Origin: a virus
IMG/VR virus record: IMGVR_UViG_3300032313_000840
Coordinates: 17,932-81,931 of that record
Reading direction: 5' to 3' (one strand)
DNA length: 64,000 nt
Part shown: positions 1-64,000 of the stretch, piece by piece
Layout of the letters: each line of letters starts with the position of its first letter
How positions within the stretch are numbered: the first letter of the stretch is position 1
The notes under the pieces: generated by a model
What the model saw: only the letters and a program-made list of their open reading frames with translations
Told to the model about the DNA's origin: nothing
Databases searched by the model: none
Made by a program: the position numbers and the translations under genes

Positions 1-48
1 AGCTTTACCAATAGTGATAATATTGAGTGGGCTATTATCTTGGTTTAA
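1..48 (+). CDS. 3' end of an upstream gene (partial)
   Basis: Frame 1 is open from the window edge to a TAA at 46-48 and encodes the last 15 residues of a protein (ending EWAIILV). A short hairpin follows at once, which fits a gene end. Nothing can be said about function; the fragment is too short to identify. Confidence 0.5.
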   Translation, partial: SFTNSDNIEWAIILV

Positions 49-66
49 CAGGAGTACCTGTTTCTT
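47..66 (+). terminator. weak intrinsic terminator-like hairpin
   Basis: Stem AACAGG / CCTGTT with an AGTA loop, followed by TCTT, directly after the stop codon of the partial upstream gene. The T-tract is short, so this is tentative. Confidence 0.35.
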
Positions 67-109
67 CATACCTTTTAAGTATTTATGTAAATCTAAATAT
101 TTCATAGCC

Positions 110-1510
110 ATGGATAACATCAAAGATAGACAATTTTATTGGGAAGTCAAGCAATTCTTCAACGGAAAGCCTGAAAACAATGTTCCTGCACAACCAAAGC
201 CTTCTTTGAAGGATGCAGTATCTGGAGTGTTAAAAGAAAACAATCCATATAAGCAAACAAACTTTAGCAACAACCAAACTTCTGTGAATGCTGCTCAGAA
301 TGCCATGAAGAATCTTGGTGCTATGGATGCAGCAAACAAGCCATCATGTGTTGCATATACAAAGAATGCAATCAAGAATCCATTCAATTTAAATGAAGGA
401 TTTTGGGATGCTCCATCTATGGCTGCTCCAGGGGCATTAGAAGTTGAAGATAGAAGAAGACAAGCAAGAGCAAACAGCACACAACAAAATTTTGGTTCTC
501 CCACTGCTCCTAAAACCGCCGGACAACAACAATTAGAAAGAGACGCAGCATCTGGTAAACCAGGAACACAAAGGCAAGCATATTATTCCAGTGCTCCTCT
601 TGTACAAGATTCAATTGACAAATACAAAGAACAAAATACAGCACAACAGCCAGTAAATACTGATAATAGATCATTCTTTAAAAAAGCAGCAGATCAGGCT
701 AACAATCCAGAAAAATATGATTTAGGTGTTGTCGGTAAATTATCAGCAAATGTAGCAAATTTTGTAGGTGGTTTAGCTGGCCAAAATATTAAAGCAAGAG
801 AATCTACAGGCACGGCAAGTACAGATAAATCAGGTAATACTGTATTTAATCCAACACCAGTTCAAACACAAACATCTAAGACTGCTTCTACAACAACACC
901 AGTTCAAGGCCAGTCTCAGGCACCAGATGCTCAAACTAAAGTACCAGTTCAGGGTCAACTACAATCTGTTCCTGCGAAGAATCAACCTACTGCAACCAGC
1001 ACAACCCCATATACGCGCCAATATGTATCAAGTGAACCTGAGGGACAGCCAAAGCGTGGTCCCGGTGGTGGAATAATTGCACCTCCAGTTTCTCTGGACG
1101 ATAGAAAAGCAAGTGATATGCCCGGTGCTTATCAAGATAAACGTCTGCAGGTAATGCTCGATCTTCCTCCAATTAAAAATGATATTCGTCTTCCCAATAT
1201 GAAAGGTGGACCATCTTTAGCACAAAGAACACAGCCAATGGTGAGTGCGGGCCAATATAGAGGAAGCTCAAATATGGGTATGGCTACCAGACCAAATCGC
1301 CCAGAAGCAATGACTCTTCAATCTGCCATGGCTCAACAAAATCAACAAGCCACCAGAAATACATTGGGACAAATGGGCGCGGTTCAAGGAACTGCTAATT
1401 CTTCAACTGGCTTCCAAGGTTCTGTATTACCTCCTGCTGGTCAACTTACTAGCATGGGAACCCAAAAGGAAAATGAGTTTAAATACTCCAGAGGATCGCG
1501 TTTAGCCTGA
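110..1510 (+). CDS. hypothetical low-complexity late protein (Q/T/P-rich)
   Basis: 466 residues from an ATG that follows the late box TCTAAATA by 10 bases; an in-frame start further upstream would precede that promoter. The protein is rich in Gln, Thr, Pro and Asn, has long unordered stretches (repeats of the type PVQGQ around residues 255-300) and no recognisable catalytic domain. The N-terminus (MDNIKDRQFYWEVKQFF) resembles the short helical heads of other late proteins here. It is probably a virion or head-internal protein, an inference from promoter class and composition only. The next gene follows after 10 bases. Confidence 0.75.
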   Translation: MDNIKDRQFYWEVKQFFNGKPENNVPAQPKPSLKDAVSGVLKENNPYKQTNFSNNQTSVNAAQNAMKNLGAMDAANKPSCVAYTKNAIKNPFNLNEGFWDAPSMAAPGALEVEDRRRQARANSTQQNFGSPTAPKTAGQQQLERDAASGKPGTQRQAYYSSAPLVQDSIDKYKEQNTAQQPVNTDNRSFFKKAADQANNPEKYDLGVVGKLSANVANFVGGLAGQNIKARESTGTASTDKSGNTVFNPTPVQTQTSKTASTTTPVQGQSQAPDAQTKVPVQGQLQSVPAKNQPTATSTTPYTRQYVSSEPEGQPKRGPGGGIIAPPVSLDDRKASDMPGAYQDKRLQVMLDLPPIKNDIRLPNMKGGPSLAQRTQPMVSAGQYRGSSNMGMATRPNRPEAMTLQSAMAQQNQQATRNTLGQMGAVQGTANSSTGFQGSVLPPAGQLTSMGTQKENEFKYSRGSRLA

Positions 1511-1520
1511 GGAAATTATT

Positions 1521-1883
1521 ATGCTAAGAAACATACTAATAGAAAAAATTCTCTGCGAACGTTATCAAACTAAAACAGAAAAAGATTGTGGTTGTAAAAA
1601 ATTAATTGAAGAAGCAGAAGCTACTACATCTGATGATGTTACTAATCAAATTATTTCATGGGTTGCGAAAGGATTAATTGGTGCACAAGCAGCTGGTCAG
1701 CTAATATCAGATGTAAGCAAACTTTTGAAACCATATAATCCACCAGAATCCAGCGATAGATATTCACCGACAGACACCCCGAGTGTACGTTTGATTCAAT
1801 CAGATCCCGGTCTAAAAACTCCAAGAAAGTCAAAAATCAAGGAATTTGGTCAAGCATCTGGACAAGTTATTTCCCCTTCATAA
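1521..1883 (+). CDS. hypothetical small protein
   Basis: 120 residues, preceded by a Shine-Dalgarno-like GAGGAAAT that overlaps the end of the upstream gene, so it is probably the second gene of the late unit. It contains a CGCKK motif near residue 23 and a hydrophobic, Gly/Ala-rich stretch around residues 45-65 (WVAKGLIGAQAAGQLISD) that could be an amphipathic or membrane helix. No family recognised. Confidence 0.7.
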   Translation: MLRNILIEKILCERYQTKTEKDCGCKKLIEEAEATTSDDVTNQIISWVAKGLIGAQAAGQLISDVSKLLKPYNPPESSDRYSPTDTPSVRLIQSDPGLKTPRKSKIKEFGQASGQVISPS

Positions 1884-1892
1884 TATCTGTGA

Positions 1893-1903
1893 TATAATAT
1901 AAT
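1893..1903 (+). promoter_or_regulatory. extended -10 promoter next to start codon
   Basis: TG-A-TATAAT (-10 at 1893-1898) ends 5 bases before the ATG at 1904; no clear -35 box. A start at or near the ATG would make the nuclease mRNA leaderless. Confidence 0.45.
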
Positions 1904-2572
1904 ATGACTGTGAATTTATCTAAACAATTTAAACATAATTTAATAGAATCTAATGTTACCTTATCTGAAGTACAGAAAGAAGGTAAGAGATTTTATAGCA
2001 CTCCAGATGGTGAGTTTCCAAGCGTAACGACTGTTGTTGGCTACGGCAAGCAACAGTTTTTTGCTGAGTGGAGACGAAAGAATCCTGAAGAAAGCCGTAG
2101 AGTAACATCACGTGGAACAAAGTTTCATAGTATTATAGAAACTTATATTCGTAATGAGCCTTTAGACATGGAAAATATGTTTCCAAACTTCAAGGCTCTT
2201 TTTAATTTAATAAAACCTGCTCTTGACAATATAGACAACATAGCAGCAATAGAAACTCCACTATGGTCAAAAATTCTTGGTCTGGCAGGAAGAACAGATT
2301 GCATTGCTGAATACAACGGCAAACTTTCTATTATTGACTTTAAGGCGAGCACTAAAGAAAAACGTAAGCAAGATATTGAAAATTATTTTCTACAGGCAAC
2401 AGCCTATGCTTTAATGTATCAAGAGAGAACTGGTGTTATAATACAAAATTTTGTGATACTGATTGCATGTGAAGATGGGCTATTCCAAGTATTTGAAGAC
2501 AATCCCATCAAGTATGTAAAGAAGTTAAAAAAGGCAATCAACCATTATAGGAAAGAAAATGGAATACATTAA
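1904..2572 (+). CDS. PD-(D/E)XK-type exonuclease
   Basis: 222 residues. The segment GRTDCIAEYNGKLSIIDFKAS (about residues 127-147) carries the catalytic pattern D-x(n)-D-F-K of the Cas4/RecB-like PD-(D/E)XK nucleases, with an upstream GTKFHSIIE helix that is usual in these families and a downstream QATAYALMY helix. Phage members act as DNA exonucleases in recombination, replication or host DNA breakdown. The gene overlaps the next by 14 bases, so the two are probably co-translated. The family call rests on motif reading; the substrate is not known. Confidence 0.75.
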   Translation: MTVNLSKQFKHNLIESNVTLSEVQKEGKRFYSTPDGEFPSVTTVVGYGKQQFFAEWRRKNPEESRRVTSRGTKFHSIIETYIRNEPLDMENMFPNFKALFNLIKPALDNIDNIAAIETPLWSKILGLAGRTDCIAEYNGKLSIIDFKASTKEKRKQDIENYFLQATAYALMYQERTGVIIQNFVILIACEDGLFQVFEDNPIKYVKKLKKAINHYRKENGIH

Positions 2573-3134
2573 TATAAGAACACCACAAGAAGAAGTGAAC
2601 CGCAAAGGATCCAGATGGTGGATCAAAATGAATGACAATTCCAAAGCAAAAGCCTGCAGAGAAGATTTTGTCAAAACATATGGTGGATTCTTTAAGCAAG
2701 AAGCAAAAATCTGGATTTGGGTTTCTCCAGTTGTTGAACAAAACGGCTACTGGTTGAAAAATATCATTACAAATGAAAAGGTATTTTTTACCAGTATGGC
2801 TGAGTTTGGAAGACAGCATGGACTCACTTCAGTAAAAATTTGTGAACTATTAAATGGTAAAAGGAAGACCTACAAGGGGTGGACGGCTTCTGAGGTCCGC
2901 GCAATCAAAGAAACTACCGGACAGCATATAAAGGCAAAGGAACCTAAAAAGAAGAAGATAATGGTTCCCAAGATAGTCACTCTTCAGAATATTGATACTG
3001 GTGAAGTTATCGTTGTCATCAATCTTAAACAATTTGCTAAGCAACACGGCATTTTTCCTGCAAATTTGTATAAATTGGTGAACGGAAAAGCCAAAACTGT
3101 CAAAAACTTCAAATTATTTACTCCCCTATCTTGA
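2559..3134 (+). CDS. protein with two NUMOD/IENR-like DNA-binding repeats
   Basis: 191 residues. Two related segments (about residues 78-105, MAEFGRQHGL..ICELLNGK; and 150-180, LKQFAKQHGI..LYKLVNGK) look like the helix-turn-helix modules (NUMOD1/IENR type) found in homing endonucleases. No HNH or GIY-YIG catalytic motif is present, so this may be a nuclease-less remnant or a DNA-binding partner of the overlapping upstream nuclease. Confidence 0.6.
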   Translation: MEYINIRTPQEEVNRKGSRWWIKMNDNSKAKACREDFVKTYGGFFKQEAKIWIWVSPVVEQNGYWLKNIITNEKVFFTSMAEFGRQHGLTSVKICELLNGKRKTYKGWTASEVRAIKETTGQHIKAKEPKKKKIMVPKIVTLQNIDTGEVIVVINLKQFAKQHGIFPANLYKLVNGKAKTVKNFKLFTPLS

Positions 3135-3154
3135 ATAGCATGCTTCTTTTGGTT

Positions 3155-3162
3155 CATAAATA
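3155..3162 (+). promoter_or_regulatory. T4-type late promoter
   Basis: CATAAATA, one mismatch from TATAAATA, ends 6 bases before the ATG at 3169. With T4 spacing (box at about -13 to -6) the RNA would begin at the base before or at the start codon. Confidence 0.7.
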
Positions 3163-3168
3163 TTTTAA

Positions 3169-5493
3169 ATGAACTTCAAGACCTTATTGCAAATTATTAA
3201 CGAAGAGTCCCGAGAACGCGCCGATTCATTTAGAACTACTGGCGAGGCTGTTTCCAAGGAAAAGGCCACAGATAAAGCCGGGGACTATAAAGCCAAGGAT
3301 GCTGCTCGTAAGCGTGAAGAACGCTCCAGACAAATTCCTAGAGATAGAAAATCTAAGGCAGAACTTCTTAAGGATATTGTCATTGTAAAAACAAAGTCCG
3401 GTAGAGTTCAGATTATCTTCAAAGATTCATTTAACAAAGAACAACACGAAGATTTGACAAAATCCGGTTCTATCACTTTTGAAGAAGCTAAAAAGATTGC
3501 TGGCGATCCTAACTTTGAACAAACTCGTGCATCTAAACTTCTCTTGGGCAATATGAAAGAAAAGCCAAAAGAAGAAAAGAAAGAAAAAGCACCCGAAGCC
3601 GAACAAGAAGATAAGCCACGCAGACTTTCAAAGAAAGAAATGTTTACTGCGATGACTCAAATGTCCGCAGAGCAATTGGCTGCATTGCCCCCAGAGGCAA
3701 GAGAAGAATACTTCAAGTCTCAAAGAAATCCACCAACAAATAAAGAATACGACAACAATAGCTTCGAAGGATTGAGTATTCAATTTGGTATTAGCCCTAT
3801 TTCTTCCTTGCCTTTCAACCAACAAGTACTAAATGCTATCTTGTTCTTGAGCAAACTGAAGGTTGGTGCAGGTCAGCAAGAGATGCAAACTTTTGCTACA
3901 CTAAATCCTGCTTCGACGGACTTTACCAAGAGAGCATATCTTCAAGCCAATAAAATTCTTTCACAGATTGGTGATGAATGTCTCACTAATCTTATTTCTG
4001 CAACTGAAAGCGGAAGCAAACAAATGTATTCCGAAGGCTCAGTTGACATGAAGTGTGGTGAATATAGATTTAAGATTGAAGCTGGTGGTGAATTCAGCGT
4101 ATCAACAGATAAACTAAATCAAAGCAATAAGCTATTCAAAGGTATTCTAGCAAATTCAATCAATGCAGCGCTATCAGACCCAAGAATAATGGAATCTGAT
4201 CCCGGTGTTAAGAAGATGCTTGCCAATATCAATCAAAGCAAATCAAAAGTCTCAAACATTTTGATTTCAAATGAAGCATTGCCAATAATTTTGCAAAATG
4301 AAAAGTACGTTCAACAGTTGCAAAATACTCCAGTTGTGCTCGGTGATGGAACTGAATCTGGAACCATTCTTGATGCAGAAGGAAATCTAAATCCTGCAGC
4401 ATCATTGGAAAACTTGAATAATATTGTTCAAAAAGCCAGTAAGGGAATCTTCAAGAAGGATATGGATACTGGAAAGTCGGCAGTCGGTAATTACATTGCC
4501 TCTTCCATACTTCGATCATATTTGAGAGGTGATGGGCTCAAGGATCCAAAAGAACAACCAAATCATTTGGTAACAGCCAATGGTGTTTTTGCACTTTCTG
4601 ATGACTATATTCAAGAGATTTCCAACAATGCAGTTCTGAATGCAAAACCTTCTGAGACTCCATTAGATGGCGACAATATTTCAAACTTTAAAGGAAAGTC
4701 TGTCGAACAATTGAAAAAATGGCGTTCTATCATTGAAACAAAAGAAGAAAAAGGTAAAGAAAAGACTCCTTCATTGAAGGAGTTGATGATAGACATCAAT
4801 ACACTCAATCCAATGGAGATTGCTTCAAATTATCTACAAGCAAACATGGATTTTGATTTTGATGCCAGTTTGATCCCTGGATTTAAACCCGATGATCTAA
4901 ATGCCGTAGAATACAACTATGTTCGTATTGGCAACAAGGTTACCAAAATACCAGTAACCCGTGCAGATAAACTTTCAAATCAATTGTTGGGCGAAACATA
5001 TTTGTTCTTGAACAGCATGTTGGTAGAATCCTTATCCAATAACTTTGTTCTTTCATCTTTGGTAAAGGTAAACTTATTGACTTCCAATGAAGCCAATATC
5101 CTTGAACAATCCACCATGCTTACAGAAAGCGATAGCAATCCACTCAAAGAGATGCTGGATAAGGTTATCGAAAGAGCTACTGCCGTTCCTTTCAAAATAT
5201 CTCTTCTTGAACAAATTCTTGAAGAATACAAGAGGGATTACAAAATGGAATACCGTAACTACCACGGAAAACCAAAACAAAAGAAAGAACGTGCAGCTAG
5301 AACCCGTGCCAGAGAACTTATGATCAAAAAAGGTCGTGCCAAAAGAGGCGATGGAAAAGACATTGACCATAAAAAGCCCCTGAGATCCGGTGGTTCGAAT
5401 GGCATAAATAACTTGCGCAAGCGTGAAAAGTCTGACAATAGATCAGACAATGGTCATCATAAAGGTGAGAAACAAAGCAAGGATTGGAAATGA
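3169..5493 (+). CDS. large late protein with C-terminal HNH nuclease motif
   Basis: 774 residues. The N-terminus MNFKTLLQIINEESRE belongs to the MKxFKxFLxES-like heads described for several late proteins here and ends in a prohead-protease-like INE site. Residues 20-150 are highly charged and probably disordered. The C-terminal 60 residues contain DIDHKKPLRSGGSN..NLR, an HNH-type motif (DHxxPLxxGG..N), followed by a basic tail. It could be a DNA-cleaving protein carried in the capsid and injected with the DNA. The middle 550 residues match nothing I recognise. Confidence 0.7.
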   Translation: MNFKTLLQIINEESRERADSFRTTGEAVSKEKATDKAGDYKAKDAARKREERSRQIPRDRKSKAELLKDIVIVKTKSGRVQIIFKDSFNKEQHEDLTKSGSITFEEAKKIAGDPNFEQTRASKLLLGNMKEKPKEEKKEKAPEAEQEDKPRRLSKKEMFTAMTQMSAEQLAALPPEAREEYFKSQRNPPTNKEYDNNSFEGLSIQFGISPISSLPFNQQVLNAILFLSKLKVGAGQQEMQTFATLNPASTDFTKRAYLQANKILSQIGDECLTNLISATESGSKQMYSEGSVDMKCGEYRFKIEAGGEFSVSTDKLNQSNKLFKGILANSINAALSDPRIMESDPGVKKMLANINQSKSKVSNILISNEALPIILQNEKYVQQLQNTPVVLGDGTESGTILDAEGNLNPAASLENLNNIVQKASKGIFKKDMDTGKSAVGNYIASSILRSYLRGDGLKDPKEQPNHLVTANGVFALSDDYIQEISNNAVLNAKPSETPLDGDNISNFKGKSVEQLKKWRSIIETKEEKGKEKTPSLKELMIDINTLNPMEIASNYLQANMDFDFDASLIPGFKPDDLNAVEYNYVRIGNKVTKIPVTRADKLSNQLLGETYLFLNSMLVESLSNNFVLSSLVKVNLLTSNEANILEQSTMLTESDSNPLKEMLDKVIERATAVPFKISLLEQILEEYKRDYKMEYRNYHGKPKQKKERAARTRARELMIKKGRAKRGDGKDIDHKKPLRSGGSNGINNLRKREKSDNRSDNGHHKGEKQSKDWK

Positions 5494-5735
5494 GTAAGGC
5501 TAAGAAGTTGGTAGAAAAAATCTTTGAGAAGTCTCAGTATTCTCATTTGTATAAAAAAGAGTCCACTGTTGCCAATACCATAACAGAAAGTTTTCATTCT
5601 AGCAGCAAAAAGCTTGGAAAATGGGATGAGGTATCGAAATGCTTTGTAAGCAAAATAATGAAATCTTTGAATGAACACACTTATAATCCCAATCTATATG
5701 GGTTGATGGATATAAACAAGGATAAAAATAGATAA
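5490..5735 (+). CDS. hypothetical small basic protein
   Basis: 81 residues; the ATG overlaps the upstream stop (ATGA), which fixes the start and implies translational coupling. Lys/Ser-rich, mostly helical in appearance, with no known domain. A late box (GATAAATA) lies near its 3' end and serves the next gene. Confidence 0.65.
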   Translation: MSKAKKLVEKIFEKSQYSHLYKKESTVANTITESFHSSSKKLGKWDEVSKCFVSKIMKSLNEHTYNPNLYGLMDINKDKNR

Positions 5736-5748
5736 ATAAGAGGAAGCC

Positions 5749-6309
5749 ATGAAATTTAAACAATTACTCACAAAAATTCAATCCCTACAAGAAAACGCTC
5801 CTGAAGAAACAGAAGGTGGTGGTCTTTTCATTGGTGATCCCCAAGGAAAGAAGGGCCCAAGTGCCCTAACCAACAAGGGAACATTCAATCTCAAACTTCC
5901 TCGTTCTTTGGATGCAATCAATGCAATGCTCCAAGGCTTCTCTTCCAAGGATTATATCGATCCTGATGAAGTAGTAGCAATCATCAAGCAGAAGTTGAAC
6001 CACTTTGGCTTTGACTTTGAGATGAGAAACAGCCTTCAAGACGGTGAAAATGTCTTCCAACTTGTTCAATATGGAAGCCCCCAACTCGGAGTCTATGGTC
6101 AAAACCCATATGATGATGTTAATGAGAAGGGCTTCAAGCAAGGTGATGGCATCAAGGAAAAACTAGGTTACTCTCTGGACATGGTTGTAAATGTACAAAA
6201 GGGTTCTAACATGCTTCGTAAGATAAACGTGATGATCGTCCCCGCTATGGACGACAGTATAAGAGATGTTGATAATGGTACAGACCCCGGTTGCGGTTGC
6301 CAACACTAA
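5749..6309 (+). CDS. hypothetical late protein with capsid-targeting-like N-terminus
   Basis: 186 residues behind late box GATAAATA (5731-5738) and a short leader with AGAGGAAG. It begins MKFKQLLTKIQSLQEN, similar to the heads of other putative capsid cargo proteins. It ends in a Cys/His cluster (GCGCQH) that could bind metal. The central part (DAINAMLQGFSSKDYIDPDEVVAIIKQKL..) is well ordered and resembles small T4-like phage proteins of unknown role. Confidence 0.7.
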   Translation: MKFKQLLTKIQSLQENAPEETEGGGLFIGDPQGKKGPSALTNKGTFNLKLPRSLDAINAMLQGFSSKDYIDPDEVVAIIKQKLNHFGFDFEMRNSLQDGENVFQLVQYGSPQLGVYGQNPYDDVNEKGFKQGDGIKEKLGYSLDMVVNVQKGSNMLRKINVMIVPAMDDSIRDVDNGTDPGCGCQH

Positions 6310-6316
6310 TAATGTA

Positions 6317-6718
6317 ATGAATTCAAAACAATCCTTGACAGAAGATAATTTTTTGGACTTCTGCAAGGATTGTTATTTCAATCCTGAGTGTTCAGGTAAG
6401 AATGAATTTATTGATGATTTGAAGCGAATTAAGTACATAAAAAGACTTATACAGAAGATTCATAAACAGAAAACCCTGAAGTCTATTCGGGAAAGACTGA
6501 TTCTGAACCATCTTATAATTTTAAGAAATGTGTTCGGGGAAGAAAAATCAGCTAGAATTTTGTTTTTCAGACTTGAGCCAAGACTTCATTCTTATTTGAA
6601 GTCTTTCTTGGTTTATTTGGAATTCAATCTTCAAGGTATACCAGAAACAGACTATAAACTTCTGAATACTGATGTCAGAGTGGATAGAAAATTGTTTCTG
6701 ATGGATTCCGAGAAGTAA
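6317..6718 (+). CDS. conserved T4-like phage protein of unknown function
   Basis: 133 residues from the ATG at 6317, which follows the upstream gene after 7 bases. The block RLILNHLIILRNVFGEEKSARILFFR (about residues 57-82) is a pattern I know from a family of small proteins in T4-like marine phages whose function is unknown. All-helical and basic, with an N-terminal CxxCYFNPEC stretch that could bind a metal. Confidence 0.7.
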   Translation: MNSKQSLTEDNFLDFCKDCYFNPECSGKNEFIDDLKRIKYIKRLIQKIHKQKTLKSIRERLILNHLIILRNVFGEEKSARILFFRLEPRLHSYLKSFLVYLEFNLQGIPETDYKLLNTDVRVDRKLFLMDSEK

Positions 6719-6719
6719 A

Positions 6720-6727
6720 TCTAAATA
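6720..6727 (+). promoter_or_regulatory. T4-type late promoter
   Basis: TCTAAATA ends 6 bases before the ATG at 6734; same spacing class as the other late promoters here. Confidence 0.65.
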
Positions 6728-6733
6728 TTTTAT

Positions 6734-8260
6734 ATGAACTATGGTTCTCTAGTCCCCTCATTCTATTTTTACAAGTTTGCTGAGTCAATCAGCCAACCAT
6801 ATACATCTTTTGCAGCCTATAGAGCTGGAGCCATTGATGCCAATGGTAATCTAGTGAAGCCCGAGAGCAGCATAGATCCATATGAATACTTCATCATCAA
6901 ATTAAAGAAGATCTTTGAGCAGCTTCCTCCGGGTCTCACAAAGTATCAGTTGGCAAACTATACATCCGCCTTGAATTATTTTGCTGAAGAAGCAGAAAAG
7001 TTCAACATCGAGAAAGAACATTATATTGCATTGGTCGAAGGTATTCTTGCAGCCCAATGTGGCCCCGAAGCAAGTTACATCGAACTATTAGAAGACATGA
7101 GTGCAGGTGGAATGGCTGTTGCTGGTGATTCGGCTGGTTACAATACTGGTGGTGTTTCAGGCTTTGATCCCGTAATGGCTCCAATGCAAAGACGTAAACC
7201 AGTCACGGATGAAATGTTCCATATGTTTGATGTTTCTGACAATGATTTTTCAAAAATATCAAATAATCAAATGAATGATATTGAGTATCTTCGTAGATTT
7301 GGAATTCGTAATCCTGATTCTACCCTGATCGTAAGAAATAGCAAAGATGGAAATCTTTATACTGTGCCCAAAAAAAAGAAATTAAAAGAAGAATATAATT
7401 TAGATTTTTTGTTTGAAGAAAGTGCAGTTGCAGACTATACAGATAAAACAACTGATAAAGATAAAAATGTTGCAGTATTGACAAATGCACAAGAATCAAA
7501 TTATGACATACCAGAACATCTTCATCCAAAAGTAGCTGATTTCATTAGTACATCTTTAAATATGAAATATAGAACTAAAGATAATCAAGATGCTGGTCGT
7601 ATAGTTGATAGGAAAGATTCTCATAGTACAGAACTTCATGCCAGAATGCTTTTATTTGCCGGCGGTTTGGAAGATATTTCAAAAATACCTGATACGGCAA
7701 AAAGACATGAGACATTTTCAAATTTTATTAATGCAGTTCATGTCGGAAGACACAAGAATCCTTCTGTTTCAGATCAACGTTCCAAAGAAAAACACCCAGA
7801 TGCATGGGCGTATCACCCTGAACATGGTGTAATAGGAGCAGAAATTAAAACTGATAGATACGAAGGAAGTTTTCCAACTAAACTTTCAAATACCGCATCC
7901 TCGGAACAAATAGAACAAGAAAAACAACGGAATATAAGTAACATCCAAAGTCAATGGAAAAATGGAGTTGTTGTTCAAAGAAAAGCTTCTGGCAAATTCT
8001 TTAAAGTTTCACCCGAAAATATTACAGGACTTTGGGCTGAACATCCTGCACGTATTAAATCAAGAAAACGTGGAAGCTCTGTTAGACAAGAAAATAAAGA
8101 AACTGCAGGAAATGTTTTAAAAATAAAATCTCTCAGAAGTCTGACATCAAAAAGAGAAGATCCATTAAAAATAAGTAATCAAACTATAGAATTACTTAAA
8201 CAGCATACAAATGCAGAGCACCATGATTTGTTAAGCGGAATACTTGGGGTTCATGTATAA
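6734..8260 (+). CDS. T4-like structural or assembly protein, unknown
   Basis: 508 residues. The first 150 (FYFYKFAESISQPYTSFAAY.., then LLEDMSAGGMAVAGDSAGY) match a pattern known from conserved T4-like phage proteins of unknown role. The C-terminal half contains HPEHGVIGAEIKTDRYEGSFP, an E-x-K arrangement that could be a degenerate nuclease core. It is the last gene of the rightward unit and runs into a strong bidirectional terminator. Confidence 0.65.
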   Translation: MNYGSLVPSFYFYKFAESISQPYTSFAAYRAGAIDANGNLVKPESSIDPYEYFIIKLKKIFEQLPPGLTKYQLANYTSALNYFAEEAEKFNIEKEHYIALVEGILAAQCGPEASYIELLEDMSAGGMAVAGDSAGYNTGGVSGFDPVMAPMQRRKPVTDEMFHMFDVSDNDFSKISNNQMNDIEYLRRFGIRNPDSTLIVRNSKDGNLYTVPKKKKLKEEYNLDFLFEESAVADYTDKTTDKDKNVAVLTNAQESNYDIPEHLHPKVADFISTSLNMKYRTKDNQDAGRIVDRKDSHSTELHARMLLFAGGLEDISKIPDTAKRHETFSNFINAVHVGRHKNPSVSDQRSKEKHPDAWAYHPEHGVIGAEIKTDRYEGSFPTKLSNTASSEQIEQEKQRNISNIQSQWKNGVVVQRKASGKFFKVSPENITGLWAEHPARIKSRKRGSSVRQENKETAGNVLKIKSLRSLTSKREDPLKISNQTIELLKQHTNAEHHDLLSGILGVHV

Positions 8261-8280
8261 AACCCCCTTTCGGGGGCTTT
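8261..8280. terminator. bidirectional intrinsic terminator
   Basis: AACCCCC-TTTC-GGGGG-CTTT between two convergent units; A/T tracts on both sides allow use in both directions. Confidence 0.8.
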
Positions 8281-8281
8281 A

Positions 8282-8497
8282 TCAATCCTGAATAAAGTTC
8301 TTACAGCACTTTGGCTTTGTGCATCCAGAGTTTGCTCTGGCTTCATTGATGATCTTATTGTGGGCATCTTCCCAACCAGCAAGCCATTCTTGCCAGTATA
8401 CGGAATTAGATTCAAAAATGTTGGAAGTCTTGTCGCCGCCATTCATTCTAGTATCATAACCCTTTTTATATGCTGAACCTGGAACGTAATCTGTCAT
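8282..8497 (-). CDS. RMF/CrpP-like small protein
   Basis: 71 residues. The pattern AYKKGYDTRMNGGD..N.Y....WQEWLAGWEDA matches the ribosome modulation factor-like superfamily (Y-x-x-G-Y-x-A-x-x-G ... W-x-x-G-W-x-x-A). In bacteria RMF drives ribosome hibernation; phage and plasmid relatives have other or unknown roles. It is last in a four-gene leftward operon with a clear AAGGAG ribosome binding site. The Cys-rich tail (CTKPKCC) is unusual for RMF. Function here is inferred from the motif only. Confidence 0.6.
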   Translation of the reverse strand: MTDYVPGSAYKKGYDTRMNGGDKTSNIFESNSVYWQEWLAGWEDAHNKIINEARANSGCTKPKCCKNFIQD

Positions 8498-8928
8498 GGC
8501 TTCTCCTTTGGATCAATTGGAACCATTACGATTTGACTAAGAAGCTTGTCAAGAGCCTTAACGTGAGCACGTTGCTCAGTAATGTTTAGATATCCACGAA
8601 TCTCAATAAGCTTCTCATAATCTTCACGAGAGAAGGTAGTCGTGGTCTTTGCGGGCTGTGACTTCTTCATTGGACGACGATTGTTCATGGGATTCTTGGG
8701 TTTAGAATTATTCTTGCTCCATTCCTTCATGATGTCATCAATGTTCAGGTACTCTTTCATGCTCTCAGTGAAGTCTTGCCCACTGTTGATGTCATTCCAC
8801 ATCTTGCGGAACTCGGGGCTCATGTTGCCATAGAAGAAGAACCCATTGGGATTATTGTTTGGGTTGTTGGCGTCATCATCATCGCCATTCTGCCAGTTCT
8901 TGAAATCATTAAAATCTGAATTATTCAT
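8494..8928 (-). CDS. hypothetical acidic/Asn-rich protein
   Basis: 144 residues with a disordered Asp/Asn-rich N-terminus (residues 1-35), a basic middle and an ordered helical C-terminus (FSREDYEKLIEIRGYLNITEQRAHVKALDKLLSQ). Its ribosome binding site GAGGAAAG lies in the gap to the upstream gene, and its end overlaps the next start by 4 bases. No family recognised. Confidence 0.7.
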   Translation of the reverse strand: MNNSDFNDFKNWQNGDDDDANNPNNNPNGFFFYGNMSPEFRKMWNDINSGQDFTESMKEYLNIDDIMKEWSKNNSKPKNPMNNRRPMKKSQPAKTTTTFSREDYEKLIEIRGYLNITEQRAHVKALDKLLSQIVMVPIDPKEKP

Positions 8929-8936
8929 ATCTTTCC

Positions 8937-9236
8937 TCAGTTAGTGTCAAAAATTTGTTCGTAAACCAACTTGCCCCGATTGTCTGTAACAGAGACATAT
9001 CGAACGTGACGGCTCATTGCATCACTGATATTTAGTGGATCCTTTGGACCAAATGCCATGTGCTTGATCCAAGCAGGGCATCCACCAAGGGAAATACGAA
9101 CTTCGGCACCAGTTGCATCAGTACCATAAAAATCAAATGCAGCCTTCTCACCATCATAATAGGTGAAGAAGCAATCGATAGAATCATACTTCTTGCGAAC
9201 ATCCGCAAGAGTCATTTCTGTAGCGGTCTTAGCCAT
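8937..9236 (-). CDS. hypothetical protein
   Basis: 99 residues; the start overlaps the end of the upstream basic protein by 8 bases. It looks like a compact alpha/beta or beta-rich fold (DCFFTYYDGEKAAFDFYG..EVRISLGG), with no recognised family. Second gene of the operon driven by the promoter at 9403-9436. Confidence 0.7.
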   Translation of the reverse strand: MAKTATEMTLADVRKKYDSIDCFFTYYDGEKAAFDFYGTDATGAEVRISLGGCPAWIKHMAFGPKDPLNISDAMSRHVRYVSVTDNRGKLVYEQIFDTN

Positions 9237-9402
9237 TAGGCAATCTCACTTGCTTGACTGAAATAGGTAGTTGGCCATTCGCGTCAAGCGCACGAAGAGT
9301 ACCAACTTTAGCCTCCATGAGGCTCTTGTGACGGTTATTACGAAGACGGGTCTTACGCTTTCTATGCGTCCGAGAAGTTACACGTTGTTTTGAATTAGGC
9401 AT
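9229..9402 (-). CDS. small very basic protein
   Basis: 57 residues, first gene of the leftward operon. The N-terminal half is extremely rich in Arg/Lys (HRKRKTRLRNNRHK), which suggests RNA or ribosome binding and recalls small ribosomal proteins, though I could not assign one. The start is fixed by a sigma70-type promoter whose -10 box ends 6 bases upstream, so the mRNA is probably leaderless. Confidence 0.65.
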   Translation of the reverse strand: MPNSKQRVTSRTHRKRKTRLRNNRHKSLMEAKVGTLRALDANGQLPISVKQVRLPNG

Positions 9403-9436
9403 ATGAATAGTATACTCCTTATTTATGGCCTGTCAA
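9403..9436 (-). promoter_or_regulatory. sigma70-type promoter, leaderless arrangement
   Basis: TTGACA (9431-9436), 16-base spacer, TATACT (9409-9414), then 6 bases to the ATG at 9402. Confidence 0.8.
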
Positions 9437-9440
9437 ATAA

Positions 9441-9464
9441 CAAAACCCCTTTTGAGGGGGGTTC
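9441..9464 (-). terminator. intrinsic terminator of the tmRNA gene
   Basis: On the minus strand, ACCCCCC-TCAAAA-GGGGT followed by TTTG and TTATTTG, after the tmRNA coding piece. Confidence 0.7.
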
Positions 9465-9785
9465 AGGGTCGATTCAGATGCGGGAGACCAAACCCCACTG
9501 CTTCAAGCAGCCATTGCTAATTGGTTAGCAATTATTTTTTGCAACTGTTTATTTGCGACACTTGTTACCCGTGTCGGGTATCTCCTTCTTCATTACTTTG
9601 CGCCAATCTATTCCTTTCGACCCCGGTGACCCGAAGCCTAGGACTTCGGGAAATGCCCCGCTGCTACGAGGACTTGATTCGCCGTTTTCAGAGGATTGCA
9701 GATTCTCTGACTTAGGCTAATGGAGTCGGGGGGATTCGAACCCCCGTCTTGTACGCATTTCAATCCAATATCAACAATACCATTT
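9465..9785 (-). ncRNA. ssrA: circularly permuted (two-piece) tmRNA
   Basis: Read on the minus strand. The acceptor piece comes first: a T-arm with loop TTCGAAT, then CGACTCC plus discriminator A ending at 9721, with no encoded CCA. An intervening segment (9720-9625) follows, then the coding piece starting GGGGTCG at 9624, which pairs with CGACTCC over 7 bp (one G-U). A P2-type helix joins TTGGCGCA (9606-9599) to TGCGTACAA (9757-9749) with one bulge. TACCC/GGGTA with loop GACAC pairing to GTGTC forms an H-type pseudoknot at 9580-9557. It abuts the resume codon GCA (9556) of an in-frame tag, ANKQLQKIIANQLAMAA-stop (9556-9503). tmRNA plus SmpB rescues stalled ribosomes and tags the unfinished protein. 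Permuted tmRNAs are known from alphaproteobacteria and cyanobacteria, among others. The outer ends are approximate, and there is no spacer between pseudoknot and tag, which is unusual. Confidence 0.85.
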
Positions 9786-9792
9786 TATTTAG

Positions 9793-9874
9793 TGCGAGCT
9801 GAGGGATTCGAACCCCCGTAGGCGATGCCATCTGATTTACAGTCAGACCTCGTTGGCCACTTGAGTAAACTCGC
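9793..9874 (-). tRNA. tRNA-Tyr (GTA)
   Basis: 82 nt cloverleaf: acceptor GCGAGTT/AGCTCGC, anticodon loop CTGTAAA (anticodon GTA), a class II variable arm as expected for bacterial Tyr, T-loop TTCGAAT, discriminator A, CCA not encoded. It lies just upstream of the tmRNA acceptor piece and is probably co-transcribed with it. Confidence 0.92.
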
Positions 9875-9996
9875 TAAAGTCGGGCATTGAATCCTTTTTC
9901 CAGCCCTGATCAAGGTCTGGGAAGTATAGTACTAGCCCTGCGCGTTCTTCTAAGGTATTCCGCGCCCCACCTCTGATTACTGCTAGGGTATCAGTT
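9875..9996 (-). other. structured RNA-like spacer upstream of tRNA-Tyr
   Basis: About 120 bases without a coding frame between a weak promoter (TTGACA at 10025-10030, TGTATA at 10002-10007) and tRNA-Tyr. It can form several GC-rich hairpins on the minus strand (GCGCG/CGCGC; TTCCCAG/CTGGAA; GGGC/GCCC). It lacks a T-loop, so it is not an ordinary tRNA. It could be a leader, a small RNA or a decayed tRNA; I cannot decide. Confidence 0.35.
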
Positions 9997-10031
9997 ATCC
10001 CTATACAGTTTTATAGTCTTTAATTGTCAAA

Positions 10032-10103
10032 AGCGGGAGAAGGGATTCGAACCCTCGACACTTGGTTTGGAAAACCAACACTCTACCACTGAGTTACACC
10101 CGC
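10032..10103 (-). tRNA. tRNA-Gly (TCC)
   Basis: 72 nt. Anticodon stem TTGGT/ACCAA with loop TTTCCAA (TCC), T-loop TTCGAAT, acceptor GCGGGTG/CTCCCGC with one T-T mismatch, CCA not encoded. Reads GGA. Confidence 0.9.
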
Positions 10104-10109
10104 AAAAAT

Positions 10110-10235
10110 TTACTTCTTAACCTTTTTTGCCTTCTTCTTTTTCTTGAAGATTGCTTCAAAATTCTTACCATATTGCTCCAAATTTACAGGTCTTGGAGAA
10201 CTTCCTTTTCCAGCACCATGTGATCCGTAATCCAT
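10110..10235 (-). CDS. small conserved-type phage protein
   Basis: 41 residues: MDYGSHGAGKGSSPRPVN, then LEQYGKNFEAIFKKKKKAKK. The pattern (Gly/Ser-rich head, SPRxVN, Y..NFEAIF, Lys tail) is one I know from tiny proteins of T4-like phages of unknown role. No strong ribosome binding site. It ends next to tRNA-Gly. Confidence 0.55.
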   Translation of the reverse strand: MDYGSHGAGKGSSPRPVNLEQYGKNFEAIFKKKKKAKKVKK

Positions 10236-10270
10236 GCCACTAGTATATATCATGGATACATTAAGTCAAA

Positions 10271-10278
10271 TATAAATA
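10271..10278 (+). promoter_or_regulatory. T4-type late promoter, leaderless
   Basis: Perfect TATAAATA ending 5 bases before the ATG at 10284, so the predicted +1 is the A of the ATG. Confidence 0.85.
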
Positions 10279-10283
10279 TTTGT

Positions 10284-11342
10284 ATGGCTCATAATTTATC
10301 TTCAGATCAGCAATATTTGTTATCGATGGTTCAACAGAACAATCCAGAAATTTTGTCTAAATTTTTGAATGAAGTGACACAACAAGAAAGAGAAGAATGG
10401 CAAGCAGCTAAAGAAAACCCACTAGGCGCAGTTCAATTGGCAAAAGCTCGTAAAGATATTTTGCACGCTACTCCAGACCAAAGAGCTGCATTAGCTGCTT
10501 CTGATGCCAAAGAAGCAAAAAGACAAGCTTCTGCCGCAGAACATTATCAGGATGTATTTGCCAGCATACCAGAGAATCCTAGTGAAATGACACCGCAACA
10601 GGCTGCTGAAGTAGCAATGTATAAAACTATGACTAATAAAAAACTAGGTGGGAACACAGCTAGAAAATTAAAAATAGCTGTTGAAACTAATCCTGATATT
10701 GATGTAGATAATGTACTTTCAAAAACAAATGATCACTTTCTTAGAACACAATCGGTACAGACTGGCAATCCTCCAGTTCCCAGTACACAAAATAAAGTAG
10801 CTTTGCGTTACCAAAAGAAAGCTGAAGAAAATGCACTTCCACTAGGAGATAGACCAATTTCTCCTTTCTATAAAACAACTCGTAATGAATTTCAAGCACA
10901 ATTTGGAAGAGACTTTGATGCATCAGGTGGTGCAACTCCAGCAAATATGAGAGGGTTGGTAAATATTAAAACAAATTTGGCGGGAAGATTAAAAGATATT
11001 GAAACTGGTTGGCAAGATAAAATGTCATGGGAAAAACAACTTGCTGCTGCTGGTAAATATAAAAACCAATTTGCAAAAATGGCAGCATCATTGGTAGCCA
11101 AAGGAGAAGCCGAAAAAGAAAATCCAGTTTACGATTACATACCAAGCGATTTTGATGTTCCCGAAGTTGGAAATCCAGGAGAACCCGAGGGAATGGAACG
11201 CACCCTTCCAACTAAGCCTGTAGATACTGGCCGCAAAACAGAATGGCTTTTTAGTGGTATTGGTGAACCTTTGGCTGGAGATAAACAAGCCTCAAATCTA
11301 TCTGGTAAATCAGTAAACCAAAAAATCAGTAGAATAGCGTAA
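10284..11342 (+). CDS. hypothetical late protein
   Basis: 352 residues, helical, Ala/Gln/Lys-rich, no membrane segment and no known domain. The N-terminus (SSDQQYLLSMVQQNNPEILSKFLNEV) ends in an LNE motif that could be a prohead-protease site, as in the head families seen elsewhere. A perfect late promoter places the +1 at the start codon. Probably virion or head-associated, by promoter class. Confidence 0.7.
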   Translation: MAHNLSSDQQYLLSMVQQNNPEILSKFLNEVTQQEREEWQAAKENPLGAVQLAKARKDILHATPDQRAALAASDAKEAKRQASAAEHYQDVFASIPENPSEMTPQQAAEVAMYKTMTNKKLGGNTARKLKIAVETNPDIDVDNVLSKTNDHFLRTQSVQTGNPPVPSTQNKVALRYQKKAEENALPLGDRPISPFYKTTRNEFQAQFGRDFDASGGATPANMRGLVNIKTNLAGRLKDIETGWQDKMSWEKQLAAAGKYKNQFAKMAASLVAKGEAEKENPVYDYIPSDFDVPEVGNPGEPEGMERTLPTKPVDTGRKTEWLFSGIGEPLAGDKQASNLSGKSVNQKISRIA

Positions 11343-11365
11343 TTTAAGAAAAGATAAATATTATT

Positions 11366-12019
11366 ATGAAAAACAAAGGTTATTATAGCTGGATTCATGC
11401 CATCAATCAAGCTGGCTTACAAGCCCAACAAAATGGGCGTGATATGCTCAATGAAGCCAAGGCTGGAAAGATTACAGATTCTGCCAAGAAAGCTATTATC
11501 CAAGCTCAGTTGAGTCCAACACCTGCAAAAAAATTAGGTAGTCATATTGACGATGTATACATGGGTAGTAAGGGTGCACCATTAATTACGGATCCTGTAC
11601 ATGCGAGAGAAGTTGCTGGAGCCGATGAAAAAGTATATGATGAACTTAGAGCTAAACAAATACGAAATGAAATTACAAATCCAACTCCAGCATCTATAAG
11701 TTCTGGAAAACATAGATCTGTTAGATCCGAATTTGGTGTGGAAGGTCCACATTCTGGTACAGAAGAAGTTCCATATGGAAAATTACCTTACTTTGCATGG
11801 GCTCATGATTCTAAACCAACTGATGTTGATGGAGATGGTGATGCCGATGCTAAGGATGTAATACTAGATGTATCTGATAATGTAATCGGTGATGAAGAAA
11901 CCCCAGAAGATAAGTACGAAAGAGACGAAGAAGCTCGTCGCTTGAGTGATTATAGCGGACGTACTGGAGAGATGTACGAATCACTATCTCAGAAAATCAA
12001 TAGAATTTTGAAGGGTTAA
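11366..12019 (+). CDS. hypothetical late protein with Ca-binding-like DxDGDGD loop
   Basis: 217 residues. It starts MKNKGYYSWIHAINQAGLQAQQNG, a head also known from other T4-like phage proteins. Around residues 152-165 the sequence DVDGDGDADAKDV matches the EF-hand/dockerin calcium loop. Late box GATAAATA (11353-11360) ends 5 bases before the ATG. The end overlaps the convergent gene by 4 bases. Role unknown; probably a virion protein. Confidence 0.7.
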   Translation: MKNKGYYSWIHAINQAGLQAQQNGRDMLNEAKAGKITDSAKKAIIQAQLSPTPAKKLGSHIDDVYMGSKGAPLITDPVHAREVAGADEKVYDELRAKQIRNEITNPTPASISSGKHRSVRSEFGVEGPHSGTEEVPYGKLPYFAWAHDSKPTDVDGDGDADAKDVILDVSDNVIGDEETPEDKYERDEEARRLSDYSGRTGEMYESLSQKINRILKG

Positions 12020-12222
12020 AGATCAGGATACCCGATCTCTCGGGACCATTCCCATTCTTGCCATAATAATTTAGCAAATTCGTCGTCAGGATCATGACGA
12101 CGAATTTCTATTTCTGCGATACCTTGTGCTGAGATGGCAGCATCCATTTCCCAAGATAACCAAAACCATTCCTTGGGCCGTAGTATCTGATTAGTTATCA
12201 GACAACGGATTTCTTTTGGCAT
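12016..12222 (-). CDS. hypothetical acidic protein
   Basis: 68 residues from the ATG directly after the upstream stop (TAATATG). Trp- and Asp/Glu-rich (WLSWEMDAAISAQGIAEIEIRRHDPDDEFAKLLWQEW). No family recognised. Confidence 0.6.
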   Translation of the reverse strand: MPKEIRCLITNQILRPKEWFWLSWEMDAAISAQGIAEIEIRRHDPDDEFAKLLWQEWEWSREIGYPDL

Positions 12223-12223
12223 A

Positions 12224-12496
12224 TTATAACAATATAAATGCGCAAACACCATTAATTGTAGTAACGGCATATGCTTCAATTGGAATGATGTCTTGGCGAA
12301 CAGTTGCAGAGTTATAAGTTATAGGAATATTAAATGTTGCTCCTGCTGATGGTCTGGCAGGATCTCCTGAAAATGCCCAAAAAGTTAAACCTGATGCTCC
12401 TGAACTAGCAATATTGGTAATTAATAAACCTTTATTTTTTGGAAGTCTGGCTGCGTTTGCGGTTGCACCGATTATTTGAGTATATTTGTCGTACAT
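12224..12496 (-). CDS. small beta-rich late protein
   Basis: 90 residues from MYDKYTQIIG. Late box TATAAATA on the minus strand lies 8 bases upstream. The rest (LLITNIASSGASGLTFWAFSGDP..) alternates small and hydrophobic residues like a virion beta-sandwich protein. Translationally coupled to the next gene. Confidence 0.6.
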   Translation of the reverse strand: MYDKYTQIIGATANAARLPKNKGLLITNIASSGASGLTFWAFSGDPARPSAGATFNIPITYNSATVRQDIIPIEAYAVTTINGVCAFILL

Positions 12497-12541
12497 GTTA
12501 TTAATATTTATAATAACATATAACAACCTTTATAAAGGCAC

Positions 12542-12820
12542 TTATTCAAATTTCATATCCCAAAATTTGTCTAATTCTTCTTTGGTTTTGGCATAAGAGG
12601 CTATCCATATGCAATGCCAAACTTCACCATTCTGTTTGAGCACTCCCACCTGATATCCAGAATCGATGCTGTACTGAACAGCCCTGACAATATAAGGTGT
12701 CTTTTCCTTTACTTCATTTATGAAGTTTTGAACATAATCGGGATAGATTACTTCAGGAAGTTTGGGAGCCTTTTTAATTTTGCGTTTTGGTTGAGTGGAA
12801 GTTTTTCTGATTCTTGGCAT
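12542..12820 (-). CDS. hypothetical protein with basic N-terminus
   Basis: 92 residues; 20 basic N-terminal residues (RKTSTQPKRKIKKAPK), then an ordered alpha/beta part with QVGVLKQNGEVWHCIWIASY. Its start codon abuts the late promoter of the divergent gene at 12834. No family recognised. Confidence 0.65.
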   Translation of the reverse strand: MPRIRKTSTQPKRKIKKAPKLPEVIYPDYVQNFINEVKEKTPYIVRAVQYSIDSGYQVGVLKQNGEVWHCIWIASYAKTKEELDKFWDMKFE

Positions 12821-12828
12821 GATAAATA
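12821..12828 (+). promoter_or_regulatory. T4-type late promoter, leaderless
   Basis: GATAAATA directly after the start codon of the divergent minus-strand gene, ending 5 bases before the ATG at 12834. Confidence 0.75.
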
Positions 12829-12833
12829 TTTTT

Positions 12834-13037
12834 ATGAAACAAGTAAGTGAAGGTAATGTTTACAATATGGAAACTTCTTACATGGGTCCAAATAGATCAA
12901 AAGTTGGTCTGCAAGATTGGTCCACTGAAGTTCGTAAACAATTGATGCAGCATCTGTCTGATAAGTCGCCCGAAGAAGTTGAGAAAATCATTAAAGCAAC
13001 ATTTGGAGATGTGTTAGACAAGCCCAAGGGTCTTTGA
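12834..13037 (+). CDS. hypothetical small protein
   Basis: 67 residues from MKQVSEGNV; the start is set by the late promoter 5 bases upstream. The C-terminal half (WSTEVRKQLMQHLSDKSPEEVEKIIKATFGDVL) is an amphipathic helical pair. The 3' end overlaps the convergent gene by 24 bases. Confidence 0.6.
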   Translation: MKQVSEGNVYNMETSYMGPNRSKVGLQDWSTEVRKQLMQHLSDKSPEEVEKIIKATFGDVLDKPKGL

Positions 13038-13205
13038 CAATTTTTTATTGTTTCCTTTGAAGTGGCTATCAAAATAATCCTTTAATTCTTCTTTTCTTTT
13101 CAAGAATTTGTTGTATTCTTTTGTAGTCTCTTTTCCATCGGTTTCAAGTCTACCAAGTTTGTACATGGTATGGCCATATTCGTAGATGAGTTCTTCTAGA
13201 TCCAT
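13014..13205 (-). CDS. small helical protein
   Basis: 63 residues, a charged coiled-coil-like sequence (LGRLETDGKETTKEYNKFLKRKEELKDYF). Start fixed by a sigma70-type promoter 6 bases upstream. Convergent 24-base overlap with the gene at 12834. Confidence 0.65.
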   Translation of the reverse strand: MDLEELIYEYGHTMYKLGRLETDGKETTKEYNKFLKRKEELKDYFDSHFKGNNKKLSKTLGLV

Positions 13206-13239
13206 GAATACATTATACCCTACCGGGGAAACGAGTCAA
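13206..13239 (-). promoter_or_regulatory. sigma70-type promoter, leaderless arrangement
   Basis: TTGACT (13234-13239), 16-base spacer, TATAAT (13212-13217), 6 bases to the ATG at 13205. Confidence 0.8.
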
Positions 13240-13245
13240 GAAAGG

Positions 13246-13253
13246 TATAAATA
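13246..13253 (+). promoter_or_regulatory. T4-type late promoter, leaderless
   Basis: Perfect TATAAATA ending 5 bases before the ATG at 13259; it sits back to back with the minus-strand promoter at 13206-13239. Confidence 0.85.
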
Positions 13254-13258
13254 TTTTT

Positions 13259-15409
13259 ATGACGCATCCGAATAATGATTTTATCAAGAGATTTTTGGGG
13301 GAAGACAAAGTATCTCCAGAACAGCAGAAGGCTTTGTTGAAAAAACAAAGAATGGAAAATTACTATAAGTCTCTTGAACAAAAAAATATATTAGTTGAAG
13401 AAGATAAAAAAGCAATTGATTATACTACTCGTAAGATTTTTTCAAATACCAAACCAAAAACATTGGTAGATCTTCAAGAGGCAAAAAAGGCTGCTGCACA
13501 GTGGATTGAAAAATTAACACCATATGGTGTGTTCTTTTACAATAAGGAACAAGATGTATGGATGAACAATTTTGGAGTAATTAAAAAGACTCTTGATGAA
13601 CTTATTCAAATGGTACGTTCTGGATATGAAATTGTTTCCGGAGATTCTTCCACATCCTCTGAAGTAACAACCTTACAATCATTCTTTTCAGATAGTGGGT
13701 CAAAATTAGCTCTATTTAATTCTTTGGAAGAAACAGTATCGGTGTATGGCATATCATATTCACCAGCCGTTTCTACCACACTTTTAAATATAGTTAACAT
13801 AGGTGGTATTCCTTTTAGTGGATCTTCAAATGAAAAATGTTTTGTTTCCGATGATGGGGATTATTTAGTTCTTTCATCTCCAAATAATAATTCTGTATAT
13901 TTCTTTGATGTAAATGACGATGCACTGTTGCAGACAATAACCGAAGACCAACCTTTGTTTGGATCTTTAATTGCTGTGGATAAAGATTTTTATGGTATTG
14001 CAATAAGTAGCACATATTTAAATCGCAATCCTAACGTGTATGATACAAGATTAAGTGCTCTGGGGGCATCATCAAAAGTTTCATATTATGAAAGAAATTA
14101 CGATTCTTTGGCTCCAGCATCTTTTAAAAGAGTACATAGTCATAATGCATATGGCATAATGAGGAAAACTGGTATGGAGAGAGCAAATGAGTTTTTGTTT
14201 GCTCAAAACTCCGTATCAGATCAATTTGTAGACACTGGTGTTTTTAGATCAAGTGATTTAACGTGCAAAGGATATAATTTTGCAATTGCTGCCGTAGGAC
14301 TTACAGCAGATCAGATAAATTATAAATCATTTTCTTATAACTATGACTCTCAAAGATATCTACCTTTAAGCACCTATACTGATTTGTCTGGTTTAAGTCA
14401 AGGAAGTGCTCAAATGAGACTGCAATATATCAATGGTCCATCCGCAAGTCCTGCGGTACCAACTGATGTACAATCAGCAGCTTTATTGCAAATTTTAAAT
14501 TTACCTTCAGTAAAACAATTTAGCATTGTTAGAAACATAGATGGAAATTATTATAAAGATAAGTCTTATTATATGCCGGGATGCCAAGCTCCAATTTTGA
14601 CTTACAAAAACTATGCATATAATAATTTTAAAAATCAATACGGTATAACTTACTTTAATCAAAATATTGTAGGAACATTTGCAGAAAAATCATTTATACG
14701 TGGAAATGGTCAAACAATATCAAGCTATGCCCCAGTAATTGAAGAAGAAGTAATAAATACAAAAGTTGGAATAAATGATACACATACATACCATGTTTCT
14801 CAACTTGTAACGCAAAGATCTACAAACAATATTAAAAATATTAGAATATACAGATTTTCAAATACAAACGCAGCTGGAACTAATACTTTTCATTATCAGG
14901 ATTATTCAAGGCCATCATTAGTTTCTGGTGTTACTGCAGATCCATCTTTAATAGTAAATGGTCTTATAAAAATACTTTATAAAACTTCTGATGCTTCTAC
15001 TTTAGAAAATTCATTTTTTACACAGTCATCATTAACAAATGACCAAAAAACCCAACTTGGTTTAGTTGCAACCAAATCTTATTTATCCGATCCTACTGGA
15101 TACTCTACTTCTTCTGAATTTGCATATCCAATAGATCAATCTGGTATAATAGATGGAAATATACAAAATATATATGTTAGCAATGATAATATTTTTATAA
15201 ATTTTGAAAATAAAACTTTAGTATTTAAAATATTTTCAACTGGAGCAAATATTCAAAAACCTTTAATTTATCAAACTACACTAACTGAATCACTTTATAC
15301 GTATAATTTTACATATTCTGGTACAGTTAGTTATTTTTCTAAAGAAAATAAAATTTACAAATATAATGATTTTACTTTGAGTATTGATTTAATAGGGACA
15401 ATAGGATAA
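13259..15409 (+). CDS. large virion protein, possibly fibre or appendage
   Basis: 716 residues. The first 115 are charged and helical. The remainder is Ser/Tyr/Asn-rich with short repeated beta-strand-like blocks (for example SDDGDYLVLSSPNNNSVYFFDVNDD near residue 197 and SNDNIFINFENKTLVFKIF near 640), a composition typical of beta-propeller or fibre-like virion proteins. Perfect late promoter. It is followed after 3 bases by the hydrolase-domain protein, so the two probably assemble together. No specific family recognised. Confidence 0.65.
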   Translation: MTHPNNDFIKRFLGEDKVSPEQQKALLKKQRMENYYKSLEQKNILVEEDKKAIDYTTRKIFSNTKPKTLVDLQEAKKAAAQWIEKLTPYGVFFYNKEQDVWMNNFGVIKKTLDELIQMVRSGYEIVSGDSSTSSEVTTLQSFFSDSGSKLALFNSLEETVSVYGISYSPAVSTTLLNIVNIGGIPFSGSSNEKCFVSDDGDYLVLSSPNNNSVYFFDVNDDALLQTITEDQPLFGSLIAVDKDFYGIAISSTYLNRNPNVYDTRLSALGASSKVSYYERNYDSLAPASFKRVHSHNAYGIMRKTGMERANEFLFAQNSVSDQFVDTGVFRSSDLTCKGYNFAIAAVGLTADQINYKSFSYNYDSQRYLPLSTYTDLSGLSQGSAQMRLQYINGPSASPAVPTDVQSAALLQILNLPSVKQFSIVRNIDGNYYKDKSYYMPGCQAPILTYKNYAYNNFKNQYGITYFNQNIVGTFAEKSFIRGNGQTISSYAPVIEEEVINTKVGINDTHTYHVSQLVTQRSTNNIKNIRIYRFSNTNAAGTNTFHYQDYSRPSLVSGVTADPSLIVNGLIKILYKTSDASTLENSFFTQSSLTNDQKTQLGLVATKSYLSDPTGYSTSSEFAYPIDQSGIIDGNIQNIYVSNDNIFINFENKTLVFKIFSTGANIQKPLIYQTTLTESLYTYNFTYSGTVSYFSKENKIYKYNDFTLSIDLIGTIG

Positions 15410-15412
15410 TAC

Positions 15413-17635
15413 ATGGCATTTATATCTAATTTAATATCAACGGCAGTTCCACATAATGTCGCATATGCTACATCCGAATGGCCTTATACAACCAATGATA
15501 CATTGCTTTGTACAGATCCAATTTATTTTGCAACAAATTTAACTTTATTAAATTCCTATAGAACTACTGCAGGAGTATCTACGATATCTTCTTCCAGTAT
15601 TAATGCAGGGAATGTTTATGTGTTAAAAGTATTTTTATGTGCTAGCATTGATGGAAGTTTAAATTTTGTGAATGTTGCGGCAACACAATCCTCTAATTTA
15701 ACTTCCAGCAATTTATCATCCAACATTTTTTCTCAATCACTTTCTTCATTATTTCAAAATTTAAAGCATAGTGATTTATGTGCTTCTATGACTCAAGAAG
15801 AAATTTTGCAATTATGTCGTGAATACAAAATTATTTTTAGAATTACATCACAAAGTTCTCCAGTACTCACACAGTCTGTTCAAGATGGTGATATTGTACA
15901 GGATTTTAAATTAGTTTTAGACATATCTTCTGCCGGCCCTTATGAGGTTGAATTTGAATGGCTTGATATGCTTAGTCCTTTTGATTTTACTGAAGCTGAA
16001 AGATATGCCATATATAAAAGTAATTTTAGACTTCCTGGGGCAGAAGTCCAAAGATGTTTTTACCCTAAAAATATTTCTTCTTTGACTGGCGTTCCCATTG
16101 CTATATTAATGCACGGTGGAGGCCATCAAAGTCAAATGTATGATTCATACGGTAGCCTATTAGCATCATATGGATATTTTGTAATTCAACCTACTTTTGG
16201 TGCTCCCGGAGATTATAGTGGAAGATTTTTTGGTATCTTAAAACAATTAAAAGAACAAATATCAAAAATTAAATCTGGAATTTTTTCAGGAAAGTTAAAT
16301 TACAATAAAATTGTTTTATTTGGACATAGTGCAGGTGGTGCAGCTGCTTGTAACGCAATATACTATTTGCAAGAAAATATAATAGTACCACCAGTTAGCG
16401 GTTTATCTTTTTCTGATATTTTATGTGGTATATTTTTAGAACATGCAAACCCAACCGTTCCTATTTTTTATAATAGCCCAGGATTTACATATGCCAATAT
16501 TCCTTCTATTACAATCACAGCATCTCCTTCTACAACAAACAATGCAACACCACAGTATTTTTTAAATGTAAAAGAATTAAGATCTCCTGCTTCTGCAACA
16601 GATTCTTTTAAAGCACATATTAATGTAAGACATACAGCCCATGATGATCTTGGACATCCAATATGCAGTACTCAATTATCAGTATTTTCTCCCCAAATAG
16701 AAGCAGCACCAAATGGTTCTGGTGGAATAACTTCTATAGGATATTATGTGACAGGAACAGGATATGTATTTAACTCATGTACACCAACATTAGATTGGGT
16801 ATCCCAAAATGTATTAAAGTATATAAGTATTATTTTTAAAAATAAAATTACTAATTTATTAAATAATAGTTCGAATGACTATTTGCCTTCAACAGTACAA
16901 AATTTACAAGCTAGTGCAACTATTCACCCTAAAATGACTTTAGGGTCAAATTTGTTTAATATAGATGCATTGGCAAATACTGGTGGATTTTGTGCAGGTA
17001 CCACGTATGATTTTATTAAAGAATCGTATAAATCAGACTCAACATCCACCACAAATGATTTTGTTGGATTAATAAATTCAGAATATGCAGGTGCAGTAAA
17101 TTTTAGTGATTATGTAAATCTTTATTATGATAAAGGTAATGTAGTTTTTGGTTATGACGGAACTGGAGAAAAAGGATTTACATATGCATATTCGGCTGGT
17201 TCGCCATTAGATCTTACTATAAGTAATACTGCAAAATATTTAAATGTTGTTGTAGGGCTAGCAGCATTAACATATCCAACTTCTACTTTAACAGATGTAT
17301 TATCTCAAACCTTTTATAATCATTTTTGTATACATGCTACAGATATAAACGGTCAGTCTTCTATAGTAAACAGCAAACAAAGAAACATGGGTATTCCAAA
17401 TTCAAATAAAGATGGATATGCTTATTCAGATGGAGCATATATTAATAATTTAAATATTTCATCTTCTTATATGCCTGGAACAAATTTAGCATTTAATCTT
17501 CAAGATTTTAAAATAATAAATCCAAATATTGATCTTACACAAATAACAAATCTTCGATTGCGATTTAGTCCAACACATGGAACTTCTGCATTAAGTTACA
17601 ATAGATTTGTATATAATGGGATATTTTTAAGTTAA
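15413..17635 (+). CDS. virion protein with alpha/beta-hydrolase (esterase-like) domain
   Basis: 740 residues. About residues 200-470 hold an alpha/beta-hydrolase: HGGGH near 234-238 (oxyanion-hole region) and GHSAGG near 304-309 (nucleophile elbow, catalytic Ser about 306), with candidate Asp and His downstream (HDDLGHP near 410). The flanking N-terminal (1-190) and C-terminal (480-740) parts are Ser/Asn/Tyr-rich beta sequence of virion type. Linked to the upstream structural gene by 3 bases. A likely role is a receptor-modifying esterase or depolymerase on the tail; that is inference. The substrate cannot be told from the sequence. Confidence 0.72.
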   Translation: MAFISNLISTAVPHNVAYATSEWPYTTNDTLLCTDPIYFATNLTLLNSYRTTAGVSTISSSSINAGNVYVLKVFLCASIDGSLNFVNVAATQSSNLTSSNLSSNIFSQSLSSLFQNLKHSDLCASMTQEEILQLCREYKIIFRITSQSSPVLTQSVQDGDIVQDFKLVLDISSAGPYEVEFEWLDMLSPFDFTEAERYAIYKSNFRLPGAEVQRCFYPKNISSLTGVPIAILMHGGGHQSQMYDSYGSLLASYGYFVIQPTFGAPGDYSGRFFGILKQLKEQISKIKSGIFSGKLNYNKIVLFGHSAGGAAACNAIYYLQENIIVPPVSGLSFSDILCGIFLEHANPTVPIFYNSPGFTYANIPSITITASPSTTNNATPQYFLNVKELRSPASATDSFKAHINVRHTAHDDLGHPICSTQLSVFSPQIEAAPNGSGGITSIGYYVTGTGYVFNSCTPTLDWVSQNVLKYISIIFKNKITNLLNNSSNDYLPSTVQNLQASATIHPKMTLGSNLFNIDALANTGGFCAGTTYDFIKESYKSDSTSTTNDFVGLINSEYAGAVNFSDYVNLYYDKGNVVFGYDGTGEKGFTYAYSAGSPLDLTISNTAKYLNVVVGLAALTYPTSTLTDVLSQTFYNHFCIHATDINGQSSIVNSKQRNMGIPNSNKDGYAYSDGAYINNLNISSSYMPGTNLAFNLQDFKIINPNIDLTQITNLRLRFSPTHGTSALSYNRFVYNGIFLS

Positions 17636-17655
17636 TATCTTTAAATTTATTCAAA

Positions 17656-17663
17656 TATAAATA
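17656..17663 (+). promoter_or_regulatory. T4-type late promoter, leaderless
   Basis: Perfect TATAAATA ending 5 bases before the ATG at 17669. Confidence 0.85.
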
Positions 17664-17668
17664 ATATT

Positions 17669-18430
17669 ATGAAACACCTTGAACAATATTACCGTAATCT
17701 TTCCGAGCAACTTGAGCGCCAAATTGCCATTCTTGAAGCCAAACTCAAGGATAAGAAGAAGGGCAAGAAAGAAAAGTTAGCCGGTAAGGACTATGACAAG
17801 GACGGAGAACTTGAAACTTCTAAGGAAGAGCACAGGGGTGCTGTTGACAATGCAATTAAGAAGGCTGTTGCCAAGAAGAAGGGTGTTCTCAAAGAAGGCC
17901 GCGAAGTCTCAACCGGAAACATCGTATATGGTGGCTTCCCAAGAGTCATGAATGAATCCCAAGAATCCTATCTGGTTCCTGTTCAGTCAACCCCAAATTC
18001 AGGTGCGCTTCCACCCCAAAAGCCAACCAATTTGATGCCAATGGATAATAATAGTAATGGTATACATGATAAATTAGATGCAATAACATGGAATGCGAAA
18101 GCATATGGCACACCATATCCATCAGAATCATTTGCTGCTGCTGCTTCAGCTGCCATAGCTGCTGGTGATGCAGTAGGAAAGCTTCATGCTACTGCCAGAA
18201 CTGCAATGGGTCCAAATTACCAAGAAAGAGGATTTTTAAAAGATCCAGCATTTTTAGCTGCACGTGAAAAACAATTAGCAGCAGAAGCAGCAATGAAAGC
18301 ACATCCACATTATGGTGAAGCCCAAAAAGGTCATCCATCAACTCGTAGAGGTCCTTTAACAGATGAAGAAAGAACTGAAATGCGTGGTTACGGAATGCCC
18401 GGGTCTGGTTCTAGATGGACTGGCGACTAA
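17669..18430 (+). CDS. late protein of the LEQYYRNLxEQL N-terminal family
   Basis: 253 residues. The head MKHLEQYYRNLSEQL..ILEAKL is shared with the proteins at 40531, 41802 and 43477, which otherwise differ. A charged linker is followed by AGKDYDKDGELETSKEEHRGAVDNAIKKA (about 38-66), a Ca-loop-like block I know from T4-like phage proteins. The Ala-rich C-terminal half is probably unstructured. Likely a head-internal or virion protein. Confidence 0.68.
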   Translation: MKHLEQYYRNLSEQLERQIAILEAKLKDKKKGKKEKLAGKDYDKDGELETSKEEHRGAVDNAIKKAVAKKKGVLKEGREVSTGNIVYGGFPRVMNESQESYLVPVQSTPNSGALPPQKPTNLMPMDNNSNGIHDKLDAITWNAKAYGTPYPSESFAAAASAAIAAGDAVGKLHATARTAMGPNYQERGFLKDPAFLAAREKQLAAEAAMKAHPHYGEAQKGHPSTRRGPLTDEERTEMRGYGMPGSGSRWTGD

Positions 18431-18458
18431 TCCCCTGTAAAGATCGCAAGGTCTTTCG

Positions 18459-18492
18459 ACCCCTTCTAATCTCTGCGCAGAAGGGGTTTTTC
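18459..18492 (+). terminator. intrinsic terminator
   Basis: ACCCCTTCT / AGAAGGGGT stem (loop AATCTCTGCGC) followed by TTTTCTTT. Confidence 0.8.
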
Positions 18493-18496
18493 TTTC

Positions 18497-18504
18497 CATA
18501 AATA
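18497..18504 (+). promoter_or_regulatory. T4-type late promoter, leaderless
   Basis: CATAAATA ending 5 bases before the ATG at 18510. Confidence 0.75.
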
Positions 18505-18509
18505 ATTCT

Positions 18510-19364
18510 ATGATCAAGGCTGTAGGCGACAAATTTTATGTTATGGACTCCACAGGTAAAAAAATACTGGGAAAACATGCCTCTAAGAAGAAAGCAATTG
18601 CCCAACTACAGGCCATTGAAATCTCAAAGCACAGAAATGAATCAAGAATTTTAAGATTTTCTGAATATCTTTCAGAAAGCCTACAGACTCTTCAATATCA
18701 TGATGTATTGAATCCAGATCTTTGGGATGGTTTTGAACTCAAGGATGATGTAAGACAAAAGTTGCTTGAGATAGGTGATGAATGGAGCCATTGGGCCAAA
18801 TTGCCATTACATGCAATCAAGGATTATATTTTTGTTGGAGGCAATGCAAACTTCAATTACACACCTCAGTCAGATGTCGATCTGCACATTCTAATTGATT
18901 CAAAGGTTATTGCTGACTGCCCAGAGTTTATTGAAGATTACTTCAATGACAAAAAGGATTTGTGGAAACTCAAACATGACATATCAATCTACGGCCATCC
19001 CGTAGAGATTTATGCACAAGATATAAACAACAAGATTCCAGAGAATCAAGGAGTCTACAGCCTGACAAAGAATGAATGGCTGTCCAAACCAGTTCATTTA
19101 GATATTGATATAAACAACATTGCCAATGATACTGATGTCGAAGAATTAAAAACCAAAATAGATTCTTTGATTGCACAAAATGCAGACACCACAGAAGTTC
19201 AAGAACTAAAAGATCAGATCAAGGCAATGCGTGGCCAAAGCATCTCTGCAAAGGGAGAGTTTGGTGAAGGCAATCTGATCTTCAAAGAACTTCGTAATCT
19301 TGGATATCTTGACAAGATGAACGATTATATCGAATTGAATAGAGATAAAAAATTATCTCTTTGA
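18510..19364 (+). CDS. nucleotidyltransferase-fold protein
   Basis: 284 residues. The block FVGGNANFNYTPQSDVDLHILID (about residues 109-131) carries the G-G..S-D-x-D-L-H signature of the DNA polymerase beta/MNT nucleotidyltransferase fold. The first 40 residues (GKKILGKHASKKKAIAQLQAIE) are a small module common in phage proteins. An internal ILRFSEYLSES near residue 50 repeats the cargo-head motif. Possible activity is nucleotidyl transfer to a protein, RNA or small molecule. Late promoter. Confidence 0.7.
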   Translation: MIKAVGDKFYVMDSTGKKILGKHASKKKAIAQLQAIEISKHRNESRILRFSEYLSESLQTLQYHDVLNPDLWDGFELKDDVRQKLLEIGDEWSHWAKLPLHAIKDYIFVGGNANFNYTPQSDVDLHILIDSKVIADCPEFIEDYFNDKKDLWKLKHDISIYGHPVEIYAQDINNKIPENQGVYSLTKNEWLSKPVHLDIDINNIANDTDVEELKTKIDSLIAQNADTTEVQELKDQIKAMRGQSISAKGEFGEGNLIFKELRNLGYLDKMNDYIELNRDKKLSL

Positions 19365-19625
19365 TCAACGTTCGACTGCTTCAACCCAATCTTGGTGCAC
19401 TAGATGATTTCCTTGAAATCCATCTTTGATCTTTGATAGATCCCAAAGAATCACATCACCTACTTGAATGTCTTCAGTGAGTTTGTTGCCGACTGCCAAT
19501 ACCTTTGCACGAATGATCTTGTATTTAGATCTCTCTTGAAAGATAATTCCGGCTTCAGTGGTTTTTTCTCCACCAACCAAAGACTTTGCGACGATCCACT
19601 TGCCGATAGGTTTCATATTACTCAT
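19365..19625 (-). CDS. GroES-like co-chaperonin
   Basis: 86 residues. MKPIGKWIVAKSLVGGEKTTEAGIIF..ERSKYKIIRAKVLAVGNKLTEDIQVGDVILWD..VEAVE follows the GroES/Cpn10 pattern (MKPLGDRVLVK...TAGGIILP...KVVAVG...GDKVL...). Co-chaperonins cap GroEL; T4 gp31 does this for capsid protein folding, and this protein is a plausible functional equivalent. I prefer the ATG at 19625, directly behind the upstream small gene, whose end provides AAGAAAG. Confidence 0.82.
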   Translation of the reverse strand: MSNMKPIGKWIVAKSLVGGEKTTEAGIIFQERSKYKIIRAKVLAVGNKLTEDIQVGDVILWDLSKIKDGFQGNHLVHQDWVEAVER

Positions 19626-19626
19626 A

Positions 19627-19737
19627 TTATTTCTTTCTTGAATCACTAATCATGCACCAGATGCCATAACCGATTAACCAAAAACCAGGAATGGATGCAA
19701 CAGTACATATTAATAATACTATAATTTTCTCAGTCAT
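19627..19737 (-). CDS. small single-span membrane protein
   Basis: 36 residues with one hydrophobic helix (IIVLLICTVASIPGFWLIG) and a basic tail (SDSRKK). It ends 1 base before the GroES start and begins next to tRNA-Gln. Function unknown; small membrane peptides of this kind are common in phage accessory regions. Confidence 0.55.
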   Translation of the reverse strand: MTEKIIVLLICTVASIPGFWLIGYGIWCMISDSRKK

Positions 19738-19739
19738 AA

Positions 19740-19810
19740 TTCCTCAGATAGGATTCGAACCTATACAAAGAGATCCAAAGTCTCTGGTGCTACCATTACA
19801 CTACCGAGGA
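19740..19810 (-). tRNA. tRNA-Gln (TTG)
   Basis: 71 nt. Acceptor TCCTCGG/CTGAGGA, anticodon loop CTTTGGA (TTG), T-loop TTCGAAT, discriminator A, CCA not encoded. Its first 15 bases are also the last codons and stop of the SpoU-like gene. Confidence 0.92.
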
Positions 19811-20344
19811 GTGAATTTTAGCGCAATAATTATTCATAATAATTGAACTTGCGCAACCAACATTGATGCTTCTTACAGATCCGTACTGAGGGATATACAA
19901 GACATCATCACACATACTTAGCACATCCGTAGGAACGCCAATTTGTTCCTGCCCAAAGATCATAATATAATGCACATTTGGATCAAAGTCAAATGCATTT
20001 ACATCCTTGGCTTCAGGAATGTTGTCTATTCCAATTAGTCTGACTGGTCCTGATTCTTGCTTGGATTCAAAATAAGATCCAAGATTATCAATACTTCGTA
20101 CATGATAAAAATTGGTATAATGGTGAGTACCAACAGTACCACGACGATCATATTTTTTATGCCCATAGATTACTACTTCTTTCGCAAGAAACGCATTAGC
20201 ATTTCGAATGACCGTGGCGATATTAAAGTCATTGCCAATATTGCAACACACAACACTGAAGTTATGTCTTTTAGTATCAAGGTCAGCCCTGATTGCATCG
20301 TCGTTCCAATAATGGTAATGATCAATAATATTACGAGTTTCCAT
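19796..20344 (-). CDS. SpoU/TrmH-family RNA 2'-O-methyltransferase
   Basis: 182 residues. The three SPOUT motifs are present: NIATVIRNANAF (about 41-52), IMIFGQEQIGVP (about 128-139) and IPQYGSVRSINVGCASSIIM (about 151-170, trefoil-knot SAM site). Such enzymes 2'-O-methylate tRNA or rRNA using SAM. The last codons (SSVV-stop) lie inside tRNA-Gln, so the transcript carries both. The next upstream gene overlaps its start by 14 bases. Confidence 0.85.
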   Translation of the reverse strand: METRNIIDHYHYWNDDAIRADLDTKRHNFSVVCCNIGNDFNIATVIRNANAFLAKEVVIYGHKKYDRRGTVGTHHYTNFYHVRSIDNLGSYFESKQESGPVRLIGIDNIPEAKDVNAFDFDPNVHYIMIFGQEQIGVPTDVLSMCDDVLYIPQYGSVRSINVGCASSIIMNNYCAKIHSSVV

Positions 20345-20783
20345 CGGTCTTCTGCCAATTATTCAAAATCCAACTTGAAGAATTTTTCTTATCTTCTCCA
20401 CCAACTCCAAACATGAAAGAAAGATTATTGTCTTGATAATCCATCTCAGGAATGTTTTTTCCATTTCTATCTCCACCATTGGCAAAGATAATATGGGCAT
20501 CGGGATATTTCATTCTCACTCTGTGAATTGCATCTTTTGCACTATTGTCAGAATCATCAAAGTCAATAACTTCATCAACTCCCTTAATGTTCTGCATGAT
20601 GGTTGCTCTTTCCTCAAATGGTAAGAAACTTTTACCTTTTTTTCTTACAAGCCATTCGTCGGAATTTACTCCAGCGATTAGATGTGTTCCATGTTTACGT
20701 GCAGCAGCAACATATGCAATGTGACCACTGTGAACTGGATCAAATCCACCTGTAATCAAAACGATTGTTAAACTTTTATTCAT
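20331..20783 (-). CDS. cytidylyltransferase-like nucleotidyltransferase
   Basis: 150 residues. TGGFDPVHSGHIAYVAAARK (about 11-30) contains the HxGH motif of the nucleotidylyltransferase superfamily; GVNSDEWLVRKKGKSFLPFEERATIM and the following VDEVIDF block match the TagD/HldE C-terminal subgroup (glycerol-phosphate or heptose-phosphate nucleotidyl transfer). The C-terminal 40 residues diverge from the bacterial enzymes. It could activate a sugar or polyol phosphate; the substrate is unknown. Confidence 0.8.
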   Translation of the reverse strand: MNKSLTIVLITGGFDPVHSGHIAYVAAARKHGTHLIAGVNSDEWLVRKKGKSFLPFEERATIMQNIKGVDEVIDFDDSDNSAKDAIHRVRMKYPDAHIIFANGGDRNGKNIPEMDYQDNNLSFMFGVGGEDKKNSSSWILNNWQKTDGNS

Positions 20784-20800
20784 TGTGGTTAATTACTTTC

Positions 20801-21244
20801 TTATTCCACAACCTCATAGCCATTCTTGATTCTAACTTCTTCGCAAAATGTATGACAATCAATTGCAGATCTGCATAGTTTTCCGGGCTTTCCGGTAACC
20901 TCACAAATCTTGTAAGATTCATCTTCTGCAGTATCAATCAACTTTCGAACATCATGATATAGTTTGTCATTGTCTGTGTTCATCATGTAATAGAACCGAA
21001 GACCACCAAACTTTTCTTTGATCTGAAGAAGCATGAACATAGGCTGTTCAGGATTTTCCTTGATATTCTTTCTCTCTTCATCAAGAAGAACAGAAAGATC
21101 AGAGCAGAGTTTATCAACAAGTAGATACCAACCACTTGGAAGATTATATGGCGAACTATGAACCATACCCTTGAAAACAGAAGGATAGTCTTCAATCAGT
21201 TTATCAATTGGATCTGCGTACTCTTTTAGTTCAATAGGATTCAT
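20801..21244 (-). CDS. conserved-type phage protein, unknown
   Basis: 147 residues from the ATG that overlaps the upstream stop (ATGA). Contains MLLQIKEKFGGLRFYYMMN and a paired-Cys block CEVTGKPGKLC further on, a pattern I recognise from phage and bacterial proteins of unknown function with a treble-clef-like Cys pair. Co-translated with the small upstream gene. Confidence 0.65.
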   Translation of the reverse strand: MNPIELKEYADPIDKLIEDYPSVFKGMVHSSPYNLPSGWYLLVDKLCSDLSVLLDEERKNIKENPEQPMFMLLQIKEKFGGLRFYYMMNTDNDKLYHDVRKLIDTAEDESYKICEVTGKPGKLCRSAIDCHTFCEEVRIKNGYEVVE

Positions 21245-21441
21245 TCGTCTTTTCCTTTCCCCCAACCAGTTCCATGGTTGTAGGCAGTGATTATAGATTC
21301 CTTAGTCTCCAGTGCACAGTTACGCTGCACACGGAGTACACGAATTTCTTCTGCGGCATCTCGGCAAACTTCAAATACTTCTCGGTTTGCATCGTGCCAC
21401 TTATCGGCCATATTTCTCAAACGTAGTTCAATGTCTTTCAT
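21241..21441 (-). CDS. small helical protein
   Basis: 66 residues, charged and helical, with DAAEEIRVLRVQRNCA, similar to the DEIErLRaeRD motif of many small phage proteins. Probably transcribed from tRNA-Glu onward. Function unknown. Confidence 0.6.
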   Translation of the reverse strand: MKDIELRLRNMADKWHDANREVFEVCRDAAEEIRVLRVQRNCALETKESIITAYNHGTGWGKGKDE

Positions 21442-21449
21442 AGGTTTAG

Positions 21450-21524
21450 TGATCCTGACGGGATTCGAACCCGTGTTGTGGCCTTGAAAGGGCCGCGTCC
21501 TTGACCAGACTAGACGACAGGACC
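21450..21524 (-). tRNA. tRNA-Glu (TTC)
   Basis: 75 nt. Acceptor GGTCCTG/CAGGATC (one G-T), anticodon loop CTTTCAA (TTC), T-loop TTCGAAT, discriminator A, CCA not encoded. Confidence 0.92.
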
Positions 21525-21530
21525 ATTGTA

Positions 21531-21695
21531 TTAGTCAAACTTTGCGCGAATTTCGTTAGCGAGGAAGGCGACCATCATACCAATAATGCTGCCAACCAAT
21601 GCACCTTCGTAGTTAAAGTGATATGCCATGCCAATCATGTTAATCATGGCAAGAAGAGTCAGAGGAACGGTAAGTTTGTTGATTACGGTTTTCAT
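21531..21695 (-). CDS. small membrane protein
   Basis: 54 residues from MKTVINKL. Two hydrophobic segments (LTLLAMINMIGMAYH and GALVGSIIGMMVAFLA). The start is chosen because a sigma70-type promoter ends 6 bases upstream; an in-frame ATG 18 bases earlier lies inside the -10 region. Function unknown. Confidence 0.6.
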   Translation of the reverse strand: MKTVINKLTVPLTLLAMINMIGMAYHFNYEGALVGSIIGMMVAFLANEIRAKFD

Positions 21696-21729
21696 GCCTT
21701 CAGTATACACCATATAGAACCCCTGTCAA
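21696..21729 (-). promoter_or_regulatory. sigma70-type promoter, leaderless arrangement
   Basis: TTGACA (21724-21729), 16-base spacer, TATACT (21702-21707), 6 bases to the ATG at 21695. Probably also the start of the tRNA-Glu unit. Confidence 0.8.
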
Positions 21730-21730
21730 A

Positions 21731-21738
21731 CATAAATA
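21731..21738 (+). promoter_or_regulatory. T4-type late promoter
   Basis: CATAAATA ending 7 bases before the ATG at 21746; back to back with the minus-strand promoter. Confidence 0.7.
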
Positions 21739-21745
21739 TTGTAGT

Positions 21746-22051
21746 ATGAAGTCTTTTAAAGAATTTCTTATTGAATCTTCGGCTGCATGGCAACGCTCAG
21801 AGGGCAAAGATCCTGAAGGGGGCCTGAACCGTAAAGGTGTTGCATCTTACCGTAGAGAGAATCCTGGCTCAAAACTCTCCATGGCCGTGACAACCAAGCC
21901 ATCCAAGTTAAAGCCAGGATCAAAAGCCGCAAAAAGAAGAAAATCCTTCTGCAGCCGCATGAAGGGTATGAAAGCTAAACTTACTTCTGCAAAGACCGCA
22001 AGAGATCCCGATTCAAGAATCAATAAGTCCTTGCGTAAATGGAATTGTTAA
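21746..22051 (+). CDS. small basic late protein with capsid-targeting-like head (DUF6321-like)
   Basis: 101 residues. Head MKSFKEFLIESS, then AWQRSEGKDPEGGLNRKGVASYRRENPGSKL and SKAAKRRKSFCSRMKGM..DPDSRINKSLRKWNC, a very conserved phage module that I associate with DUF6321. Strongly basic, so it may bind DNA or RNA. The head ends with LIE-S, which fits a T4 prohead-protease site. Proposed as capsid cargo; molecular function unknown. Confidence 0.72.
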   Translation: MKSFKEFLIESSAAWQRSEGKDPEGGLNRKGVASYRRENPGSKLSMAVTTKPSKLKPGSKAAKRRKSFCSRMKGMKAKLTSAKTARDPDSRINKSLRKWNC

Positions 22052-22158
22052 TTTTTACTTTCTTTGAAGTAAATTAAAACTTCTGCAATTCCCAAAGCAA
22101 TTACTGGTAGAAACGTAGCCCCAGCAAACCACCAAAATGGTACGGTATGTTCTACCAT
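22048..22158 (-). CDS. small single-span membrane protein
   Basis: 36 residues with a hydrophobic core (FWWFAGATFLPVIALGIAEVLIYF) and a charged tail. Its stop overlaps the end of the plus-strand gene at 22051. The upstream peptide ends at its start codon (TAATGG overlap). Too short for family assignment. Confidence 0.5.
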   Translation of the reverse strand: MVEHTVPFWWFAGATFLPVIALGIAEVLIYFKESKN

Positions 22159-22250
22159 TAGACTTCACATCCAGTCTTCTTTTTCTTTGTAAGAAAATAT
22201 TTTATCATTCCTTCGATCATTCCAAAGATCATCAAAGGAAATATAATCAT
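22158..22250 (-). CDS. tiny membrane peptide (tentative)
   Basis: 30 residues (MIIFPLMIFGMIEGMIKYF, then a Lys-rich tail). Its ATG overlaps the stop of an upstream 22-residue frame (22315-22247) that could itself be translated. Plausible small membrane peptide, low certainty. Confidence 0.35.
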   Translation of the reverse strand: MIIFPLMIFGMIEGMIKYFLTKKKKTGCEV

Positions 22251-22299
22251 GAAACAAAGAGTGAGTACAGAAACTCTTTTAAATTCTTCAATGAAAAGA

Positions 22300-23058
22300 T
22301 CAATGGATCGCATATGTGTCCAGTTTTAAAGATCCATCTGAATCTTCATAAAGAAATGTGCAGTTGTCTTTTTCTGTCCAGCAGCCACAGTTGGCATATG
22401 TAATATTATTTACAGTATACAACTTAGGTTCGTGCAAATGACCACAGACAACTCCATCATATTTTTTTTCCTTGGCGTATTTGATAACAACGCTTTCAAA
22501 GCTTTCGATAAACTGGGCTGCTCTCTTTACTTTAATCTTCACATACTTTGAGATAGACCAGTATCTCATTCCCATCATTCTTCTGCACCAATTGAACCAA
22601 TCATTGATTTCCAATATTAGTTCATATGCATAATCACCAAGTTTGTAGATATAGGAACTGACAGGAAACTTTGTAAGAAAGTCAAACTGATGTCCATGAA
22701 GAATAAGAAACTTCTTTCCTGAAGAAGTAGTATATTCTTCTCGTTCACTCAAACTGATATTACCAAAGATATGATGGCCTGAAAACTTTGCCATGAACTC
22801 ATCATGATTTCCATAGATGTAATGAATCTTTGTTCCCTTGCGAGAAAGTTTGAGCAATCTTTCGATCACTTCCATATGGTGATTTTGTTTCTCGGCATTC
22901 ATTGAGAATGCCTGTTTGAATCTCCATATATCGATAATATCTCCCACAAGGAAGATATTATCAAATTCATTATTTTTTAGAAAAGCAATAAGAGGCTTTG
23001 TCTTTGCTTTCTTGGAAGCCAAATGAAAGTCTGAAAGAAAGACAGTCTTGTAATGCAT
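22300..23058 (-). CDS. LpxH-like calcineurin-type phosphoesterase
   Basis: 252 residues. Metallophosphoesterase motifs in order: SDFHLA (9-14), GDIIDIW (39-45), GNHDEF (85-90), HGHQFDF (about 121-127) and GHLHEP (about 204-209). The insert and length fit the LpxH family, which cleaves UDP-2,3-diacylglucosamine in lipid A synthesis. Phage members could alter host envelope or act on another nucleotide-linked substrate. Late box GATAAATA (23065-23072) ends 6 bases before the ATG. Confidence 0.82.
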   Translation of the reverse strand: MHYKTVFLSDFHLASKKAKTKPLIAFLKNNEFDNIFLVGDIIDIWRFKQAFSMNAEKQNHHMEVIERLLKLSRKGTKIHYIYGNHDEFMAKFSGHHIFGNISLSEREEYTTSSGKKFLILHGHQFDFLTKFPVSSYIYKLGDYAYELILEINDWFNWCRRMMGMRYWSISKYVKIKVKRAAQFIESFESVVIKYAKEKKYDGVVCGHLHEPKLYTVNNITYANCGCWTEKDNCTFLYEDSDGSLKLDTYAIH

Positions 23059-23067
23059 TTCTAATAT

Positions 23068-23502
23068 TTATCGCCGTCTAGAGAATGCAACCACGGAAGC
23101 CATCGCTACAAGCAATCCAATTCCCGGAGCAGGGACATGAGGATGGGGATCGTCAGTGAGTTCTTCAGGCACAAGATTCATGCAGACGTTTTCAATGCGG
23201 TCATACTGAATCGGAATAGTAAAGTCTTGGTCAACCATCTGAATGGTCTTGACAAGATTGCCATTGTTGTAAATCTTGTAGATCCAATAGCCTTCAGCCC
23301 TACCCATGAATAGATTGTTTCCAATAATCAACACTGGAACCGTAGGTAGATTGATTGCTTCCGTAGTCGGCACAGGCATTGTATAAGACAAATCAAAAGT
23401 CAGAGGCTTATCAAAGTGTTCTCCAAGATAAGTCGAACCCTGATAAACGGAACGGTCAATAACCTGACCGGACATATAAAGAGTAGAAACAGAAGTAATC
23501 AT
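23068..23502 (-). CDS. phage protein with PEP-CTERM-like C-terminus
   Basis: 144 residues. The C-terminal tail HVPAPGIGLLVAMASVVAFS plus RRR has the order VPxPG, one hydrophobic helix, Arg cluster that defines PEP-CTERM sorting signals, recognised by exosortase in bacteria such as planctomycetes, verrucomicrobia and some proteobacteria. There is no N-terminal signal peptide, although one is expected for such proteins, and the promoter 5 bases upstream leaves no room for one. The body is beta-rich and unassigned. It could be anchored or presented at the host envelope; inference. Confidence 0.65.
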   Translation of the reverse strand: MITSVSTLYMSGQVIDRSVYQGSTYLGEHFDKPLTFDLSYTMPVPTTEAINLPTVPVLIIGNNLFMGRAEGYWIYKIYNNGNLVKTIQMVDQDFTIPIQYDRIENVCMNLVPEELTDDPHPHVPAPGIGLLVAMASVVAFSRRR

Positions 23503-23535
23503 ATTTTATTATACCTTAATAAAGAAGACAGTCAA
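23503..23535 (-). promoter_or_regulatory. sigma70-type promoter, leaderless arrangement
   Basis: TTGACT (23530-23535), 16-base spacer, TATAAT (23508-23513), 5 bases to the ATG at 23502. Confidence 0.78.
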
Positions 23536-23538
23536 GTA

Positions 23539-24141
23539 TCAATTAAAGAACTTTTCCAAAGAGTTATTCTCTACAGTTTGTACAGATTTAATTTCACTGA
23601 TAAACCTGTCAATCGTATAAGATTTGGACAATTCCATGTGATCGTCAATTCCAAAAGTAATTAAAGGACAGAAAAAATTATAGATATCATTTTTAACCAT
23701 TTGATCGAATTGATCTATGACTTTATCAATAATTTTTTTGGGCATCAATAAATTGTTTTCTCTTTTCAAAGTGAAAACCATCAGATATCCCAATTTATAT
23801 TCATTGTCATAATGTTTTACATCAATGGCAGAACCAATAGCCTCTTCTATTCTGTTTCCTATATTTCTTTTTAAATTTCCGTATGGGCTTGAGTTTTTAT
23901 GGGCCGTTAAAATAAACTGAGATTGCTGTTGTGTTGCAATAGTCTTATACTCTATTGCAACTTTTTTCAATGGGAAATGAATATCCCATTTTTTTGATCC
24001 TCTATACAATGTTTTTATTTTATCTTCAGTAATTGAATTGCAGTTTACTTCTCTGTGTAAATGTGAATTGAGAGAGTTAAAATGTTTATTGCTAGTAACA
24101 CGGACCTGAGTCCAATAATCATTTAAAAAACTCAGGTCCAT
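23539..24141 (-). CDS. XhoI/PaeR7I-like restriction endonuclease-type protein
   Basis: 200 residues. The block KKWDIHFPLKKVAIEYKTI (about 50-68) followed by GNRIEEAIGSAIDVK (about 95-109) matches the catalytic region of PaeR7I/XhoI (WDLVV..AAIELKS...NNRxEEALGSAxD), with D and E-x-K of a PD-(D/E)XK site. No cognate DNA methyltransferase is adjacent. It may cut unmodified host or competitor DNA, with the phage protected otherwise; the specificity cannot be read from the sequence. Last gene of the leftward operon from 25373. Confidence 0.7.
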   Translation of the reverse strand: MDLSFLNDYWTQVRVTSNKHFNSLNSHLHREVNCNSITEDKIKTLYRGSKKWDIHFPLKKVAIEYKTIATQQQSQFILTAHKNSSPYGNLKRNIGNRIEEAIGSAIDVKHYDNEYKLGYLMVFTLKRENNLLMPKKIIDKVIDQFDQMVKNDIYNFFCPLITFGIDDHMELSKSYTIDRFISEIKSVQTVENNSLEKFFN

Positions 24142-24144
24142 AAT

Positions 24145-24510
24145 TTATTCCATATCCGTTTTGCGAAACTGATTATTATTGTCGTCAGCTTCCCAAACCA
24201 TCCCGTCCATTTCATTATTGTCATTGGGTCCAAAGAATCCCAATGCGTTGTCTATATCTGCCTTATCGTCCAAAGCCTGCTGCTGCTTCATCTTCTCCAT
24301 GCGCTCCGGTGTACGGAACTTCTTCATGAAGTCACACTTGCAATGGTCAAACTCACGATCATCAGCGTGAATGAGAAGCCCGTCCCATTCATTGCACCAA
24401 TGCCATCCATCGTCAAGTTCCTGTGCGGTCAGCATGACGCTCTCATCGCCATTAAAGGGCTGCATGAGGTAGTTCCAACGCTCTTGAGTCATTTTGTGTT
24501 TGTCAATCAT
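24145..24510 (-). CDS. hypothetical acidic protein
   Basis: 121 residues from MIDKHKMTQERW; a TTG 18 bases upstream is an alternative start. Asp/Asn-rich with a His/Cys segment (DDREFDHCKCDFMKKF). Directly upstream of the restriction-like nuclease by 3 bases, so it may be a partner or immunity protein; inference from position only. Confidence 0.6.
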   Translation of the reverse strand: MIDKHKMTQERWNYLMQPFNGDESVMLTAQELDDGWHWCNEWDGLLIHADDREFDHCKCDFMKKFRTPERMEKMKQQQALDDKADIDNALGFFGPNDNNEMDGMVWEADDNNNQFRKTDME

Positions 24511-24517
24511 TGGAAAA

Positions 24518-24700
24518 TTACTTTCCAAAAGTAATGGTGATCTTCTCAGCCAATTGAACGCACAGCATCATCATCATGAATGCCGTCCCAAGAAACATGA
24601 CGGTGACGGCAACATCCACGAGGAAGCCCAACACACCCTGTTCGGGAAAGAGGCTGAGGGTTTTGGTGACGGTCTTGGTGTTCTTTTTCTTGGTAGCCAT
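24518..24700 (-). CDS. small membrane protein
   Basis: 60 residues; basic N-terminus (MATKKKNTKTVTK), then one long hydrophobic helix (GFLVDVAVTVMFLGTAFMMMMLCV). Shares its first residues with the upstream gene (MATKxKxKxxxK). Function unknown. Confidence 0.65.
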   Translation of the reverse strand: MATKKKNTKTVTKTLSLFPEQGVLGFLVDVAVTVMFLGTAFMMMMLCVQLAEKITITFGK

Positions 24701-24702
24701 GT

Positions 24703-24933
24703 TTATTTCTTTTCTGAATGATTGATAAAGTCGGTTTCGTGCTTGAGGAAATCATCTTCAACCACATAGATGTTATGCGAGATCTTGTCCAACATATCTT
24801 GAATCTCAACCTGCGAGATGGTTCCATCCATGACATCATTACGCAGAAGATCAATCTGTTCAATGACGATGGAAAGTTTTTCCATTGCTTTGAAGAAGCG
24901 CTTCGGGCTCTTGGTCTTGGTCTTGGTAGCCAT
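24703..24933 (-). CDS. small helical protein
   Basis: 76 residues, basic head MATKTKTKSPKRFF and a helical body (LSIVIEQIDLLRNDVMDGTISQVEIQDMLDKI). The head is similar to the next gene in the operon. No family recognised. Confidence 0.65.
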   Translation of the reverse strand: MATKTKTKSPKRFFKAMEKLSIVIEQIDLLRNDVMDGTISQVEIQDMLDKISHNIYVVEDDFLKHETDFINHSEKK

Positions 24934-24934
24934 G

Positions 24935-25198
24935 TTAGTCCTTGTTGTATTCCTGATTGGTCATACGATTGATGCTACGAATATAGCCGTAACGACGACG
25001 AGCGCAAGCAACTATGCGCTTGTATTCCTTGGCGGTGCAGTAGAAGTGAAGGTCGAATGCCTTGCCTCCAATCATCATACCGGAGCCAACGAACATTCGA
25101 CTGTAACGCTTTTCCAACCCACGGGAAATTTCAAAATAGTTTCCACGGTTGTACTGGAAAAAGTAGTGGTACTTGGGTTCTTTCTTGGTCTTAAGCAT
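24935..25198 (-). CDS. hypothetical basic protein
   Basis: 87 residues from MLKTKKEPKYHYFF; the start lies inside the end of the upstream gene (8-base overlap). Aromatic and Arg-rich (SRGLEKRYSRMFVGSGMMIGGKAFDLHFYCTAKEYKRIV). No family recognised. Confidence 0.6.
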   Translation of the reverse strand: MLKTKKEPKYHYFFQYNRGNYFEISRGLEKRYSRMFVGSGMMIGGKAFDLHFYCTAKEYKRIVACARRRYGYIRSINRMTNQEYNKD

Positions 25199-25373
25199 TG
25201 TTGTTCTCCTTGTAGCAGTCCCAGCCGCGCACTGCTGCAGTCTCGCGGGGCGTATTACCAGTATCCAAGCCCTGCCAAACGCACACCTCCCGGCGAGCCT
25301 CATCGCGTTCAGCACGGAGTTGTTCAATTTCGTCAGCGATCTGTTGACCAGTAGTAGGTGGTTTGATTCTCAT
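25191..25373 (-). CDS. small helical protein
   Basis: 60 residues from MRIKPPTTGQQ; helical block ADEIEQLRAERDEARREV common in small phage proteins. The ATG at 25373 lies 6 bases after the -10 box, which argues for it over the in-frame ATG at 25379. First gene of a six-gene leftward operon ending with the restriction-like nuclease. Confidence 0.6.
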   Translation of the reverse strand: MRIKPPTTGQQIADEIEQLRAERDEARREVCVWQGLDTGNTPRETAAVRGWDCYKENNNA

Positions 25374-25407
25374 GCCCATAGTATAGCCCTTACCCAGCCG
25401 AAGTCAA
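25374..25407 (-). promoter_or_regulatory. sigma70-type promoter, leaderless arrangement
   Basis: TTGACT (25402-25407), 16-base spacer, TATACT (25380-25385), 6 bases to the ATG at 25373. Confidence 0.75.
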
Positions 25408-25417
25408 GCAAGAGAGT

Positions 25418-25425
25418 GATAAATA
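25418..25425 (+). promoter_or_regulatory. T4-type late promoter, leaderless
   Basis: GATAAATA ending 5 bases before the ATG at 25431. Confidence 0.75.
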
Positions 25426-25430
25426 TCTAC

Positions 25431-25835
25431 ATGAAAAGTTTTAAACAATTTTTGCTTGAATCAACCAATCTCTACGAAGAGAAGGATGCCTGCTACCGCC
25501 AAGCCATGAAGTCATACGGCAAGTGGTCAGCAAGAGCAGCCCAAGCCACCGCCAAGTGCCGCAAGGCCAAGGGTGATGTACGCAAGAGCAAGGAAGGGGC
25601 CAACCTCAAGCGTTGGGAGAAGGAAGATTGGAAGGATACCAAGTCAGGCAAAGATTGTGGTGCAGGGGGCAAGAATGAGTATTGCAGACCCACCAAGCGG
25701 GTCAGCAAAGAAACCCCCAAGACACGATCAGAGATGTCATCAAAAGAGTTGAAGAGCAAGAAGGCCGAGAAGTCAAGAGTGGGAATGCATGGGGCATCAG
25801 GAAAGAAAGTCTCACCAACAAAGAGAAGCACATGA
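25431..25835 (+). CDS. basic late protein with cargo head and DUF5872-like domain
   Basis: 134 residues. Head MKSFKQFLLESTN ends in an LLE-S protease-like site. The block WEKEDWKDTKSGKDCGAGGK, NEYCRPTKRVSKETPKTRSE (about 65-104) matches a small Cys-containing module seen in phages and large viruses (DUF5872-like). Very rich in Lys/Arg/Ser. First of three overlapping genes that all have the same type of head. Confidence 0.7.
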   Translation: MKSFKQFLLESTNLYEEKDACYRQAMKSYGKWSARAAQATAKCRKAKGDVRKSKEGANLKRWEKEDWKDTKSGKDCGAGGKNEYCRPTKRVSKETPKTRSEMSSKELKSKKAEKSRVGMHGASGKKVSPTKRST

Positions 25836-26377
25836 AGAAATTTAAAGAATTTTTAAGTGAGGATGCACAGGAGTTCTCATCAGCCGGAACCAGCATCAAC
25901 AAGAACAAACTTCCAACTGGCTACTCAACTGTGCATAAGAAGATTGGCTGGCAGAAGGGGACTACCCACATTGATATTGGTGGGGGTAAGTTTGACAATG
26001 GTGTAGAATTTTTACAAAATTTGGGAGTGAATGCTCATGTCTACGATCCCTACAACCGCCCAGCAGAACACAATCAGAAGGTCATGGAGACTGTAGGGAA
26101 AGAAGGGGCAGATACCGCATCTCTCTTCAATGTTCTGAATGTCATCAAGGAACCCGAATACCGCCATGAGGCTCTGAAAACTGCACATAGCACACTCAAG
26201 CCCGGTGGAAAAATATTCATTTCAATCTACGAAGGCGACAAGTCAGGCCAAGGAAAGAAAACCAAGAAAGATTCGTGGCAGAACAACGCCCCAACACAAG
26301 CATACCTAGAAGATGTAAGAAAGGTGTTTCCTAATGCAACAATGCAGCATGGAATCATACACGGAGTCAAACAATGA
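25832..26377 (+). CDS. class I SAM-dependent methyltransferase-like protein with cargo head
   Basis: 181 residues, start overlapping the upstream stop (ATGA). After the head MKKFKEFLSEDAQEF comes a Rossmann methyltransferase: motif I HIDIGGGKFDNGVEFL (about 46-61), an acidic loop HVYDPYN (about 68-74), the SLFNVLNVI block (about 94-102) and LKPGGKIFISIYEG (about 120-133). The substrate is unknown; DNA, protein and small molecules are all possible. The head suggests packaging and injection with the DNA. Confidence 0.72.
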   Translation: MKKFKEFLSEDAQEFSSAGTSINKNKLPTGYSTVHKKIGWQKGTTHIDIGGGKFDNGVEFLQNLGVNAHVYDPYNRPAEHNQKVMETVGKEGADTASLFNVLNVIKEPEYRHEALKTAHSTLKPGGKIFISIYEGDKSGQGKKTKKDSWQNNAPTQAYLEDVRKVFPNATMQHGIIHGVKQ

Positions 26378-26547
26378 AGAAATTTAAAGAATTCTTAGAA
26401 AATTTTGAAGCATACATGGATAAGCCAAAGGGAAAGGGTTGGAGAAGTGCAAAATCAAAGATTGCACCAACCACAGAGATTACATCTCAAGAGGACACCT
26501 CTCAAGAAGAGATAGCCAATGGATTGGACATGGAAGGTACGAAGTAA
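26374..26547 (+). CDS. small cargo-head protein
   Basis: 57 residues; ATG overlaps the upstream stop. MKKFKEFLENFEAYMDKPKG, then a polar Ser/Thr/Glu tail. It consists of little more than the head, so it may be an internal peptide precursor. Confidence 0.6.
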   Translation: MKKFKEFLENFEAYMDKPKGKGWRSAKSKIAPTTEITSQEDTSQEEIANGLDMEGTK

Positions 26548-26551
26548 GCGA

Positions 26552-27091
26552 TTATCTTTCCCAATAGACTGTCTCGCCTCTTTCGTAAAATTTTAAATTA
26601 TTCTTGGAATCTTCTTTCACGAAGTGCTTATCCTTCACCGTGAAGTGATTATTGGGAACAAGGGCAAAGTACCCACAGTCAAGCGTTATCAGACTCAAGG
26701 GCTTGTGTTCGGCTGGGTAGCGGGAATATCCGTCCTCCCAGTCGATTATTATTCCAGTATGTCTACCATTCAACCCCGTATGAAAGACACTCACAGGTAG
26801 CCCCTCCAAGTAGGTTGTCATAAAAGTTTCAATATTATTGCCCATTCCACCCCAAGGTTGAATATTAGCATTACTGTTATTATCAAAGACAGCAGTAGTG
26901 GACAAGGCACAAAGGGGAAGACCAGACCAATGTGCGCCAGATTCAAGAAGCACATGGCAGTATATTAACTGACCCGGACGAGAATATACACCATGCCATA
27001 TAGCAGGAGTATATCCATCAGGCATATTAGGTCCAAGAAAAGAATTTTTAACATTTACATATAAATGATATGGTAAAGTAGCATTTCTCAT
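26552..27091 (-). CDS. conserved-type phage protein, unknown
   Basis: 179 residues from MRNATLPYHLYV. The segment PGQLIYCHVLLESGAHWSGLPLCAL resembles a family of T4-like phage proteins of unknown function. The start is chosen because promoter elements (TTGACT 27122-27127, TATATT 27100-27105) end 8 bases upstream; an upstream in-frame start would lie within the promoter. Confidence 0.65.
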   Translation of the reverse strand: MRNATLPYHLYVNVKNSFLGPNMPDGYTPAIWHGVYSRPGQLIYCHVLLESGAHWSGLPLCALSTTAVFDNNSNANIQPWGGMGNNIETFMTTYLEGLPVSVFHTGLNGRHTGIIIDWEDGYSRYPAEHKPLSLITLDCGYFALVPNNHFTVKDKHFVKEDSKNNLKFYERGETVYWER

Positions 27092-27136
27092 TATAAAGAA
27101 ATATACAATAAAATACAAGAAAGTCAATGAACAAAG

Positions 27137-27190
27137 AGAGGGATATACAGGGGGGTAAAGGTGGGGGAGAGTGGGAGTGTGTGGGGTAAA
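27137..27190. repeat. G-run tract at left edge of the GC-rich island
   Basis: Purine-rich stretch with runs of 4-6 G (GGGGGGTAAAGG, GGGGGAGAG, GGGAGTG, GGGGTAAAG). Runs of this spacing can form G-quadruplexes on the plus strand. A similar tract occurs at 40192-40237 at the other edge. Confidence 0.6.
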
Positions 27191-27240
27191 GAAATTTTAA
27201 GAATATTTTGAGAAGATTGAGTTAGACCCCATCCCTCAAA

Positions 27241-27316
27241 GCCCCTTCGTTTGCCCTTTAACGCCCTTTAGAGCCCTTTTAAGCCCTTCAAGGCCCCTAG
27301 AGAGCCTTTAAAGCCC
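27241..27316. repeat. eight GCCC(TTTA) repeats at 10-bp phase
   Basis: GCCC/GCCT cores begin at 27241, 27253, 27263, 27273, 27283, 27293, 27304 and 27313, that is every 10 bases on average with CTTTA-like spacers. One-helical-turn phasing puts all sites on one face of the DNA, as in iterons or bent control regions. No gene covers them. Confidence 0.75.
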
Positions 27317-27400
27317 GTTCGCCTATAAGGCATTCTAGCCTGTCAAGCAATTCTTAGAGATATTATACAATTTTTAAGAAATTTTAGACAATTATAGAAA

Positions 27401-27513
27401 CCGTCCATACAATCCTAGATACCGTCCAGGCAATCCAGGCTCTGTCCAGCTCAATCCCGTCCAAGGGGAGAGCAATTATTATAATTTCCAGAATACCGTC
27501 CTATATCCCGTCC
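27401..27513. repeat. CCGTCC repeats
   Basis: CCGTCC at 27401, 27422, 27457, 27496 and 27508 and CTGTCC at 27442; the first three are 21 and 20 bases apart. The same CGTCC word recurs in the island hairpin repeats. Confidence 0.55.
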
Positions 27514-27673
27514 AGACCATGTCCTGGTGTGTGCCATACGGTATACCCCCAGGAACCCCTGATAGTAGCCAGGATTTTCAGAAATTTTTGAATCCTGTCC
27601 TGAATCCCGTCCGCTAATATTTTCAATTTTATTTGAAACTTCCAAGGGACGGATAACCATGGCACCGGCCAGA

Positions 27674-27780
27674 CCGATAACCACGAGTCCGATAAGTATA
27701 GCACCGATAACGGTCAACGTCCGATAACCCCCTGCCTCACATCTGACGATTATAGGACACAGAGGCTGGGGGGTTATCGG
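27674..27780. repeat. CCGATAA iterons plus inverted copy
   Basis: CCGATAA begins at 27674, 27689, 27704 and 27721 (spacing 15, 15, 17). The last copy, in CCGATAACCCCC..TGCCTC, is mirrored by GAGGCTGGGGGGTTATCGG ending at 27780, giving a long interrupted inverted repeat. Further copies at 27842, 32158 and 40262-40274. Confidence 0.7.
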
Positions 27781-27985
27781 TCGCATGAACAGTCTGATAA
27801 CTATACACCAGATCTGGGGGTAGTCAAGTACTAGACCACAAGTCCGATAAGACGTCTGAGCTGGAGCTCCTGGATCCAGGAACCCGGTCCAGTGAATTAA
27901 TTAAATTATTATTCTGTCCCAGAGACGCTCGCCGGCCTCTCCCAGCTCCAGCTGCACGCCGTCCCGTCCAGACTGCTAATATCGC

Positions 27986-28056
27986 CCCGTCCAGACTACT
28001 ATCAGGGGACGCGGAAATAAATCAAATTTCCTCGGAGGAAATTTGATAGTAGTCCA
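27986..28056 (-). repeat. island hairpin repeat, copy A
   Basis: CTACTATCA (27996-28004) ... TGATAGTAG (28044-28052), enclosing a self-complementary stem ATCAAATTTCC / GGAAATTTGAT, with CCCGTCC upstream. Lies downstream of the VWA gene. Confidence 0.75.
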
Positions 28057-28126
28057 GGTACACAGCCACCCAGGACTGGCTCTCTCCTTCCAGTCCTGGG
28101 CGACCATGTATGAATTAAAAACGATC

Positions 28127-30304
28127 TTACCTGCCCTTGCGATCCCGGAACTTCATGCCCTCCGGGAAGCAGGGGAGTCCGTAGATCCCGGAGTCCATCT
28201 TGCGGATGGGCTGACCCGCCACGATGTCCACATACCGGGTGAGGAACACGCGGCTACCTGCCCGCTTGCCCATCGTCTTGATGAACTGGTTCTTCACCTT
28301 GGTGAAGTTACCTCCGGTGGCAATCGCCTCCTCGTCCTTGACGGGCTTCGGGGTCTGAATGAGGAAGTACGAATCGTAGCCGGGGAAGGTATCTTCGTGC
28401 AGGACGAGGCATCCCTCCTTGAACGCTTCAGCCGCAGCCTTGTACCGCTCCGAATCTCCAACGGTCACACCACCCTTGTAGTGATGGGAGATCGAATCGG
28501 CATTCTTCTGCTTCTCCTGTTCGCTCAAGCAGAACTGCTCAAAGCAGCGTTCCGTCAGGATACGAGTGGGCATCACATACATTCCAACGCATCGGGCGTT
28601 CAACTTGGTGCGGAGCGAATTGAGCATGGCGCAGATGACGCCATCGGGCAGATTCGTCCTGCCGTTCTTGTTGTCGATGACGGTGACCGTATCAAGGATC
28701 TCGTTCGTCACGGTGAGGGAAGTACCTTCGCCGTACCAGTAGACTCCATCCTCCTTGGAGGTGCTGATGTGGTTGGGGCAACCGTCCGTCACGACCATGA
28801 TCGTGGGGATCTGAATGTTGTTCTCCTGCACCCATCCCGCCATAAACTGGGAAGTGAGGGCAATGCACTCCACCGTGGGCGTACCGTTCAGGGTGAGGTA
28901 ACGGGAAGTGGGGCGGGTCTGCTGCACATAGGTTTCGTAGATGTACGCACACAGACGCTCACGCTTGGCCGCATCGTCCTTGGAGGAGGCAATGTTCAGC
29001 AGCCTAGCCGTCCCGATGTGCATACCCGTGGGGCAGTCACGATTCAAAGCCTGCGCGCACCATTCACGGTCGAACTCGTAGGAGAACTTGTCGGGGTTTT
29101 GCTTCCTCCATGCATCACACGCAGCCTGATACTCGGGATCAAGGTTGCCGTAGACATCGGTGTAGCCGAACACCTCAAACGGGATCTTCGCCTTCTCGCA
29201 GAACCACACCAACTGGAGAACCTGAAGGTAGGCGTGGCCGATGGTCTGACCCATGCTGCCGCTGAAGTCAAGCATGAACACGATGCCGTGGTTCTTGCCG
29301 TCCTGCTTGACGATCTTCGACAGGAAGATATCGTCATGGGTGCGGTACTGGTGGAGGCGGTCAAGGTTCAGCATCCCGGTCTGCTTCGGACGCTCACGGC
29401 GGATCTCGTCCGCAGCCTTCTTGCGCTCAAACTGCGCGGCCATCTGACGGACGAACGCATCGGACTCACGGACGAACTGGCGGTACTCCTCAAGGAGCAG
29501 CGGCCTGTTGCTGTTGCCCTCGTAGTCGTTGAGGATGGTTTCCGTGCTGATGATGTGCTTGGACAGATCCTTGACCCCGGTGATGGTGACCACCGCGTCC
29601 TGATACTGCGAACCGTCCTTGCGGCGGAAGTCACCGGGGACATCGTTCTTGTCGCCCATGATCTTGTCCTGCTCCTTCTCACCCTGCTTGCCACCCTTGG
29701 CAGCAGCAGCCTCCATCTCCTCGCGCATCTTCTTCATGGAGGGGTGGTCGTACAGGAACTTGGCGACCTCAAAGACCTGATCGAAATTGACCACACCGTC
29801 CACCATGTCCACGACCTCCTGCTCCGTCCCCTCAAAGGTCATGGGGATGAAGCCGGGGATGCCGAACTTGAAGTGAATGTTGAGACGATTGAGGAACCCG
29901 GCCTTCGCCAAGTCCATCTTCTTGAAGCCGAACAGGTCAAGGTCTGCGATCTCCTTGTAGCCAAGGAAGAAGTCACGGCGAGTGCCGGGGAACTTCTGCT
30001 TCATCAACTTCTCGATGCGGACATCTTCGATGATGTTGGCGATCCGCTGAAGGAGCATGGCGTTGTAGCCGTCCGCCTCCGCAGCCTTCAACAACTCCTC
30101 GCTGCGCTCGTAGGGAGTCCACATGGCGTGGCTGATCTCGTGGGCCACGAGCATGGTCTTGACGGTTTCGGTCACATCCCACATCGGCATGATGAGGTGA
30201 CGCGACTTGACATCGAACGATGCGGTTTCAGCGTCCTTGGAGAAGGAGAACGAAATGTTCTCGGATGCGAGAGCCTTGGCAAAGATGGAGAGAGAGGTGT
30301 TCAT
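28127..30304 (-). CDS. VWA-domain protein with N-terminal HExxH (CobT-like)
   Basis: 725 residues from MNTSLSIFAK; the start is set by a promoter 6 bases upstream. HEISH at 55-59 is a zinc-metallopeptidase-type motif. DFSGSMGQ at about 345 is the MIDAS start of a von Willebrand A domain, with a TDG-type loop (VVTDG) further on. The architecture recalls CobT/VWA partners of MoxR-type AAA+ ATPases, and such an ATPase is encoded at 30735-32084. MoxR-VWA pairs act as ATP-driven remodelling or metal-insertion chaperones; cobS/cobT-like genes occur in other T4-like phages without clear cobalamin roles. A long antisense open frame exists but has no promoter or domain. Confidence 0.82.
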   Translation of the reverse strand: MNTSLSIFAKALASENISFSFSKDAETASFDVKSRHLIMPMWDVTETVKTMLVAHEISHAMWTPYERSEELLKAAEADGYNAMLLQRIANIIEDVRIEKLMKQKFPGTRRDFFLGYKEIADLDLFGFKKMDLAKAGFLNRLNIHFKFGIPGFIPMTFEGTEQEVVDMVDGVVNFDQVFEVAKFLYDHPSMKKMREEMEAAAAKGGKQGEKEQDKIMGDKNDVPGDFRRKDGSQYQDAVVTITGVKDLSKHIISTETILNDYEGNSNRPLLLEEYRQFVRESDAFVRQMAAQFERKKAADEIRRERPKQTGMLNLDRLHQYRTHDDIFLSKIVKQDGKNHGIVFMLDFSGSMGQTIGHAYLQVLQLVWFCEKAKIPFEVFGYTDVYGNLDPEYQAACDAWRKQNPDKFSYEFDREWCAQALNRDCPTGMHIGTARLLNIASSKDDAAKRERLCAYIYETYVQQTRPTSRYLTLNGTPTVECIALTSQFMAGWVQENNIQIPTIMVVTDGCPNHISTSKEDGVYWYGEGTSLTVTNEILDTVTVIDNKNGRTNLPDGVICAMLNSLRTKLNARCVGMYVMPTRILTERCFEQFCLSEQEKQKNADSISHHYKGGVTVGDSERYKAAAEAFKEGCLVLHEDTFPGYDSYFLIQTPKPVKDEEAIATGGNFTKVKNQFIKTMGKRAGSRVFLTRYVDIVAGQPIRKMDSGIYGLPCFPEGMKFRDRKGR

Positions 30305-30339
30305 GCGCACATTGTAACCGATGCGGGGGAAGAAGTCAA
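30305..30339 (-). promoter_or_regulatory. sigma70-type promoter, leaderless arrangement
   Basis: TTGACT (30334-30339), 17-base spacer, TACAAT (30311-30316), 6 bases to the ATG at 30304. Confidence 0.85.
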
Positions 30340-30360
30340 CCCACAAACAAAGTTTATTTT

Positions 30361-30441
30361 GCGTCCCATAACGTCCTGTCTGGCTACTATCAGGGCGTCC
30401 AATAAAATCAGAAAGCCCAGACGGGCTTTCTGATAGTAGCT
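30361..30441 (-). repeat. island hairpin repeat, copy B
   Basis: GCGTCCCATAACGTCC, then CTACTATCA (30384-30392), GGGCGTCC, and a hairpin TCAGAAAGCCC/GGGCTTTCTGA running into TGATAGTAG (30431-30439). On the minus strand the hairpin is followed by TTTTATT, as in an intrinsic terminator. Confidence 0.8.
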
Positions 30442-30451
30442 CACAGATGCT

Positions 30452-30480
30452 GCCTCTCCCCCCGCAAGGGGGGGAGAGGC
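30452..30480 (-). terminator. hairpin after the 30491 gene
   Basis: GCCTCTCCCCCC / GGGGGGAGAGGC with a 4-base loop just downstream of the stop codon; the T-tract is supplied only by the adjacent repeat B hairpin. Confidence 0.55.
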
Positions 30481-30490
30481 ATGAACAGCA

Positions 30491-30712
30491 TCAGACGGTG
30501 ACGGGAGCAATCAGAGGCGTCAGATCGTAGACGCCCTTGCTGTCCGTCTTGCAGTCCTTCAGCACCCAAGTCGGGATGCCCTTCATGTTGATGGACTGTG
30601 CGACTGCGAGGAGGTCGGCCTTGCTGAAGTTGTTGGTGTTACCGCCGTGAACGGTATCCGCGAACTGCTTGGCTGCGGCGACGAAACGATTGCGCTTGTT
30701 GAGGTATGGCAT
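30491..30712 (-). CDS. small protein between the AAA+ and VWA genes
   Basis: 73 residues (MPYLNKRNRFVAAAKQFADTV..SKADLLAVAQSINMKGIPTWVLKDC). A small ordered alpha/beta domain that resembles an HTH, with no family recognised. It has a purine-rich ribosome binding region (AAGAAAG) and is transcribed from the ATPase promoter. Its position between the pair suggests it works with them. Confidence 0.65.
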   Translation of the reverse strand: MPYLNKRNRFVAAAKQFADTVHGGNTNNFSKADLLAVAQSINMKGIPTWVLKDCKTDSKGVYDLTPLIAPVTV

Positions 30713-30734
30713 TTTCTTTTTCTTTCTTTCTTGG

Positions 30735-32084
30735 TTAGGCGTTCATGGCGTACTGGGTGTCGGTGTCGGGGTTGGACAACTTATCCAACTGTGCTTTCAA
30801 TTCTGCGATCTTCTTCTGCTCTGCGGTCAGAGAGTTCACCGGGTTGCTCACCGGGGCATCCTTCATCCCCTCCGGGACAGGGAGGATCGTGGGGTCGATC
30901 TTCGTGTAGAGGTTGAAGAACGCCTCCTTCGTGGACGCATCGAACCGCGTCAGCGTCAACTTGATGGCCTTCTCCTTGTCGCCAAAGATGGCGAACGCCT
31001 TGCACACTTCCTCCAAGCGGCGGGTGGTGATGATGTCATCCAGTCCGCCCTCCTTGAAGCCCATGCGGATCGTTTCCGCCCACTTCGTGAGGTACTGGGC
31101 GAACTCCTTGTCCTCCTTGCCGTATGCCTTCATCTTGCGGATGATGATACGCGCTTCGATGGTGCGATCCGCGTAGTCCTGCTCAAACCAGTAGGAGAAG
31201 CGGTCAAGGAACGCCTCGTTCATGCAGCGCGTACCCACGAACCGATCAGACTCGCCCTTGCCCTTGGTGTTGGCAGTCGCCACCACATTGAAGCCGGAAG
31301 CGGGCTTGATGAACATACCGATCTTCTTGATGTAGATGCCCTTGCCCTCAAGCACGGGCTGAAGGCACATCATGCGCTCCGTCCCGAGGTCGATCTCGTC
31401 CAACAGGAGGATAGAGCCGCGCTGCATGGCCTGAACCACGCCACCGAACACGAACTTCGTTTCGCCGTTGACGAGGCGGAAGCCACCGATGAGGTCATCC
31501 TCGTCCGTTTCGGCGGTGATGTTGACGCGAATGCACTCGCGGCCCGTGGAGGCGCAAATCTGCTCCACCATCGTGGTCTTGCCGTTGCCGGACATACCCG
31601 TGATGTAGACGGGAGCGAACTGCTTGGAGGCGAGGATGGTGGAGATGTCATCGTGGTGACCCCACGGAACGAAAGTCTCGTTCTTGACGGGGACGAGCGA
31701 AACATCGGAGGACGGCATGACGAGGTTGTAGGTGTTGCTGTTCATGTTGCTGATTGTATCACAAGTTTCGGAGGAAGTCAAGGTTTCGGAAGAAGATTCG
31801 GAAATATTTTCTTCCACGGTATCGGACTCTGCGGGATTGTATTCAAGCACGACCATCTCCGGGATGATGTACTTGCCACGACCTGCACGGCGGTTCTTGG
31901 GCTGAACCAGCCAAGCCGGGAGGACTCTGTAGGAATGCTCGCTACTAAGGGCATAGGACTGGCCAAGTGCCTCAAGGCATTGCTCACGGGTGTAGACTGC
32001 TTCCCCGATGGTCTGCGGAGTGCCGAACAGGATCTGAAGGGCATTGAGGAAGTTACGCTTGCGAATGTCGATGTTGCTGTTCAT
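30735..32084 (-). CDS. MoxR/CobS-type AAA+ ATPase
   Basis: 449 residues. The N-terminal 150 include a DNA- or adaptor-binding-like part and a Ser/Glu linker. The AAA+ core has Walker A GMSGNGKTT (about 163-171), AETDEDDLIGGF (about 185-196), Walker B ILLLDEID (about 225-232), sensor 1 ATANTKGKG and an Arg-finger region FLDRF. The GGxxxxxG-Walker spacing and DEIDLG are typical of CobS/MoxR. The final 40 residues form a coiled coil. Partner of the VWA protein downstream. Leaderless promoter. Confidence 0.87.
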   Translation of the reverse strand: MNSNIDIRKRNFLNALQILFGTPQTIGEAVYTREQCLEALGQSYALSSEHSYRVLPAWLVQPKNRRAGRGKYIIPEMVVLEYNPAESDTVEENISESSSETLTSSETCDTISNMNSNTYNLVMPSSDVSLVPVKNETFVPWGHHDDISTILASKQFAPVYITGMSGNGKTTMVEQICASTGRECIRVNITAETDEDDLIGGFRLVNGETKFVFGGVVQAMQRGSILLLDEIDLGTERMMCLQPVLEGKGIYIKKIGMFIKPASGFNVVATANTKGKGESDRFVGTRCMNEAFLDRFSYWFEQDYADRTIEARIIIRKMKAYGKEDKEFAQYLTKWAETIRMGFKEGGLDDIITTRRLEEVCKAFAIFGDKEKAIKLTLTRFDASTKEAFFNLYTKIDPTILPVPEGMKDAPVSNPVNSLTAEQKKIAELKAQLDKLSNPDTDTQYAMNA

Positions 32085-32119
32085 GCCGCAATCTTACCAC
32101 ACAATCTTTCTAAAGTCAA
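32085..32119 (-). promoter_or_regulatory. sigma70-type promoter, leaderless arrangement
   Basis: TTGACT (32114-32119), 17-base spacer, TAAGAT (32091-32096), 6 bases to the ATG at 32084. Confidence 0.8.
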
Positions 32120-32142
32120 GTTTGGTCTGAAGATTTTTTATC

Positions 32143-32238
32143 CAGGTCCGATAACCGGTCCGATAACGTCCACTACTATCATAATAATATAAACAGCCTC
32201 AGAAATTCGCTTAAAGGGCGAATTTCTGATAGTAGCTC
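32143..32238 (-). repeat. island hairpin repeat, copy C
   Basis: Two CCGATAAC words then GTCCA, CTACTATCA (32173-32181), hairpin CAGAAATTCGC/GCGAATTTCTG and TGATAGTAG (32227-32235). It differs from copy B in the stem sequence but keeps the pairing. Confidence 0.75.
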
Positions 32239-32245
32239 AAAGAAA

Positions 32246-32269
32246 CAACCCCCGCTTGCGCGGGGGTTG
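32246..32269 (-). terminator. hairpin downstream of the 32311 gene
   Basis: CAACCCCCGC-TTG-CGCGGGGGTTG followed on the minus strand by TTTCTTTGAG. Confidence 0.65.
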
Positions 32270-32310
32270 GTATGAAAGGGAGTTTATCTCCCCGGCATCT
32301 CACCGGGTAC

Positions 32311-32556
32311 TTACACTCCCGTATTGTAGTAGTTCTTCTCGGTCTTGGACTCGCTGACCCTGCAAATCTTTTCAAGGGCCACGATGCGCTGCCACAACTT
32401 CTCTTGCTCAAGGTAGAGATCCTTGACCATCTCGTCTTGATGACGAACGATGCTGTTCAACTTCTCGTTCAGTCGAACGCGGAAGTAGGCGATGGCGAAG
32501 TAGGCGGCACCTGCGAGGGTGATGATGGTGACGAGCGTGTTGAGATCAATGTTCAT
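32311..32556 (-). CDS. small membrane-anchored coiled-coil protein
   Basis: 81 residues. N-terminal hydrophobic helix (TLVTIITLAGAAYFAIAYF) followed by a long charged helix (LNEKLNSIVRHQDEMVKDLYLEQEKLWQRIVALEK). Leaderless promoter. Function unknown. Confidence 0.7.
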   Translation of the reverse strand: MNIDLNTLVTIITLAGAAYFAIAYFRVRLNEKLNSIVRHQDEMVKDLYLEQEKLWQRIVALEKICRVSESKTEKNYYNTGV

Positions 32557-32590
32557 GTCTCTATTATACCTCTTGGTTTGGGGTTGTCAA
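32557..32590 (-). promoter_or_regulatory. sigma70-type promoter, leaderless arrangement
   Basis: TTGACA (32585-32590), 16-base spacer, TATAAT (32563-32568), 6 bases to the ATG at 32556. Confidence 0.85.
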
Positions 32591-32658
32591 GTCTCGGACG
32601 GAAAAAAAGTTTCTTTTAGTTACAACATCTGACCTAAATATAAGGAGGTGTTATAACT

Positions 32659-33036
32659 ATGAGACCAAAGAAAAATTTTTGGAAATGTCAGGACTGTGGA
32701 GTGGAACTAAAACGGAAACAAGTTCGATGCCGTGGATGCCATGATATCAGGCATCCTGATATGACCATTGAAGAATCGGCTTATGGTGACAAAGGTTGGC
32801 CAAACACTTATGCACGTATCAGAGATAAGGCCAAGTATGTCGTTAAGCATCTTGAATGGACCTGCTGTCGCAATTGTGGGTATGACAAACATTTTGAAAT
32901 TTGTCATATCAAAGCCATAAAAGATTTTTCAAAAGACACTTTATTAAGTGTAGTGAACGATCCTTCTAACCTTGTTCCTCTATGCCCAAATTGCCATTGG
33001 GAGTTTGATAGAGGAATCTTAAAATTGGACGGGTGA
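32659..33036 (+). CDS. HNH homing-type endonuclease
   Basis: 125 residues. Two zinc-ribbon pairs (CQDCG..CRGC; CRNCG) and the HNH block FEICHIKAIKDF...NLVPLCPNCHWEFD. Unlike its neighbours it reads rightward and has a near-perfect AAGGAGGT ribosome binding site, and its codons are A/T-rich, all of which suggest a recently arrived mobile gene. Its last 12 bases overlap the 3' end of tRNA-Ile on the opposite strand. Confidence 0.85.
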   Translation: MRPKKNFWKCQDCGVELKRKQVRCRGCHDIRHPDMTIEESAYGDKGWPNTYARIRDKAKYVVKHLEWTCCRNCGYDKHFEICHIKAIKDFSKDTLLSVVNDPSNLVPLCPNCHWEFDRGILKLDG

Positions 33037-33107
33037 GATTCGAACTCACGATGCCGAAGCGGGCAATTATAAGTCGCCTGCTGCTCTCCACCGCAGCGCG
33101 CCGTCCA
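33025..33107 (-). tRNA. tRNA with UAU anticodon (tRNA-Ile), unusual long variable arm
   Basis: 83 nt. Perfect acceptor TGGACGG/CCGTCCA, discriminator A, anticodon stem GGCGA/TTGCC with loop CTTATAA (anticodon TAT), T-arm GTGAG-TTCGAAT-CTCAC. A 12-base variable region with a TTCG mini-hairpin and C instead of T at position 8 are atypical of isoleucine tRNAs and recall Leu-type class II tRNAs. The structural call is secure, the amino acid less so. Confidence 0.75.
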
Positions 33108-33217
33108 GTGGTGGAGCCTTCATACGGATGCTCCGGTGTCCGTGCAACCGTAGGTTGCCTCTATACGGTTGTTGTAGTTACCGCCAAACTCATTAATAAT
33201 ATATCTGATTGAGGTAC

Positions 33218-33245
33218 ATTGTACCACCTCTTTCTTGTTTGTCAA
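33218..33245 (-). promoter_or_regulatory. sigma70-type promoter upstream of tRNA-Ile
   Basis: TTGACA (33240-33245), 16-base spacer, TACAAT (33218-33223); about 105 bases of leader before the tRNA, in which I see no convincing gene. Confidence 0.7.
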
Positions 33246-33246
33246 G

Positions 33247-33320
33247 CGTTCCCGGCAGGATTCGAACCTGCAACCTACAGATTAGAAATCTGTGGCACTA
33301 TCCAGTTGTGCTACGGGAAC
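33247..33320 (-). tRNA. tRNA-Arg (TCT)
   Basis: 74 nt. Acceptor GTTCCCG/CGGGAAC, anticodon loop TTTCTAA (TCT), T-loop TTCGAAT, discriminator G. Reads AGA. Confidence 0.92.
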
Positions 33321-33447
33321 AAATCGGAAGGGACTACTTCAACGGTACTAGGGGAAGAATGCATTTTTCTTTTAATACATTCCGCAAACCCACCGACCGT
33401 CTTCATACCCTTCCGGGTTGGGTGCCTTGAAGAAGGACACCCGGTAA

Positions 33448-33532
33448 TAGCGCGGGCGGGATTCGAACCCGCAATGTTTCTTATGTATCAGATTTTGAGT
33501 CTGACGTGTTTCGCCAGTTTCACCACCGCGCC
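33448..33532 (-). tRNA. tRNA-Leu (CAA)
   Basis: 85 nt class II tRNA. Acceptor GGCGCGG/CCGCGCT, anticodon loop CTCAAAA (CAA), 15-base variable arm, T-loop TTCGAAT, discriminator A. Confidence 0.92.
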
Positions 33533-33540
33533 ATGTAGGT

Positions 33541-33569
33541 ATTGTATCATACCTTTGTTGTCTTGTCAA
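33541..33569 (-). promoter_or_regulatory. sigma70-type promoter of tRNA-Leu
   Basis: TTGACA (33564-33569), 17-base spacer, TACAAT (33541-33546), 8 bases before the mature tRNA-Leu. It lies within the 3' end of the HN(H) gene. Confidence 0.8.
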
Positions 33570-34011
33570 GTCTCTTTTTGTTTCTGAAGTTATCGGTTGT
33601 TGAGTGACAGTTTGGGCAGAGAAGTTGAAGATTGGTTAGTTCGTTGTTCACTCTGTTGCCATCTACATGGTGAACTTCCAAAGCAATCGGAGACTGTAAC
33701 CAAGTATCATTGTTGCAGGACTCACATCTATGTCCTCTCAATTTTACTAAATTGATTTTAAGTCTGTGATTGTTTGTATACTGAGACCAATCTTTTTGCT
33801 GTGCGTCTTTATTCCATGCTTGGCCCTTCCAATGGCTAGTATCGATGGAATATTTTTGCAAATACTTTTTAGCAGTTTGGTAATTGCTTCCAGCCCTGCT
33901 GTCGTTCAATCCCAACTCTCTCAAGAATCCTGCAAGAGATGTAACTTTTGCAGCAATCTCGGCCAGTTCTTCTTTGGTCTTGCTCCCGATGGTGTTGTAT
34001 TTCTTTCTCAT
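33547..34011 (-). CDS. HNH homing-type endonuclease
   Basis: 154 residues from MRKKYNTIG, with AGGAG 9 bases before the ATG. N-terminal HTH-like part (FLRELGLNDSRAGSNYQTAKKYLQKY), then an HNH core: CESCNND (about 105), LEVHHVDGNRVNNELTNLQLLCPNCHS (about 117-143). Its A/T-rich codons contrast with the surrounding GC-rich genes. Sits between two tRNA genes, a common place for homing-type genes. Confidence 0.85.
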   Translation of the reverse strand: MRKKYNTIGSKTKEELAEIAAKVTSLAGFLRELGLNDSRAGSNYQTAKKYLQKYSIDTSHWKGQAWNKDAQQKDWSQYTNNHRLKINLVKLRGHRCESCNNDTWLQSPIALEVHHVDGNRVNNELTNLQLLCPNCHSTTDNFRNKKRLDKTTKV

Positions 34012-34051
34012 AGGCATAGGCTCCTATACCTATTTAGAAACCTATGCCATT

Positions 34052-34348
34052 CTAAAACAGATCGGGGGTGCTGTCAAGATTTTTCTTTTTGTTTTCCGTC
34101 AGCCCAAACTTCTCATGCAGTTCCTCGTAGAACTCTGCGTTGGGTCGAACCACCTGCTCGTGGAGTCGGTTGCCGTTGATGGCAATCTGCGCTCCCTCTA
34201 CTGCATCGTAGTAGGCGGTGATCAGATCCTGTGGAGGGTTGGCATTGCCTTCAAGCCAATGTTCCATGATCAGGTCTGCGACAATTGCAACCCTGTCGTA
34301 CATCTGCAGGGCGAAGATTTTTTCATCGAAGTCTAGTGGGGTGTTCAT
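34052..34348 (-). CDS. hypothetical helical protein
   Basis: 98 residues from MNTPLDFDEK. Probably transcribed from the tRNA-Lys promoter and translated from GGAG 8 bases upstream. Helical, acidic (IMEHWLEGNANPPQDLITAYYDAVEGAQ). No family recognised. Confidence 0.65.
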   Translation of the reverse strand: MNTPLDFDEKIFALQMYDRVAIVADLIMEHWLEGNANPPQDLITAYYDAVEGAQIAINGNRLHEQVVRPNAEFYEELHEKFGLTENKKKNLDSTPDLF

Positions 34349-34363
34349 GTTGTTTTCTCCGAA

Positions 34364-34436
34364 TGGGTCCGGTGGGACTTGAACCCACAACCAATAGATT
34401 AAAAGTCTACTGCGCTACCAATTGCGCTACGAACCC
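34364..34436 (-). tRNA. tRNA-Lys (TTT)
   Basis: 73 nt. Acceptor GGGTTCG/CGGACCC, anticodon loop CTTTTAA (TTT), T-loop TTCAAGT, discriminator A. Reads AAA. Confidence 0.93.
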
Positions 34437-34444
34437 GAATGCCC

Positions 34445-34473
34445 ATTGTAACCGATGGGCTGCGGTTTGTCAA
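34445..34473 (-). promoter_or_regulatory. sigma70-type promoter of tRNA-Lys
   Basis: TTGACA (34468-34473), 17-base spacer, TACAAT (34445-34450), 8 bases to the mature tRNA. Confidence 0.82.
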
Positions 34474-34474
34474 G

Positions 34475-34831
34475 TCAGGATTCGAAGTCCTCGTCCGCAT
34501 CCGGGTCGAACGGGTAGTACTCCCGCTCCATCTGACCTGCGTACTCCTCGTAGGTCATCTCCATGACCTGTGCGATCATCATCATGAAGGCGGCGAAACC
34601 CAAGTGAATCTCGGGCACCCTTCCGTCTGCCTTCTCGGTCAACATCCAGTTGGTGACGTACTGGATCCCGTTGGCGACGATCATGCGCTGACCCTCGTCC
34701 TTGTAGAAGTTCGGGTGTTCACCTGCGAACTGCATCAGGGTCTTGACGACATCCAACGGGTCGGGCTTGAAAGCCCCCATGTCGATGTTCTTGCGGGTGA
34801 AGAAACCATCGTACTTGTTCTGCGGTGACAT
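34475..34831 (-). CDS. hypothetical acidic helical protein
   Basis: 118 residues; the start overlaps the upstream stop (TAATG). Helical with a Met-rich stretch (FAAFMMMIAQVMEMTYEEYAGQMERE) and an Asp/Glu tail. No family recognised. Confidence 0.7.
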   Translation of the reverse strand: MSPQNKYDGFFTRKNIDMGAFKPDPLDVVKTLMQFAGEHPNFYKDEGQRMIVANGIQYVTNWMLTEKADGRVPEIHLGFAAFMMMIAQVMEMTYEEYAGQMEREYYPFDPDADEDFES

Positions 34832-35049
34832 TAGCGAATCTCCTTGAGGGTGGTGTGCAGGGACATGACGAACTCGTATTCTTCTTCGGTGACCATATCA
34901 GGGCCGCTGATCTGCGTCAGGATGAAGTAGCCTTGAGCGAGGCGGGCAATGTCCTCATCGTACTCGGCCCAATCGGGGTGTTCGGTGACGAAGTTTGCGA
35001 TCTCGTTGATGAGGTCGGAGATGTCGGTGGTGGTGGTGGGCTTTCTCAT
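34831..35049 (-). CDS. small acidic protein
   Basis: 72 residues (MRKPTTTTDISDLINEIANFV..LAQGYFILTQISG). Leaderless promoter; coupled to the next gene through TAATG. No family recognised. Confidence 0.68.
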   Translation of the reverse strand: MRKPTTTTDISDLINEIANFVTEHPDWAEYDEDIARLAQGYFILTQISGPDMVTEEEYEFVMSLHTTLKEIR

Positions 35050-35363
35050 GTCGGTATTGTAACAGATTCGGGGACTGGTGTCAAGGTCACGCTGTGAAAA
35101 TGTTTTACTTGTTTTGCGTACCGGATGAAACTGTGCATCTTGTCATCCGGCAGTTCGACCGACATGTTTATTGTGTAGGTGTCGATGCCGAAAACAAAAC
35201 TTTGATCTACGTGCGTGTTCATTCGAACATCGAACATCCCGGTCGGATCTGCGAGGGCCAGGCATTGGAACACACTCTTGACCATCTTCTGCAACCTGCG
35301 CTTATGCCATCCCATGGAATGGGTCAGCGGGGAATGCATCTCAATGGTGACGGTGGCGATCAT
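35046..35363 (-). CDS. hypothetical protein
   Basis: 105 residues, alpha/beta, with repeated beta-strand-like stretches (DQSFVFGIDTYTINMSVELP). Its ATG overlaps the upstream stop (ATGA), and its last codons contain the promoter of the next gene. No family recognised. Confidence 0.65.
   Translation of the reverse strand: MIATVTIEMHSPLTHSMGWHKRRLQKMVKSVFQCLALADPTGMFDVRMNTHVDQSFVFGIDTYTINMSVELPDDKMHSFIRYAKQVKHFHSVTLTPVPESVTIPT
35050..35084 (-). promoter_or_regulatory. sigma70-type promoter, leaderless arrangement
   Basis: TTGACA (35079-35084), 17-base spacer, TACAAT (35056-35061), 6 bases to the ATG at 35049; embedded in the end of the upstream gene. Confidence 0.85.
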
Positions 35364-35596
35364 TCGAAGTCTCCGTCATCGATGAAGTCGGGAACATCCC
35401 GGTCAAGGTCATCGTCGCCGTAGCAGTAGTCATCGTCAGAGTCGTACAGCCCGACCATGCGCTTGGCTTCTTCTTCGGTGTAGCCATCTTCCACCAGTTC
35501 AGCAACGGCTTCTTCCTCGGTAACATCGTCAAGGCAGGAGTCGTAGGCGTGATCGTCGTTGTCGTAGTCGCTGTCAATGTCGTAGGAGTTGTTCAT
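35360..35596 (-). CDS. very acidic small protein
   Basis: 78 residues, dominated by Asp/Glu/Tyr (DYDNDDHAYDSCLDD..DDDYCYGDDDLDRDVPDF). Such DNA-mimic-like composition is seen in phage anti-defence proteins, but composition alone proves nothing. Leaderless promoter; the start at 35596 follows from it. Confidence 0.65.
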   Translation of the reverse strand: MNNSYDIDSDYDNDDHAYDSCLDDVTEEEAVAELVEDGYTEEEAKRMVGLYDSDDDYCYGDDDLDRDVPDFIDDGDFE

Positions 35597-35631
35597 GCCG
35601 GCATGGTAACACAGGATCCAAGGGAAGTCAA
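35597..35631 (-). promoter_or_regulatory. sigma70-type promoter, leaderless arrangement
   Basis: TTGACT (35626-35631), 17-base spacer, TACCAT (35603-35608), 6 bases to the ATG at 35596. Confidence 0.8.
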
Positions 35632-35651
35632 GAGAAAGAGAAAATATATTT

Positions 35652-35733
35652 GGCGTCCCATAACGTCCTGTCCGGGCTACTATCAGGGGGCGCATAAAAA
35701 TCAGATTCCCTCAGAGGGAATCTGATAGTAGCC
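35652..35733 (-). repeat. island hairpin repeat, copy D
   Basis: GGCGTCCCATAACGTCC, CTACTATCA (35677-35685), GGGGGCGC, hairpin TCAGATTCCCTC/GAGGGAATCTGA and TGATAGTAG (35723-35731). Confidence 0.8.
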
Positions 35734-35758
35734 CAAAGAACATGACCCACCCTAAAGA

Positions 35759-35865
35759 GGATGGGTCAGAGGTTTTGGAGGCTCGGTTACCTCCATGCCT
35801 TCTCCCGTTGCAACCGGAAGAATTGGTTTCAGGGCCCAGACCTAGGCCAACGCTCAAGCCCATCC
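35759..35865 (-). ncRNA. candidate multibranched structured RNA
   Basis: 107 bases without a coding frame, downstream of the 35874 gene. The ends pair (GGATGGG/CCCATCC), and inside are TTCTTCC/GGGAGAA around GGTTGCAAC and GGAGG/CCTCC around TAACCGAG, so a closed multi-arm fold is possible. No T-loop or anticodon arm, so not a tRNA. The outer 3' arm can also pair with the next 15 bases as a terminator-like hairpin. Confidence 0.35.
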
Positions 35866-35873
35866 CGTATTTT

Positions 35874-36173
35874 TTAGTTCATGTTCAGCATCTTCTCCGT
35901 CTTGCGAGAGTATGCTCCGATCCCGTCGATCTTATCCTCACCGATCAGGATCCAGTCCTTCTTGATGATGTCGAAGGCGCAGATGTAGCCTTCGATGGTG
36001 TGACGAGCACCAGTCGGCAGGTTGCCTCCCAGTTGCTTGATGAACACGGGGTCAGTCGTGATCTCACGCGAGGTTGGGGTGCCGTCCTTCTTCCTGAACG
36101 ACACAAAGAGCGTATCGTTGTTGGAGAGAGCAACGCGAAGAATCGTGGACATCGGAAGTTCGGTGGTGTTCAT
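35874..36173 (-). CDS. small SH3/WYL_2-like protein
   Basis: 99 residues. STILRVALSNNDTLFVSFRKKDGTPTSREITTDP..FDIIKKDWILIGEDKI resembles the small beta-barrel family (DUF2693/WYL_2 type, signature VxFxKKDGTxR) common in phages. A related core occurs at 38759-39106. Leaderless promoter sets the start at 36173. Role unknown. Confidence 0.65.
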   Translation of the reverse strand: MNTTELPMSTILRVALSNNDTLFVSFRKKDGTPTSREITTDPVFIKQLGGNLPTGARHTIEGYICAFDIIKKDWILIGEDKIDGIGAYSRKTEKMLNMN

Positions 36174-36208
36174 GTGGGTATTGTACCTTGTGTGAGTGCG
36201 AAAGTCAA
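36174..36208 (-). promoter_or_regulatory. sigma70-type promoter, leaderless arrangement
   Basis: TTGACT (36203-36208), 17-base spacer, TACAAT (36180-36185), 6 bases to the ATG at 36173. Confidence 0.85.
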
Positions 36209-36234
36209 GTGGCGTGTAGATTTCTTTTAAACTT

Positions 36235-36262
36235 CCTCCCGGCCCCTTGCGGGGCCGGGAGG
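36235..36262 (-). terminator. strong hairpin downstream of the 36280 gene
   Basis: CCTCCCGGCCCC-TTGC-GGGGCCGGGAGG, perfect 12-bp stem, followed on the minus strand by AAGTTTAAAAG. Confidence 0.65.
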
Positions 36263-36279
36263 CTACATGCACCACCATG

Positions 36280-36669
36280 TTAGATCGGGAGGTTGACATT
36301 GCCGAACTGGGCGAAGTGACGGTTGAAGCATTCCGTCACGATGTTCTCAAGCGGCATGATCCTGACGCCAGTCTCCTTGAAGGAGGCGTCCGCTGCCTGT
36401 GCGTAGTAGGACACCGATCCGTCACGGATGTTGTCCACGAACTCCTGCCAGTCCAAACCCAGTTCCGTCACGATCATGTAGACGAGGGTCTTTTCGGCAT
36501 CGGTGAACCAGTCGAACGGCAGGGACACGGTGATCTCGCACAGGGCGAGGGCGGCGTTGATCTCGGCGGGTTCGTTCTTGAACTCCGGCGTCTTGTTGGC
36601 GGTCAGGACGAGGGAAACAACGAGGTCATCGATCTTGGCGAGGCGGACGGGCTTGGTGGTGTTCTTCAT
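36280..36669 (-). CDS. hypothetical protein
   Basis: 129 residues, second gene after 36688-36936, with AAGGA about 10 bases before the ATG. Starts MKNTTKPVRLAKIDDLVVSLVLTANK, sharing its first residues with the neighbouring genes. No family recognised. Confidence 0.68.
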   Translation of the reverse strand: MKNTTKPVRLAKIDDLVVSLVLTANKTPEFKNEPAEINAALALCEITVSLPFDWFTDAEKTLVYMIVTELGLDWQEFVDNIRDGSVSYYAQAADASFKETGVRIMPLENIVTECFNRHFAQFGNVNLPI

Positions 36670-36687
36670 GGTGGTGTTCCTTGTGGG

Positions 36688-36936
36688 TTAGGCGGCGAGA
36701 ATCTTCTTGATGCGTTCGTCAGCACGGCGGGACATATCGGCGTCCAGTTCACGGGCCTTCTTCGCCTCCTCCTTGATGCGGCACAGGAGATACTGCAGTC
36801 CTTGGAGGTCGTTTTCTTCCATGTAGTCTGCGATGCCCTCCAAGTAGAGGAGCGAGGAGGCGAGGTAACCGTAGGCGTAGGCGTGGTCGTGGGTGACGGA
36901 GGCGGGGATCTTGACGGTGGTGGTGCTGTTCTTCAT
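36688..36936 (-). CDS. hypothetical helical protein
   Basis: 82 residues (HDHAYAYGYLASSLLYLEGIADYMEENDLQGLQYLLCRIKEEAKKARELDADM), all-helical. Leaderless promoter. No family recognised. Confidence 0.68.
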   Translation of the reverse strand: MKNSTTTVKIPASVTHDHAYAYGYLASSLLYLEGIADYMEENDLQGLQYLLCRIKEEAKKARELDADMSRRADERIKKILAA

Positions 36937-36971
36937 GTCGGTATTGTAACAGGTCGGGGTGCGAAAGTAAA
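36937..36971 (-). promoter_or_regulatory. sigma70-type promoter, leaderless arrangement
   Basis: TTTACT (36966-36971), 17-base spacer, TACAAT (36943-36948), 6 bases to the ATG at 36936. Confidence 0.8.
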
Positions 36972-37006
36972 GGGGGACAGAAAGAATATTTCGCTTTCTG
37001 TCCCCC
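36972..37006 (-). terminator. hairpin downstream of the 37018 gene
   Basis: GGGGGACAGAAAG / CTTTCTGTCCCCC, 13-bp perfect stem with an A/T-rich loop, between the 37018 stop and the next promoter. Confidence 0.65.
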
Positions 37007-37017
37007 CATGCAGGGGT

Positions 37018-37281
37018 TCAGGTGAGCGGGATTCCGTACTTCGCCTCAAGGGCTTCCTTCATGCCGGCGAGAACCTTCTCGCGGTTGCCCTTCAGACCGT
37101 ACTCCTTCTTGGCGAGAGCGTAGCAGGAGACGCCACGGGTCAGGCGCATCGGGGTGCCACGGGCTGCGGTCTTGATTTCGAACTTCAGACCGTTGTAGAT
37201 CATCAGTTCCCGGTAGGCGCAGATCTGTTCGGGGGTGTCGAGCATGATGCCGCCGTCGTTGTTGTTGGTGGTGCTGTTCAT
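37018..37281 (-). CDS. hypothetical protein
   Basis: 87 residues from MNSTTNNND; the C-terminal part (PMRLTRGVSCYALAKKEYGLKGNREKVLAGMKEALEAKYG) looks like a small helical DNA-binding-type domain. Leaderless promoter defines the start at 37281. Confidence 0.65.
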   Translation of the reverse strand: MNSTTNNNDGGIMLDTPEQICAYRELMIYNGLKFEIKTAARGTPMRLTRGVSCYALAKKEYGLKGNREKVLAGMKEALEAKYGIPLT

Positions 37282-37316
37282 GCGTACATTGTAACACACC
37301 TCGGTTGAAATTGCAA
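37282..37316 (-). promoter_or_regulatory. sigma70-type promoter, leaderless arrangement
   Basis: TTGCAA (37311-37316), 17-base spacer, TACAAT (37288-37293), 6 bases to the ATG at 37281. Confidence 0.8.
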
Positions 37317-37336
37317 ACGCAAAGAAAGAAATATTT

Positions 37337-37428
37337 GGCGTCCTATAACGTCCACTGGGCGGCGGGCTACTATCACGCGCCGTCCAATAAAAAATCAGGA
37401 AGTCCCTAGGGACTTCCTGATAGTAGCT
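37337..37428 (-). repeat. island hairpin repeat, copy E
   Basis: GGCGTCCTATAACGTCC, CTACTATCA (37367-37375), GCGCCGTCC, hairpin TCAGGAAGTCCC/GGGACTTCCTGA and TGATAGTAG (37418-37426). Confidence 0.8.
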
Positions 37429-37568
37429 CAGCCCTCGCTGGCCACTTCCCTTTTCCCCTCCCTCCGCGCCTTCCGGGGGTCCCGGCTCTTCTTGCCCCAG
37501 GTTTTGGAGCGAAGCCGGATTCCCTCCCGGAAGGCGTCATGGACGAATTTGGCTGGGCGGTGGTTCAT
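37428..37568 (-). CDS. small very basic protein
   Basis: 46 residues (MNHRPAKFVHDAFREGIRLR, then KTWGKKSRDPRKARREGKRE). The ATG overlaps the stop of the upstream gene (ATGA), so translation is coupled. Possibly nucleic-acid binding. Too short for a family call. Confidence 0.55.
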   Translation of the reverse strand: MNHRPAKFVHDAFREGIRLRSKTWGKKSRDPRKARREGKREVASEG

Positions 37569-38131
37569 TCGGCCTTCCCCCGAACGATGATCCACAGCAG
37601 GGCCTGCAGCGTGGCGGGGGCCATGCACACGGCACCCGTTCCGGCGATGGTGCGGATCGCGTCCGCGATGGCCCGGTACTCGGTCGCGTTGGGCGCATCC
37701 TTGCCCAGTCCCGCAGCGCGGCACATCCACACATCCACGACCACCGCGTCACGGTCTCCGGCGATGGCACGTGCGAACGCGTTGGTCTTCGGGCCGCGCA
37801 GGCCGTTGAAGCCCTGCCGGACGCATCGGTCGGCAGCGTCCACGTGGGAGCGGAGACCCTTCGGCGTGATGCCCTGCGCGTACTGGTATGCCTTAGCCTT
37901 GTTGTGCGCCCACGTCACGCGGGGCGAGAATGCGGACACAACGGACGCGGACACTTCCATGCTCCACTCGGGGCGCAGTACGCGCAGCGACTCCGCGAAG
38001 TCTCCGGCCTCAACGTACCACTTCTGCGCGGCAGCGTAGTCGAAGAGGGTAGCCGATGCGAGGTGGCTGATGAAGGATTCGATGGCGCGGGTGCGGACGG
38101 TTTCGTAACGGTTGGTGTGGGTGGTGCTCAT
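37565..38131 (-). CDS. HhH/DNA-glycosylase-like phage protein
   Basis: 188 residues from MSTTHTNRYETV. SAFSPRVTWAHNKAKAY (about 66-82), GLRGPKTNAFARAIAGD (about 108-124) and AVVVDVWMCRAAGLG (about 127-141) follow the order of a phage family that I relate to helix-hairpin-helix DNA glycosylases (substrate pocket, L-x-G-x-K, V-x-x-D-x-W). The catalytic Asp is a guess. Leaderless promoter. Confidence 0.6.
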   Translation of the reverse strand: MSTTHTNRYETVRTRAIESFISHLASATLFDYAAAQKWYVEAGDFAESLRVLRPEWSMEVSASVVSAFSPRVTWAHNKAKAYQYAQGITPKGLRSHVDAADRCVRQGFNGLRGPKTNAFARAIAGDRDAVVVDVWMCRAAGLGKDAPNATEYRAIADAIRTIAGTGAVCMAPATLQALLWIIVRGKAE

Positions 38132-38166
38132 GCGTACATTGTACCATGCCATGCCGGCTATGTCAA
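38132..38166 (-). promoter_or_regulatory. sigma70-type promoter, leaderless arrangement
   Basis: TTGACA (38161-38166), 17-base spacer, TACAAT (38138-38143), 6 bases to the ATG at 38131. Confidence 0.85.
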
Positions 38167-38196
38167 TGGGTGGGGGCGGAATATTATAAATTCTTT

Positions 38197-38292
38197 CGCG
38201 TCCCATAACGCATCCAGGTGGGCCGGCTACTATCAGGCTCACCGCGTCCAGTCCCATAACATCAGCGGCCTCTGAGGCCGCTGATAGTAGCC
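38197..38292 (-). repeat. island hairpin repeat, copy F
   Basis: CGCGTCCCATAACG, CTACTATCA (38227-38235), CCGCGTCC, CCATAAC, hairpin ATCAGCGGCCTC/GAGGCCGCTGAT and TGATAGTAG (38282-38290). Confidence 0.8.
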
Positions 38293-38311
38293 CCGCCCCA
38301 TAAACAACCTA

Positions 38312-38330
38312 GCCCCGAACGAATCGGGGC
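38312..38330 (-). terminator. short GC-rich hairpin
   Basis: GCCCCGA-ACGAA-TCGGGGC, downstream of the tRNA-like element on the minus strand. Confidence 0.5.
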
Positions 38331-38382
38331 AGGGACGAATCCTTTTCGGTTGGTACGAGCACCACCTCGTTAGTTTATTGAA

Positions 38383-38467
38383 AGCGTAGTGGAGGACTTG
38401 CACCTCTGTTGCTCTGTATCAGATTGCTTTGATCAAAGCAACCCTAGCAGCCTGACGCTGGCTACGC
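38383..38467 (-). tRNA. tRNA-like element, possibly degenerate tRNA
   Basis: 85 bases with six paired acceptor positions (GCGTAG/CTACGC) and a T-arm-like GAGG-TGCAAGT-CCTC. The T-loop lacks the usual TTC, the D-arm lacks GG, and the central stem TTGCT...AGCAA leaves an 8-base loop instead of 7, so no anticodon can be assigned. It could be a decayed tRNA or another structured RNA. Confidence 0.3.
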
Positions 38468-38476
38468 GAAGTTTGG

Positions 38477-38707
38477 TTATTTGCGAGTGTTGCCCCGGTG
38501 GCCGTAGGCCACAAACAGAATCCCATCCGGGCTTCCTGCGAACAGCATCGTGAAGAAGCAGAGGAAGCAGGTGGAGGGCAGGAGCGCCCACCACAGCCAT
38601 GCGTGGGGAGCGGGTTGGGTCAGCGCCCAGACCATCACGCCCGAAACGAATGAGCCGAGGAGGATGACGAGGGCAGAGAAGAGACGATTGCGAATGGTGG
38701 TGTTCAT
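38477..38707 (-). CDS. small membrane protein
   Basis: 76 residues with two hydrophobic helices (FSALVILLGSFVSGVMVWAL and LWWALLPSTCFLCFFTMLFAG). Leaderless promoter. Function unknown. Confidence 0.68.
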   Translation of the reverse strand: MNTTIRNRLFSALVILLGSFVSGVMVWALTQPAPHAWLWWALLPSTCFLCFFTMLFAGSPDGILFVAYGHRGNTRK

Positions 38708-38742
38708 GTCGGTATTGTATCAGTTCGTGGTGCGTATGTCAA
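38708..38742 (-). promoter_or_regulatory. sigma70-type promoter, leaderless arrangement
   Basis: TTGACA (38737-38742), 17-base spacer, TACAAT (38714-38719), 6 bases to the ATG at 38707. Confidence 0.85.
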
Positions 38743-38758
38743 GTGCGCCGAAAGAAAT

Positions 38759-39106
38759 TTAGTGATTGTTCTCCGGGCAGTCCGCCGGGATCGCCACTTC
38801 GATAACGTCCTCAATAACGAAGGAGCGGATGCCGCCACGAGTGTAGTCGTAGTAGACGGTGACCGTGGCGTCCCAGTCGTTATCGCTCTTGGCGATGGCG
38901 ATCTGCTCCATGCTATCACCGAACGCGGCGACAAGCGTGGGGTTCCGCGTGGCGAGCCGGCATTCGATCTGCCCGTTAGCCTTCTTGTAGGTGACCTGCA
39001 CCCACCCGGAGGCGAGGAGGGACATCATGCGATCATGACGCTCGGAGAGAGTGCCCGTGAAGAAGGGGAGGACGATGCGCGAACGATTGGTGCGAGTGGT
39101 GCTCAT
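38759..39106 (-). CDS. SH3/WYL_2-like small protein
   Basis: 115 residues. SGWVQVTYKKANGQIECRLATRN (about 32-54) and DATVTVYYDYTRGGIRSFVIEDVIEV share the small-barrel pattern of the protein at 35874. Leaderless promoter that is part of a 33-bp inverted repeat with the divergent gene. Role unknown. Confidence 0.65.
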   Translation of the reverse strand: MSTTRTNRSRIVLPFFTGTLSERHDRMMSLLASGWVQVTYKKANGQIECRLATRNPTLVAAFGDSMEQIAIAKSDNDWDATVTVYYDYTRGGIRSFVIEDVIEVAIPADCPENNH

Positions 39107-39141
39107 GGCACCATTGTACCATAGACTGCTGCTGATGTCAA
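39107..39141 (-). promoter_or_regulatory. sigma70-type promoter, leaderless, left half of inverted repeat
   Basis: TTGACA (39136-39141), 17-base spacer, TACAAT (39113-39118), 6 bases to the ATG at 39106. Confidence 0.85.
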
Positions 39142-39228
39142 CCCTTCGGAAAGAAATTTCTCAAAGTTTGTTCTAGGACTCAGGAGCACCGCTACAGAAA
39201 TTTCTTTCCGAAGGGTTGACATCAGCAG
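39129..39228. repeat. 33-bp perfect inverted repeat between divergent promoters
   Basis: 39129-39161 is the exact reverse complement of 39196-39228, separated by 34 bases. Each arm contains a -35 TTGACA, so the two divergent promoters are mirror images. Could be a shared operator, a cruciform or the trace of a duplication. Confidence 0.85.
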
Positions 39229-39244
39229 AGAAGTATGCTACCAT
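39216..39244 (+). promoter_or_regulatory. sigma70-type promoter, leaderless, right half of inverted repeat
   Basis: TTGACA (39216-39221), 17-base spacer, TACCAT (39239-39244), 6 bases to the ATG at 39251. Confidence 0.82.
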
Positions 39245-39250
39245 ACTCAC

Positions 39251-39523
39251 ATGAGCACCACCACCACCGACCCGAACGAATTCGAACACTTCCCCTGTGA
39301 CTGCCACCGCCCCGAGCACGCCTACACGGATTCGTTGTGCCCGATGTGCGAGGAGAACGCGGAGCGGGAGCGCGAGGCCAAGCGCGAGGCCCGCAAGGCG
39401 CAGGATGACGCGGAGCGCGATGCCGACAACGCGGCATTCGGTGCGGCCTGCGCGAGCATGAGCCCCGAAGACTGGGACGCGGACAACGACTGGCTAGCCA
39501 GCGCAGGATGGGGGGAAATGTAA
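39251..39523 (+). CDS. small acidic Cys-containing protein
   Basis: 90 residues. CDCHRPEHAY..CPMCEEN (about 17-36) could be a zinc site, followed by a long charged helix (ENAEREREAKREARKAQDDAERD). Leaderless promoter. Function unknown. Confidence 0.65.
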   Translation: MSTTTTDPNEFEHFPCDCHRPEHAYTDSLCPMCEENAEREREAKREARKAQDDAERDADNAAFGAACASMSPEDWDADNDWLASAGWGEM

Positions 39524-39563
39524 CCCCTATGGGAAGCCCGTGACCTGCAATGCCTAGCCAACC

Positions 39564-39598
39564 TGCCGGCCCCCTCAGAGGGGGCCGGCAGTGTTATT
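39564..39598 (+). terminator. intrinsic terminator
   Basis: TGCCGGCCCCC-TCAGA-GGGGGCCGGCA stem followed by GTGTTATTAT. Confidence 0.72.
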
Positions 39599-39620
39599 AT
39601 AGAAATCTCTACCATGCAGG

Positions 39621-39649
39621 TTGCAATGCGCGGCCTGGTGTGGTATCAT
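39621..39649 (+). promoter_or_regulatory. sigma70-type promoter, leaderless arrangement
   Basis: TTGCAA (39621-39626), 17-base spacer, TATCAT (39644-39649), 6 bases to the ATG at 39656. Confidence 0.78.
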
Positions 39650-39655
39650 ACCTGC

Positions 39656-39898
39656 ATGAGCACCACTCAGAACAACACGGCTGAAACCTCTCGCCCCTGC
39701 TGCTGCGTTTGCGGCGCTGATCACGTGGACGATAACGTTCGCGCTACCGAGTATGGCGCCATGTGCGTCATGTGCGTTGAGGATGTTCGCGCAGACATGT
39801 GCGCGGACGCGCATGAGCGCGACATGGGCGACTGCTACTGGGACCGCGTTCGTGAGTGTGACTCGGATGCCTACGCGGACTCAATAGACCGGGACTAA
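39656..39898 (+). CDS. small zinc-ribbon-like acidic protein
   Basis: 80 residues from MSTTQNNTAE. CCCVCGADH and MCVMCVED give two C-x-x-C pairs (a likely zinc ribbon), then an acidic Tyr/Asp tail. The start is 42 bases downstream of the first in-frame ATG, as the promoter requires. Function unknown. Confidence 0.68.
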   Translation: MSTTQNNTAETSRPCCCVCGADHVDDNVRATEYGAMCVMCVEDVRADMCADAHERDMGDCYWDRVRECDSDAYADSIDRD

Positions 39899-39938
39899 CC
39901 CTCCCGCAAACAAATCAAATAAATTTCCACCGACCCCC

Positions 39939-39967
39939 TTGCAACCGAGGGGGCGGTGTGTTACAAT
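39939..39967 (+). promoter_or_regulatory. sigma70-type promoter, leaderless arrangement
   Basis: TTGCAA (39939-39944), 17-base spacer, TACAAT (39962-39967), 6 bases to the ATG at 39974. Confidence 0.8.
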
Positions 39968-39973
39968 ACGCGC

Positions 39974-40141
39974 ATGGAAAGCACCACCCACATCGAAGAA
40001 ACCACCCGCCCCGTTGAGGTTCGCCTCGCCCAGCGCCCGAAGAATCTCGGGCCGGATGCTGCCTGGATCACCGAGGAAGGCGTTGAGTACGCGGAGGCGC
40101 CAGACGAGGACACCTACTGGGACTGGTACTGGGGCCAGTAA
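39974..40141 (+). CDS. small acidic protein
   Basis: 55 residues (MESTTHIEETTRPVEVRLAQ..YWDWYWGQ), start fixed by promoter spacing. Ends in a Trp/Asp-rich tail. No family recognised. Last gene of the GC-rich island. Confidence 0.62.
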   Translation: MESTTHIEETTRPVEVRLAQRPKNLGPDAAWITEEGVEYAEAPDEDTYWDWYWGQ

Positions 40142-40156
40142 CCCCCCAGCCCACCA

Positions 40157-40190
40157 GATGCCCCCCGCGAAGCGGGGGGCATCTTTATTA
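40157..40190 (+). terminator. strong intrinsic terminator
   Basis: GATGCCCCCCGC-GAA-GCGGGGGGCATC followed by TTTATTATT. Confidence 0.85.
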
Positions 40191-40191
40191 T

Positions 40192-40274
40192 TAGAGGTAG
40201 GGGGGAGGGGGGTATAGGGTAGGGGGGATGTGTCCGAGTAGTAATTTGGGTCCCATACACGGGGGGGTTATCGG
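40192..40274. repeat. G-run tract and GGGGGGTTATCGG at right edge of the island
   Basis: Several runs of 4-6 G (40199-40237) followed by GGGGGGTTATCGG (40262-40274), the same two elements found at 27137-27190 and 27768-27780 at the left edge. Confidence 0.65.
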
Positions 40275-40320
40275 ACGGGCTAGCCCCACCGACCCCTTCT
40301 AATTTTCTCTAATATTCTCA

Positions 40321-40412
40321 AAAAAACTTTTTGGCCACCAAATATCTCAAAAACCTTTTTGACCCCCTATTGTCAAATACCTCACATATAATAAAAACTT
40401 TTTGGCCCCCCT
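40321..40412. repeat. AAAAACTTTTTGGCC repeats
   Basis: Three imperfect copies (starting about 40322, 40349 and 40394) of AAAAACTTTTTGGCCCCC, with an internal AAAAA/TTTTT inverted repeat. No gene lies in 40142-40530; this region otherwise holds a terminator, the G-run tract and AT-rich sequence. Confidence 0.5.
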
Positions 40413-40480
40413 AAGCCTCTCAAAGTCCATTTATAAAACGACTCCCTTTTTCAAAATACATGGAATGCCATAAAAAAAAT

Positions 40481-40504
40481 TTGGGCCCCCGAAGGAGCCC
40501 AAAA
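40481..40504 (-). terminator. intrinsic terminator
   Basis: On the minus strand GGGCTCC-TTCG-GGGGCCC followed by AAATTTTTTTTATGG, downstream of the 40531 gene. Confidence 0.75.
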
Positions 40505-40530
40505 GTTTATTCAAAAATTTTTAAGTTATT

Positions 40531-40992
40531 TTATTGTCCTGGAGTTCTATAGACAGGAATGTTATCAGTTGGATTGCTGTCATGCTTAGCAGCAGAACCA
40601 CCAAGTCTTTCTTGTGCACCCATCATTCCTCTTGCAATCTCTGCCTGTCCTGCGGGAGTTTGTGAGTAGGCTTCAATTCTTGCTCTGGTTGCTGCTTCAC
40701 GCTCAGTACGTCTGGCTGCATTCTCGGCTCTTGAATGTTTTGCATACTCATCCATGTTGGCAAATGGCTTTTGGCCTGCCTTGGTTCTGCGGGCGTTTAC
40801 TTCACCAAGTTGTCTGGCTAGTTCGGCTGCTTTCTGTTCGGGAGTCATGGCTTTTCTTTCAGCAGCCATTTCTTTGTGAATGCTGCTGTCTCCAGCATAG
40901 CCGGATGTTTCATTGAGAATATTCTCAAGATGGTTTACTTTGGCTTGTAGTTGTTCGCAGAGATTCTTGTAGTAATTTGTTAGGTAATTCAT
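40531..40992 (-). CDS. late protein of the NYLTNYYKNLCEQL N-terminal family
   Basis: 153 residues. The head MNYLTNYYKNLCEQLQAKVN, HLENILNE is nearly identical to that of the 41802 protein and ends in LNE, a possible prohead-protease site. The body is Ala/Glu/Arg-rich and helical. A degenerate late box (GAATAAAT) sits just upstream. Probably virion or head-internal. Confidence 0.68.
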   Translation of the reverse strand: MNYLTNYYKNLCEQLQAKVNHLENILNETSGYAGDSSIHKEMAAERKAMTPEQKAAELARQLGEVNARRTKAGQKPFANMDEYAKHSRAENAARRTEREAATRARIEAYSQTPAGQAEIARGMMGAQERLGGSAAKHDSNPTDNIPVYRTPGQ

Positions 40993-41011
40993 AAATTTAT
41001 TCTTTCTTGTT

Positions 41012-41500
41012 TTAGCGTAGGCGAATGTTAGATGGCTTTCTTCCTTGAGCGAAGAAATTTGCAGTCATTTCTGATGGTGTTGGAAATGGTCTTTGTAAGT
41101 TTCCAGAAAATTGATTTTGCTGTTGGGCTGATTGGACTTCTTCTGAAGAACCTTGATCATCCATGTCAGGACCATCAAAGTTGTCTGGATCCATGTTGTC
41201 ACCCCATGGTTTTTCTGTGGGAAGCTGACTGAGCTTTACACCAGTCTTGATGCCTTGTGCTTCAAGTGGCATGGTAAGATCTTCGATTCCGGGCTTGAGT
41301 GCACCTGCTTGTGCAAATTTTGTATGAGCGGCTAGTGCGCCTTTGTGTCCGGGAAGTTGATTCAGTCTTGCTGCGTCTGTTTCCAATCTTCCGAGTCTTT
41401 CTGTTCTCTTTGCAAGTTCTTTCTGCATCATTGCAGTGTCACCTGTATCAAGTGCCTTCTTCAACCCGGATTCCTGTAGATATTGAATGAATGATTTCAT
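41012..41500 (-). CDS. late protein with capsid-targeting-like head
   Basis: 162 residues from MKSFIQYLQESG; the ATG lies 5 bases after a late box, so the longer frame start is rejected. A helical body (MMQKELAKRTERLGRLETDAARL) is followed by a polar Asp/Gln-rich tail. Head site YLQE-S fits the LxE protease pattern only loosely. Confidence 0.68.
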   Translation of the reverse strand: MKSFIQYLQESGLKKALDTGDTAMMQKELAKRTERLGRLETDAARLNQLPGHKGALAAHTKFAQAGALKPGIEDLTMPLEAQGIKTGVKLSQLPTEKPWGDNMDPDNFDGPDMDDQGSSEEVQSAQQQNQFSGNLQRPFPTPSEMTANFFAQGRKPSNIRLR

Positions 41501-41505
41501 GAAAT

Positions 41506-41513
41506 TATTTATC
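41506..41513 (-). promoter_or_regulatory. T4-type late promoter, leaderless
   Basis: GATAAATA on the minus strand, ending 5 bases before the ATG at 41500. Confidence 0.78.
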
Positions 41514-41570
41514 AAAACCGAAAAATTGGAGGGGTGGCGGGTGGCCTAAATAGTCTTTTAAGGAGATACT

Positions 41571-41729
41571 ATGTTAGATAAGATTAAGAATTTTGTAAAG
41601 TCTGTTTCGTCCACCACTTGGATCGTCGTTGCCGTAGGTGTATTGGCTGTGGTTATTTTGACCCTAGCAAGCCGTACCAAGGCTCCCGAGGCTGCTCCTG
41701 CAGCCGTAGAGGCTCCTGCTGCCAAGTGA
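41571..41729 (+). CDS. small single-span membrane protein with good ribosome binding site
   Basis: 52 residues: basic head MLDKIKNFVKSVSS, membrane helix WIVVAVGVLAVVILTLA, then an Ala/Pro/Glu-rich tail. Unlike most genes here it has a leader with AAGGAGAT 4 bases before the ATG and a late-type box (CCTAAATA) about 20 bases upstream. Followed by a strong terminator, so it is a one-gene unit. Function unknown; size and topology would allow a holin-like or spanin-like role, but nothing proves it. Confidence 0.65.
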   Translation: MLDKIKNFVKSVSSTTWIVVAVGVLAVVILTLASRTKAPEAAPAAVEAPAAK

Positions 41730-41755
41730 GCCTATAAGTCACTATAGAACAAAAA

Positions 41756-41786
41756 GGGATCCAAGAAATTGGATCCCTTCTTATTT
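41756..41786 (+). terminator. intrinsic terminator
   Basis: GGGATCCAA-GAAA-TTGGATCCC followed by TTCTTATTTT. Confidence 0.85.
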
Positions 41787-41801
41787 TGAATTTTGTTTAA
41801 T

Positions 41802-43448
41802 TTATCTAGTTTTAAATTTGGTGGACAACAATGTTTCCATATATGTGTTGTCTACGGCTGATTTGGAATTTGGAAGTCTTCCGAATCTTCTTACAAACTC
41901 TTCTTGTGCAGCTTTTTGTGATGCATTTGTTTTTACGCTTTGGGCATATCTGGCTCTTGCCATGGAATCGTTTTCCAATGCCTGACCTTCCATATTTGAT
42001 CCTTTGGGAGATTGCTCACCTGTCATTGTGAGAGGCATGGATGATGTTCTTGCATTACGATCTTGCCATGCTTTAAAGGCAGAATCAAAGGATGAAACTT
42101 CTTCCTTGGGTGCTACTGCGGCTTGTGGGGCTGCAGGTGCCTTAGAAACTCTTTTGCCCATTCTGTTTGCATACATCTGAGCAAGTTGTCTTGAACTTTC
42201 TAATGCTCCTGCTGATGTTGCCGATGGAGATGCGGTTGGGATTTCTCCTTGGCTTGCTTTTGCAGCAGCATCATTTGCATTTAACAATTGATTTAACATT
42301 TTTGCTTGACGGTTGAGTCTTGCAGTTTCTTCTGGAGTTTGACCAGAATTATCTTCGCTAAATCTATAAGTTCTTTCGCCACCAATGCCTAAGAAGCCGC
42401 CCTTCTTTGCTTCACGGCCTCCAAAGAATTTATGTCCTTCTCCTCTTTGCAAAGCAGTCTGTGCCATTGCAACTTGTTCTTCTGGAGATAGTTTACCCCA
42501 ATCTTCAGATTCGGGAACAACATAAGTTGGTGCAGTGTGTTTTGGTCCACCAATACCAATTTCAGTAATTTTATCTTCTTCGGCTTTTGGTTGTTCTGCT
42601 TGTGCTGGTTGCTTTGAATATTTTCTACCAAATACATCTCCACCAGTCATTCTAGCAGTATAGAGGTTTGCAAGTTGTTTTGCACTCTCTGTTGCTCCAG
42701 TTTGAACGGGAGCCTGTGCAGCAGGTTCACTATAGGCTGAATCTTCTTGACCTTCTGGATAGATTGGGAACTGACCGCGTTCTACATCAATTCCCAAACC
42801 TCTTTCTTCTTTTGGAGCAGGTGTGGTTTTTGGTGCGGCAGCTGGTGCAGCAGATGGAGTAGAAACTCTTGCAGGAGCAGATGAAGGCGCAGTTGCTGGT
42901 TTAGCTGCCTTTGCTTGATTTTGTAAATTTACAACATAATCTTTTGCTTTATTATAAGCATCGACTCCTCTTTGAGCAACTTGAGTAGATGTCATGGAAG
43001 TGTCCATGGGTCTTCCGGCATCACCACCCAATGTGTCAATGACTCCACGGCGCATTGCTTCAATTTTACGAGGATCTTCTCCAAGTTTCTGGGCGTATCT
43101 CTCAACCCAGTCACCAGCAACGCGATCAGTTTTATAATCTGATGATTGTTTGATAGATGGATCTAACTCTACCTTAGCACTTGCACCTTGTCTTCTGGCT
43201 AGTTCTGCTTGAGCATCTCTATATGCTTGGTTTTGCTTATCATCAGAAATTGCTGGACCAAATGCATTTGATCTCTTATTTTGTTTCATCTGATCACGAA
43301 GTTGTTCATCACTGAAAGTTTGTTGGCCTTGACCAGTACCACTAAAGGTTGATGCAGGAGCATCTTCATTCAATAAATTTTTAAGAATGTTAATTTTGCT
43401 TTGATATTGTTCGCACAAATTTCTATAGTGGTTAGTTAAGTAATTCAT
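41802..43448 (-). CDS. large late protein of the NYLTNHYRNLCEQ N-terminal family
   Basis: 548 residues from MNYLTNHYRNLCEQYQSKIN; the head ends ILKNLLNED, with a LNE-D protease-like site, and parallels the 40531 protein. The body is Ala/Pro/Gln-rich with short repeats (for example ESxxQLAxxYxxRM at about 265 and 420), which look like helical repeats separated by disordered linkers. The ATG lies 5 bases after TATAAATA. Probably a head-internal or scaffold-like protein. Confidence 0.7.
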   Translation of the reverse strand: MNYLTNHYRNLCEQYQSKINILKNLLNEDAPASTFSGTGQGQQTFSDEQLRDQMKQNKRSNAFGPAISDDKQNQAYRDAQAELARRQGASAKVELDPSIKQSSDYKTDRVAGDWVERYAQKLGEDPRKIEAMRRGVIDTLGGDAGRPMDTSMTSTQVAQRGVDAYNKAKDYVVNLQNQAKAAKPATAPSSAPARVSTPSAAPAAAPKTTPAPKEERGLGIDVERGQFPIYPEGQEDSAYSEPAAQAPVQTGATESAKQLANLYTARMTGGDVFGRKYSKQPAQAEQPKAEEDKITEIGIGGPKHTAPTYVVPESEDWGKLSPEEQVAMAQTALQRGEGHKFFGGREAKKGGFLGIGGERTYRFSEDNSGQTPEETARLNRQAKMLNQLLNANDAAAKASQGEIPTASPSATSAGALESSRQLAQMYANRMGKRVSKAPAAPQAAVAPKEEVSSFDSAFKAWQDRNARTSSMPLTMTGEQSPKGSNMEGQALENDSMARARYAQSVKTNASQKAAQEEFVRRFGRLPNSKSAVDNTYMETLLSTKFKTR

Positions 43449-43453
43449 AAAAT

Positions 43454-43471
43454 TATTTATAAGCATAAATA
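43454..43471. promoter_or_regulatory. divergent pair of T4-type late promoters
   Basis: Minus strand: TATAAATA (43454-43461), 5 bases before the ATG at 43448. Plus strand: CATAAATA (43464-43471), 5 bases before the ATG at 43477. The two boxes are only 2 bases apart, so polymerases at the two sites should exclude each other. Confidence 0.85.
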
Positions 43472-43476
43472 TCTTT

Positions 43477-44829
43477 ATGGATCATATCACTCAACTGTAC
43501 CAAAATCGTGCCAAAGTTCTACAAGAAGAAGTCAATCGTCTTGAAGCATTATTAGAGGCAGTGAAAGATATTGAAGTTGGAGATACTGAAGACGTTGAAG
43601 GTACTCCATCAAGAGAAATTTCTACACCAGCAGCTGGTGGTTCCAAAAAGAAAAAAGATGAAGATACAGCAGGACTTACAGATCAACAAATAGCACAATT
43701 ACAATATGATCGTAATTTAGAAGCAGTTGGTAGCATAATTCCAAATACAATTAAAGGTGGTGTCGATCTAGCTAAATTAGCATACGACAATCCTAAGGGA
43801 ACTCTTGCAGTTGGTGCGGGAGCTCTTGCTGGTCTTGTGGGACTAGATTATCTTACAAATAAAATAGCCAAAGCTGGAGCAAGGGCAGGCACAAATTTAC
43901 CAGGGACTAGTAAAGTTCTTCAAGCAGGTTGGGAAATGCTACCACCTGCACGTATAGCTAGAGAAAAAGCCGAAAAAGCAATTGAAGCAGAAAGACTTGC
44001 AAAAGAAGCCGCAAGACAAGTTAAATTAGCAGGAGAAATGGGAGAATTGGATAGATTTGGTCAAACATTACTTCCTGGTATCGATAGAGAAGCATATGAT
44101 CCAAATACTTGGATAGAAGGTAGACCCCAAGGAATGGGTGCACCTAAAGAAACCCGTGGTATACCAGATAAAGCTTTCGCAGCTGCTCGGCGTGTGGGTG
44201 GTGGAAATGTTCCTCTAGAACCAGAAACTTTAGCTAGATTAAGAAATAGAGCATATAGTGGGCTACCAATAGGCGATCCTGAAGTGTGGAAAGAAGCTGG
44301 AGAAGGATTAAATGATTTGGTAATGACAGGTAAAGAAGTTGGAAAAAGAAGTGCTCAAATTGCCAAAGGTGCATTGGGTGCTGCAAGCAAAGGTTTAAAC
44401 GCGATAGATCCATTATCATTGGGTGCAGAAGTCATTACACCACTTCTTGCAGGTAGTGAATTTGCTGCCGGTGTTGCAATGGCTCCACTTGCAATTGGTG
44501 CATTTACTTCAGAAGCCGGTAAAGGTTCCGATATAGTGGCACCGACTGAATATGAAATAAAAGCCAAAGAAGACTTGGCAAAAGAACAAGAAGAACAAAG
44601 AAAACAACAAGGGTTGGCTCCAGTAGATTCCATTACTTCTCCAACATCTTCTGTTGACGCTGCATCATTGGGTGCAGTTACAGTATCTCAACAAGATAGA
44701 GCGAAATTGGAAAGACAAGCAATGGGTGCAAAAACATCAACACCAAATTTAGATAGAATTCAAAAACAAAGAGAAATGTTACAAAGGCTTCAATCTGGGC
44801 CTAGAATGTTTGGTGGGGGTGTAAAATGA
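43477..44829 (+). CDS. late protein of the QLYQNRAKVLQEEV N-terminal family
   Basis: 450 residues. Head MDHITQLYQNRAKVLQEEVN, RLEALLEA is a variant of the heads at 40531 and 41802. Contains Gly/Ala-rich hydrophobic stretches (GTLAVGAGALAGLVGLDYL about 108-126; AGSEFAAGVAMAPLAIGAF about 325-343) that could insert in or cross a membrane, as in injected channel or pilot proteins. The rest is helical and charged. Late promoter. Confidence 0.68.
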   Translation: MDHITQLYQNRAKVLQEEVNRLEALLEAVKDIEVGDTEDVEGTPSREISTPAAGGSKKKKDEDTAGLTDQQIAQLQYDRNLEAVGSIIPNTIKGGVDLAKLAYDNPKGTLAVGAGALAGLVGLDYLTNKIAKAGARAGTNLPGTSKVLQAGWEMLPPARIAREKAEKAIEAERLAKEAARQVKLAGEMGELDRFGQTLLPGIDREAYDPNTWIEGRPQGMGAPKETRGIPDKAFAAARRVGGGNVPLEPETLARLRNRAYSGLPIGDPEVWKEAGEGLNDLVMTGKEVGKRSAQIAKGALGAASKGLNAIDPLSLGAEVITPLLAGSEFAAGVAMAPLAIGAFTSEAGKGSDIVAPTEYEIKAKEDLAKEQEEQRKQQGLAPVDSITSPTSSVDAASLGAVTVSQQDRAKLERQAMGAKTSTPNLDRIQKQREMLQRLQSGPRMFGGGVK

Positions 44830-45011
44830 AAAGACTAGAAGATACAGTAAAAAAAGTATTGAACGAGAATGCCAATAAACCTTCTCCTCTTGCAGAGATC
44901 TATAAGAGATCTGCAGAAAGAGTAAAGTTTTTAAATCCTGCTGCACAGACTGCTGATACCATCGCAGCCAAGTATGGCAATATGTTCAAAAAGAAATCTA
45001 ATGGTACTTAA
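44826..45011 (+). CDS. small helical late protein
   Basis: 61 residues; ATG overlaps the upstream stop. Head MKRLEDTVKKVLNENAN contains an LNE that fits the proposed protease site. No family recognised. Confidence 0.62.
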   Translation: MKRLEDTVKKVLNENANKPSPLAEIYKRSAERVKFLNPAAQTADTIAAKYGNMFKKKSNGT

Positions 45012-45140
45012 GGTTACTCTATAGTATCTTTAGATATACTTCTGTAGTATTTCTTTATAATTTATCTATAGTAACTTTAAAGTTTCTGTAAGTATATCAT
45101 GTACTTAGAGGCTGTCAAGTAACAATAAATACTTTTGGCA

Positions 45141-45386
45141 ATGATTAACAAAACCGAGAACAAAATTGGAATTTTCTTGACCCTGACTTACAACAGTAAG
45201 AATGAAGACAAGATGATTTCAGATTACATTGCTGAAATTCAAAAATTGAAGAAGTATCCCTTCAGCAATGTGTTTATCAAAATTCCAATATATATTCTTG
45301 AGAAGTTTTTGAATAAAACCAAAGAGCGTGATTTAATGTATAAAGAGCTTCAATTAAAAGATAAAATTGCAGTAATACATTACTAA
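45141..45386 (+). CDS. hypothetical protein
   Basis: 81 residues from MINKTENKIGIF; a TTG two codons upstream is an alternative start, closer to the late box AATAAATA. Alpha/beta, Lys-rich. Coupled to the next gene (TAATG). No family recognised. Confidence 0.6.
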   Translation: MINKTENKIGIFLTLTYNSKNEDKMISDYIAEIQKLKKYPFSNVFIKIPIYILEKFLNKTKERDLMYKELQLKDKIAVIHY

Positions 45387-46057
45387 TGCCAATACAAAAA
45401 CGAACAACTGGTGCAGACAATCAAGTATATTCAAACTATAACATTGAACCTACTCAATTAAGCCCTGTTGACTATAACCAAGAAGATCAACAAAAATATT
45501 TACTTGCTTCAATAAATGAAGCAATGAAAAAAGATCTGTTTGTAAGCAAATTCAATCTTGGTGAAAAACAAAAATACAATGGTTCGGATGAACAGATCCA
45601 GACATATGAAAATCTTGAAAATTCGGATCCAACATATGCAAGATACATTGTATCTCAATATGGATCTTATCAGAATTTTTTGTTTGTGAATCAAATTCAA
45701 AAAAACTTCGACAGTGTATTTGATCCAAGATACGATATCAAAACAGATGTTACTGTTTATACAAAAGAAAAAGCATATAAGAGCGACCATATATCACCAA
45801 ATGAAATAATCATGGAAGGTCTGAGTGGAATTTGTACAATTGATTATTTGAAGAAAAATGGAAACAGTGATAGGTTTATTGGTACTTTAAACAAAAATAT
45901 TATTGATTCCAACAAATCTTCTGAAAGAGTTCAATTTTTCAGTCCTCTAAAAGGCAATAGAATTGTAATGTGGAATTTGATCAAAAAAGATTGGTCTTCA
46001 TTTTATGTTGGCGGTCTGATTCGATTTGTCCGTGATGACACAATCGGAATTGAATAA
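45386..46057 (+). CDS. hypothetical late protein, probably structural
   Basis: 223 residues, coupled to the upstream gene. Acidic/Asn-rich N-terminal half and an ordered beta-rich C-terminal half (RVQFFSPLKGNRIVMWNLIKKDWSSFYVGGLIRFVRDD). No family recognised. Confidence 0.62.
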   Translation: MPIQKRTTGADNQVYSNYNIEPTQLSPVDYNQEDQQKYLLASINEAMKKDLFVSKFNLGEKQKYNGSDEQIQTYENLENSDPTYARYIVSQYGSYQNFLFVNQIQKNFDSVFDPRYDIKTDVTVYTKEKAYKSDHISPNEIIMEGLSGICTIDYLKKNGNSDRFIGTLNKNIIDSNKSSERVQFFSPLKGNRIVMWNLIKKDWSSFYVGGLIRFVRDDTIGIE

Positions 46058-46066
46058 ATAATATTG

Positions 46067-46240
46067 ATGTCGAATGATTCCAAAAGTTCTGATCATTTAC
46101 ATGCAATACTCTTCCGAGAAGCGAAGATTATTCTTTCAAAATATGAAGATTATCTTCGGGATAAGATTACATCAAAAGAATTAGCAAACAAAATGTTAAG
46201 TCTTCGTGATGCAGTAAAAAGAATAGAAGAGTCAAAGTAA
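46067..46240 (+). CDS. small helical protein
   Basis: 57 residues (MSNDSKSSDHLHAILFREAK, then YEDYLRDKITSKELANKML). Late box AATAAATA ends 6 bases before the ATG. No family recognised. Confidence 0.6.
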   Translation: MSNDSKSSDHLHAILFREAKIILSKYEDYLRDKITSKELANKMLSLRDAVKRIEESK

Positions 46241-46243
46241 TTA

Positions 46244-46271
46244 TTGACCAACAGTAACCATGTGTTATTAT
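46244..46271 (+). promoter_or_regulatory. sigma70-type promoter of the GMP reductase gene
   Basis: TTGACC (46244-46249), 16-base spacer, TATTAT (46266-46271), 8 bases to the ATG at 46280. Confidence 0.6.
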
Positions 46272-46279
46272 TGTTGGCC

Positions 46280-47317
46280 ATGATTGTAAACTACGAACCA
46301 AAACTAGATTATTCAGACGCACTCATTGTACCAAGACTTTCGGATGTTAAGTCTCGCAAAGATGTAAATCTTGAAGTTGGTACTACTTTTAATTGTGGAT
46401 CTTCTTGGAGTGGTGTGCCAATCATGGCAGCAAACATGTCCACGGTAGGAACACATCAGATGGCGCTTGTATTGTCAGAATACAAGATGATTACTTGTCT
46501 GAAGAAAGGTGGCGAGTATTATGTTAACTTTGTCACCAGTTATCCAGATAAAGAAAAATATGTGTCATTGACTCTTGGATTGGATTCTGAGAGCAAGTTG
46601 TTTGTTGATACTGCAACGATCAATGATCCTACATTTATTTGCATTGATGTTGCAAATGGTTACATGACAGAGTTTCATAATTTTACAAAGAAAGTGAGAG
46701 AGAAATGGCCGAAGTCAATATTGATGGCAGGGAATATCGTAACCCCAGAGGGGGTCGTGGCATTGTCAGATGCTGGAGCCGATCTAGTAAAAGTGGGAAT
46801 AGGATCGGGGTCGATGTGCCTGACACGCAGAGTAGCCGGAGTGGGATATCCCCAACTCTCAGCGGTCATAGAGTGTGTGGAAACCGCAACAGCGTTAGGT
46901 ATTGGGATCGTATCTGATGGAGGGATTGTACATCCCGGCGATTTTGCTAAGTCTTTTGTGGCTGGAGCTGCATTTGTTATGGCTGGAGGTGCATTTGCAG
47001 GCCATGACGAGTGTGGTGGAGAAATTCGTCACTCCAATAATAACGCATCACTCACGATGCTTCATTATGGTATGTCCAGCAAAACCGCAAATGAAAAATA
47101 CAACGGAGGACTTAAGGATTACCGTGCTTCCGAGGGCCGCACTGTGGAAGTACCTTATCGTGGATCTGTACATCATACCGTTCAAGAAATTCTTGGTGGA
47201 TTGCGCTCTGCTTGTTCGTATGTGGGTGCTTTTAATTTGCCTGAACTGTATTCGCGTGGTACAATGGTTAAGGTCAATCGTACTATAAACAACATTTTTG
47301 AGAATCACGAAATATAA
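46280..47317 (+). CDS. guaC: GMP reductase / IMPDH-family enzyme
   Basis: 345 residues from MIVNYEPKLDYSDALIVPRL. IMPDH/GMPR barrel signatures: WSGVPIMAANMSTVGTHQMA (about 44-63), the phosphate-site GNIV and GADLVKVGIGSGSMC (about 166-180, with catalytic Cys near 180), then SDGGI and GGAFAGHDE. The N-terminal SDALI/SRKDV pattern and lack of a CBS insert favour GMP reductase (GMP to IMP with NADPH) over IMP dehydrogenase. It could rebalance purine pools during infection. The catalytic loop GIGSGSMCLTR differs from the usual GIGPGS(V/A)CTTR. Confidence 0.85.
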   Translation: MIVNYEPKLDYSDALIVPRLSDVKSRKDVNLEVGTTFNCGSSWSGVPIMAANMSTVGTHQMALVLSEYKMITCLKKGGEYYVNFVTSYPDKEKYVSLTLGLDSESKLFVDTATINDPTFICIDVANGYMTEFHNFTKKVREKWPKSILMAGNIVTPEGVVALSDAGADLVKVGIGSGSMCLTRRVAGVGYPQLSAVIECVETATALGIGIVSDGGIVHPGDFAKSFVAGAAFVMAGGAFAGHDECGGEIRHSNNNASLTMLHYGMSSKTANEKYNGGLKDYRASEGRTVEVPYRGSVHHTVQEILGGLRSACSYVGAFNLPELYSRGTMVKVNRTINNIFENHEI

Positions 47318-47355
47318 ATAATTTTAACCCCACTTGAGATAGCATCTCTTGTCCG

Positions 47356-47392
47356 ACAACCTCCATAAAAACTGGAGGTTGTTTCTTTTTTC
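47356..47392 (+). terminator. intrinsic terminator
   Basis: ACAACCTCC-ATAAAAACT-GGAGGTTGT followed by TTCTTTTTTC, downstream of the GMP reductase gene. Confidence 0.85.
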
Positions 47393-47432
47393 TTTAATAC
47401 TTTGTGATAAACATAAATAAAATTTGTGTTTG

Positions 47433-47440
47433 TCTAAATA
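47433..47440 (+). promoter_or_regulatory. T4-type late promoter, leaderless
   Basis: TCTAAATA ending 5 bases before the ATG at 47446. Confidence 0.72.
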
Positions 47441-47445
47441 TTTAT

Positions 47446-47943
47446 ATGAAAAAATGTAGAAATTGTAAAATAAACAAACCAATAGAATCTTATCAAAAAT
47501 GGATACACCCAAAAAATAATAAAGAATATATTAGGCATACTTGTAGAAGTTGTATTAATTTGAGAACTCAAAAAAGAAAAACTCCAGCAGATTTGAGAGC
47601 ACAATCAATTAGAGAAAAAAAGAGAAGAGAGGATCCAGCATATCGGATGTATCATGGAGCAAAACAAAGAGCAAAAAAACAAAATCTTCCTTTTGATCTT
47701 GATCAAAAATATATAAAAGATTTAATTCCGACACACTGTCCTGTGTTTGGTATTCCACTTATAAATGGAACAGAAGTTTTTCATGATAATTCTTTGAGTC
47801 TTGATAAATTAATACCTTCTAAAGGTTATGTCAAAGGAAATGTTTGTGTAATATGTGATAGAGCAAATAGAATAAAAAGAGATGCAACACTTGACGAATT
47901 AAAAAAACTGGTGTATTATATTGAAACTAAAGGAGCCTTATGA
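47446..47943 (+). CDS. HNH/endonuclease VII-like protein
   Basis: 165 residues from MKKCRNCKINKP. Two C-x-x-C pairs (CRNCK, CRSC) in the first 40 residues. The C-terminal block CPVFGIPLINGTEVFHDNSLSLDKLIPSKGYVKGNVCVICDRANRIK (about 103-149) follows a treble-clef/HNH phage nuclease pattern (CP.LGIPL...SLDR..P.KGY..GN..VIS..AN..K). Start set by a late promoter 5 bases upstream. Overlaps the next gene by 4 bases. Confidence 0.7.
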   Translation: MKKCRNCKINKPIESYQKWIHPKNNKEYIRHTCRSCINLRTQKRKTPADLRAQSIREKKRREDPAYRMYHGAKQRAKKQNLPFDLDQKYIKDLIPTHCPVFGIPLINGTEVFHDNSLSLDKLIPSKGYVKGNVCVICDRANRIKRDATLDELKKLVYYIETKGAL

Positions 47944-48503
47944 ATATCTTTGTAGTTGATTATGATGCCGCCACAGCCGCCCAAATGCTTTGTGATTCTC
48001 ATGTAGTTAAAATGATACTAGAATCTTGTCAGTTGCTCTCAACTGCACATCATGTGTTGGATGGTGATCCTCTAGAAGTCAATACTGGTAAGCGTAGATA
48101 TACTACTCATATCTGCACAAAGAAAAATATCTGCAAGGCTGCAATGATTAATCATCCATGCAATATTTGGACTCGTGCCACTAGTGAGAATTATCTTTGG
48201 GTGTGGAAGCATGCATATGCACTGTGCAAAGAATATACTCGCCGTTATGGCAAAGTTCATTCTATGGAATCCATGCTAATGAATGAATTGTATGATTGCC
48301 CTATCAATCTACCAAAAGGTAAGTTGACTGAATTTGTTCAGGCAATGCCTGATCAGTATAAAAATGATAATACTGTTGTAGCATATCGCCAGTATTACTT
48401 GGCTGAAAAAGTTAGATTTGCAAAATGGAAAACTGGAGATATGCCGAACTGGTTTGAAATGCAAGATGCATTTATTGATGTTGACGAATTGATTCCCTTT
48501 TAA
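47940..48503 (+). CDS. conserved phage protein, glycosylase-like family
   Basis: 187 residues. MNIFVVDYDAATAAQMLCDSHVVKMILESCQLLSTAHHVLDG.., NHPCNIWTRATSENYLWVWKHAYALCKEYTRRYGKVH.., then QAMPDQYK and P-W-F is a family found across many phages; I recall a proposed relation to the T4 DenV pyrimidine-dimer glycosylase fold, but that is uncertain. ATGA overlap with the upstream nuclease gene suggests a shared role in nucleic acid cleavage or repair. Confidence 0.68.
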   Translation: MNIFVVDYDAATAAQMLCDSHVVKMILESCQLLSTAHHVLDGDPLEVNTGKRRYTTHICTKKNICKAAMINHPCNIWTRATSENYLWVWKHAYALCKEYTRRYGKVHSMESMLMNELYDCPINLPKGKLTEFVQAMPDQYKNDNTVVAYRQYYLAEKVRFAKWKTGDMPNWFEMQDAFIDVDELIPF

Positions 48504-49333
48504 CGAGGAATTTTAATTTTTTGTCCAACACTTAATTTGTTTGGATCTAAACCAGGATTTGCTGTTTGAATTTGTTTAATTTTAGCTGGATCACCTTTGG
48601 TTAATTTCCATAAGGTTTCTCCGCTTTGAATTGTATATTCATTATCCGATACTGGTGGTGTTTGTGGTACTGTTTCTTGTTTTGGAGTTTCTTTAACTAC
48701 TGATGTAGTAGTTGGCACTTGAGTTGGATTAGTTGCAGGAGTAGATACTTTTTTTCTTCTTTCTGCTTCTCCTCTGATAAAACCACTTTCTTCTTCCATT
48801 CTTTTTGCAACACCGGGAAGCAGTCTACCTTTGATTGGTATACCTGCTTTTGATTTTCTATACTCATCATTATTTAAAAGTTCATCGGCTGCTTCATCAT
48901 ATTTTCCTGCATTTAATAATGAAACTGCTTTGGGTGATCCACCAAGTACTCCTCTAAAAGAAGAAGAGTATAAACCTTTTTGTGCTTCTGGGCTATAATC
49001 ATCCAAATTTGGAATAATTTTTCTTAATTTTTTAACTTGATCATTTGTATCATCATCAAATAAAGTTTGGGCTTGTTCTCGTGTTATTTTGGATTTTCCA
49101 GAAAAAACATCTTCTGCGTTAAACCCCGGAAAAAGTCTATTAAATTTTGCTTTAGATTGTTTTACATCTTGTAGACTGTGGCCAAATCCAATTGTTGGAT
49201 CATTGGGTCCACCATGTAGACCCAATACGACATCTTCATTTCCTCCAGCCTCTTTTCCATAAACATAATCTTGTAGTTCTTTAATGTTTGGTGGGGCTGG
49301 CGTTTCCAGCAAAAATTCTTTAAATCGCAGCAT
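48500..49333 (-). CDS. GH24-type lysozyme with C-terminal LysM and cargo head
   Basis: 277 residues. Head MLRFKEFLLETPAPP. Residues 18-160 contain YVYGKEAGGNEDV, then GPNDPTIGFGHSLQD, a T4-lysozyme-like E...D...T-IGxGH arrangement. Linker, then LysM (about 232-277, YTIQSGETLWKLTKGDPAKIKQIQTANPGLDPNKLSVGQKIKIP). It should cleave peptidoglycan. The cargo head and the absence of a signal peptide suggest a virion-internal lysozyme for DNA entry rather than a classical endolysin, which is inference. Confidence 0.75.
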   Translation of the reverse strand: MLRFKEFLLETPAPPNIKELQDYVYGKEAGGNEDVVLGLHGGPNDPTIGFGHSLQDVKQSKAKFNRLFPGFNAEDVFSGKSKITREQAQTLFDDDTNDQVKKLRKIIPNLDDYSPEAQKGLYSSSFRGVLGGSPKAVSLLNAGKYDEAADELLNNDEYRKSKAGIPIKGRLLPGVAKRMEEESGFIRGEAERRKKVSTPATNPTQVPTTTSVVKETPKQETVPQTPPVSDNEYTIQSGETLWKLTKGDPAKIKQIQTANPGLDPNKLSVGQKIKIPR

Positions 49334-49341
49334 GTTTTATT

Positions 49342-49369
49342 TTGACTTTCTCTGTCTGGGTGCTATAAT
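49342..49369 (+). promoter_or_regulatory. sigma70-type promoter
   Basis: TTGACT (49342-49347), 16-base spacer, TATAAT (49364-49369). A short leader with AAAGGAA precedes the ATG at 49386, so this gene is leadered. Confidence 0.8.
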
Positions 49370-49385
49370 ATGACAAAGGAAATTT

Positions 49386-49694
49386 ATGAACGTAAAACTA
49401 TTTAGACTAAACTCGGGTGAAGAAATTCTCGCAAGATTTGAAGAGCAAACAGATTCTTGGCTTCTCAAGGATCCCGCAATTCTCATCCCAGTAGGTGAAG
49501 GTAACATTGGTCTAATGCCTTGGCTCATGTACAGCAAGGCTGCTAAGGGTGTAACTATTCCCAAGACCTTCATTGCTTTTACTGTTGAGCCTCTTGATGA
49601 ACTCAAGACTCAGTATGATTCCAGTCTCAATAGAGGACTCGTTACTCCGTCCAAGGCCGTCGATAAGACGGGTGGACTGAAGCTGACGTTGTAA
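49386..49694 (+). CDS. Sm-like phage protein, paralogue of the 59605 gene
   Basis: 102 residues. MNVKLFRLNSGEEILARFEEQ..WLLKDPAILIPVGEGNIGLMPWLMYSKAAKGVTIPKTFIAFTVEPLDELKTQY is a conserved T4-like phage protein that I read as a small Sm/SH3-like beta barrel. The protein at 59605 is a divergent copy. Leadered gene with AAAGGAA. Function unknown. Confidence 0.75.
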   Translation: MNVKLFRLNSGEEILARFEEQTDSWLLKDPAILIPVGEGNIGLMPWLMYSKAAKGVTIPKTFIAFTVEPLDELKTQYDSSLNRGLVTPSKAVDKTGGLKLTL

Positions 49695-49697
49695 AAT

Positions 49698-50075
49698 ATG
49701 AATATAGATCATGTGATTGAAAATTATCTTCCGATTGCCAAGCCACTATCGATGGCAATGGAAAGACAAAAGAAGCACATATCTCTGATCATCTATAAGC
49801 GCAAGATTATCGCGGTGGGTCAAAATGTTTTTAAGACCCACCCCGATACTGTGCGTTTGGGATATCGTTGCGCAGATATGCATTCTGAACTGGATGCATA
49901 TAGAAAAGTTCCAAAAAGTCTGCGTGGAGAAAAGTTGGTTTTGTTGAATTTTAGATTCAATAGATTTGGAGATTTTAGAAATTCTAAGCCCTGCCCTGTA
50001 TGTGCTAAGTGGTGTGGAGAAATATTTCATCAAATCTATTATACTAATGATGATGGTATAGTTTGTAACAAATGA
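49698..50075 (+). CDS. cytidine-deaminase-fold protein
   Basis: 125 residues. The zinc site of the CDA superfamily is present: HSELDAYRK (about 58-66, H-x-E) and SKPCPVCAKWC (about 97-107, P-C-x-x-C). Length is close to deoxycytidylate deaminase cores. It may deaminate a cytidine nucleotide or a modified base; the substrate is not evident. Coupled to the upstream Sm-like gene. Confidence 0.75.
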   Translation: MNIDHVIENYLPIAKPLSMAMERQKKHISLIIYKRKIIAVGQNVFKTHPDTVRLGYRCADMHSELDAYRKVPKSLRGEKLVLLNFRFNRFGDFRNSKPCPVCAKWCGEIFHQIYYTNDDGIVCNK

Positions 50076-50081
50076 GGTAAT

Positions 50082-50441
50082 ATGGGCGCAAAAGAAACAA
50101 TGAATTCATTTTTTAATTCTATAAATTCTGAAACAAATCCAGTGTTTATTAATGAATCATTTACTAAAAAACAAGTAAATGATTCATTTTATTTGCATGT
50201 TCAAAGATTAACAGATGAGTTTATTAACACAAAAAATGTAATTAATGATGTAATATATCAGTTAAATGAAGTTAAAGAAACTGATAAAATTAATAATAAA
50301 CAAATTCAAGAATTAATAATAGAAGTTAATAAAATTAATGAAAATATTAAAACATTGGAAAATAGTTTAACTATAGTTAATAATAAGTTAAATCAATCTT
50401 TTTTTGATAAACTTAAAAAGTTATTTAAATTATCTAAATAA
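50082..50441 (+). CDS. coiled-coil protein sharing a head with the next gene
   Basis: 119 residues. Head MGAKETMNSFFNSINSET resembles the next gene's MGVKNTMNNFFTSMTGQI. Residues 45-110 form a long coiled coil with heptads (INDVIYQLNEVKETDKINNKQIQELIIEVNKINENIKTLENSLTIVNNKL). Good ribosome binding site GAGGTAAT. Possible virion attachment or trimerisation protein. Confidence 0.68.
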   Translation: MGAKETMNSFFNSINSETNPVFINESFTKKQVNDSFYLHVQRLTDEFINTKNVINDVIYQLNEVKETDKINNKQIQELIIEVNKINENIKTLENSLTIVNNKLNQSFFDKLKKLFKLSK

Positions 50442-50455
50442 TTATAAGGAACACT

Positions 50456-51103
50456 ATGGGCGTAAAAAATACAATGAATAACTTTTTTACTTCGATGACC
50501 GGTCAAATATCATCGGGGTCTAGTCAAAAAAATATTACCACACCAATGGGACCATTTACTTGGGATGATAACCTACAAATGTGGGTTAACACAAACAACG
50601 GAATGGTAATGTCGAATATAGCATTTCAAGACCAATTTGCTATGATGGATTATGATGTTACCACTGAAACCGGTGTAGCAAATCTTTATGCTGCTCTTAC
50701 TCTTTCTCCTGCAACTTGGGGAGATTTGAGTTCGCCTCAAATTATTACTACAGGTAATAGATTTGCTTCATCAAGTGGACCCCAGCTATTACCTTCTGCC
50801 AATACTAGTAGAGTTCAATTTATTTTTGCAGAAGGTAATCCTACTATTACAATATCAATTACTTCTACTATTACTGGTTCTGGAACTGCTCCGACTATTG
50901 TATATGCTAAAAATAATATTGTATCTACAACATCGGGATTTGCTCCATATAATAATACACCATTTACAATTTCAAATAATGAAACTTTATCTGTTGGTAT
51001 TTCATGTTCTGCATCATCATCTGGCACTGGATCATTGATTGTTACTAATGATACAACAGGAAAAGTTTTAGGCACAATTACAGTCGATTATGCGGTTCCC
51101 TAA
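50456..51103 (+). CDS. virion protein with Ig-like C-terminal domain
   Basis: 215 residues. After the shared head comes FTWDDNLQMWVNTNNGMVMSNIAFQDQFAMMDYDV, a motif found in T4-like appendage proteins, then a Thr/Ser/Ile-rich beta-sandwich (ITISITSTITGSGTAPTIVYAKN..) of Ig-like type. Ribosome binding site AAGGA. Probably an outer-virion or adsorption component. Confidence 0.7.
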   Translation: MGVKNTMNNFFTSMTGQISSGSSQKNITTPMGPFTWDDNLQMWVNTNNGMVMSNIAFQDQFAMMDYDVTTETGVANLYAALTLSPATWGDLSSPQIITTGNRFASSSGPQLLPSANTSRVQFIFAEGNPTITISITSTITGSGTAPTIVYAKNNIVSTTSGFAPYNNTPFTISNNETLSVGISCSASSSGTGSLIVTNDTTGKVLGTITVDYAVP

Positions 51104-51105
51104 TA

Positions 51106-51387
51106 ATGTATCGTGGTGAATATAAAAAATTCTCTGCTGATGGAACTCTGAACGTATATTCAGCAGGGGATTATGTTTTATATCAAGGAAAACTTTGGAA
51201 AGCACAGTCTAATACAAACAGTGCTCCATGGGAAACAAACAATCCTTGGGAATTTACAGGTACTACTGAAACTTATATTTCAGACAGTATACCAATAAAT
51301 CCTGTCAAAGGTCAGTTTTGGGTTACAAATGGCCGAATGTATGTTTACTATTATGATGGAAACGGTTATTCTTGGGTAGAAATGTAA
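51106..51387 (+). CDS. carbohydrate-binding-module-like protein
   Basis: 93 residues. NVYSAGDYVLYQGKLWKAQSNTNSAPWETNNPWEF (about 17-51) follows the CBM5/12 (chitin-binding) pattern: Y..GD.V.Y.G..W.A..... P.....W. A second aromatic block (FWVTNGRMYVYYYDGNGYSWVEM) could be a similar repeat. Coupled to neighbours. May help the virion bind a surface polysaccharide. Confidence 0.7.
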   Translation: MYRGEYKKFSADGTLNVYSAGDYVLYQGKLWKAQSNTNSAPWETNNPWEFTGTTETYISDSIPINPVKGQFWVTNGRMYVYYYDGNGYSWVEM

Positions 51388-51593
51388 TGGCCAGAAAAAA
51401 AATTAAAAATCTCAATCGTAAACCTAATGAAAATGCTAGTTATTATTTTGTAGCACATGTTGATTCACAGGGAGAAGTCACCCCTCTTCTCCTTACAGAT
51501 GTGGAATACAAAAAAGCAAAACAAAGAGCAAATAAAAATAAGGAAGATGTGCCAGAAGACTTTATAGTATTCAAACAAGCACATCGTTTATAA
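51387..51593 (+). CDS. small basic protein
   Basis: 68 residues from MARKKIKNLN (TAATG overlap with the upstream stop). Basic head, then a short beta/alpha body (YYFVAHVDSQGEVTPLLLTDVEYKKAKQRANKN). No family recognised. Confidence 0.65.
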   Translation: MARKKIKNLNRKPNENASYYFVAHVDSQGEVTPLLLTDVEYKKAKQRANKNKEDVPEDFIVFKQAHRL

Positions 51594-51596
51594 ATA
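51589..51596 (+). promoter_or_regulatory. T4-type late promoter
   Basis: Perfect TATAAATA ending 7 bases before the ATG at 51604; overlaps the end of the upstream gene. Confidence 0.75.
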
Positions 51597-51603
51597 TTAT
51601 ACT

Positions 51604-51966
51604 ATGTCCATCATTAAAACCATTTTAAATTTTCAAAATGAACTTAGACTCCATCACTGGGGTACTAAATCCTATGCCGCACACAAAGCCCTAGGAAAGG
51701 CTTATGAGTCTATTGATGCTCTTTTGGACACCTTTGCTGAGACCTATATGGGTGCTCTTGGTAAGGAAGAGCTGAAACAAATTAGTGAACTTCAACTAAA
51801 TGGTCCTTATCGCACAACTGCAAATCAAGTATTGAATTCTTTTGAAGATTATTTAATGAATGAACTTCCAAAAGAAATAGATGACTCTCAAACAGAACTG
51901 TTAAATATACGTGACGAGATGCTTGGAGTCGTACAACAAACCAAGTATCTCCTAACGTTAAGTTAA
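51604..51966 (+). CDS. Dps/ferritin-fold-like phage protein (DUF5856-like)
   Basis: 120 residues. ILNFQNELRLHHWGTKSYAAHKALGKAYESIDALLDTFAETYMG (about 7-50) has the helix pattern with HxWxT..Y..H of a phage family related to Dps-like four-helix bundles. Dps binds DNA and iron; the phage versions have no proved role. Late promoter and a good ribosome binding site for the next gene. Confidence 0.7.
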   Translation: MSIIKTILNFQNELRLHHWGTKSYAAHKALGKAYESIDALLDTFAETYMGALGKEELKQISELQLNGPYRTTANQVLNSFEDYLMNELPKEIDDSQTELLNIRDEMLGVVQQTKYLLTLS

Positions 51967-51976
51967 GGAGTTACAG

Positions 51977-52342
51977 ATGAAAATCCCAGAGCTAGTTTAC
52001 GAAATTCGCAACTTGGCTCGCAAAGAAGAAGATCCCGTCAAAAAGGATCTTTTTTATCAATGCGCCAAATCAATGGAAATTCTTGGCAATCTTGCAAAGA
52101 TATCCGATCTAGCGGTTGCAGAACATGCAGCAGCAGAAGCCCCGGCAATAAACGAAGACGACAACATCAAATGGAATGTCGATGATGTTACTTTAAAAAT
52201 GCTGGATGAGCATATAGATGCTTTGGTGCACTATGGATTCATGGACAAAGATGATAGATGGCCCTATGGCGATCAACCATTTACAAAATTTGTATCAAAA
52301 TATCTAAAATCTCAAATTGTAAACGATTCTAACACCGAATAA
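51977..52342 (+). CDS. hypothetical helical protein
   Basis: 121 residues, ribosome binding site AAGGAG. Helical, with ARKEEDPVKKDLFYQCAKSMEILGNLAKISDLAVAEHAA. Its last 31 bases overlap the convergent metalloprotease gene. No family recognised. Confidence 0.65.
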   Translation: MKIPELVYEIRNLARKEEDPVKKDLFYQCAKSMEILGNLAKISDLAVAEHAAAEAPAINEDDNIKWNVDDVTLKMLDEHIDALVHYGFMDKDDRWPYGDQPFTKFVSKYLKSQIVNDSNTE

Positions 52343-52911
52343 ACCTTTGGTGGGATAGTTTTATGGCTGAGTACAGCCATATTTGATGGCATAATCTTTA
52401 AAACATACTTGCTATAGTATGGATTTCGCTTGTATGAGTGAAATTTACGAGTTTTTTCCATCAAAAAGTGGCTGTAGATGTACACATGGGCTCGTTTTGC
52501 GTACATTTTGCTGTTAATGGCTAGGTTGAAGTCCTTGATGATCTTCATGGCTCGTCTTTCGCAGTCTCTCTCCATGGCTCGTACAATGAAAAAAGCCCGT
52601 TTTACCTTTTTGAGAGGATAATTTTTGCCTTTTAACCACGCATCAACAATGGTTGATGCCTCATAAGATTTGTTATAAATTTTAGAGCTGTTTATATATT
52701 GCAAAAAATGGCAATATTCGTGTACCAGAACCTGCATAAATTCATTTGCTTTGCCCGCCACGGCAATAGCCTTTCCAGATTCATCAAAATAGCCAGAACA
52801 ACGGAAACCATCTACATTTACATGCTTTCCACGGCCAATAATAAGTTTCATACCGTATTCTGCGAGATGTTGCCTCACAAATTTTACGAACTGACGATTG
52901 CTCTGAGCCAT
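52312..52911 (-). CDS. zinc metallopeptidase-like protein (HExxH)
   Basis: 199 residues. LVHEYCHFLQY (about 62-72) is a zincin motif HExxH, and a downstream helical segment with E (RAMERDCERRAMKI, about 110-123) may supply the third ligand. No signal peptide. It has a leader with GGAGG, unlike the leaderless genes. Possible roles are virion protein maturation or host protein cleavage; not determined. Confidence 0.72.
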   Translation of the reverse strand: MAQSNRQFVKFVRQHLAEYGMKLIIGRGKHVNVDGFRCSGYFDESGKAIAVAGKANEFMQVLVHEYCHFLQYINSSKIYNKSYEASTIVDAWLKGKNYPLKKVKRAFFIVRAMERDCERRAMKIIKDFNLAINSKMYAKRAHVYIYSHFLMEKTRKFHSYKRNPYYSKYVLKIMPSNMAVLSHKTIPPKVYSVLESFTI

Positions 52912-52947
52912 AGGGCCTCCTTCAGTCAGAATTATTTAGGGAATTGC

Positions 52948-52975
52948 TTGACAGTTAGGATATGGGGTGTATATT
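52948..52975 (+). promoter_or_regulatory. sigma70-type promoter
   Basis: TTGACA (52948-52953), 16-base spacer, TATATT (52970-52975); leader of about 25 bases with AAGGAAAG before the ATG at 53006. Confidence 0.75.
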
Positions 52976-53005
52976 ATTGCAACTTCTTATAAGAAAGGAA
53001 AGTTT

Positions 53006-53242
53006 ATGGAAATTACTACTGTTGATCGTCCGACCAAGATTCAGAGAGTGTTTGATTTTATGCGCAGCGGTGCATCTTTGACTGCTGGCGAGGCTCGCAA
53101 GCGTTTCCGCGTTACTAATATGCGCGCAACGATGCATGATCTCCGTGAGGCTTTTGATCGCTTTGACATGAACTACACCGTAGTTCGTGAGACAAAGAAT
53201 GGTCGTTCGTACTACCGTGTAGTCCGTAATCGGTCTCGTTAA
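53006..53242 (+). CDS. small winged-helix-like DNA-binding protein
   Basis: 78 residues. KIQRVFDFMRSGASLTAGEARKRFRVTNMRATMHDLREAF (about 10-49) is a helix-turn-helix with a long recognition helix, basic tail RVVRNRSR. Leadered gene with its own promoter and terminator, as expected for a regulator. Target unknown. Confidence 0.7.
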   Translation: MEITTVDRPTKIQRVFDFMRSGASLTAGEARKRFRVTNMRATMHDLREAFDRFDMNYTVVRETKNGRSYYRVVRNRSR

Positions 53243-53261
53243 ATTTTAGTAAAGTTTGTAG

Positions 53262-53297
53262 CAACAAAAGCTCCTTTTAGGAGCTTTTGTTGTATTT
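53262..53297 (+). terminator. intrinsic terminator
   Basis: CAACAAAAGCTCC-TTTTA-GGAGCTTTTGTTG followed by TATTT. Confidence 0.85.
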
Positions 53298-53325
53298 GCG
53301 TATAAATATAATGTGAGATCTTCAT

Positions 53326-53559
53326 ATGCCTAAAAAAGCCTGTTGTCAATGTGTTGCCAAACGTTCCTGTTGCAATCCAACATTGTATGAAAATTTCATT
53401 ACATTATATGGAAATACAATGTTAACTGCATCTCCCGTACATCCTACTGACATTCTAGTTTTAAGAATGAACAGACCGGGAGTACAACGAAATCCTAGAA
53501 TCTTGTTTAATCCACCAGTCAGTGGAACAGACCCATGTGCATGTGACTGTGAAGGTTAA
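53326..53559 (+). CDS. small Cys-rich virion-type protein
   Basis: 77 residues with CCQCVAKRSCC (about 6-16) at the start and CACDC near the end. Leadered behind a TATAAATA box. First of a cluster of Cys-rich proteins (also 53585 and 59120). Confidence 0.62.
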   Translation: MPKKACCQCVAKRSCCNPTLYENFITLYGNTMLTASPVHPTDILVLRMNRPGVQRNPRILFNPPVSGTDPCACDCEG

Positions 53560-53584
53560 TTAATAAATTTATTTTGGTATAAAA

Positions 53585-56500
53585 ATGGCATCTATTTTTT
53601 CAAATAATAATCAATCAGACTTTAAAGATACTCCACCTGCAATAAGATATGAGTCTAATCTTTATCAAGATAATTTACAAAAGTGTTCAGACATATATCC
53701 GCAAGAATGTTGCGATTGTATGTTTAAAAACGATACAACTAATGATTGTTATCAAAGATTTGGAATTGGTTGTGAGCAACTAGCAAAATCAAAATGTGTT
53801 GAGTGTGGTGGTGCTTGCTCAAATATTTGTGATCCAGATTACGGATCTGATTTGGTTCCTCCACCAAATCGTTCTTTGGCTACTTGCAATGAAATAATTG
53901 GTAATGATTGTGTTAATTATTTAAGAGATATAAATGTTATTCCTTCTGTAGGTTTAGGTTCAAGTAGTGAAATTATTGGTTCTCAATGTTCTCGTCTACT
54001 TTCATTATTATGTGGAAATAGTCCTTTTCAAACTTGTCGAGGAACACAGGGATTGTGTTCAAGACCTGATCTACTAGACAATACTCCTTGCAAAGATTTT
54101 TGTGATAGATGCCATCCCTGTCCTTCAGGTGGTTCAAATCCAGTAGGAGACCCAACCGAACAAATAGATAATCCTGGAGGTTCTTCAGGAGAAGATAATG
54201 GCAATAATAATGGATGTGCTGGACAACCATGTAACCCCCCAGATCCAAATGACTGTAGGCAATGTCTAGCTGGATTAGGAGTACCTAGATCAGAACCTCT
54301 TGATATAATGTATAGACATACTGCATGCCATTTTATATGGTATCCCCCAGAATATGCTTTTGGTGGAGATCCAAATGTCACGCAATGTCAGGGATTTCAA
54401 TCAAGCGGGCAAGGTGGCGGAAATTCACGTGTTTTATCATGCAATCCAGATGCTACTCCATTTGGTAACGGTTATGTTGGAGCTTCTCCAAGTTTAGAAT
54501 TATTTGATGTAAACTGTGATGCTGGTCCAAGTCATTATTACTGGCCTCTTAGACCTTGTAATTGTCGTAAATTTGCACATTTAAAAGGAGGATTGACAGA
54601 CACTATATTTAAGAGAGAAAATATTTCAACAAAACCATTTAGTTATGGTTATTTGCCTTTTATGAATCCTTTTGCAACACCAATGAATATAAGTGAAATT
54701 GGATGTTGTTGGTGTGCATCCCCGGATAAATTGCCTAGAGGAACTTCTGTAAATGACAGAATTCAGGCATCATCGTGGCCAAATGCTGCTCAAAAATATG
54801 GTGCAGGAAATTTCGGTGCTGCTGGTGCAGGATGTACGCCATACACACCGGGGGCAAATAATGATCCGGTATCATATAATTCAAAATATCAAAAATCTTG
54901 TTTTGCTTATGGCATATCACCCTATTTACAGCGCCTTGCACTATTGGGTGATCCAAATTATGGGTCATATAAATCGGGATTTGATATTTGGACTTTTGGT
55001 GGCATTGATCAAGCAAGAGATTTGGGGCCTTTATATTCTGTATATCAGTTTTTAAATAATAAACAACTAGGTGGAGTAAATGATTATACTATAAAATATA
55101 GAGAGATTACTGGTCAAAAATCAAGATTAAAAGATTCTTTAGTAGGATTTGTAACATTAGAACATCATTTTGAAGCTTGGGCGCATAGATCTGATGTAGG
55201 TGCTCTGCATCCAGATCTAGTACCCAATTTAAACCATGCAAATGTTTTAACAACTCCATTTGAACGTCCTTATTCTGGTTACATAACACCAGTTGGTGCT
55301 GCATCACAAGGAATTTCAGCTAAATTTAAATATCATCCAGAAGAAGCTTTAAGATGGTCTTTAATGAGAACTACACCAAGAAGATTTATGTATGTTGGTT
55401 CTCAAATACCATTATTTCATTTTGATTTATATACTTTTCAAGATTATTCTATAAATAATAATTATGTTGTTGGTGGTGAATATTTTGATTCGGCTAGATT
55501 TTTAAAAGCATATTACAATTATTTCTATAGTTTATCTGAAAATCCGTCGCAGAGTTCATCCAATGCGGTTACACCAATAAAAATTGGAGATACGGTTTTA
55601 ATTGATGATTATAACTATGTAATAGAATCATTAGAGGGAATGGTTGTTGCTGGAATACTTAGAATAAAAGATCATGCTATTGATATAGCGACTGAAACAA
55701 CTCAGATAATACAGTCAGCAAGTTATGATAATGATGGTGAACTTGTTTTAAATCCTTATGTATCAGCAGTTGTTGGTGGTGCATCTGGTTATATGGCTTT
55801 AGTAGAGTTTTTAGGAGTTGAACCCATCACTGGTTCAGTAACTCCAAAAATTATTAAACAAAAATTACTTCCAAATTTTAGTGGAACTGGCAGTGATCCT
55901 ACTAAAGATATGTTTATGTTTCCACGTAGAGCAACTTTGCCAGTATATCTTGAAGGAAACGAAGTAGCAGCATGGGGATGCAAAAATAATAGTTGCTCTG
56001 ATTTTAATTATAATCAAAGTGTTGTACCTGGGCGTCTGATACCGGGTGGATCTAATATTCCACCCAACGAACAGTGGTTAACAAAATCAATAGTAAGCGT
56101 ATATAGTGGGTTAAATACCAACTATTTTATAACATATAATGGAAAAATAGCAGCATCCGGGTATTCTTTAAATGGTTTAGAAGAAATACCATTTGATATT
56201 AGGGTACAAATTAATAATGAATCAGCAAATAGTAACACTGAACTTGGATTTGTTAAAAAATTAGGTGGCAAAGGTATAGATTTTGAAATTGCTCTAATCG
56301 AATATCCTGAATTTTATGATTATAATGAAGCTATTTCTCTTCCTCTTTGTGATAATTCCAATAGTGGTGATGGCGGAGTTGTCCCAATACCAGAGCGTGA
56401 TCCAAATGCTCCATTACCTCAATATAAATTAAAATCATGGGGTGATAATCACTGCGAATATGGTACATTTATTATTGGTAATAATGAACTTTTAAACAAA

Positions 56501-59092
56501 ACTCATGGATGGGCTGATGTTGCAAATGGCGGATTACATACTTCAGCGATAACATCATTTGGTAAATTATATACTGTAGGTGATAATGCATATAACCAAT
56601 TAAAATATGGCAATCAATCTGAAACTGTTTTTCTTGGAGCTCTATCAACACATGTTGCAAAGCCAGGATTTGTTTCTGATAATGAATTTGATGTTGCAAT
56701 TATTCCTAATAATGCTGATTCATTTACAGTAGAAATAAATGGTATAACCTATGTTAATTTAAACAGATGGTGTCAATATCCATCTACTCAAGAAGTTCCA
56801 CCAGCAGATAAAAGATGTCAATTACTTGATCCAGAAAATTTTGATGTTAATCTTCCTATTTTTACAAATATTGGTTCTGGTAATTATCACAATGTTGCTA
56901 TTCAAAGTGATAATCAAGTTAGAGTGTGGGGAAAATACTTATATTTAAATCCACTTGGAACACCATATGGTACTCCATATGATACTTTTGTTCCAGCTGA
57001 AGTTAAAGCATTGGCTGACAAATGGGATGTTTCATATTATGGGGCATCGGAATTGCCTTTTGGAGATTATAGTTACATCTCTAAAGGCGCTACATTAGCA
57101 TCTATACACAGTGAAAATGATAAATTCCTTTTTGCTGATGGTGGTCCAGATTATAGTATGGTTGCAAATAACAATACAGTATATGTCTGGGGTAGAACTG
57201 AAATGCTTCCATCTTGGAAGTCTACGGATACCGAATCAACTTTTGGTAGTTGGAGTAAATCATTTGACGGAGAAATTATAAAAATTACTGCTGGTGCAAA
57301 TGGATTTGCTGTTTTATATAAATTAAATAATGAAACTTCAAATGCTGGTTTTGGAAATAATAATTTTAGAGTAAATAAAACTTATATATGGACTCGTAAA
57401 GGACAAGAAACTCCACCCGATGGTGATCAATATGGTTTAATACCAACAGATGATGAAGATATAAGTGAATTTGGTTATAGTGATATAGCATTTGGCTATG
57501 GGCATGCAATAGCATTAAAATATTCTGATATTGTAGCCCCCACATGGGATTATAATGACTTTAAAGATCCAGAGGCAAAAAAGAATCAATTTTTAGCTGG
57601 ATCTTCAAATATTCCAAAATATTTTAAACGACAAGCATTTTTTAGAGCAGTTCCCGGAGCTTGGGATTTTTCAAAATGGTTATGGGGTGGATATTGTAGT
57701 TTTGCAGCAGAAGGATTCGAAGCAAATAACCCAGTATTGGCCAGAGATCTTTGTAGTGTATTGGGTGAACCAGATCCAACAGATGCAACAGGTTTAAGAA
57801 ATGACAACTATTCATATAGTGGTCATCCTGAATATTATTGGATGAGTCCATTATTAAGAAGATATCAAAACTTTGTTCCCAATCACAGTGTTCAACCAGA
57901 TCCATTGAACAATCTATGTTTAACTTATGCAGCATTTGGCAATCCTCTTACAAATCCAGATGTAGCAGGAATGAATTCAGGAGTAAACGGAGCAGCATCT
58001 TCATGTCCTGAAAAAGCAGACGTGTGTTGGCAGGCAACCGGATTACCTCAACAGAAAACAAGCACATATTGGGCACCGGAAAACCCGGACTGTGCCGGTC
58101 AATGTGATAATTCGTGCGATAGAAGTGCTTGTATTAGAAATTGTTGTCCTGTTGGAGTTCCTGTTATATCTGATACATGTACAGAGTGTATTGGTAGAAT
58201 AGGATTTAATTCTAGTAAAGATTACTTTATACAATCGTATAAAAATTTTAGTAGACAAAGGAACTGTTGTAGAGTAATTTATACAAATATAAGTTATGTT
58301 AATTATGCATCACGATTAACATATTTTGGGTGGGATAGTGCCTCTGCTACTTTTAAAATATTTTTTACAAAAGATCCATATAGATTTACTGATCTTATTC
58401 CAAGTAATGCCAATACTTCATATAAACTTGCTAATGGTTTAATATATCCTTATGTATATCTTGGTGGTGAAATATTAAGAAGATTATGGTCATCTTTTAG
58501 TAGTGCTATATATGGAGATGATGGAACTGGAAGAACATGTGAAAATAGTGGAGATATATGTTTATCAAGAACTCCAAAAGAAACAATTTTGGGTCCAGGT
58601 GGTTGGTTGTGGGCGACTACTAATAGTCCAGATGGAAGACCTTCGACAAACGAAGAAGGTAATTTTGTCAATAGCATATGGTCTTACCCTGTAGCCGCTC
58701 CATTAGTATCACCTTATGCTCTTTTAGGTGCATATACATATGGTGGTACATCAACAGGTGAAATAGTACCAAATGGATCTTCAATACCAACTGACATAAA
58801 AATATTTAATCCAGATAATCCAGACGCTTATGCGCCTATATACGGATCTCCAACCTCAACAAAATGGCATAAAATAAATGTAACTAGGCCAAATATTTAC
58901 TCTGGCGGTGATAATGAATTAACAACTTTTGATCCAATAGCATTTATAGGTGGTGTGGAAGAAGGAGATATAACAGGAACCGCAAATATTGTTTATTATG
59001 AACGTTATGAAACAGATTCATCTGGTAATAGAATAAGATTAATAGATATAAAATCAGGTAATATAAATTGTCAAGACATTACCGACGGATAA
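53585..59092 (+). CDS. giant Cys-rich virion protein with RCC1-like repeats
   Basis: 1,835 residues, the largest gene of the window. Many Cys pairs (for example ECCDCMF, CVECGGACSNICD, CDNSCDRSACIRNCC) lie at both ends, suggesting disulphides or metal sites. The middle (about 790-1320) contains RCC1-type beta-propeller units: AAWGCKNNSCS, LKSWGDNHC.., GLHTSAITSFGKLYTVGDNAYNQL, NYHNVAIQSDNQVRVWGKY, DYSMVANNNTVYVWGR and GYGHAIALKYSD. Such propellers bind protein or DNA partners. Probably a tail-fibre or adsorption device; no catalytic motif seen. AT-rich, late-type gene. Confidence 0.68.
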   Translation: MASIFSNNNQSDFKDTPPAIRYESNLYQDNLQKCSDIYPQECCDCMFKNDTTNDCYQRFGIGCEQLAKSKCVECGGACSNICDPDYGSDLVPPPNRSLATCNEIIGNDCVNYLRDINVIPSVGLGSSSEIIGSQCSRLLSLLCGNSPFQTCRGTQGLCSRPDLLDNTPCKDFCDRCHPCPSGGSNPVGDPTEQIDNPGGSSGEDNGNNNGCAGQPCNPPDPNDCRQCLAGLGVPRSEPLDIMYRHTACHFIWYPPEYAFGGDPNVTQCQGFQSSGQGGGNSRVLSCNPDATPFGNGYVGASPSLELFDVNCDAGPSHYYWPLRPCNCRKFAHLKGGLTDTIFKRENISTKPFSYGYLPFMNPFATPMNISEIGCCWCASPDKLPRGTSVNDRIQASSWPNAAQKYGAGNFGAAGAGCTPYTPGANNDPVSYNSKYQKSCFAYGISPYLQRLALLGDPNYGSYKSGFDIWTFGGIDQARDLGPLYSVYQFLNNKQLGGVNDYTIKYREITGQKSRLKDSLVGFVTLEHHFEAWAHRSDVGALHPDLVPNLNHANVLTTPFERPYSGYITPVGAASQGISAKFKYHPEEALRWSLMRTTPRRFMYVGSQIPLFHFDLYTFQDYSINNNYVVGGEYFDSARFLKAYYNYFYSLSENPSQSSSNAVTPIKIGDTVLIDDYNYVIESLEGMVVAGILRIKDHAIDIATETTQIIQSASYDNDGELVLNPYVSAVVGGASGYMALVEFLGVEPITGSVTPKIIKQKLLPNFSGTGSDPTKDMFMFPRRATLPVYLEGNEVAAWGCKNNSCSDFNYNQSVVPGRLIPGGSNIPPNEQWLTKSIVSVYSGLNTNYFITYNGKIAASGYSLNGLEEIPFDIRVQINNESANSNTELGFVKKLGGKGIDFEIALIEYPEFYDYNEAISLPLCDNSNSGDGGVVPIPERDPNAPLPQYKLKSWGDNHCEYGTFIIGNNELLNKTHGWADVANGGLHTSAITSFGKLYTVGDNAYNQLKYGNQSETVFLGALSTHVAKPGFVSDNEFDVAIIPNNADSFTVEINGITYVNLNRWCQYPSTQEVPPADKRCQLLDPENFDVNLPIFTNIGSGNYHNVAIQSDNQVRVWGKYLYLNPLGTPYGTPYDTFVPAEVKALADKWDVSYYGASELPFGDYSYISKGATLASIHSENDKFLFADGGPDYSMVANNNTVYVWGRTEMLPSWKSTDTESTFGSWSKSFDGEIIKITAGANGFAVLYKLNNETSNAGFGNNNFRVNKTYIWTRKGQETPPDGDQYGLIPTDDEDISEFGYSDIAFGYGHAIALKYSDIVAPTWDYNDFKDPEAKKNQFLAGSSNIPKYFKRQAFFRAVPGAWDFSKWLWGGYCSFAAEGFEANNPVLARDLCSVLGEPDPTDATGLRNDNYSYSGHPEYYWMSPLLRRYQNFVPNHSVQPDPLNNLCLTYAAFGNPLTNPDVAGMNSGVNGAASSCPEKADVCWQATGLPQQKTSTYWAPENPDCAGQCDNSCDRSACIRNCCPVGVPVISDTCTECIGRIGFNSSKDYFIQSYKNFSRQRNCCRVIYTNISYVNYASRLTYFGWDSASATFKIFFTKDPYRFTDLIPSNANTSYKLANGLIYPYVYLGGEILRRLWSSFSSAIYGDDGTGRTCENSGDICLSRTPKETILGPGGWLWATTNSPDGRPSTNEEGNFVNSIWSYPVAAPLVSPYALLGAYTYGGTSTGEIVPNGSSIPTDIKIFNPDNPDAYAPIYGSPTSTKWHKINVTRPNIYSGGDNELTTFDPIAFIGGVEEGDITGTANIVYYERYETDSSGNRIRLIDIKSGNINCQDITDG

Positions 59093-59119
59093 AGATATAA
59101 ATAAAAATGGAGTGTATAT

Positions 59120-59608
59120 ATGTTTATTGATAGATTTACTTTTAATAATAATGTAACTGAAGATGGAAGAGGCTCCACGGTAGCAATACCAAATTATGAA
59201 AATCCAAAAGATAAAATGTATCCAAATTTTATCTTTAAAAAACGGTTATCATATGAATTTAAAATTGAAAAAATGTTTGGTATTGTAAAGAAGTATGTTG
59301 GATTTGGTGATATAATTGAATATATAACCAAACATACTGGAATAAAATACCTTATTGTTAAAATAACAAAAGGCAATTGTGGTTGTGAAAAAAGAAGAAA
59401 ACGTTTTAATGTCTTGCTACAAATACCTTATTTTTCTTTTTATTATAAAGATACGACTATTTTAGATGTTGACAATTCAATAAAACATGTTAAGATGTTT
59501 ACATCAAACACCCCGCCAATGGATGAAGATATGCAAAAAGAAATTCTTTCCAAAAGAAAACCATGTGGGTGTGGTGCTAAAATGACACGACCTGTGGAGA
59601 CAAAGTGA
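59120..59608 (+). CDS. hypothetical protein with two Cys clusters
   Basis: 162 residues. CGCEKRRKR near residue 92 and CGCGAK near 153 could bind metal. Leader of 16 bases after TATAAATA with a GGAG ribosome binding site. Ends with overlap to the next gene. No family recognised. Confidence 0.62.
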   Translation: MFIDRFTFNNNVTEDGRGSTVAIPNYENPKDKMYPNFIFKKRLSYEFKIEKMFGIVKKYVGFGDIIEYITKHTGIKYLIVKITKGNCGCEKRRKRFNVLLQIPYFSFYYKDTTILDVDNSIKHVKMFTSNTPPMDEDMQKEILSKRKPCGCGAKMTRPVETK

Positions 59609-59877
59609 AAATTAAATTTATAAAAATATCGCAAAGTGAAGAGATAATTGCCGAGTGCACAGATAAAAACAACGGTGTCTTTATCAAAGACGCTGCTGTC
59701 ATTGTATCTTTAGAATTGGGAAAAATTAATCTTGTAACTTGGTTACCGTATACAAAAGTACAAGATGGTTTTTTCCTTCCAGAAAAAGCCTACCTGTTCA
59801 TAGCAGATGTACAAGATGACATGGCTGAGTATTACAATAAATGGCGTAATGAACATTTTGCACTAAATAAAAATTAA
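59605..59877 (+). CDS. Sm-like protein, paralogue of the 49386 gene
   Basis: 90 residues from a GTG that overlaps the upstream stop (GTGA). MKIKFIKISQSEEIIAECTD..GVFIKDAAVIVSLELGKINLVTWLPYTKVQDGFFLP aligns along its length with the protein at 49386 (S-x-E-E-I-x-A, K-D-x-A, G-x-I-x-L-x-x-W-L-x-Y-x-K). Probably a small beta-barrel. Function unknown. Confidence 0.7.
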   Translation: MKIKFIKISQSEEIIAECTDKNNGVFIKDAAVIVSLELGKINLVTWLPYTKVQDGFFLPEKAYLFIADVQDDMAEYYNKWRNEHFALNKN

Positions 59878-61184
59878 GCAATATTTATTCTAAGAACATT
59901 TGTTGTGTTCTTTTTAATTTGCATGAATATGGTCTTTGAAGAATATGCTCTATCTACCATATAGATAAAGGATGCTCCTTCATATCCAGGTTCACCTAAA
60001 AGGTAATAATTTTCAATTAAAGGTTGAGTGCAGTTACTGTCTAAAAATACATTTATTACAGCACTTTTATTTTCCGCATCTGAAAGATCAATTTTAATTG
60101 GAGCAACTGCAGTATTACTGTTGATTGATAGTGTCTCTGTTTCAATATTATCAATATAAATCAAATCATTATATTGGTTGGTTCCAAGAAACTCTGAAAT
60201 ATTAAAACCATCAGTATTAAAAGAAATAAAATACGAAGTTTTAATTTTTAATATAAAGACATTTGAATAAGAAATAGAAATATTTTTATAATCTACAATA
60301 CTTTCTGTATTGGCATTGATTGTCTTTAATGTGCTATTGGGATAATAGTAATATACATTTGCAGTATCTAGTTGTTGTCTCAATGCATGTTGTAAAATAT
60401 TTTGGTTTTCCAATAACATTGAAACAATACCAGAAGTTGCTCCAGCAATTTTAATTACACCATTTTGCAATGGATTTGTAGCCAACACAGCTAGCGAAGG
60501 AAGACCTCGGTGCAATATATCAACTTGAGATTTATTAAAAAATCTATTTTCATTGGTTACTGGATTTGTAAGATAAATTACTTCTGTATTATCATTTAAC
60601 TTTACATAATTTTTTATTTTAAGTCTTCCAGAGTTTAATGTACTACCAATAACTTCTACATATTCTTCAAATCCATAATCGGATCCATATACACCAAAGA
60701 AATCAAAATTTAATGGACTGCTTCTAGGTGTATTTGATATTAAAATATTAGCAGTATTACCTGTTGTTGCAGTAAACTGTATAGGATTCGTAAAATTTTT
60801 ACTTACGTAATACCCACCAGTAAGAGCTGCAGTGCCCGTAACACCAGAGCATGAGATATATTGTTTAAAAGTTCCAGATATACCTTGTAATTGTAACGTA
60901 CCATTCCAATTTATACTAGAAGAGGTAGCATCGTTATAATATACTCCACTAGAAAAATTAAAAGTGCTTCCAGTTGTAAGCCCATTGAAAAATTTATTTA
61001 AAAACTTTAAATCATTTCCAGTTTTTACTTCAGAATAATCAAAGAACAACGAGTTACCAGTAACAAAAATATTAGCAGAACCATTTAGATTTCCTTTTGT
61101 AAAACAAGGATCTGCCGTATTACCAACAAATTGTGTTGTGTATGAATACGATGTTTTTGCTATATTTAACGAAAATAAAGACAT
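59874..61184 (-). CDS. virion structural protein, beta-rich
   Basis: 436 residues, Ser/Thr/Asn/Tyr-rich and beta-strand-like throughout (SGVTGTAALTGGYYVSKNFTNPIQFTATTG..). Second gene after 61186-62133, coupled across 1 base. No domain recognised; composition and neighbours fit a head decoration, whisker or fibre protein. Confidence 0.65.
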   Translation of the reverse strand: MSLFSLNIAKTSYSYTTQFVGNTADPCFTKGNLNGSANIFVTGNSLFFDYSEVKTGNDLKFLNKFFNGLTTGSTFNFSSGVYYNDATSSSINWNGTLQLQGISGTFKQYISCSGVTGTAALTGGYYVSKNFTNPIQFTATTGNTANILISNTPRSSPLNFDFFGVYGSDYGFEEYVEVIGSTLNSGRLKIKNYVKLNDNTEVIYLTNPVTNENRFFNKSQVDILHRGLPSLAVLATNPLQNGVIKIAGATSGIVSMLLENQNILQHALRQQLDTANVYYYYPNSTLKTINANTESIVDYKNISISYSNVFILKIKTSYFISFNTDGFNISEFLGTNQYNDLIYIDNIETETLSINSNTAVAPIKIDLSDAENKSAVINVFLDSNCTQPLIENYYLLGEPGYEGASFIYMVDRAYSSKTIFMQIKKNTTNVLRINIA

Positions 61185-61185
61185 G

Positions 61186-62133
61186 TTAGGTCGCTAGGTA
61201 ACTAATAATTTGAGCACCTGATTTTGCTCTGTGGGCCAAAAGACTAGAATTTATTATATTGATGAATAAAGATTCTCCGGGATCTAGTTCGTATCCAAGA
61301 GAAGTAACAGATGCAGATGTGTCTGTAGTGATGTAAATTACATCTGTATTTGTGGATGCAGCTTTTACATTTATTCCGCTCATGCAAGTAAATCCTATAA
61401 ATGGTACTGCAGTTGTTGTGCTTGTCAATCTATAAGCAGTTCCACCAGTTGGACGAATTACAGCAAATCCACCAAGGTCAGTTCTTAGACCAACAATTTG
61501 ACCATAGATGGCAGTCATACCACTTAGAATATTTGTATCATTAATTCCAACAGTGTTGCCTACGTTAACTCCTACAGCAGTAGCACCGGAAAGACCCACT
61601 ACAGTAACGGTAGAAGGAATGGTAGCATTGATTGTTGCACCAGCAACGTTAACGTTTAGTGCACCATTGGTGTAACTTAAAGTTTTTCCGGCTTGATCTA
61701 CTAGATTTACATAGATGTATGTGAGACCATTTGGGCCCCATACAGAAACCGAATCTGTAGATTTTCCTAGATAACGACCGCCAGTGACTTCTACTTGTGA
61801 TCCTGTAAAAGTTCTGACAAATAATGGAGATGAAGTTAGGCCAGTTGTGACTACTGAGCCAGATACCACCACTGCAGCACCACCTACACCACGTACATCA
61901 ATGGTTCCGGTGAATCCAGAAATAGTGGCAGTCATTCCAGTAGCAATTGTTACTGGAAGTGGATTTGCAGAATTTACAACAGTAGCAGATCCATCGACAC
62001 CATACCCAAGTTTAATGAGTTGGTAGTGACCTGTAATACCGCCTGTACCGACATAATCGGTCGCAATATATGCGGTTATACCTGCTGTTTGAATTGGAAT
62101 CGCATCTGATGTTACGCCTGTTCCTGATGGCAT
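61186..62133 (-). CDS. virion structural protein, beta-rich with Gly/Thr/Val repeats
   Basis: 315 residues; alternating Val/Thr/Gly strands (TATISGFTGTIDVRGVGGAAVVVSG; TINATIPSTVTVVGLSGATAVGVN) suggest a beta-helix or stacked sandwich. Leader of about 30 bases behind a late box TCTAAATA, with ribosome binding site GAGGT. Probably on the virion surface. Confidence 0.65.
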   Translation of the reverse strand: MPSGTGVTSDAIPIQTAGITAYIATDYVGTGGITGHYQLIKLGYGVDGSATVVNSANPLPVTIATGMTATISGFTGTIDVRGVGGAAVVVSGSVVTTGLTSSPLFVRTFTGSQVEVTGGRYLGKSTDSVSVWGPNGLTYIYVNLVDQAGKTLSYTNGALNVNVAGATINATIPSTVTVVGLSGATAVGVNVGNTVGINDTNILSGMTAIYGQIVGLRTDLGGFAVIRPTGGTAYRLTSTTTAVPFIGFTCMSGINVKAASTNTDVIYITTDTSASVTSLGYELDPGESLFINIINSSLLAHRAKSGAQIISYLAT

Positions 62134-62182
62134 GGATTAGACCTCGTTAATTAGTTCATGAATATTTAGATGTATTTAATTA

Positions 62183-62210
62183 TTGATTATTGAGATATAA
62201 CGTATATAAT
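62183..62210 (+). promoter_or_regulatory. sigma70-type promoter, leaderless arrangement
   Basis: TTGATT (62183-62188), 16-base spacer, TATAAT (62205-62210), 6 bases to the ATG at 62217. Confidence 0.75.
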
Positions 62211-62216
62211 AAAACC

Positions 62217-62450
62217 ATGTATATAGATGAAGCAGCAAAAGAAAAATTTTCAAATAAAGTTTTAGATAGAGTAAAATCTACAAAACTTAGTTTTATGGAT
62301 TGTATACTTGAATTATCTGAAGAAATGAATATTGACCCAAGTACGGCTGGTAAACTTATTACCAGACCAATAATTGAAAAAATTCAAATTGAAGCCAGAG
62401 ACCGCCATTTACTAAAGAATGGCAAAACCAAGAAACTCCCAATTGACTAA
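62217..62450 (+). CDS. 33: gp33-like late transcription co-activator
   Basis: 77 residues. MYIDEAAKEKFSNKVLDRVKSTKLSFMDCILELSEEMNIDPSTAGKLITRPIIEKIQIEARDRHLLK matches the T4 gp33 family, which bridges RNA polymerase and the sliding clamp at TATAAATA promoters together with gp55. The many such promoters in this window support the call, as does the position just before gp32. An upstream in-frame start (62190) lies inside the promoter and is rejected. Confidence 0.82.
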   Translation: MYIDEAAKEKFSNKVLDRVKSTKLSFMDCILELSEEMNIDPSTAGKLITRPIIEKIQIEARDRHLLKNGKTKKLPID

Positions 62451-62470
62451 CCATCTAGTTGGGCTATAAT
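62443..62470 (+). promoter_or_regulatory. sigma70-type promoter of gp32
   Basis: TTGACT (62443-62448, overlapping the gp33 stop), 16-base spacer, TATAAT (62465-62470); leader of about 33 bases. Confidence 0.82.
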
Positions 62471-62483
62471 TAGAATAGAAAGG

Positions 62484-62500
62484 CCGAGGTAGGTCCTCGG
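62484..62500 (+). promoter_or_regulatory. leader hairpin of gp32 mRNA
   Basis: CCGAGG-TAGGT-CCTCGG, a 6-bp perfect hairpin ending 9 bases before the ATG and covering a GAGGT that could serve as ribosome binding site. T4 gene 32 mRNA also has a structured autoregulatory leader; a similar role here is inference. Confidence 0.5.
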
Positions 62501-62509
62501 GAAAATACT

Positions 62510-63367
62510 ATGTCAAACTTTGCAGATTTTAAGAAGAAGAGTAAGAACTCAGTCGCATCTCTAACCGAGCGTATGGATAAGCTCACCTCCAAGGAGAGTT
62601 ACAAGGACGAACGTCTTTGGAAGCCCGGTATCGATAAGTCCGGTAACGGATACGCTGTAATCCGTTTCCTGCCTGAAATTCAGGGCGAAGATACCCCCTT
62701 CGTATCAATGTACAGCCATGCCTTCAAGGGTAAGGGTGGTTGGCTTTTTGAAAATTGCCCAACTACAATTGGTGAGAAGTGCCCCATTTGTCAGTCTAAT
62801 ACTGAACTCTGGAACAGTGGTATTGAAGATGACAAGAACATTGCACGGAATCGTAAGCGTAAGTTGGCTTACATCTCTAATATTCTTGTCATTGAAGATC
62901 CTGCCAATCCAGAGAACAAGGGAAAGGTTTTCCTTTACCAGTATGGCACAAAGATCTTTCAGAAGATTCAGAGCCTCGCTCACCCCGAGTATCAGGATGA
63001 GGTTGCAGTTGACCCATTCAACTTCTGGACTGGTGCAGACTTCAAGATCAAGATTCGTAATGTCGGAGGTTACGTTAACTATGATCGGTCAGAATTTGCA
63101 TCTCCTGCCCCGCTTCTTGGTGGAGATGACAAGAAGCTAGAGGAACTTTGGAAGAAGCAGTATCCTCTGAAGCCATTTGTTGATAAGAGCCAGTTCAAGA
63201 GTTACACAGAACTCACTGAACGATACAAGAAGGCTGTTGGCGATGATGTTCGTGCTCAGTTTACTGAAAACAAGAGCATTGAGGATGATGTGACAGACAC
63301 AGTGGTGTCTGAAGACATTGAGGAAAAGGATCCTCTAAAGTACTTCTCTGAGATGGAGAACGATTGA
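62510..63367 (+). CDS. 32: single-stranded DNA-binding protein gp32
   Basis: 285 residues. N-terminal cooperativity region with KKKSKNSVASLTERMDKL (T4 LAST-like motif S-V-A-S-L), DNA-binding core with Zn ligands (H..., then CPICQSN), YSHAFKGKGGWLFENCPTTIGEKCPIC, and an acidic C-terminal tail ending FSEMEND for partner binding. gp32 coats ssDNA in replication, recombination and repair. Own promoter and leader hairpin; strong terminator downstream. Confidence 0.95.
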   Translation: MSNFADFKKKSKNSVASLTERMDKLTSKESYKDERLWKPGIDKSGNGYAVIRFLPEIQGEDTPFVSMYSHAFKGKGGWLFENCPTTIGEKCPICQSNTELWNSGIEDDKNIARNRKRKLAYISNILVIEDPANPENKGKVFLYQYGTKIFQKIQSLAHPEYQDEVAVDPFNFWTGADFKIKIRNVGGYVNYDRSEFASPAPLLGGDDKKLEELWKKQYPLKPFVDKSQFKSYTELTERYKKAVGDDVRAQFTENKSIEDDVTDTVVSEDIEEKDPLKYFSEMEND

Positions 63368-63368
63368 G

Positions 63369-63396
63369 AAAAGCCCCCCGCAAGGGGGCTTTTTTT
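63369..63396. terminator. intrinsic terminator after gp32
   Basis: AAAGCCCCC-CGCA-AGGGGGCTTT plus TTTT; the mirrored A-run also ends the convergent leftward unit. Confidence 0.88.
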
Positions 63397-63841
63397 ATGC
63401 CCAATTCGGGGCGGATGACGTTTTAGTTGCTCTATCTAAAAATATTAAATTTGTTGGAGCGATTGTAGGTCTTTCTACCAAATCAGTATTTTGATTCTTA
63501 GTAGATACATTCATGTCATTTACTTGTTGTGCAATCTTCTGAAGAGATGGCATAATATTATCTTTAATTTGTTTTTCAATATTTGAAGTTTTAGAATTAT
63601 CCATGAAACCAGTATTAGCCTGCATTGGAATTATTCTGGATTGATTTGGTGCAGCAATAACTGGAGAAACATTTATACTGGTATCCATAGACATCATGGA
63701 CAAATTTTGAGTACTAAAAGGAGAAGGAGTAACTGAATATGATGGTTCTGTTATTTCTAGTTTTTGCTCAGATCTTCCTATGGCATCACTAAATACAGTT
63801 TTTTCTGCTTCAATGTTTATTTTTGCTTCATTATTATCCAA
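63395..63841 (-). CDS. hypothetical polar protein
   Basis: 148 residues with an apparent TTG start; no ATG fits before residue 49. Polar, Ser/Thr/Pro/Asn/Gln-rich (PSYSVTPSPFSTQNLSMMSM..) and probably largely unfolded, with one helical stretch (NIEKQIKDNIMPSLQKIAQQVNDM). Follows the partial gene by an 8-base overlap. No family recognised. Confidence 0.55.
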   Translation of the reverse strand: MDNNEAKINIEAEKTVFSDAIGRSEQKLEITEPSYSVTPSPFSTQNLSMMSMDTSINVSPVIAAPNQSRIIPMQANTGFMDNSKTSNIEKQIKDNIMPSLQKIAQQVNDMNVSTKNQNTDLVERPTIAPTNLIFLDRATKTSSAPNWA

Positions 63842-64000
63842 AGTGTTGTCCTGCTGTTTGGTTATGTAATTGTTTCTGTTCTTGTTCTAAATTGTAATTT
63901 ACCAAAATGTTAATATACACTTCTCTCTCCCAAAAATACATATTTTCGATATCTTGAACACTCCATTTTAGTTCTTTCATCAAAGAGAAGTTAGTTTGAT
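63834..64000 (-). CDS. T4-like small baseplate-hub-type or unknown protein (partial)
   Basis: Open from the window edge to a TAA at 63836-63834. The readable part, MKELKWSVQDIENMYFWEREVYINILVNYNLEQEQKQL, with D-I-E-x-M-x-x-W-E-R-E, recalls short conserved T4-like phage proteins near baseplate genes. The start may lie outside the window, so this is a fragment. Confidence 0.6.
   Translation of the reverse strand, partial: QTNFSLMKELKWSVQDIENMYFWEREVYINILVNYNLEQEQKQLHNQTAGQHFG

Follow-up and report, generated by a model that had tools for sequence, protein, structure and literature searches.

A giant cysteine-rich protein with RCC1-type repeats, probably expressed late, in environmental T4-like phages: a candidate host-contact device

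What use would a T4-like phage have for a protein of 1,835 residues that combines an RCC1-type domain with an unusual wealth of cysteines? The question arises from one open frame in a window of 64,000 nucleotides (positions 17932-81931 of an 81,931-base virus record), to which all coordinates below refer. A first-pass annotation had proposed a disulphide-stabilised adsorption device, new in design for a T4-like tail.

Architecture of the giant protein and its RCC1-type repeats

The giant frame begins with ATG, contains no internal stop and is uninterrupted in relatives at 88-96% identity, so it is not an assembly artefact. Its originally annotated size and richness in Cys are confirmed, as the intact frame encodes 59 Cys (3.2%), against 0.66% (44 of 6,654 residues) in 16 other window genes selected by size. 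The crowding of Cys toward both ends, also part of the original description, is equally evident, with two blocks that hold 35 and 18 Cys separated by a long region that includes a Cys-free stretch (440-798), and one Cys at position 1829. The layout comprises the following elements; conservation is greatest in the central core and in the stretch that follows the propeller.

53585..59092, + strand: giant Cys-rich protein with an RCC1-type domain, 1,835 residues
53684..54901, + strand: Cys-rich N-terminal region with 35 Cys, residues 34-439, including CxC and GCCWC motifs
55085..55879, + strand: conserved core free of Cys, residues 501-765 (LEHHFE ... KDHAIDIA), without a match in Pfam or the PDB
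55964..57547, + strand: predicted RCC1-like propeller domain, residues 794-1321, with the centres of its seven units near residues 842, 895, 982, 1099, 1186, 1237 and 1304
57560..57904, + strand: conserved stretch following the propeller (AFFRAVPGAWDFSKW...YSGHPEYYWM), residues 1326-1440
57695..58561, + strand: C-terminal Cys-rich region, residues 1371-1659, 18 Cys

The presence of RCC1-type repeats, first suggested by inspection, is borne out by profile searches. PF13540 matches the giant protein at 26.8 bits (cut-off 22), and PF25390 does so at E 4.2e-15, but with 56 bits, below its cut-off of 150. At E 0.01 each of the two matches 13 of 14 family members, in which no other Pfam family was found at that threshold. 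A profile of residues 770-1340 built from seven sequences matches UVR8 (2.6e-11), HERC2 (1.7e-10) and RCC1 (1.6e-5), mostly via unit 3, and RPGR is also among its matches. PHROGs gave a weak RCC1-type match (E 0.012) and NCBIfam no match for the giant protein, while the silence of PF00415 on the record is uninformative, since its control genomes gave no match either.

The seven unit positions were marked by eye ahead of the PSSM and hhalign tests, and the figures from both are therefore somewhat flattering. In a held-out PSSM test over 1,719 positions, units 3 and 7 rank first, unit 4 second, unit 1 third and unit 6 tenth, with units 2 and 5 reaching only ranks 164 and 300; an earlier leave-one-out HMM test did not recover the units. 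Alignment of unit against unit with hhalign (14 diverse members) gave seven pairs (3-4, 4-7, 4-5, 3-7, 2-7, 1-4 and 2-6) that exceed all 420 controls and jointly link all seven units, the remaining 14 of the 21 pairs lying inside the control range. AlphaFold2 models of the two halves of the protein, each computed from a shallow seven-row alignment that predates the more diverse relatives L051-L092, display no interpretable fold (mean pLDDT of 29.0 and 31.5). As both models reached a mean pLDDT of only ~30, the propeller is a fold that we infer, and on the profile and repeat data a seven-bladed propeller is very probable.

A T4-like neighbourhood and signals of late expression

The genes and signals surrounding the giant gene are:

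51106..51387, + strand: 93-aa CBM_5_12-like protein (PF02839, 27.1 bits, cut-off 26.2)
53262..53292, no strand assigned: terminator-like 13-bp inverted repeat (CAACAAAAGCTCC ... GGAGCTTTTGTTG) ahead of the putative late unit, read directly
53301..53308, + strand: T4-type late promoter element TATAAATA, 25 nt before the ATG of ORF 53326
53326..53559, + strand: 77-aa Cys-rich protein, 8 Cys, a detached N-terminal module of the giant protein, alignable to the N-termini of eight homologues in which it is fused
59096..59103, + strand: late promoter element TATAAATA, 24 nt before ORF 59120
59120..59608, + strand: 162-aa protein encoded beside the giant gene and carrying two CGC motifs (GNCGCEKRR...PCGCG)
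59605..59877, + strand: 90-aa conserved neighbour
59874..61184, - strand: 436-aa conserved neighbour with no assigned function, whose relatives led to locus L042
61186..62133, - strand: 315-aa conserved neighbour with no assigned function
62190..62450, + strand: gp33-type late transcription regulator, assigned from place and length; the L043 counterpart matches phrog_254
62510..63367, + strand: gp32 single-strand DNA-binding protein (phrog_224, E 1.7e-104)

Assignment to a T4-like phage is supported by gp32, by the late-promoter regulator gp33 and by the adjoining baseplate cluster. The window gp32 matches 2,421 INPHARED records, the best 20 of which, mostly cyanophages, show ~53-56% identity. 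Beyond gp33 and gp32, as scanned on L043, lie baseplate hub, tail-tube, head-closure, tube-cap and wedge genes, and L042, L052 and L092 present the same gene order. The T4-like cyanophage S-PM2 (gp33, DUF1825, gp32, gp53, gp48) shares gp33, gp32 and the baseplate cluster in neighbouring order; it differs in giving no giant-protein homologue in the search and in the genes upstream of gp33 and gp32, so that the giant gene and its neighbours sit where S-PM2 carries other genes.

The neighbourhood recurs among relatives. At the loci with the downstream side examined, where counterparts were assigned by length and order and a subset by alignment, a 134-223-aa gene stands next after the giant gene; then come a 90-110-aa gene, often the 93-aa CBM_5_12-like gene, two opposite-strand genes (434-441 and 304-335 aa) and, where the contig extends, gp33 and gp32. 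L060 is the sole exception for the 134-223-aa gene, presenting a gap in the ORF list instead. A CBM_5_12-like counterpart lies inside the cluster in most relatives, those of L042 and L052 being recognised by eye and not significant by Pfam. In most loci examined the left boundary of the conserved cluster is a 199-aa gene (52312-52911, - strand), whose product carries an HEYCH motif and weakly resembles metallopeptidases (DUF6782/SprT, below cut-offs). Immediately upstream of the putative late unit, a winged-helix protein (52967-53242, + strand) scores above the cut-off for HTH_39, and most relatives carry an ORF of like size (77-99 aa) at its place.

As far as sequence tells, the proposal of late expression is also supported. 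The late promoter is given as TATAAATA for T4 and as NATAAATA for S-PM2 in a cyanophage review (PMC2984593). Across 15 family operon starts, several of which are near copies, exact TATAAATA occurs at six, while NCTAAATA, which is off the T4 consensus, is the element in eight; at L056 a late element was not found within reach. The TAAATA core is present at 14 of the 15 starts, compared with 865 of 30,000 random 37-nt windows; it lies at -23 or -24 in 11 of them, usually directly after a terminator-like repeat, and a hairpin-like repeat stands at the matching spot before most of the 15 operons. TATAAATA is not commoner in the records than its reversed control, and of its sites in the window only 3 of 11 lie 15-32 nt before an ORF start. 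Taking the core, the 25-nt spacing in the window and the gp33 counterpart together, unit 53326-59092 is probably expressed late. Elsewhere in the window, three TATAAATA elements (10271, 13246 and 17656) are each followed by an ATG exactly 13 nt after the element start, a spacing too short for the usual leader.

The family, its detachable N-terminal module and its cysteines

Stepwise profile scans located homologues of the giant protein on 27 IMG/VR contigs (25 from one scan plus the contigs of L008 and L042), with full-length members of 1,835-2,490 aa and identities to the window protein down to ~27%. No homologue was found on GTDB contigs in either of two scans. Among the 50,697 phage records of INPHARED, tblastn gave no match to the window protein at 1e-5 and none to L052 or L060 at E 1. 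With L006 and L042 at E 5, the weak local matches obtained were judged to be chance; the best (E 0.08) falls on a hypothetical protein from an Erwinia phage, with relatives named EPS depolymerase. By these scans the family is widespread and conserved in environmental T4-like phages and has no homologue among the cultured phages searched. Photosystem reaction-centre genes, sought as a host clue, were found in none of five records, each possibly a fragment.

The 77-aa product of ORF 53326 was initially regarded as an independent small protein, an interpretation that was dropped upon its alignment with the N-termini of homologues. By alignment, its module is fused to the start of the giant protein in L052, L056, L058, L059, L060, L061, L062 and L064 and is separate in L006 and L057, as in the window. 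By eye, L092 is fused, and L084, L085 and L091 carry a separate 134-aa Cys-rich ORF at the corresponding place. A tree of 18 rows contains 9 fused and 7 split members, the 16 with a known start, plus two with an incomplete start and no assigned state, and the labels require three fusion or fission changes, all forced by well-supported branches. The module is therefore a detachable piece that occurs in cis or in trans. The suspected link between the giant protein and ORF 53326 is accordingly upheld in a stricter form, the ORF being a split-off piece of the giant protein, while the description of both flanking proteins as Cys-rich holds for ORF 53326 (8 Cys in 77 aa) and is generous for ORF 59120, whose 162 aa include 4 Cys, arranged as two CGC motifs.

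The two chains also diverge in step, the giant protein being 89/50% and the 77-aa protein 91/48% identical to L004/L006. In the comparison of the window with L004, the giant gene has the highest dN/dS of six genes tested (0.30), followed by the genes for the 162-aa (0.20), 315-aa (0.16), 436-aa (0.10) and 199-aa (0.05) proteins and by gp32 (0.03). These rates fit an exposed giant/77-aa pair, short of proof; non-virion genes can evolve fast too.

How the cysteines might act is a separate matter. In a seven-row alignment that includes two identical rows, 52 of the 59 Cys are kept in all rows, and across 14 members 25 of the 59 persist in 85% or more of the rows that cover them. The cytosol is where T4-type virions assemble. 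Binding of zinc or iron-sulphur in a protein that matures in this reducing compartment, with no disulphides, is a serious possibility, if somewhat short of an even chance; the numerous short CxC, CxxC and CCxC motifs suggest metal sites, and the conservation across the 14 members points the same way. Against it, some variable Cys appear and vanish as pairs (101 with 135, 916 with 929, 1730 with 1735), a pattern behind which stand only three lineages and which suggests disulphides, as partners would behave in this manner. The disulphide mechanism first envisaged for the giant protein is a guess, and metal binding is just as likely.

Possible roles and relation to known phage proteins

The explanation that we favour is a late giant protein of a T4-like phage, encoded by unit 53326-59092 as two chains here and as one chain in most relatives, which would sit on the virion exterior close to the tail and touch the host surface. 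Residence in the virion is likely. The more detailed assignment, in which the conserved core and the Cys-bearing ends would form an anchor and scaffold and the propeller an exposed binding platform for host contact, is tentative. Through the Cys clusters, either metal or disulphides would bind the modules to one another and to the detached N-terminal piece. Counted in support of the explanation as a whole are the RCC1 repeats, the synteny with gp33, gp32 and the baseplate genes, the late-promoter core, the fused module, the dN/dS values, the CBM_5_12-like gene and virion precedents; counted against it are the absence of homologues in the cultured phages searched, the lack of a usable structure model, the weak unit tests and the non-enrichment of TATAAATA. 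On this balance the full explanation is plausible rather than probable, and adsorption, although the likeliest single reading of the role, is likewise credited with slightly less than an even chance.

The nearest precedents are propeller proteins of other phages. GAP32 gp001, of the Rak2-like jumbo phages and with relatives in 121Q, PBECO4 and phAPEC6, is likewise an RCC1-type phage protein; it carries an RCC1/BLIP-II domain and was detected in virions by mass spectrometry, and the Kelch propeller protein CBB_552 of phage CBB was also found in virions (PMC5259590). However, gp001 belongs to a different phage group and is a stand-alone propeller of 385 aa with a single Cys, and homology beyond the repeat type was not found: hhalign of the family profile against it gave 2% probability (E 0.024), compared with 0.2% for an unrelated window protein, and tblastn provided no link in INPHARED. 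The CBB proteins (CBB_550, 552, 554), also propellers of a contractile-tailed phage, are Kelch and not RCC1, and the passages of PMC5259590 covered report no Cys-rich giant architecture for them. The propellers of RCC1, UVR8 and HERC2 give a significant profile match over the repeat units, but their functions are not transferable; to our knowledge these proteins are cellular, short and without Cys-rich giant flanks. No description of the giant Cys-rich cis/trans family was found in the titles and abstracts covered on phage RCC1 proteins, Cys-rich virion proteins and GAP32; an RCC1 phage protein that is probably in the particle is itself a known kind, because GAP32 gp001 was found in virions.

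Three other roles were considered for the giant protein. It could be a structural or decorating element of tail, neck or baseplate that makes no contact with the host, in which the propeller would act as a platform for protein-protein contacts and the Cys blocks would stabilise the whole. Proximity of the late unit to the baseplate cluster and the strong conservation of the central core and the post-propeller stretch agree with such a part, but the giant gene evolves fast relative to its neighbours and cultured T4-like cyanophages lack it, so that it is not an essential T4-type component, and this reading appears unlikely. A late intracellular assembly factor or host-modifying protein is given a similarly low probability: presence in the virion is deduced from sequence, the operon adjoins the non-structural gp33 and gp32, and the window encodes other Cys-rich, probably non-virion proteins (for example ORF 47940, 3.7% Cys), while size, late start, the CBM_5_12-like gene and a set of neighbours that stays constant next to the baseplate cluster speak against it. 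Least probable is a DNA-organising protein that is ejected or resides inside the head. For phAPEC6 and its eleven RCC1-like proteins, this role was only suggested, on the grounds that RCC1 of eukaryotes meets nucleosomes, in PMC7247149, which itself states that the prokaryotic function is not known. RCC1 folds bind many partners, as HERC2, UVR8 and RPGR among the profile matches illustrate, and neither Cys-rich giant ends nor a CBM-like neighbour point to a DNA core protein.

Carried further, the favoured host-contact explanation would describe giant adsorption appendages of a new class, a doubtful extension at present, in which the core and RCC1 propeller are framed by Cys-clamped modules. 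The N-terminal clamp would act in cis or, after repeated fission, as a separate 77-134-aa chain docking via its Cys, with metal locking it inside the cell or oxidation doing so upon release. Independently of this extension, the data define a family of very large, Cys-rich and probably late proteins in T4-like phages known from environmental DNA alone, and extend the sparse record of phage RCC1 proteins by a second group with no detectable relationship to the first. The fused and split forms of the N-terminal module offer a natural cis/trans pair for studying assembly and, if the protein is a host-contact organ, it would show how these uncultivated phages meet their hosts.

Three further genes of the window are recorded here. 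A probable VWA-type protein (28127-30346, - strand), with a DFSGSM motif recognised by eye and no Pfam match, adjoins an AAA_5 ATPase (30735-32084, - strand), the two forming a MoxR/VWA-like or CobS/CobT-like pair; in both genes the opposite strand, too, carries long open frames. A dehydrogenase gene (46244-47317, + strand; phrog_9582, E 3.7e-103) encodes 357 aa with 7 Cys.
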